A DNA stretch of 14,636 nucleotides from Verrucomicrobiales bacterium (GTDB lineage Bacteria > Verrucomicrobiota > Verrucomicrobiae > Limisphaerales > UBA1100). The DNA is taken from the NCBI GenBank assembly GCA_002721895.1, contig PBLV01000008.1, positions 1-14,636 of the forward strand, given 5' to 3'. The position numbers and the translations under genes are program-made. The notes under the pieces were generated by a model. The model saw only the letters and a list, made by a program, of their open reading frames with translations, was not told the origin of the DNA and did no database searches. Positions 1 through 14,636 of this stretch are shown here, one piece after another. Within the stretch, counting starts at the first letter, position 1. Each line of letters starts with the position of its first letter.

Positions 1-913
1 ACCAAATCGCACCGCGAATGGCGTACGGCACAACCGGTGCGATCTTGCCGTTAAAAAACTGCGACGGTCCACGCCACATGCCGGCGATGCCCGGCAGCTT
101 GGGCCGCGCCGGGACGCGGCCGCCCAGCTCCATCGCTTTACCGGCAGCGTCCTGCCACGATTTCAGTTCCCCGTAATACCTCTCGTAGGATTTGCGTCCC
201 TGCGCAGTGAGCGGATCGGCATCATGAATGAGGTCCTTATCACCATTGAGTTTCGGGTGCGCTTCAATCGCTTCGCGTTGGGTAAAAGCTTCAATACGTG
301 TATTACTATGGGCACTAAGGAGAATACCAATGGGCACATCCAGCTCTTTGTACAATTCATGCGCAAAGGAAAGTGACAGAGCGGAGAACCCGCTCGCTGC
401 ATTGGCCTTTTTCCAGCCTTCATCGGAGGTGGCGCGCTTCTGGGGATAGAGGGCTGAGACGGTGTTGATATTGATCTCGCGAATGAGCACTTCTTCCTTC
501 GCCGAGGCGAGATCGCGCGCGAGTTGATTGCACATGCTCTTGCCAGCCGTCCACACCATGTTCGATTGGCCGGAGGAAAACCACACCTCGCCGACCAACA
601 CGCCCTTGAGGGTGATCGCCTCACCGCGGCTGTTCTTCACGACCAAGTTGCGTTCGGTGCGCGAGACTTTCAGCGGATTGAGCTTCACCATCCAGTCACC
701 GTGCTTGTCCGCGATGGCGGTCTTCGTTTGACCGGCAAACTGCACTGTCACCTTGGTGCCCGGTCGGTCAAATCCCCAAACCGGCACGGCCGACTCCCGT
801 TGCAGGATCGCGTTATCGGTAAATGGCGCCGCCAATGCCAGTTGTTGCTCCGCGGCCTTCAAGCCGGGGATCAGGGATAATGCAAGGAGGATGGGGGCGA
901 ATATTCTGCTCAT
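1..913 (-). CDS. SASA-family (sialate O-acetylesterase-like) esterase, C-terminus beyond the window
   Basis: This gene is open through the left edge, so only the first 304 residues are visible. Residues 1-21 form a signal peptide (MSRIFAPILLALSLIPGLKA, cut near AEQQ). An N-terminal beta-sandwich follows, with the family's AAPFTDNAILQR and VPVWG motifs, and then the SGNH-hydrolase block SGQSNM at residues 114-119, making Ser117 the predicted nucleophile. The visible part ends in AIRGAIW, just where the family's W-x-Q-G block begins, so the catalytic His segment lies outside the window. Members remove O-acetyl groups from sialic acid or other acetylated glycans; the true substrate here is unknown. 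The start at 913 lies two bases after the stop of the preceding gene (TAACCATG), which suggests translational coupling. It is clearly paralogous to the first module of the 4544-7489 gene, sharing motifs such as FAGQTKTA and VLVGEVW. Confidence 0.9.
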   Translation of the reverse strand, partial: MSRIFAPILLALSLIPGLKAAEQQLALAAPFTDNAILQRESAVPVWGFDRPGTKVTVQFAGQTKTAIADKHGDWMVKLNPLKVSRTERNLVVKNSRGEAITLKGVLVGEVWFSSGQSNMVWTAGKSMCNQLARDLASAKEEVLIREININTVSALYPQKRATSDEGWKKANAASGFSALSLSFAHELYKELDVPIGILLSAHSNTRIEAFTQREAIEAHPKLNGDKDLIHDADPLTAQGRKSYERYYGELKSWQDAAGKAMELGGRVPARPKLPGIAGMWRGPSQFFNGKIAPVVPYAIRGAIW

Positions 914-915
914 GG

Positions 916-3900
916 TTATTGCTGTGACAGGACCAACAGTTTGGGTTTCCAATCAGGCTTGTGGCGGGTGCTGTAGCCGCCGGCCTCGACAAACAAATAA
1001 AGCGACCCGGCCAAGGTCTTGGGCGTGATCTTCAAGGCTTGGTAACGGTTTAAATCCATCAGTATATCTGCCGACCAAATCCAGGTTGTGTCGTCGGTGC
1101 TGCCATCCTCCTTGAAGGTGATGGCATCAAACAACGGGTTGCGGGCGCGGCCGAATTTCTTGGCCGGATCGAATTCCTCCATCGCCGCGACCTGGGTAAT
1201 CACTTTCCAGTTCCCGAGAATTTCCGGGTTGGCGACGAACTGCCCGTCCCACCGGAACTTGCGCGCCAAAGCGGATTTCTCCCGATCCTCCGGATCCTGC
1301 GCATCCTGCCACTCAGCAGAAAGCATGGGCACGATGGCGGCGGACTTTAGCAAAAGATCATCGCCCATGGGCGGGAGTTTTTGTTCTTCAATGTGCAGGC
1401 TGAACTTGCCTTGGGGCACTTTCGAGTTGGGCTTCACCTTATACTTGTCGTTGAAACGAAGAAAGGTGATGGCAGCGAGTGTTATTTCGCCGCTGCGAAA
1501 GTCATCCAGAAATTCCTTGGTAAGGTAAGCGCCCTTGGGCAGCCCGCCAGAGCCGCGACCGTTGCAGGTCTTGGCCTCGACGAGCGGCTTGCCGTTAACG
1601 TAAATCAAATGTCCGCCGCCGGAGCCCACGTGGTTGCCGTCATTGATTCGCAGCCGATACCGGTGCCCCGCCTTAAGCGGCGACACCTTGAACGTGCCGC
1701 GTAGGAGGAGCACTTCCTTCTCCCAAAAAGAGCGAATCTTCGTGGCGCCGTAACAACCGGGGCCCGTGCAACCCGCGCCGCACTTGTGGACAGGTCCAGT
1801 GGGAAGCTTGCCTTTGTAATGACCAAAGGGGCTCCTGCCGCGTTTCCACAAGGGGGAGGTGTTCTCGGGTGCAAACCAATTCTCCAAACCTTCGGGTGGT
1901 GTCACCTTGCGGTAGCGGGTGACGAGCTGATCGAACGGCACTTGCTCCGCTGCGATGGGGTCGAAGCTGTGGTAGGACCACTCCGCCTCGCGCAGATCCA
2001 TGAACATTTTCCAGTCGTAATCCTTGGCACCAGCACGATCGTAGAGGGCAACGAGGCCATCAATAGAATCCCGATTGCCCCCGGGATAGCCCGACTGGAT
2101 CTCGGCCTTTGCCAGTTCGGATAAACGCGCGCGGTTGCGCCCAACGTACTCGGGAATCAATTCATCTGTGATAATCGGATGAATCGCCTTTTTTAAAGTG
2201 GGCCCAAAGCGGCTGGAGTCGGCATTCAGAAAGAACTGTTTGTAAGGAAGAATTTCCTTGGGCTTGCGCTGACGGGCGACTGCGTAAAGTACATCCAAAC
2301 CGCCGGGAACCTCAGCCAGAGAGGAGGCAATGCCCTCGAGATGAAACTCAAAAGTCGAGGTGGTGTTCAGCCCCCCCGGAGCGGTCTTGCTTCCTGCGTA
2401 GCCAGTGAAAGTTTCCTTTAGAGTTTCGGTGGCCAGTTTTTGCACTTCCGGGCCGGCCGCCTTAAGCTTGGCGCGAATGCCGCCGGTGAGGCCTCGGGTG
2501 ATGGACACACGCTGGTTGTTGCGGACCAGATCGCCAATGGCCGGCAACACGCGCCTGTAGCAACGCTCGTCAGCCACCACTGGCGTCAAGGCGGTGAGCG
2601 CGGCGTTCTTCAGCCAATCCTCCTCATGCTTGAGGTACGGAAGCAATGTATCGACGAGTGGCAACACTTGTTCCGCCGAGCCGCGGCCGATTACCTGCAG
2701 AGCGGCGTCCTTGACCCACCACGATTCGGCTGGGTTCTTCACCGACTTGACTGCCAGTCCGAAGATTTCCGGATTGATCACGTTTGGTTTGCCAAGCAAG
2801 GCGCCGAACATGGCCCGGCGCACGCGTGCGTCCTTGTGTTGCAAAAACTCCATCACCAGATTCATGCGCACCTTGCCGCCGGCCGATTTCCAGCCGATGT
2901 AGCCGCTGTTGATTCCCAGCGCCTTGTAAGCGGCGATGTGGCGGATGCTGTGCTCCTGATGATGAACGTAACGGCGAATCTCATCGTCGGTGGGTTGCGT
3001 CGCGCCATGGAAGCGGCGAAGAAACGCCATGGAGGAATCCTCAGCCAAGGTCTCGGCGGAAAGATCCTGCTGCTTGCCGTCCTTAGCCCGCACGGCTTCG
3101 AAAGAGAGAAACGCATTATCCGCCTCCGTGCCCCAGAGTTGCTTTGGCAGTTGGTAGGGCTTGGAGAACTTGGTGCGAGGAGCGCCGGCGATGCGGAGGT
3201 TTTTGCGCGGTAACGTGTAGGCCAGCGGATAGGCCACTCCCCATTGCTCCTTGTCGTAGCCCGCGCCACCAAGAATACCGAACGAACCGTCGAAACGGCG
3301 CGAGAGGTCGTAGTGCCACCTTCGATTGTCCATGAAATCGCGGTACTGCTTGGGTCGCTTCTCGCGCATTAGGCTCATGGCCGCGCTTCGCCAAATTTCG
3401 CCAATGCCGCCGCCGGTGTGGCCGTGCAACATGAAACTGGTCGTGTAAAAACTCTGAATCGCACACACATCGCGTGCCTTGGCGTAGAGCGAGTTTTCAC
3501 CATCGGGCGTCAACGCGGCGGCCGCCGCCATGGCAAAGGCGAGCTTGCCGTTCTTGCCGTTGTCCACGAAGCCGTTCTCAGGGCGGTTGTCCCCGTAAGG
3601 ATTGCCGCCACGGCCGGCGTACCGATAGAAATGCCGCAGGGAGCGCAGGAGTAGACGATCCGATACTTCGGCTCCGCACTCCTTGGCCAGCATGAGAAAG
3701 GTGACAACGTGCGTGCCCGCTGCGTTGAGGTGGCCGTTGCCGTAGGACGTGAGCGCCGAACCGCGACCTGCCCAGGCATCGTTGTGCTGGGTTTGGTCGG
3801 CGTTCTTCACCCAATCCTGAATGTTCTCAAGAATCTTGGGATCGCCCGTGCGAAGGTAGCACTCGGCCAACGGAATGCCGCCGTAACCGATGTACCACGG

Positions 3901-4509
3901 ATAACGGTGCGGCTTCACGTTGCGCGCCCATTGGCGAACCACTTCGAGATCCTTATCCTCACCCGTGGAAAGCAGGAACAACATGCCGATGCCCGCGAGC
4001 CCTTTCTGTGCGTCGGGCTGCGAAAGATAATCGGCGACTTGCCGCACGATCTTGTCAGACTTCGGGCAGTTCAGCGGCCACGTTTTGCTATAGGCACCCA
4101 GCACGGGCACCTTGACCGTGACCGGCTCGACCTCGCCGCGAATGACGAACTTCAGCGCCCCGTCCTTGGCCTCCGCCTCGGCGAGGATGTTACCTAGCTG
4201 GATGCGGGGGTCGATGTCGGCAAGCTTCTGACCGTTGATGGACTCAATGATTTGCCCGGCCTTCAGTTTACCGGTCGCGGCGGCAGGCGATCCTTCCTCG
4301 ATGTGGGAGATGCGCATCGTGAAGGCCGGCTGAAGCAGGTCAATCCCCATGCCAACGGGGCCGAAGCGCTTAATGTTTTGCAGCGATTTCTTGGCGTCCG
4401 GTCGCGTGGAAAAAATGCCGTGCGGTTGCTTGTAATACTTATCCGCACCCGCGAGCGAAAATCCGCCAATCAGAGCGGCAATCAGAGTGAGTATTTTTTG
4501 GGCAGTCAT
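916..4509 (-). CDS. Secreted PDZ / DUF6288-type / HEAT-repeat multidomain protein
   Basis: This 1197-residue exported protein has no known reaction. A signal peptide covers residues 1-21 (cut near LAGA/DK). Residues about 50-145 look like a PDZ domain, with a GPVGMGIDL carboxylate-loop-like segment and a GSPAAATGKLKAGQIIESING core. Residues about 150-445 are helical and rich in W/Y/G-x-G motifs (YPWYIGYGGIPLAECYLRTG, HGHTGGGIGEIW), matching what I remember of DUF6288 and resembling an alpha/alpha toroid. Residues about 510-700 carry HEAT-like helical pairs (FLQHKDARVRRAMFGALLGK). Residues about 905-1045 contain a Cys cluster (C910, C914, C919) followed by a beta-rich, possibly sugar-binding segment with a GNHVGSGGGHLIYVNGK motif. 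The gene starts 34 bases after the 981-residue esterase and ends 2 bases before the next esterase, so it is inside the operon. I infer a role on an extracellular glycan or a scaffold, not a demonstrated enzyme. Confidence 0.88.
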   Translation of the reverse strand: MTAQKILTLIAALIGGFSLAGADKYYKQPHGIFSTRPDAKKSLQNIKRFGPVGMGIDLLQPAFTMRISHIEEGSPAAATGKLKAGQIIESINGQKLADIDPRIQLGNILAEAEAKDGALKFVIRGEVEPVTVKVPVLGAYSKTWPLNCPKSDKIVRQVADYLSQPDAQKGLAGIGMLFLLSTGEDKDLEVVRQWARNVKPHRYPWYIGYGGIPLAECYLRTGDPKILENIQDWVKNADQTQHNDAWAGRGSALTSYGNGHLNAAGTHVVTFLMLAKECGAEVSDRLLLRSLRHFYRYAGRGGNPYGDNRPENGFVDNGKNGKLAFAMAAAAALTPDGENSLYAKARDVCAIQSFYTTSFMLHGHTGGGIGEIWRSAAMSLMREKRPKQYRDFMDNRRWHYDLSRRFDGSFGILGGAGYDKEQWGVAYPLAYTLPRKNLRIAGAPRTKFSKPYQLPKQLWGTEADNAFLSFEAVRAKDGKQQDLSAETLAEDSSMAFLRRFHGATQPTDDEIRRYVHHQEHSIRHIAAYKALGINSGYIGWKSAGGKVRMNLVMEFLQHKDARVRRAMFGALLGKPNVINPEIFGLAVKSVKNPAESWWVKDAALQVIGRGSAEQVLPLVDTLLPYLKHEEDWLKNAALTALTPVVADERCYRRVLPAIGDLVRNNQRVSITRGLTGGIRAKLKAAGPEVQKLATETLKETFTGYAGSKTAPGGLNTTSTFEFHLEGIASSLAEVPGGLDVLYAVARQRKPKEILPYKQFFLNADSSRFGPTLKKAIHPIITDELIPEYVGRNRARLSELAKAEIQSGYPGGNRDSIDGLVALYDRAGAKDYDWKMFMDLREAEWSYHSFDPIAAEQVPFDQLVTRYRKVTPPEGLENWFAPENTSPLWKRGRSPFGHYKGKLPTGPVHKCGAGCTGPGCYGATKIRSFWEKEVLLLRGTFKVSPLKAGHRYRLRINDGNHVGSGGGHLIYVNGKPLVEAKTCNGRGSGGLPKGAYLTKEFLDDFRSGEITLAAITFLRFNDKYKVKPNSKVPQGKFSLHIEEQKLPPMGDDLLLKSAAIVPMLSAEWQDAQDPEDREKSALARKFRWDGQFVANPEILGNWKVITQVAAMEEFDPAKKFGRARNPLFDAITFKEDGSTDDTTWIWSADILMDLNRYQALKITPKTLAGSLYLFVEAGGYSTRHKPDWKPKLLVLSQQ

Positions 4510-4543
4510 TTGCTATAGAAAAGATTATCGATAAACCACAAAT

Positions 4544-7489
4544 CTATTTCAAGGCATCGAGCAGGTTTGAGACCTCCGTCCAGTCGCGGGTCGGAATAGC
4601 CGTGCTCCGGCCGCGGATACCTTTCGGTTGGGTAATCTTGGGGGCGAGGGATTTGTCGGGCAAAGTGTAGAGGAAGTGCGGGTCTTTGCCGCCGAAGTGT
4701 TTCTTCCAGGAATTGGCGAGGGTGGTCATTTGCTCGCCGTAGCGGGCGCCGCCGTCCTCGGCGAAGGTGGCGGGGCCGGCGAGAAAGAGGATGCCCTTGA
4801 GTTGGGTAGGCGTGAAGGAGTGAACCATCGTGTTGTACACCTCGGAGGCTTGGCTGGTGACGCCGGCGGTCAGCGTCGGGTAGTTGCCCCAGACGAGGCC
4901 GTCGGGGACGGAACGATTAGTGACCATCTTCGGGATGTAATCGTTCCAATAGCTCCGCCAGGCGTCGAGGTACTGGCGGACGTTGGCGGCATAGTGCGAG
5001 TTGCCGGGGCGCACGGCCGCCAGGTCCTTGTAGTCGGCGAAGAGGCTGGGAGCGTCCTTCAGGGCGTTGACGGGAATCCAACTTTTCAAGGTGCTCAAGT
5101 CCTTGGACGGCACGCCGCGGCCCATTGAGGTCATGCCGCTTTTCATGAAGATGACGCCGACGGGGCGCCCTGTCTTGGCGGCGATGAAGTTGCCGAGGGC
5201 GGCGGGCAGGCCGGTGGCGTCCGTCCACACGCAAGCGAACCGGTTCAGCGGCGTGCGCGACACACAGACGGTGTAGCGTGAGGGCGTGGGATGGGAAAAG
5301 CGCTTGGCCTTGCGGGTCATCATGCGGACAGGGGCCTGCACCTCGACGTCCGGCAGCTCCTCGAAGTTGCCCGGATGCGAGGCGACGAACCAGACGTCGC
5401 CCACCACGATGTTGCGGCAGATGCGTTCGTGCGCCAACTCGCCGTCGATGAAAAAGCGAACGGTCAAGGTCTTAGGTTCGGCGCTGGCCTTCATGGCCGG
5501 CACGGTCACGCGCCACTCCTTGGCAGCACCGGGGTAGCGGCTGTCACCCGGCGCGATTTCGTAAATGTGCGGTGAGCCGGCCTTGACGGGAATCCGCTTC
5601 TTGATGCCCGCGAAGCTGAACTCCACGACCGCCTCACCCTCGGGTTCCACCCCGTAGTCGTGCAGAACCGAGCCCCAGAAGGTAATCGGCTGGTCGGCCT
5701 GAAGAACGGCGTTCTCCCGGAACTGCGTACTGAGGAGCGGCATCTTACGCCACTCGTAGAGCAAGCCTTCCGAACCCGCCGCTGGCACAACGCCCGCCAC
5801 CTTCAGCTTTTCCTCGGGCCACGACTCCGCGGTGACGCGCTTTTGGTCGTAGTAGATGAACGGCGCCATCGGCAGGAGCGCCCGGTTGTAGAGGTTGGGC
5901 TGGAAGCCGATGCCGCCCGTGCCGTAGGAAACGCCGCGCGGCTGCTTCACTCCCGGCGCGTGGAGCACGACCGTTTCCCCGTTCAGCTTCACAGAGGCCC
6001 GGTGCCAGACGCGGTCGGCGCCGGTAAGGTAAAAACCTTTCACTTGGTTCTCACCGTCGGGGATGACCTTGGGATCGGCGAAGCCGGTGGCGTCCTTGTT
6101 GCGGCGGTCGGTGTTGTAGGCGGTCGAGCCGACCACCAAGCCACCTTCGGCCTGATCGAACTTCACAATGAGCCGGTCGCCGCGGACTTCGTAGTCCTTA
6201 AAGGACGGGCCGTCGGCCACGAGTTCCTTTTGCCCGTACTGGTTCTTGAGCGCGTGCAAGGCCAGTCGTTGCCCGGGCACAGTCTTGCTGGTGTAGTGGA
6301 TGCCGCCGGTGACGTCGATTTGGCTGGCCATTCCGGTATGGGGAATGTCGCGGGCCAGCCAGGTGCCAAGCCGCATGTCCACGACCCCGCCGATGCGCGG
6401 GCTGTGGTTCCATTCCCCTTTCTGGCCTGGGCAATAGAACTGGTGGAAGTACACGGGCAGCTCCGGCTTGTCCCAAACCAGGCGCCAGCCCCGCACGAGG
6501 TTGTGGAGGTTGTGGTAGTACGGCAGGCCCTCGCCCATGTTGGCGTAGCCCTGGTTCCAGATGCCGCCTCGGATGGCGTAGGGCACGACGGGATTGAGCC
6601 GGCCGTTGAACAGCCAGGAAGCGTCGCGGTTGCCGCTCAGGTTGCCGGGCGTCCTCGTGGAAATCGGTTGGGGGGCCTTGCCTTCGGCGACCCGCTCGGC
6701 GTTCTCCCGGAGCGTGGCCTCGTTGCCTTCGTAGAAACGCGTCCACACCGCCTTGTGCTCGGGCGTGGTGGGGTCGGTCTCCAGAATCTTCCTGTAGATG
6801 GCCTGTGTGTAGGCGTCCTTTGCGTCGCGGAAACCCTCGCGCGGCACCCAGGCCTGAATGGCCGTCTGGCTAAACGAACAGTTCAGGATGCCGATGGGCA
6901 CGCCCAGTTCCTTGTGGAGCTTGTGGGCGAAGGCGAAGGCAATGGCGCTATAATCGGCGTAGTTGCCATCCTTCCAGGTGCCATCGGCTTTCTCGATGGG
7001 ATGAAGCATCGCCATCACGCTGGTCACCTCGAACTCCCGGATGGGCGCGGGCATGTCCCCTATTTCCTCGGTGAACGCCTGCGCCAGTTTCATGGTGGAG
7101 CTCTTGTTCACCTTCCACTGCATGTTGGACTGCCCCGAAGCCAGCCATACCTCGCCCACCAACACGTTCCGGAGCGTGACGCTCCCGCCCGCGCTCTCCG
7201 ACACCTTCAGTTCGGCGGGCTCCGCGCTGGCCTTCAACGGGTCGAGGGCCAGCATCCATTTGCCGGACTTGCCCGCCACCGCCGTCTTCGTCTGACCGGC
7301 GAACTCCACCGTGACCTTCGTCCCCGGCTCGCTCCAGCCCCAGACCGGCGCCTTCATGCCGCGCTGGAGAACGGCATGGTCCCGGAACGGCGCGCCCAGC
7401 CGGATAGCGGGGCCGGGCTCCTCCTCGACCGCAAACAGGTCGACGCCGAACGTCAATAGAAGCAAAAGGATTATCGAAAAAAATCTCAT
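4544..7489 (-). CDS. Double-module SASA (sialate O-acetylesterase-like) protein with a degenerate second module
   Basis: This 981-residue exported protein is about twice the usual length of the family. After a signal peptide (residues 1-20), module 1 has a beta-sandwich (APFRDHAVLQR, APVWGW), the nucleophile block SGQSNM with Ser121, an IWNQGYAN block near residue 310 and a histidine block DVTGGIHYTSK (Asp392, His398), so it looks like an intact SGNH esterase. Module 2 begins near residue 580 (LLSTQFRENAVLQADQP) and repeats the layout, but its VVGDVWFVASHPGN block puts Pro706 or Gly707 in place of the Ser. The protein ends at residue 981 with no equivalent of the His block. Module 2 is therefore probably non-catalytic. 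The start overlaps the previous stop as ATGA, implying translational coupling. G+C is the highest in the window (46/60 bases at 5161-5220). The substrate is unknown, since SASA-family proteins act on several acetylated glycans. Confidence 0.92.
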   Translation of the reverse strand: MRFFSIILLLLLTFGVDLFAVEEEPGPAIRLGAPFRDHAVLQRGMKAPVWGWSEPGTKVTVEFAGQTKTAVAGKSGKWMLALDPLKASAEPAELKVSESAGGSVTLRNVLVGEVWLASGQSNMQWKVNKSSTMKLAQAFTEEIGDMPAPIREFEVTSVMAMLHPIEKADGTWKDGNYADYSAIAFAFAHKLHKELGVPIGILNCSFSQTAIQAWVPREGFRDAKDAYTQAIYRKILETDPTTPEHKAVWTRFYEGNEATLRENAERVAEGKAPQPISTRTPGNLSGNRDASWLFNGRLNPVVPYAIRGGIWNQGYANMGEGLPYYHNLHNLVRGWRLVWDKPELPVYFHQFYCPGQKGEWNHSPRIGGVVDMRLGTWLARDIPHTGMASQIDVTGGIHYTSKTVPGQRLALHALKNQYGQKELVADGPSFKDYEVRGDRLIVKFDQAEGGLVVGSTAYNTDRRNKDATGFADPKVIPDGENQVKGFYLTGADRVWHRASVKLNGETVVLHAPGVKQPRGVSYGTGGIGFQPNLYNRALLPMAPFIYYDQKRVTAESWPEEKLKVAGVVPAAGSEGLLYEWRKMPLLSTQFRENAVLQADQPITFWGSVLHDYGVEPEGEAVVEFSFAGIKKRIPVKAGSPHIYEIAPGDSRYPGAAKEWRVTVPAMKASAEPKTLTVRFFIDGELAHERICRNIVVGDVWFVASHPGNFEELPDVEVQAPVRMMTRKAKRFSHPTPSRYTVCVSRTPLNRFACVWTDATGLPAALGNFIAAKTGRPVGVIFMKSGMTSMGRGVPSKDLSTLKSWIPVNALKDAPSLFADYKDLAAVRPGNSHYAANVRQYLDAWRSYWNDYIPKMVTNRSVPDGLVWGNYPTLTAGVTSQASEVYNTMVHSFTPTQLKGILFLAGPATFAEDGGARYGEQMTTLANSWKKHFGGKDPHFLYTLPDKSLAPKITQPKGIRGRSTAIPTRDWTEVSNLLDALK

Positions 7490-8259
7490 CGTTTAACGGG
7501 TTTCTTGATCGGGCGCAGGCGCAGAATTACCGACTGGCCCACTGCGGGCAAGCCCTCGGGATTCACCTCCCAAAACAGCCCATCGTCTTCATGGCCATGA
7601 ATTTCCGGCAGGCAAAGTAATTCATCTCCAAAGGACGAAATGGAAATCACATTACCACTCTGTTCACAAAGATACTGCTTCGGGCCGTTGCCCTTTTTCA
7701 ACAGATGCGAACCGGCGAACAAATAGTCGGCCGAAAAGTTCCGGGGTTTGATTTTGGCCGGTGCCAATCCAGAGATTTTTTTGGGCTGGGCGAAAGCAAT
7801 AAATTTTTGAATGGGATGCTCCTGCAATTTTCCCTCGGCATTCGGAAACACCAATGACACTTGCACACGATCGCCAGCCGGTTTTACGGGAATCCATCGC
7901 ACTCCCTCCGCACCCTGCACCATCCGCGAAGCCGGCGTTCCCGGCCGGGCTCCGAATAATAAAAGCGCCGTGTGGATGTGCACCGGCCGGGCGTCGAGGG
8001 CGACAATCGATTCGTGCTCCTTTGTCCCCTTGGTGCAGGCGACCAGTTCCAGCAGGCCCTTGTGCAGGCACACCGTCGCGTTCACGTCGATCGCCCGTTC
8101 GTCAATGTTGAGCCGGATGCCGGGAAGCTTCAGCTTGCGCAATGCCTCCACGGTGGCTGGGGTTAGCTTCCAGTCAGCCGGGCTTCGCGCCTTGTCTGCG
8201 GCAAACATCCCCACCGCCCCGAGGGTCATCAGAATCAGGACGATCCGAAACCGGTTCAT
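7486..8259 (-). CDS. Secreted YdjY-domain protein
   Basis: This 257-residue protein has a signal peptide at residues 1-20 (cut near MFA/AD). Residues about 47-110 carry the YdjY-domain signature as I remember it from Planctomycetota and Verrucomicrobiota: VCLHKGLLELVACTKGTKEH, then ESIVALDARPVHIHTALLLF and GARPGTP. The rest (FSADYLFAGSHL, ISISSFGDELLCLPEIHG, LFWEVNPEGLPAVGQSV) is also typical of this family. The function of YdjY domains is not established. Cysteines at residues 64, 75, 198 and 216 could form disulfides in the periplasm. The start lies 13 bases after the preceding stop with a weak AGG, and the stop overlaps the next start by four bases. It lies in the middle of the operon between two esterase-containing genes, so it is likely co-expressed with the exported set. 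Confidence 0.85.
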   Translation of the reverse strand: MNRFRIVLILMTLGAVGMFAADKARSPADWKLTPATVEALRKLKLPGIRLNIDERAIDVNATVCLHKGLLELVACTKGTKEHESIVALDARPVHIHTALLLFGARPGTPASRMVQGAEGVRWIPVKPAGDRVQVSLVFPNAEGKLQEHPIQKFIAFAQPKKISGLAPAKIKPRNFSADYLFAGSHLLKKGNGPKQYLCEQSGNVISISSFGDELLCLPEIHGHEDDGLFWEVNPEGLPAVGQSVILRLRPIKKPVKR

Positions 8260-8272
8260 GGTTTACCTAGGC

Positions 8273-10945
8273 CTACTTCAGCGGGGTCAGGGTAAACTTC
8301 TTGATCGCCACCCCTTTCTGCGGCGGGGCATCGCGCCAGAATCGGAGGGTGTTTTCCCCCTTTTGCAACGTGAGCTCCACGAGCTGCGAGTCCTGCCATT
8401 CGCCTTCAGTAAATGGCATGGGCATAGCGACTTCCGATCCGTCATTCGCCGCGACCTTCAACCACTGGTCATAATTTACCGTGACCACTTGAGCACTCAC
8501 CGCGTACTTGCCCGCTTGCGGAGCCGTAATTGTGTATTCAAAGCGGGACTTGGTCGCCTGCTTGGGCCCGGTCGGATCTGTCTTGGGGCTGTTGGCGTAA
8601 TAGTCCTTGTGATACTTGTCGGAGATGCGCTCGTTGACGTTGCCGTAAATGTCATGGAATCCCCACGGGTTCGGTTTCTTTTGGCCCACGGGATGCGACT
8701 TCGCGCCGGCGTTGTCCTTGTACCACGCGTATTCCCCGATCTTGGAAGGATCATCGCCGAAGAACCATTTGGTGGAACGCCCCGCGCGGCTGGCGAATTC
8801 CCATTCCGCCTCGGTGGGCAGCCGGGCCTCCACGTTGGCAATCTCACTGAGCCGAATGCAGAACTGACGGGCATCGGGTTCTGAAACATTGTCGACCGGA
8901 TAATTCGCCCCCTTGGTGGACCGGCTCGGGTTCGCGCCCATGGCCGCCTCAAATTGAGCCTGTGTCACCTCGTACTTGCCGAGGTAAAATCCCTGGGTGA
9001 GTTCCACGCCATGTTTGGGCAATTCCACACAAGCGAAACGGCTCTCCTTTTCGTTCTCACCGCCCATCATAAACTTGCCCGGTTTCACATAGATAAACTC
9101 CATCGTCACCCCGTCCCCAAGATCAAGCTTCAGCTCCTTTGTCGGCGCCTTGCCCGGGGCCGGCGTGATGGCCGCGCGCAGGCCCCAATTTTCGTACCGA
9201 CCATACCCCGCGCTGAGCATGCGGCTGCCGGAAGTGCACGCATCCGGCATGCCCTTCCACGTGCCGCCACGCATGATCGTGAGCCCTTCCGGCGCGAAAC
9301 GTGGCAGAAAAATCTGCATCCCTCCGTCAAAGCTTTTCATGGCCAAAATTTCCCGCGCATTACCGGAAGTTTGTGTGTAAGCCGCGCCGGGAATCGAGAT
9401 GACCCCGTTTTTGCTGTAAGTGATTTGCTTGTGTTTCGGATCAACCGGCGCAGCGATCACTTGTTGCGCGATGGTGGGTTTGTTGGATTCGCCGAGTTCC
9501 GCTCCCAAGGCATCGAGTGTGGCCACCTTCAACTTGGTGATGATTTCGCGCTGGGTCCCGAGGGCCATGCCGTTCCAAAACTTGGGCTTCAACTGAACCA
9601 GACTGTTGAATCTCAGCGATGGATCGTGATCGCCATGAATCCGTTTCTCGCCGAACACATCGCCGATCCATTGCGCCCGCTTCACCATCAGAAACGCTTC
9701 CTCATCATTACGCGCCTTGGAGCTGGCGAGAAAATCCACGTCCTTGTGATAACGCGTTGCAGTCCAGCCCGATCCCCAGCCCGGCCCCAGGTTGACGCAC
9801 CAACCGCCGGGCGTCCAACGGGCGAGCGCGCCGTGCCCACGGCTCGGCCGCGCCGTGGTCGGCACGCCGAATGAACGCAGGATGAACCGGCCAAAAAAAG
9901 CGCGGCGACCGCAGATACCGCCGTTCATGATGATGTTCTGATACTTTTGCAATTCGTCCCGGTCATACTTCACGTCGCCCGAACCGTACTTCACCTCCGA
10001 GCTTACGATACCCACGTACCGCCAACCAAAGTTGGTTTCGTAAATGTGATCGGGCCGGAAGTTCCGAAGTGTTTGCCGGCCCCACGCCAGCACCTCATCC
10101 GGCTCATCTCCATTCACCACCATGCGCAGGCTCCACACACTGAGGTTCTTAAAGGTCGGATCCAACTCACCGGCAAGATAAGCGTTTTCATAATGCAGGT
10201 AGCGCTTGATGGGGTCGATGGTCGCCGATGCCTTCGTCTGTGCCTTGGGGTTGGTCTGCACCATGGGCACGGCATGCTCCAAGGCAATGGCCAATGCCAA
10301 CCGCTCGAGCACCCCTTCGGCGGACCGGCTGCTGGTCTGGCGGATCGCCGCATAGATTTTCATGGCCTCTCCAAAACGGGCCGGACCAAAACCGCGGCCG
10401 ATGCGCTTGGCCTTGGCACCGTCCGCCACCAGCATCCGCTTCATCAGCTGAGCATCCGCCAACAACCGCTCAACCAGCGCCTCGTGTTCCTTATTTTGCT
10501 GGGCAAATTCCGCCAAACCACGCGGGGTGGCATCCAGCAACACAACATATTTCACCAACAACCCGTCCAGCCGATCGTTGGTCAGGTAAGGCGCGAACTT
10601 CTCTTGCTGCGTCGGCCCCGCTCCCTTCGGAGCCGGTTTTTTTCCGCCATCCAACAATTCGTCCAGCGAACGGTCTCCGCCCTTTTTGTCGCCCCCAAGC
10701 TTGATGTCCGGAAAATTGAACTGCTGCTTCCGGGCCTCATCGGTTGTCGGAGCCGCTACATAAGGAATCCTTTTGATTAACTGCAACCGCAGCTCCTCGA
10801 GTTCCGTGGTATAGCGAGCCTCAAGGCGTCGCCCCTCACCGGTTAAGGCAATTCCCTCAGCCGCCTTAGGGGCAGCCAATAAGAATGATTGAACGCCCAG
10901 ACACAGGGCAATCCACCCGTGGAACAAAGAGGCACTCTTTTTCAT
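8273..10945 (-). CDS. Transglutaminase-like protein with a permuted SUMF1/FGE-like domain nested in a beta-sandwich
   Basis: This is an 890-residue exported protein (signal peptide about residues 1-25). Residues about 290-440 look like a transglutaminase-like cysteine peptidase fold: GGICGRRAFFGRF (Cys345), RGHGALARW (His371) and GWCVNLGPGW, where Asn385 lies near the usual Asp. Residues about 511-550 (ISIPGAAYTQTSGN) and 802-890 (FEYTITAPQAGKYAVSAQVV, KKFTLTPLK) look like the two halves of one carbohydrate-binding-like beta-sandwich. Between them are SUMF1/FGE pieces in reversed order: the tail motif RGGTWKGMPDAC...WGLRAA (559-594), then the body MEFIYVKPGKFMMGG...RLPTEAEWEFASRAG...YGNVNERISD (615-776). 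In an FGE, two cysteines follow the RGG motif; here the first is Gly565 and only Cys570 remains, so formylglycine-generating activity is unlikely. The start is supported by TAAGGA, which overlaps the previous stop and lies 7 bases before the ATG. Confidence 0.9.
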   Translation of the reverse strand: MKKSASLFHGWIALCLGVQSFLLAAPKAAEGIALTGEGRRLEARYTTELEELRLQLIKRIPYVAAPTTDEARKQQFNFPDIKLGGDKKGGDRSLDELLDGGKKPAPKGAGPTQQEKFAPYLTNDRLDGLLVKYVVLLDATPRGLAEFAQQNKEHEALVERLLADAQLMKRMLVADGAKAKRIGRGFGPARFGEAMKIYAAIRQTSSRSAEGVLERLALAIALEHAVPMVQTNPKAQTKASATIDPIKRYLHYENAYLAGELDPTFKNLSVWSLRMVVNGDEPDEVLAWGRQTLRNFRPDHIYETNFGWRYVGIVSSEVKYGSGDVKYDRDELQKYQNIIMNGGICGRRAFFGRFILRSFGVPTTARPSRGHGALARWTPGGWCVNLGPGWGSGWTATRYHKDVDFLASSKARNDEEAFLMVKRAQWIGDVFGEKRIHGDHDPSLRFNSLVQLKPKFWNGMALGTQREIITKLKVATLDALGAELGESNKPTIAQQVIAAPVDPKHKQITYSKNGVISIPGAAYTQTSGNAREILAMKSFDGGMQIFLPRFAPEGLTIMRGGTWKGMPDACTSGSRMLSAGYGRYENWGLRAAITPAPGKAPTKELKLDLGDGVTMEFIYVKPGKFMMGGENEKESRFACVELPKHGVELTQGFYLGKYEVTQAQFEAAMGANPSRSTKGANYPVDNVSEPDARQFCIRLSEIANVEARLPTEAEWEFASRAGRSTKWFFGDDPSKIGEYAWYKDNAGAKSHPVGQKKPNPWGFHDIYGNVNERISDKYHKDYYANSPKTDPTGPKQATKSRFEYTITAPQAGKYAVSAQVVTVNYDQWLKVAANDGSEVAMPMPFTEGEWQDSQLVELTLQKGENTLRFWRDAPPQKGVAIKKFTLTPLK

Positions 10946-10955
10946 AGTCTATTCC

Positions 10956-12023
10956 TTATTTGGATTTTAACAACTCCACCATTGCCTTGCCCATGCCGAG
11001 CCCAACGTTCATGTAGGTCTTGGCATTGCCGCTGTAATGACCATTAGAGGCACCACCCATTGAAAGCGGATGAGTATACACAACGGCTGCCTCACCTTTG
11101 TGTGCCGCCCCGAAGGCAAATTTGCCTTCAATGATCAGCTTCTCGTTACCCTTAGCCTTATCCTTATCAGTCTGGCCGAGGGTGGCTACCACCATCTTGG
11201 CCTTCGGCGCATTGAACTCCTTGCGGAGCGCCTTGAAAAGTTGCACCAGATTCTTGCCATACATGGCCGCGTGCGCTGCGTTGTAGCGATCCTTGTCGCC
11301 TTGCCACCAGAGGAAACCGGCTACTTCGTATCCTTTGCCACTGGGGTAATGCTTGTCGAGATCCTTGAGCACCGCCTTCGCCCGGGCCACATCGCCGATG
11401 TATTGCAGCCCGGCGTGCCAGTTGTGTTTGGGCGGCTCGGGCACAGCGCCCTTGGTCCAGCTGGGGTGCCGCACCTCATCCTTGAAGGCTGGGGTCACGA
11501 GCGTCACCTTTTTGCCTGCCCGATCGGTGGTTTCCACCTCATGCCGTGGACTGCCCGGAGGCAGGAGATCCCAACCCAGCGAACGGTTGCCAATGGAGCT
11601 TTTGAGAATCAGAACCGGCTCGTCCAACGCGTTGCCAAGGTGATGACCGATACCGATCTCGATGCCGATTTTACCGCCCGAAACCGTCAGCCAATCATTT
11701 CGCCGAACACCACCGCCAGGCCCGCCGCTACCCATAGTATGAACGTTGCGCACATCCATGCGCTTGGTCCATTTGCCTGTATCATCCACCATAAAAGGAT
11801 AAAGTTTTTCTTTCTTAACAGCGTGTTCAAGAGTCCCTTCCTTATCCCCTTTTACTCGACCCATCTCCAACGTGTTGGATTGCCCCATAATAATGAACAC
11901 CTTGACCGGCTTACTCATATTCGCAGGCTTCCCGTCGGGATCGGGCAATTCTGCTGACAGAGTCAAAGTTGAAGCAAATGCTGCTACTAAAAGGATTGAT
12001 GTGAATTGAATGGTTTTTTTCAT
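10956..12023 (-). CDS. Compact SASA/CE6-like SGNH esterase, first gene of the operon
   Basis: Starting at the ATG at 12023, the product has 355 residues. It opens with a good signal peptide (MKKTIQFTSILLVAAFASTL, cut near LSA/EL). A GTG 27 bases upstream would add residues before the natural basic n-region, so I prefer the ATG. The hydrolase core starts almost at once: VFIIMGQSN with Ser49 as the nucleophile, IEIGIGHHLG in the middle, GFLWWQGDKD at residues 236-245 and SNGHYSGNA with His329 near the end. This matches single-domain SASA/carbohydrate-esterase-6-like enzymes, which deacetylate glycans such as xylan or sialic acid; the exact substrate cannot be read here. The DxxH position that usually supplies the aspartate is Ser326, which may be normal for this subgroup. 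It lacks the beta-sandwich domain seen in the other two esterases. Ten bases separate it from the next gene. Confidence 0.9.
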   Translation of the reverse strand: MKKTIQFTSILLVAAFASTLTLSAELPDPDGKPANMSKPVKVFIIMGQSNTLEMGRVKGDKEGTLEHAVKKEKLYPFMVDDTGKWTKRMDVRNVHTMGSGGPGGGVRRNDWLTVSGGKIGIEIGIGHHLGNALDEPVLILKSSIGNRSLGWDLLPPGSPRHEVETTDRAGKKVTLVTPAFKDEVRHPSWTKGAVPEPPKHNWHAGLQYIGDVARAKAVLKDLDKHYPSGKGYEVAGFLWWQGDKDRYNAAHAAMYGKNLVQLFKALRKEFNAPKAKMVVATLGQTDKDKAKGNEKLIIEGKFAFGAAHKGEAAVVYTHPLSMGGASNGHYSGNAKTYMNVGLGMGKAMVELLKSK

Positions 12024-12024
12024 G

Positions 12025-12039
12025 GTTAAACTGCTTAAT
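12025..12039. promoter_or_regulatory. Candidate operator copy A
   Basis: The plus strand reads GTTAAACTGCTTAAT. It matches copy B at 13 of 15 positions in the same orientation, with starts 58 bases apart. It begins one base upstream of the ATG of the operon's first gene, so a bound regulator would block leader transcription or translation initiation. AraC/XylR-type regulators commonly bind direct repeats; the assignment to the neighbouring regulator is inferred from position only. Confidence 0.4.
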
Positions 12040-12055
12040 GGGAATATCACATTAA
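12035..12055. repeat. Short inverted repeat TTAATG-N9-CATTAA
   Basis: This is a perfect 6-bp inverted repeat with a 9-base spacer in the leader of the operon, partly overlapping operator copy A. It may be part of a regulatory site or a weak leader hairpin. The arms are AT-rich and short enough to occur by chance. Confidence 0.3.
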
Positions 12056-12069
12056 AGGCCGATTCCCCC

Positions 12070-12099
12070 TTGTTGCCTTCTCGTTGAACGGCTTAATAT
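12070..12099 (+). promoter_or_regulatory. Candidate sigma-70-type promoter for the regulator gene
   Basis: TTGTTG at 12070-12075 and TAATAT at 12094-12099 are separated by 18 bases. This is the best -35/-10 pair I can see reading toward the regulator and would leave a leader of about 90 bases. The -10 box overlaps operator copy B, which would suit autoregulation. I found no equally convincing promoter reading toward the operon. Confidence 0.35.
12083..12097. promoter_or_regulatory. Candidate operator copy B
   Basis: The plus strand reads GTTGAACGGCTTAAT, a direct repeat of copy A (13/15). It covers the first part of the candidate -10 box of the regulator gene. Two copies in a 172-base divergent intergenic region next to an AraC-type gene make a plausible operator pair. 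A weaker 11/15 match occurs at 13472-13486, beyond the regulator gene. Confidence 0.4.
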
Positions 12100-12195
12100 T
12101 TTGTTGGATTGCCCTGCGCTCCTCAATTCATTCTTGCCTTTGTTTTGCGTTTTCTATTCTCTTTTTTGCGACATGCCTATATTTCGGTAATCACG

Positions 12196-13371
12196 ATGAG
12201 TTTGACGCATTCAAATCCCACCAGAGTAGCCATCGCGCTGGAGATGGAATGGGGCTATAAACGGCACTTGGAAACCTACGCTGGGTGCTTGAACTATGCC
12301 TCCGAGGCTGGTTGGGACTGCGTGATCACCCCAAGCTCGAACCACATCTTTAAGTCAAAGAAAGACGAAAAGCCCTTTGACGGTGTAATCGCCCGAGTCA
12401 CAAAATCGATGGCCACCACCGCCGGGAGAAAGAAGGTGCCCATGGTCAATGTTTGGCTGAATTCACCAGCAACCCAAGTGCCCAGTGTGCACGCTGATTT
12501 TGAAGAGTCGGGCAGGATCGCAGCAGAGCATTTGATGAGTCGGGGGTTTCGCCGGTTTGGATATCTAGGCTATGTCCGGGAAATTGAATCGAAACGGCAA
12601 ATCAAGGGATTCAAAGATACCCTTCAGCCCAAGGACTTCGAGTGTTCAATTCATCAATTTGCGCGAACCAGCCTGCATGGTAATGCGAATGCATGGGATG
12701 AATTTAGATCCGGATTATTGAAATGGGTGGCCAGTTGGCGCCCGCCCATCGGCATTTTTGTCGTAAACGACCTATATTGCCGTTATCTGATGGATGCCTG
12801 CCGTTCCGCCGGGCTTAATGTTCCCCATGACTACGCAATTATTGGCACCGCTAACGAGCCGAGTATTTGCAACTCCCCCTACCCTACACTAACCAGCATC
12901 GATATGGGGTTTGAAGAAATTGGCTACCGTGCAGCTGATTTACTCAATAGCTTGGTGAGAGGAAATCAACCGCCAGCAATCTCAGAATTAGTAAAACCCC
13001 AAAAACTTGTCCCGCGGCAATCCACAGACTCCTTTGCCGCAGAAGACCCACTAATATCAAACGCCTTGCGATTTATTGCCGAAAACAGCCACCACCCCTT
13101 GTCAGTGAAAGATGTGGCACTCGCAACCGGAATTAACCGGAGAAGTCTAGAACGCCGTTTCAAACAGTACTCCCCAGAAGGCATCGCCAAGCAAATCGCT
13201 CGGATGCGCATTGAACGCGCCAAACGACTCATCATTGAAACTAAAGGCTCTCTCAAATCCATCGCCATTGAATGCGGCTTCCGCAACAGCGACCACCTAA
13301 ACAAAGCCTTTCTGAGAATCGAGAAACTTACTCCCTCGAAATTTAGAAAATTGAATGGCCAAGCGCGCTAA
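12196..13371 (+). CDS. XylR-type transcriptional regulator (periplasmic-binding-like sensor domain + AraC HTH)
   Basis: From the ATG at 12196 this is a 391-residue cytoplasmic protein. The frame is open back to a TTG at 12109, but that extension is a hydrophobic stretch unrelated to the family, so I chose MSLTHSNPTRVAIALEMEWG. Residues about 10-265 form a LacI/periplasmic-binding-like sugar sensor (HADFEESGRIAAEHLMSRGF, GIFVVNDLYCRYLMDACRSA, YPTLTSIDMGFEEIGYRAAD). Residues about 285-385 are an AraC-family double HTH (LSVKDVALATGINRRSLERR, SLKSIAIECGFRNSDHLNKA, LTPSKFRK). This order, sensor then AraC HTH with no N-terminal LacI HTH, is that of XylR. It is transcribed divergently from the esterase operon and probably senses a sugar released from the operon's substrate. 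The ligand cannot be inferred; calling it xylose would be over-reading. Its G+C is lower than that of the operon. Confidence 0.9.
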   Translation: MSLTHSNPTRVAIALEMEWGYKRHLETYAGCLNYASEAGWDCVITPSSNHIFKSKKDEKPFDGVIARVTKSMATTAGRKKVPMVNVWLNSPATQVPSVHADFEESGRIAAEHLMSRGFRRFGYLGYVREIESKRQIKGFKDTLQPKDFECSIHQFARTSLHGNANAWDEFRSGLLKWVASWRPPIGIFVVNDLYCRYLMDACRSAGLNVPHDYAIIGTANEPSICNSPYPTLTSIDMGFEEIGYRAADLLNSLVRGNQPPAISELVKPQKLVPRQSTDSFAAEDPLISNALRFIAENSHHPLSVKDVALATGINRRSLERRFKQYSPEGIAKQIARMRIERAKRLIIETKGSLKSIAIECGFRNSDHLNKAFLRIEKLTPSKFRKLNGQAR

Positions 13372-13424
13372 TATCCCAGAGCAAAAGTCCACATTGAAGC
13401 CCTGATCTTTTGACTACAGTACGA

Positions 13425-13487
13425 CATTAACGGCTGCATACATGCTCTTAGAGAAATGGTATACTCGGGAATTTCAGCCGCTTAATG
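13425..13487. repeat. Inverted repeat between convergent genes, possible bidirectional terminator
   Basis: CATTAACGGCTG at 13425-13436 pairs with CAGCCGCTTAATG at 13475-13487: 12 base pairs with a single bulged base around a 38-base loop. It lies in the 123-base gap between two genes whose stops face each other, where a shared terminator is expected. The loop is long and no strong T-run follows on either strand, so a classic intrinsic terminator is not clear. A mobile-element remnant or regulator site is the alternative. Confidence 0.55.
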
Positions 13488-13494
13488 AGTTCCC

Positions 13495-13878
13495 TTATTC
13501 GACCTTATAATGAATCTTGATGCCGTGTTTGGATTCCACCTTAACGGCATTATTCTCCCGATAGTCGGGTGAGTCAGTCTGCTTACAGGACACTTCAAGG
13601 GTTTTGTCATCAATCCACTTTACCTTTATATCGCTGAAAGCATTCCAAGTCTTGTGTTTGCCCAGCAATCCATCGCGTTGATCCAATTTTTCACCAGCCT
13701 TTCTCAAGTTCGCGTTAAAATAGAAATAGCCAGCAGCACCGCCACCGGAACAGGAGAAACTTGTGGCGATGAACTTGCCGTTGGGTGATTTCTCCTCACC
13801 GATAATTTTAATTTTATCTGTGCTGGGTCCTCCTCCGGAAAAATCAATACAACCCAACAGGAACAATGACGTGAACAT
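13495..13878 (-). CDS. Small putative lipoprotein, N-terminus uncertain
   Basis: From the ATG at 13878 the product has 127 residues: MFTSLFLLGC supplies a lipobox-like LLGC at residues 7-10, then a Gly-rich linker (SGGGPSTDK) and a beta-rich domain (SPNGKFIATSFSCSGGGAAG, DIKVKWIDDKTLEVSC). The pattern 'SP(D/N)GK...VKW-DD-TLE' recalls small DUF5412-like lipoproteins, a weak resemblance from memory. The annotated start lacks the positively charged n-region of a signal peptide. Upstream in the same frame lies MKKVILFS, a TGA stop at 13894-13896, then KNILL leading into this start; its ATG at 13920 overlaps the previous gene's stop as ATGA. In the next frame an ATG at 13897 would give MKNILLMFTSLFLLGC if the run of six A were five. 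The true start is therefore unresolved and the gene may carry a mutation or sequencing error. Confidence 0.65.
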   Translation of the reverse strand: MFTSLFLLGCIDFSGGGPSTDKIKIIGEEKSPNGKFIATSFSCSGGGAAGYFYFNANLRKAGEKLDQRDGLLGKHKTWNAFSDIKVKWIDDKTLEVSCKQTDSPDYRENNAVKVESKHGIKIHYKVE

Positions 13879-13916
13879 TAAAAGAATATTTTTTCATGAA
13901 AATAGGATTACTTTTT

Positions 13917-14477
13917 TCATTTTTGCCGAATGCCGATGTTACCCGCAGGGAACAAGGCACGCACCGAAAAGTCAGCGTCCAATTGACCGGAAACCGGCTC
14001 GTACTCGCCATCCTTGTTTTTCTTTAAAAAGAGCAGGTATTCAGGCTGACTTATTTTTCTCAATCCCTGACTTTGCTGATGCAACTTGCCTTTATTCTTC
14101 ACATTTCCCTTAACCTCAATTTGCAGAGGCTCCTTCAAAAAAGCGACCAAGCCTGGACCGTCATTATAACGCACAGCACCTTCTTTATACCTGAAATGAT
14201 TTAGCCAAATACATAGAGGCGGGTCGCCCTTCAGGGAAAAGTTAGCCCCGAAAATAGTCTTAACACCTTCGAATCGAGTCTTATCAAAAAACTTTTCATT
14301 CCACTCTTTTTTAGTAACAACCCATCCTTGGACGTGTGCAATGACCACAAGATCTGATTCCTTAAAAAGGCGCTCATAGGGCCATTCCTCAACTTGACGC
14401 GCAAAAGTCGAGGAAGCAAAAAAGATGCTAAAAAGAATCAAGACAGCTGACCGAAAGGTTTTATATCCACGTATCAT
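13917..14477 (-). CDS. Secreted protein of unknown function
   Basis: From the ATG at 14477 the product has 186 residues. It has a clear signal peptide (MIRGYKTFRSAVLILFSIFF, cut near FA/RQ). A GTG at 14504 in the same frame would put nine extra residues before it and is less likely. The mature part begins EEWPYERLFKESDLVVIAHV and continues with a putative beta-rich core (IFGANFSLKGDPPLCIWLNH, PGLVAFLKEP) and a C-terminal YLLFLKKNKDGEYEPVSGQL segment. The 'SDLVVIA' opening with a closing 'YLLFLK...YEPVSG' segment recalls uncharacterised exported proteins common in Planctomycetota and Verrucomicrobiota; I do not know a function. There is no obvious catalytic motif. It lies 27 bases after the preceding gene's stop and overlaps the possible original start of the next gene by four bases, so the three genes look like one operon. 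Confidence 0.75.
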   Translation of the reverse strand: MIRGYKTFRSAVLILFSIFFASSTFARQVEEWPYERLFKESDLVVIAHVQGWVVTKKEWNEKFFDKTRFEGVKTIFGANFSLKGDPPLCIWLNHFRYKEGAVRYNDGPGLVAFLKEPLQIEVKGNVKNKGKLHQQSQGLRKISQPEYLLFLKKNKDGEYEPVSGQLDADFSVRALFPAGNIGIRQK

Positions 14478-14504
14478 TTTTTGCTTATTGCTACGGCAAG
14501 GCAC

Positions 14505-14636
14505 TTAGGGCTTTGCGTCACCTTCCGGAATGTAACCCCAAACTATATCGCCGGCTTTATGGTCAATTCTATCCGCGTGAGGATGCCCTAACATAACCAC
14601 CTTGCCTCCCTCATCTTTTTGATTCCAGCCCACACC
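14505..14636 (-). CDS. C-terminal end of an unidentified gene, cut by the window edge
   Basis: The last 43 codons of a minus-strand frame are open from the window edge to a TAA at 14505-14507. The residues include KVVMLGHPHADRIDHKAGDI and VWGYIPEGDAKP. I do not recognise the family. Correct spacing to the next gene (27 bases to its ATG), continuous openness and plausible composition support it being real, but the fragment is short. Confidence 0.5.
   Translation of the reverse strand, partial: GVGWNQKDEGGKVVMLGHPHADRIDHKAGDIVWGYIPEGDAKP

What the first reader, a model, noticed from the sequence alone, without database searches (positions are those of the whole stretch)
8276..9415. SUMF1/FGE-like domain appears circularly permuted and nested inside a beta-sandwich domain
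Seen: residues 559-594 (RGGTWKGMPDAC...WGLRAA) match the C-terminal element of SUMF1/FGE domains, yet they come before residues 615-776, which match the N-terminal and central parts (KPGKFMMGG, RLPTEAEWEFASRAG, YGNVNERISD, ending in YYANSPKTDPTGP). Joining residue ~800 to ~555 would restore a normal-order domain. Likewise residues 511-550 and 802-890 read as two halves of one carbohydrate-binding-like domain; joining them restores it. So the order is sandwich-N, FGE-C, linker (APGKAPTKELKLDLGDG), FGE-N, sandwich-C. Both breakpoints have an Arg-Phe pair (549-550 and 801-802), a possible crossover point. C-type-lectin-like folds have close termini, so a permuted, inserted domain is structurally reasonable. 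I know of no described protein with this layout.
Basis: partly seen in the sequence, partly recalled or inferred. Interest (0 to 1): 0.85.

Follow-up and report, generated by a model that had tools for sequence, protein, structure and literature searches.

The report
Permuted FGE domain nested in CBM
A protein of Verrucomicrobia and Planctomycetes carries one lectin-like domain whose two ends were swapped in order and which was then slipped into a loop of another, sugar-binding-type domain; relatives without the insert and a relative with the normal order were both found, so the steps of this unusual rearrangement can be followed.

The parts
8273..10945 (-). whole gene, 890 aa: N-terminal helices, Cys-His domain, CBM-like sandwich with nested permuted FGE-like domain
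   Evidence: relatives aligning over the whole length
10589..10945 (-). residues 1-119: hydrophobic start (looks like a signal peptide, by eye only) and variable helical region
   Evidence: entropy 1.55 bits
9536..10588 (-). residues 120-470: conserved domain with invariant Cys345 and His371 and mostly Asn385 (transglutaminase/papain-like by motif only, recalled)
   Evidence: no Pfam match to this part in the window protein; no PDB match that names such an enzyme
9296..9415 (-). residues 511-550: N-terminal half of the CBM6/35-like sandwich
9164..9295 (-). residues 551-594: C-terminal element of the FGE-like domain (RGGTW...CTSG.R...NWGLRAA), placed first
9128..9163 (-). residues 595-606: variable linker joining the normal C-terminus to the normal N-terminus
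   Evidence: entropy 1.80 bits, 0 of 12 invariant
8564..9127 (-). residues 607-794: N-terminal and central part of the FGE-like domain, ending in DPTGP
8546..8563 (-). residues 795-800: short joint to the sandwich
8276..8545 (-). residues 801-890: C-terminal half of the CBM6/35-like sandwich
10956..12050 (-). upstream neighbour: SASA-type carbohydrate esterase; a relative lies next to or near the gene in the nested loci looked at and in 6 of 15 plain regions

Best explanation
The C-terminal third is a CBM6/CBM35-type beta-sandwich into one hairpin loop of which a circularly permuted FGE-like (C-type-lectin-like) domain has been inserted. The FGE-like domain was opened at its loop between DPTGP and RGGxW, and its old ends were bridged by a short linker (shown by sequence). 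Opening a domain in a loop leaves its new ends side by side, which suits insertion into a hairpin (inference). The insertion most likely happened once, in an ancestor whose protein was Cys-His domain plus plain sandwich (supported by the tree and empty-site relatives; the sister group has moderate support). Most likely the insert was one out-of-register unit of a tandem FGE array, as proposed for swaposin (inference, not shown). Function (inferred): a secreted Cys-His enzyme of a polysaccharide-use locus whose CBM and FGE-like insert form a composite glycan- or ligand-binding head. The FGE part is most likely not a formylglycine-generating enzyme, because one of the two cysteines of that enzyme (recalled) is missing.
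Against: The AlphaFold2 model of the nested protein has pLDDT under 50 for 550-586, 629-643 and 768-797, so the packing of FGE-C on FGE-N is not shown. The only FGE-type fold in the 50 listed rows (2y3c) is aligned over 601-786, without FGE-C. 10 of 211 relatives gain 10 bits or less. No intermediate (normal-order insert or double FGE inside the sandwich) was seen among 260 listed proteins. The array origin is only compatible: the distance from G[FL]R to PGxF is 33-34 residues in 170 of 175 nested proteins, while 35 clean array distances range from 24 to 96. Only the best 120 of 1751 and of 238 hits were listed, so the rest of the family was not seen. The covariation test corrects for ancestry only by sequence weights and APC. 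No fold or function of the Cys-His part was confirmed.
Confidence: 0.86

Rival explanations
1. Assembly or binning error joined unrelated pieces.
For: The window is a piece of unknown source, and many relatives lie on short contigs.
Against: Same order in 140 of 140 near-full-length relatives listed, in a 2.7-Mb contig (G218:C1), and in L007, whose record title names a SAG isolate.
Confidence: 0.01
2. FGE-C and FGE-N are two unrelated remnants of different FGE domains that do not fold together.
For: The nested model does not place FGE-C with confidence.
Against: Both halves match one normal-order domain at 61-63% identity; FGE-C has 11 of 39 invariant positions and low entropy; covariation with FGE-N is enriched.
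Confidence: 0.06
3. The FGE-like domain is completed between chains: FGE-C of one chain packs on FGE-N of another (domain swap in a dimer). This is a variant of the best explanation, not fully exclusive of it.
For: Not excluded by any search; the single-chain model leaves FGE-C loose.
Against: The stretch from GLR to PGxF, 33-34 residues in 170 of 175 nested proteins, is long enough for packing within one chain (inference); no direct test.
Confidence: 0.1
4. The reverse history: nested is the old form and plain relatives lost the insert.
For: Support for the sister group of the nested clade is moderate (83/87, joint node 80/87), and the outgroup branches are long.
Against: Nested is one clade, and plain forms branch both as its sister and outside it when the Cys-His-only rows are the outgroup, so clean loss would have to repeat.
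Confidence: 0.07

Closest known systems
Swaposin (plant-specific insert of plant aspartic proteinases)
   Same: a circularly permuted domain inserted in an enzyme, with a tandem repeat of the normal domain (prosaposin) as suggested mechanism (PMC3320104, passages seen)
   Different: small helical saposin in a eukaryotic protease; here a domain of about 240 residues in a bacterial CBM-type sandwich, with empty-site and normal-order relatives in hand
Winged helix inserted in methionine aminopeptidase 2 (Peptidase_M24)
   Same: circularly permuted domain inserted in an enzyme domain, linked to substrate recognition (PMC4000134, passages seen)
   Different: different folds; the host there is the catalytic domain, here a binding-type sandwich
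Treponema denticola variable protein TvpA (2y3c)
   Different: normal order; not inside a sandwich
CBM6 / CBM35 modules (2cdp, 5fui, 4qb1)
   Different: these chains of 124-130 residues leave no room for the insert; the window protein itself shows no Pfam CBM match
Tandem FGE arrays (such as P0149, P0188, P0191)
   Same: C-terminal element, linker and next N-terminal element follow each other as in the insert
   Different: whole normal-order domains, no sandwich match

Membership tests
FGE-sulfatase / SUMF1-like domain (PF03781) | profile match above the curated score | tested here: met
   110.2 bits, cut-off 23.3
FGE-sulfatase / SUMF1-like domain (PF03781) | normal N-to-C order of the whole profile in one stretch | tested here: not met
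   native order covers 4-205 of 255; only the re-joined sequence covers 4-254
Formylglycine-generating enzyme (copper oxidase) | two active-site cysteines in the RGGxW...C region (recalled from the known enzyme) | tested here: not met
   at the recalled place of the first Cys stands residue 565: G 61, N 4, E 1, Q 1 of 67; the second, 570, is C in 65 of 67
CBM6/CBM35 | sandwich fold of about 125 residues | tested here: met
CBM6/CBM35 | Pfam match above cut-off | tested here: inconclusive
   none for the window protein or its joined sandwich; relative P0180 reaches CBM_35 29.6 bits, cut-off 28
CBM6/CBM35 | binds a glycan | not testable with these tools
   needs binding assays
Transglutaminase-like / papain-like enzymes | Cys-His-Asp/Asn catalytic residues in order (recalled pattern) | tested here: inconclusive
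   C345 and H371 67 of 67, N385 62 of 67; no Pfam transglutaminase match, no such PDB sequence match, fold not tested alone
Nested circular permutation (swaposin kind) | swapped order relative to homologues | tested here: met
Nested circular permutation (swaposin kind) | insertion inside another domain that exists without it | tested here: met
   plain relatives
Nested circular permutation (swaposin kind) | permuted chain folds to the normal fold | tested here: inconclusive
   nested model poor at 550-586 and 768-797

The most novel reading that the evidence does not exclude
One period of a tandem FGE array, cut out of register (perhaps through an excised DNA circle, which would give exactly one permuted unit), was captured in a hairpin of a CBM sandwich. 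It has been kept across Verrucomicrobiota and Planctomycetota as a composite two-lectin binding head of a family of secreted Cys-His enzymes that neither Pfam nor NCBIfam, as searched here, names. This would be a natural case of nested permutation with empty-site and normal-order relatives both at hand.
Probability: 0.3. Interest if true: 0.75.

Novelty: new variant of a known kind. Interest (0 to 1): 0.62.

Why it matters
I found two cases in print in which a domain is both permuted and inserted in an enzyme (swaposin; MetAP2's winged helix); there may be more. Here the host without the insert, a donor-type domain in normal order and 217 listed nested rows (fragments included) are all in hand. 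So the order of events, the insertion point and the constraint on each piece can be tested directly. It also shows that domain annotation by profile misses the swapped end of the domain: Pfam stops at position 205 of 255.

Tried and rejected
Rejected: assembly error (relatives span both junctions). Rejected: that the sandwich, not the FGE, is the permuted one (plain relatives have the normal sandwich order). Rejected: RF/RF as conserved crossover mark. Rejected: linker length as proof of an array origin. A first count seemed to show arrays peaking at 33 residues, but that set held fragments of nested proteins; after dropping every row with sandwich, Cys-His or NWGLR/NWGFR matches, 35 clean distances from 31 proteins spread from 24 to 96.

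Led nowhere: the search with sandwich halves joined listed only rows with the FGE domain among its best 120 of 238. Viral contigs gave no relative. Plasmids: 239 records matched, 20 listed, none over 80% of the query; two listed single-piece matches that ran through FGE-C and FGE-N (H10, H12) are neighbouring or tandem normal-order FGE domains without sandwich. Loci whose match broke off near the same point (L062, L063, L065) were normal-order FGE. A class-level search found no further form at E 1e-60 (2 of 197 genomes matched, both known). No known fold for the Cys-His part stood out among the 50 listed rows of each fold search, but that part was not searched alone.

Rows left out:'s 66 genomes with a match, the tree took 13 plain loci and the nested L042 and L043, plus four Cys-His-only rows (L045, L046, L048, L050) as outgroup. 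L047, L049, L051-L058 and the second plain copy of G326 (looked at only) were not used. Alignment A1 took 60 of the 148 proteins then listed (a 90% identity filter had kept 79 of the 140 near-full-length ones) plus six locus proteins and the window.

Literature: the searches (listings only) showed no title or abstract start about a permuted SUMF1/FGE domain; searches likewise gave nothing on this layout. One listed paper with both words, PMC8195603, was checked in passages: it names the FGE-type domain and, apart from it, a circularly permuted transglutaminase-like peptidase, not this layout. The library lacks most subscription papers. Other papers seen in passages only: PMC3320104 and PMC4000134.

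Full report
What is there. The gene at 8273-10945 (minus strand, 890 aa) lies in a run of minus-strand genes: SASA esterase (10956-12050), this gene, a 257-aa protein without Pfam match (7486-8259), a second SASA protein (4544-7489), a DUF6288/PDZ protein (916-4509) and a third protein, cut by the window's end, whose SASA match stays just under the curated score (2-952; 23.3 against 24.8 bits). A regulator (Peripla_BP_3 plus AraC-type HTH, 12109-13371) points the other way. This looks like a polysaccharide-use locus (inference). The closest genome match is a Verrucomicrobiales MAG at 93% identity (L001).

Test of the permutation. In native order the Pfam FGE profile is matched at 4-205 of 255 with 110.2 bits in the whole protein and 112.8 bits in residues 500-890. 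With residues 603-800 followed by 551-602 it is matched at 4-254 with 124.4 bits. All eight NCBIfam models listed gain in the same way, for example GldK from 40.2 to 62.4 bits, and so does TvpA in the PDB, from 70.6 to 92.3 bits; these compare the whole protein with the re-joined piece, so part of that gain may come from length. As controls, an HMM from 84 normal-order FGE domains (from 42 database proteins and 18 loci, no nested fragment) was scored against 211 nested proteins. Mean scores: FGE-N alone 255.6 bits, native order 254.4, re-joined 283.6, re-joined with shuffled FGE-C 257.2, FGE-N with the downstream sandwich residues instead 257.9. The gain over native order exceeded 10 bits in 201 of 211 (minimum 1.3). 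Of 250 circular cuts of residues 551-800 the best start at 603-607, at the end of the linker. A database protein with the normal order, P0249, aligns with the re-joined domain in one stretch of 242 columns over equal spans on both sides, 60.3% identical; in native order it splits into two hits of 62.7% (193 columns) and 61.0% (41 columns). So both halves most likely come from one FGE subfamily.

Distribution and history. The first protein search found 1751 relatives, of which the best 120 were listed; the second found 238, best 120 listed. Of 260 different proteins listed over three searches, 217 are the nested family or fragments of it and 43 are normal-order FGE, 42 of them with more than one FGE-N match. 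Of the 148 proteins listed by the first two searches, 140 are at least 790 aa long; 138 show the swapped order by motif and the other two by reading. Source names include Verrucomicrobiota, Planctomycetota, Thermoguttaceae and 'Candidatus Brocadiae'. A tree of 49 rows from the Cys-His part and sandwich-C makes the 31 nested rows one clade (96/99; one change in 94% of 200 bootstrap trees), with six plain rows as sister (83/87; joint node 80/87) and other plain rows outside. It is drawn with a midpoint root, which falls between the four Cys-His-only rows and the rest; the outgroup branches are long, so gain rather than loss is likely but not certain. A SASA relative lies next to or within about 2 kb of the gene in 7 of 7 nested loci from the first genome scan and next to the gene in 6 of 15 plain regions, several of which are clipped by contig ends or by the stretch fetched. 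Of two further nested regions, L101 has one next to the gene on the other strand and L102 only a weak match 1.7 kb away.

Mechanism and function. A domain opened inside a loop has its new ends side by side, which suits insertion in a hairpin; its old ends need a bridge, which is the variable linker (inference). The insert reads as one out-of-register unit of a tandem FGE array; the linker length is compatible with that but not diagnostic. The FGE part lacks the first cysteine of the enzyme pair (residue 565 is Cys in 0 of 67; the pair is recalled knowledge), so it is most likely a binding or structural module; the FGE-type domain shares the C-type lectin fold (PMC8195603, passage). The N-terminal domain has invariant Cys345 and His371 and mostly Asn385, a transglutaminase- or papain-like pattern (recalled), but no profile or PDB sequence supports that name. 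The most likely role is a secreted Cys-His enzyme directed to a glycan by a composite CBM/FGE head (inference; the signal peptide was judged by eye only).

Comparison. A permuted domain inserted in an enzyme is known: swaposin (PMC3320104, passages) and the inserted permuted winged helix of MetAP2 (PMC4000134, passages). No paper on a permuted SUMF1/FGE domain was recognised in the listings. It is a new variant of a known kind, with unusually complete sequence evidence.

Noticed in passing
window 2-13371: Run of minus-strand genes with two SASA esterases and a third just under the Pfam cut-off, a DUF6288/PDZ protein and a 257-aa unknown, and a divergent Peripla_BP_3/AraC-type regulator: looks like a polysaccharide-use locus.
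   Followed up: partly
window 7486-8259: 257-aa protein without Pfam match, 92% identical next to the same gene in L001 and not matched in the other six nested loci.
   Followed up: no
window 10589-10945 and plain relative L033: L033's N-terminal part, with long helices in its model, is 83 residues longer than that of the window protein.
   Followed up: no
L016, L006 and L022 (genome G006): One genome holds two nested paralogues and one plain paralogue.
   Followed up: partly
L017 (genome G007): A single 1150-aa frame with at least three tandem normal-order FGE domains.
   Followed up: no
database protein P0249: Closest normal-order FGE found sits behind a cysteine-rich N-terminus, a proline-rich stretch and weak TPR matches under the cut-offs; source organism not told.
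   Followed up: no
L109 1-4992 (Acaryochloris plasmid): Two adjacent FGE genes beside an RNA-directed DNA polymerase and an avd gene annotated as diversity-generating retroelement protein.
   Followed up: no
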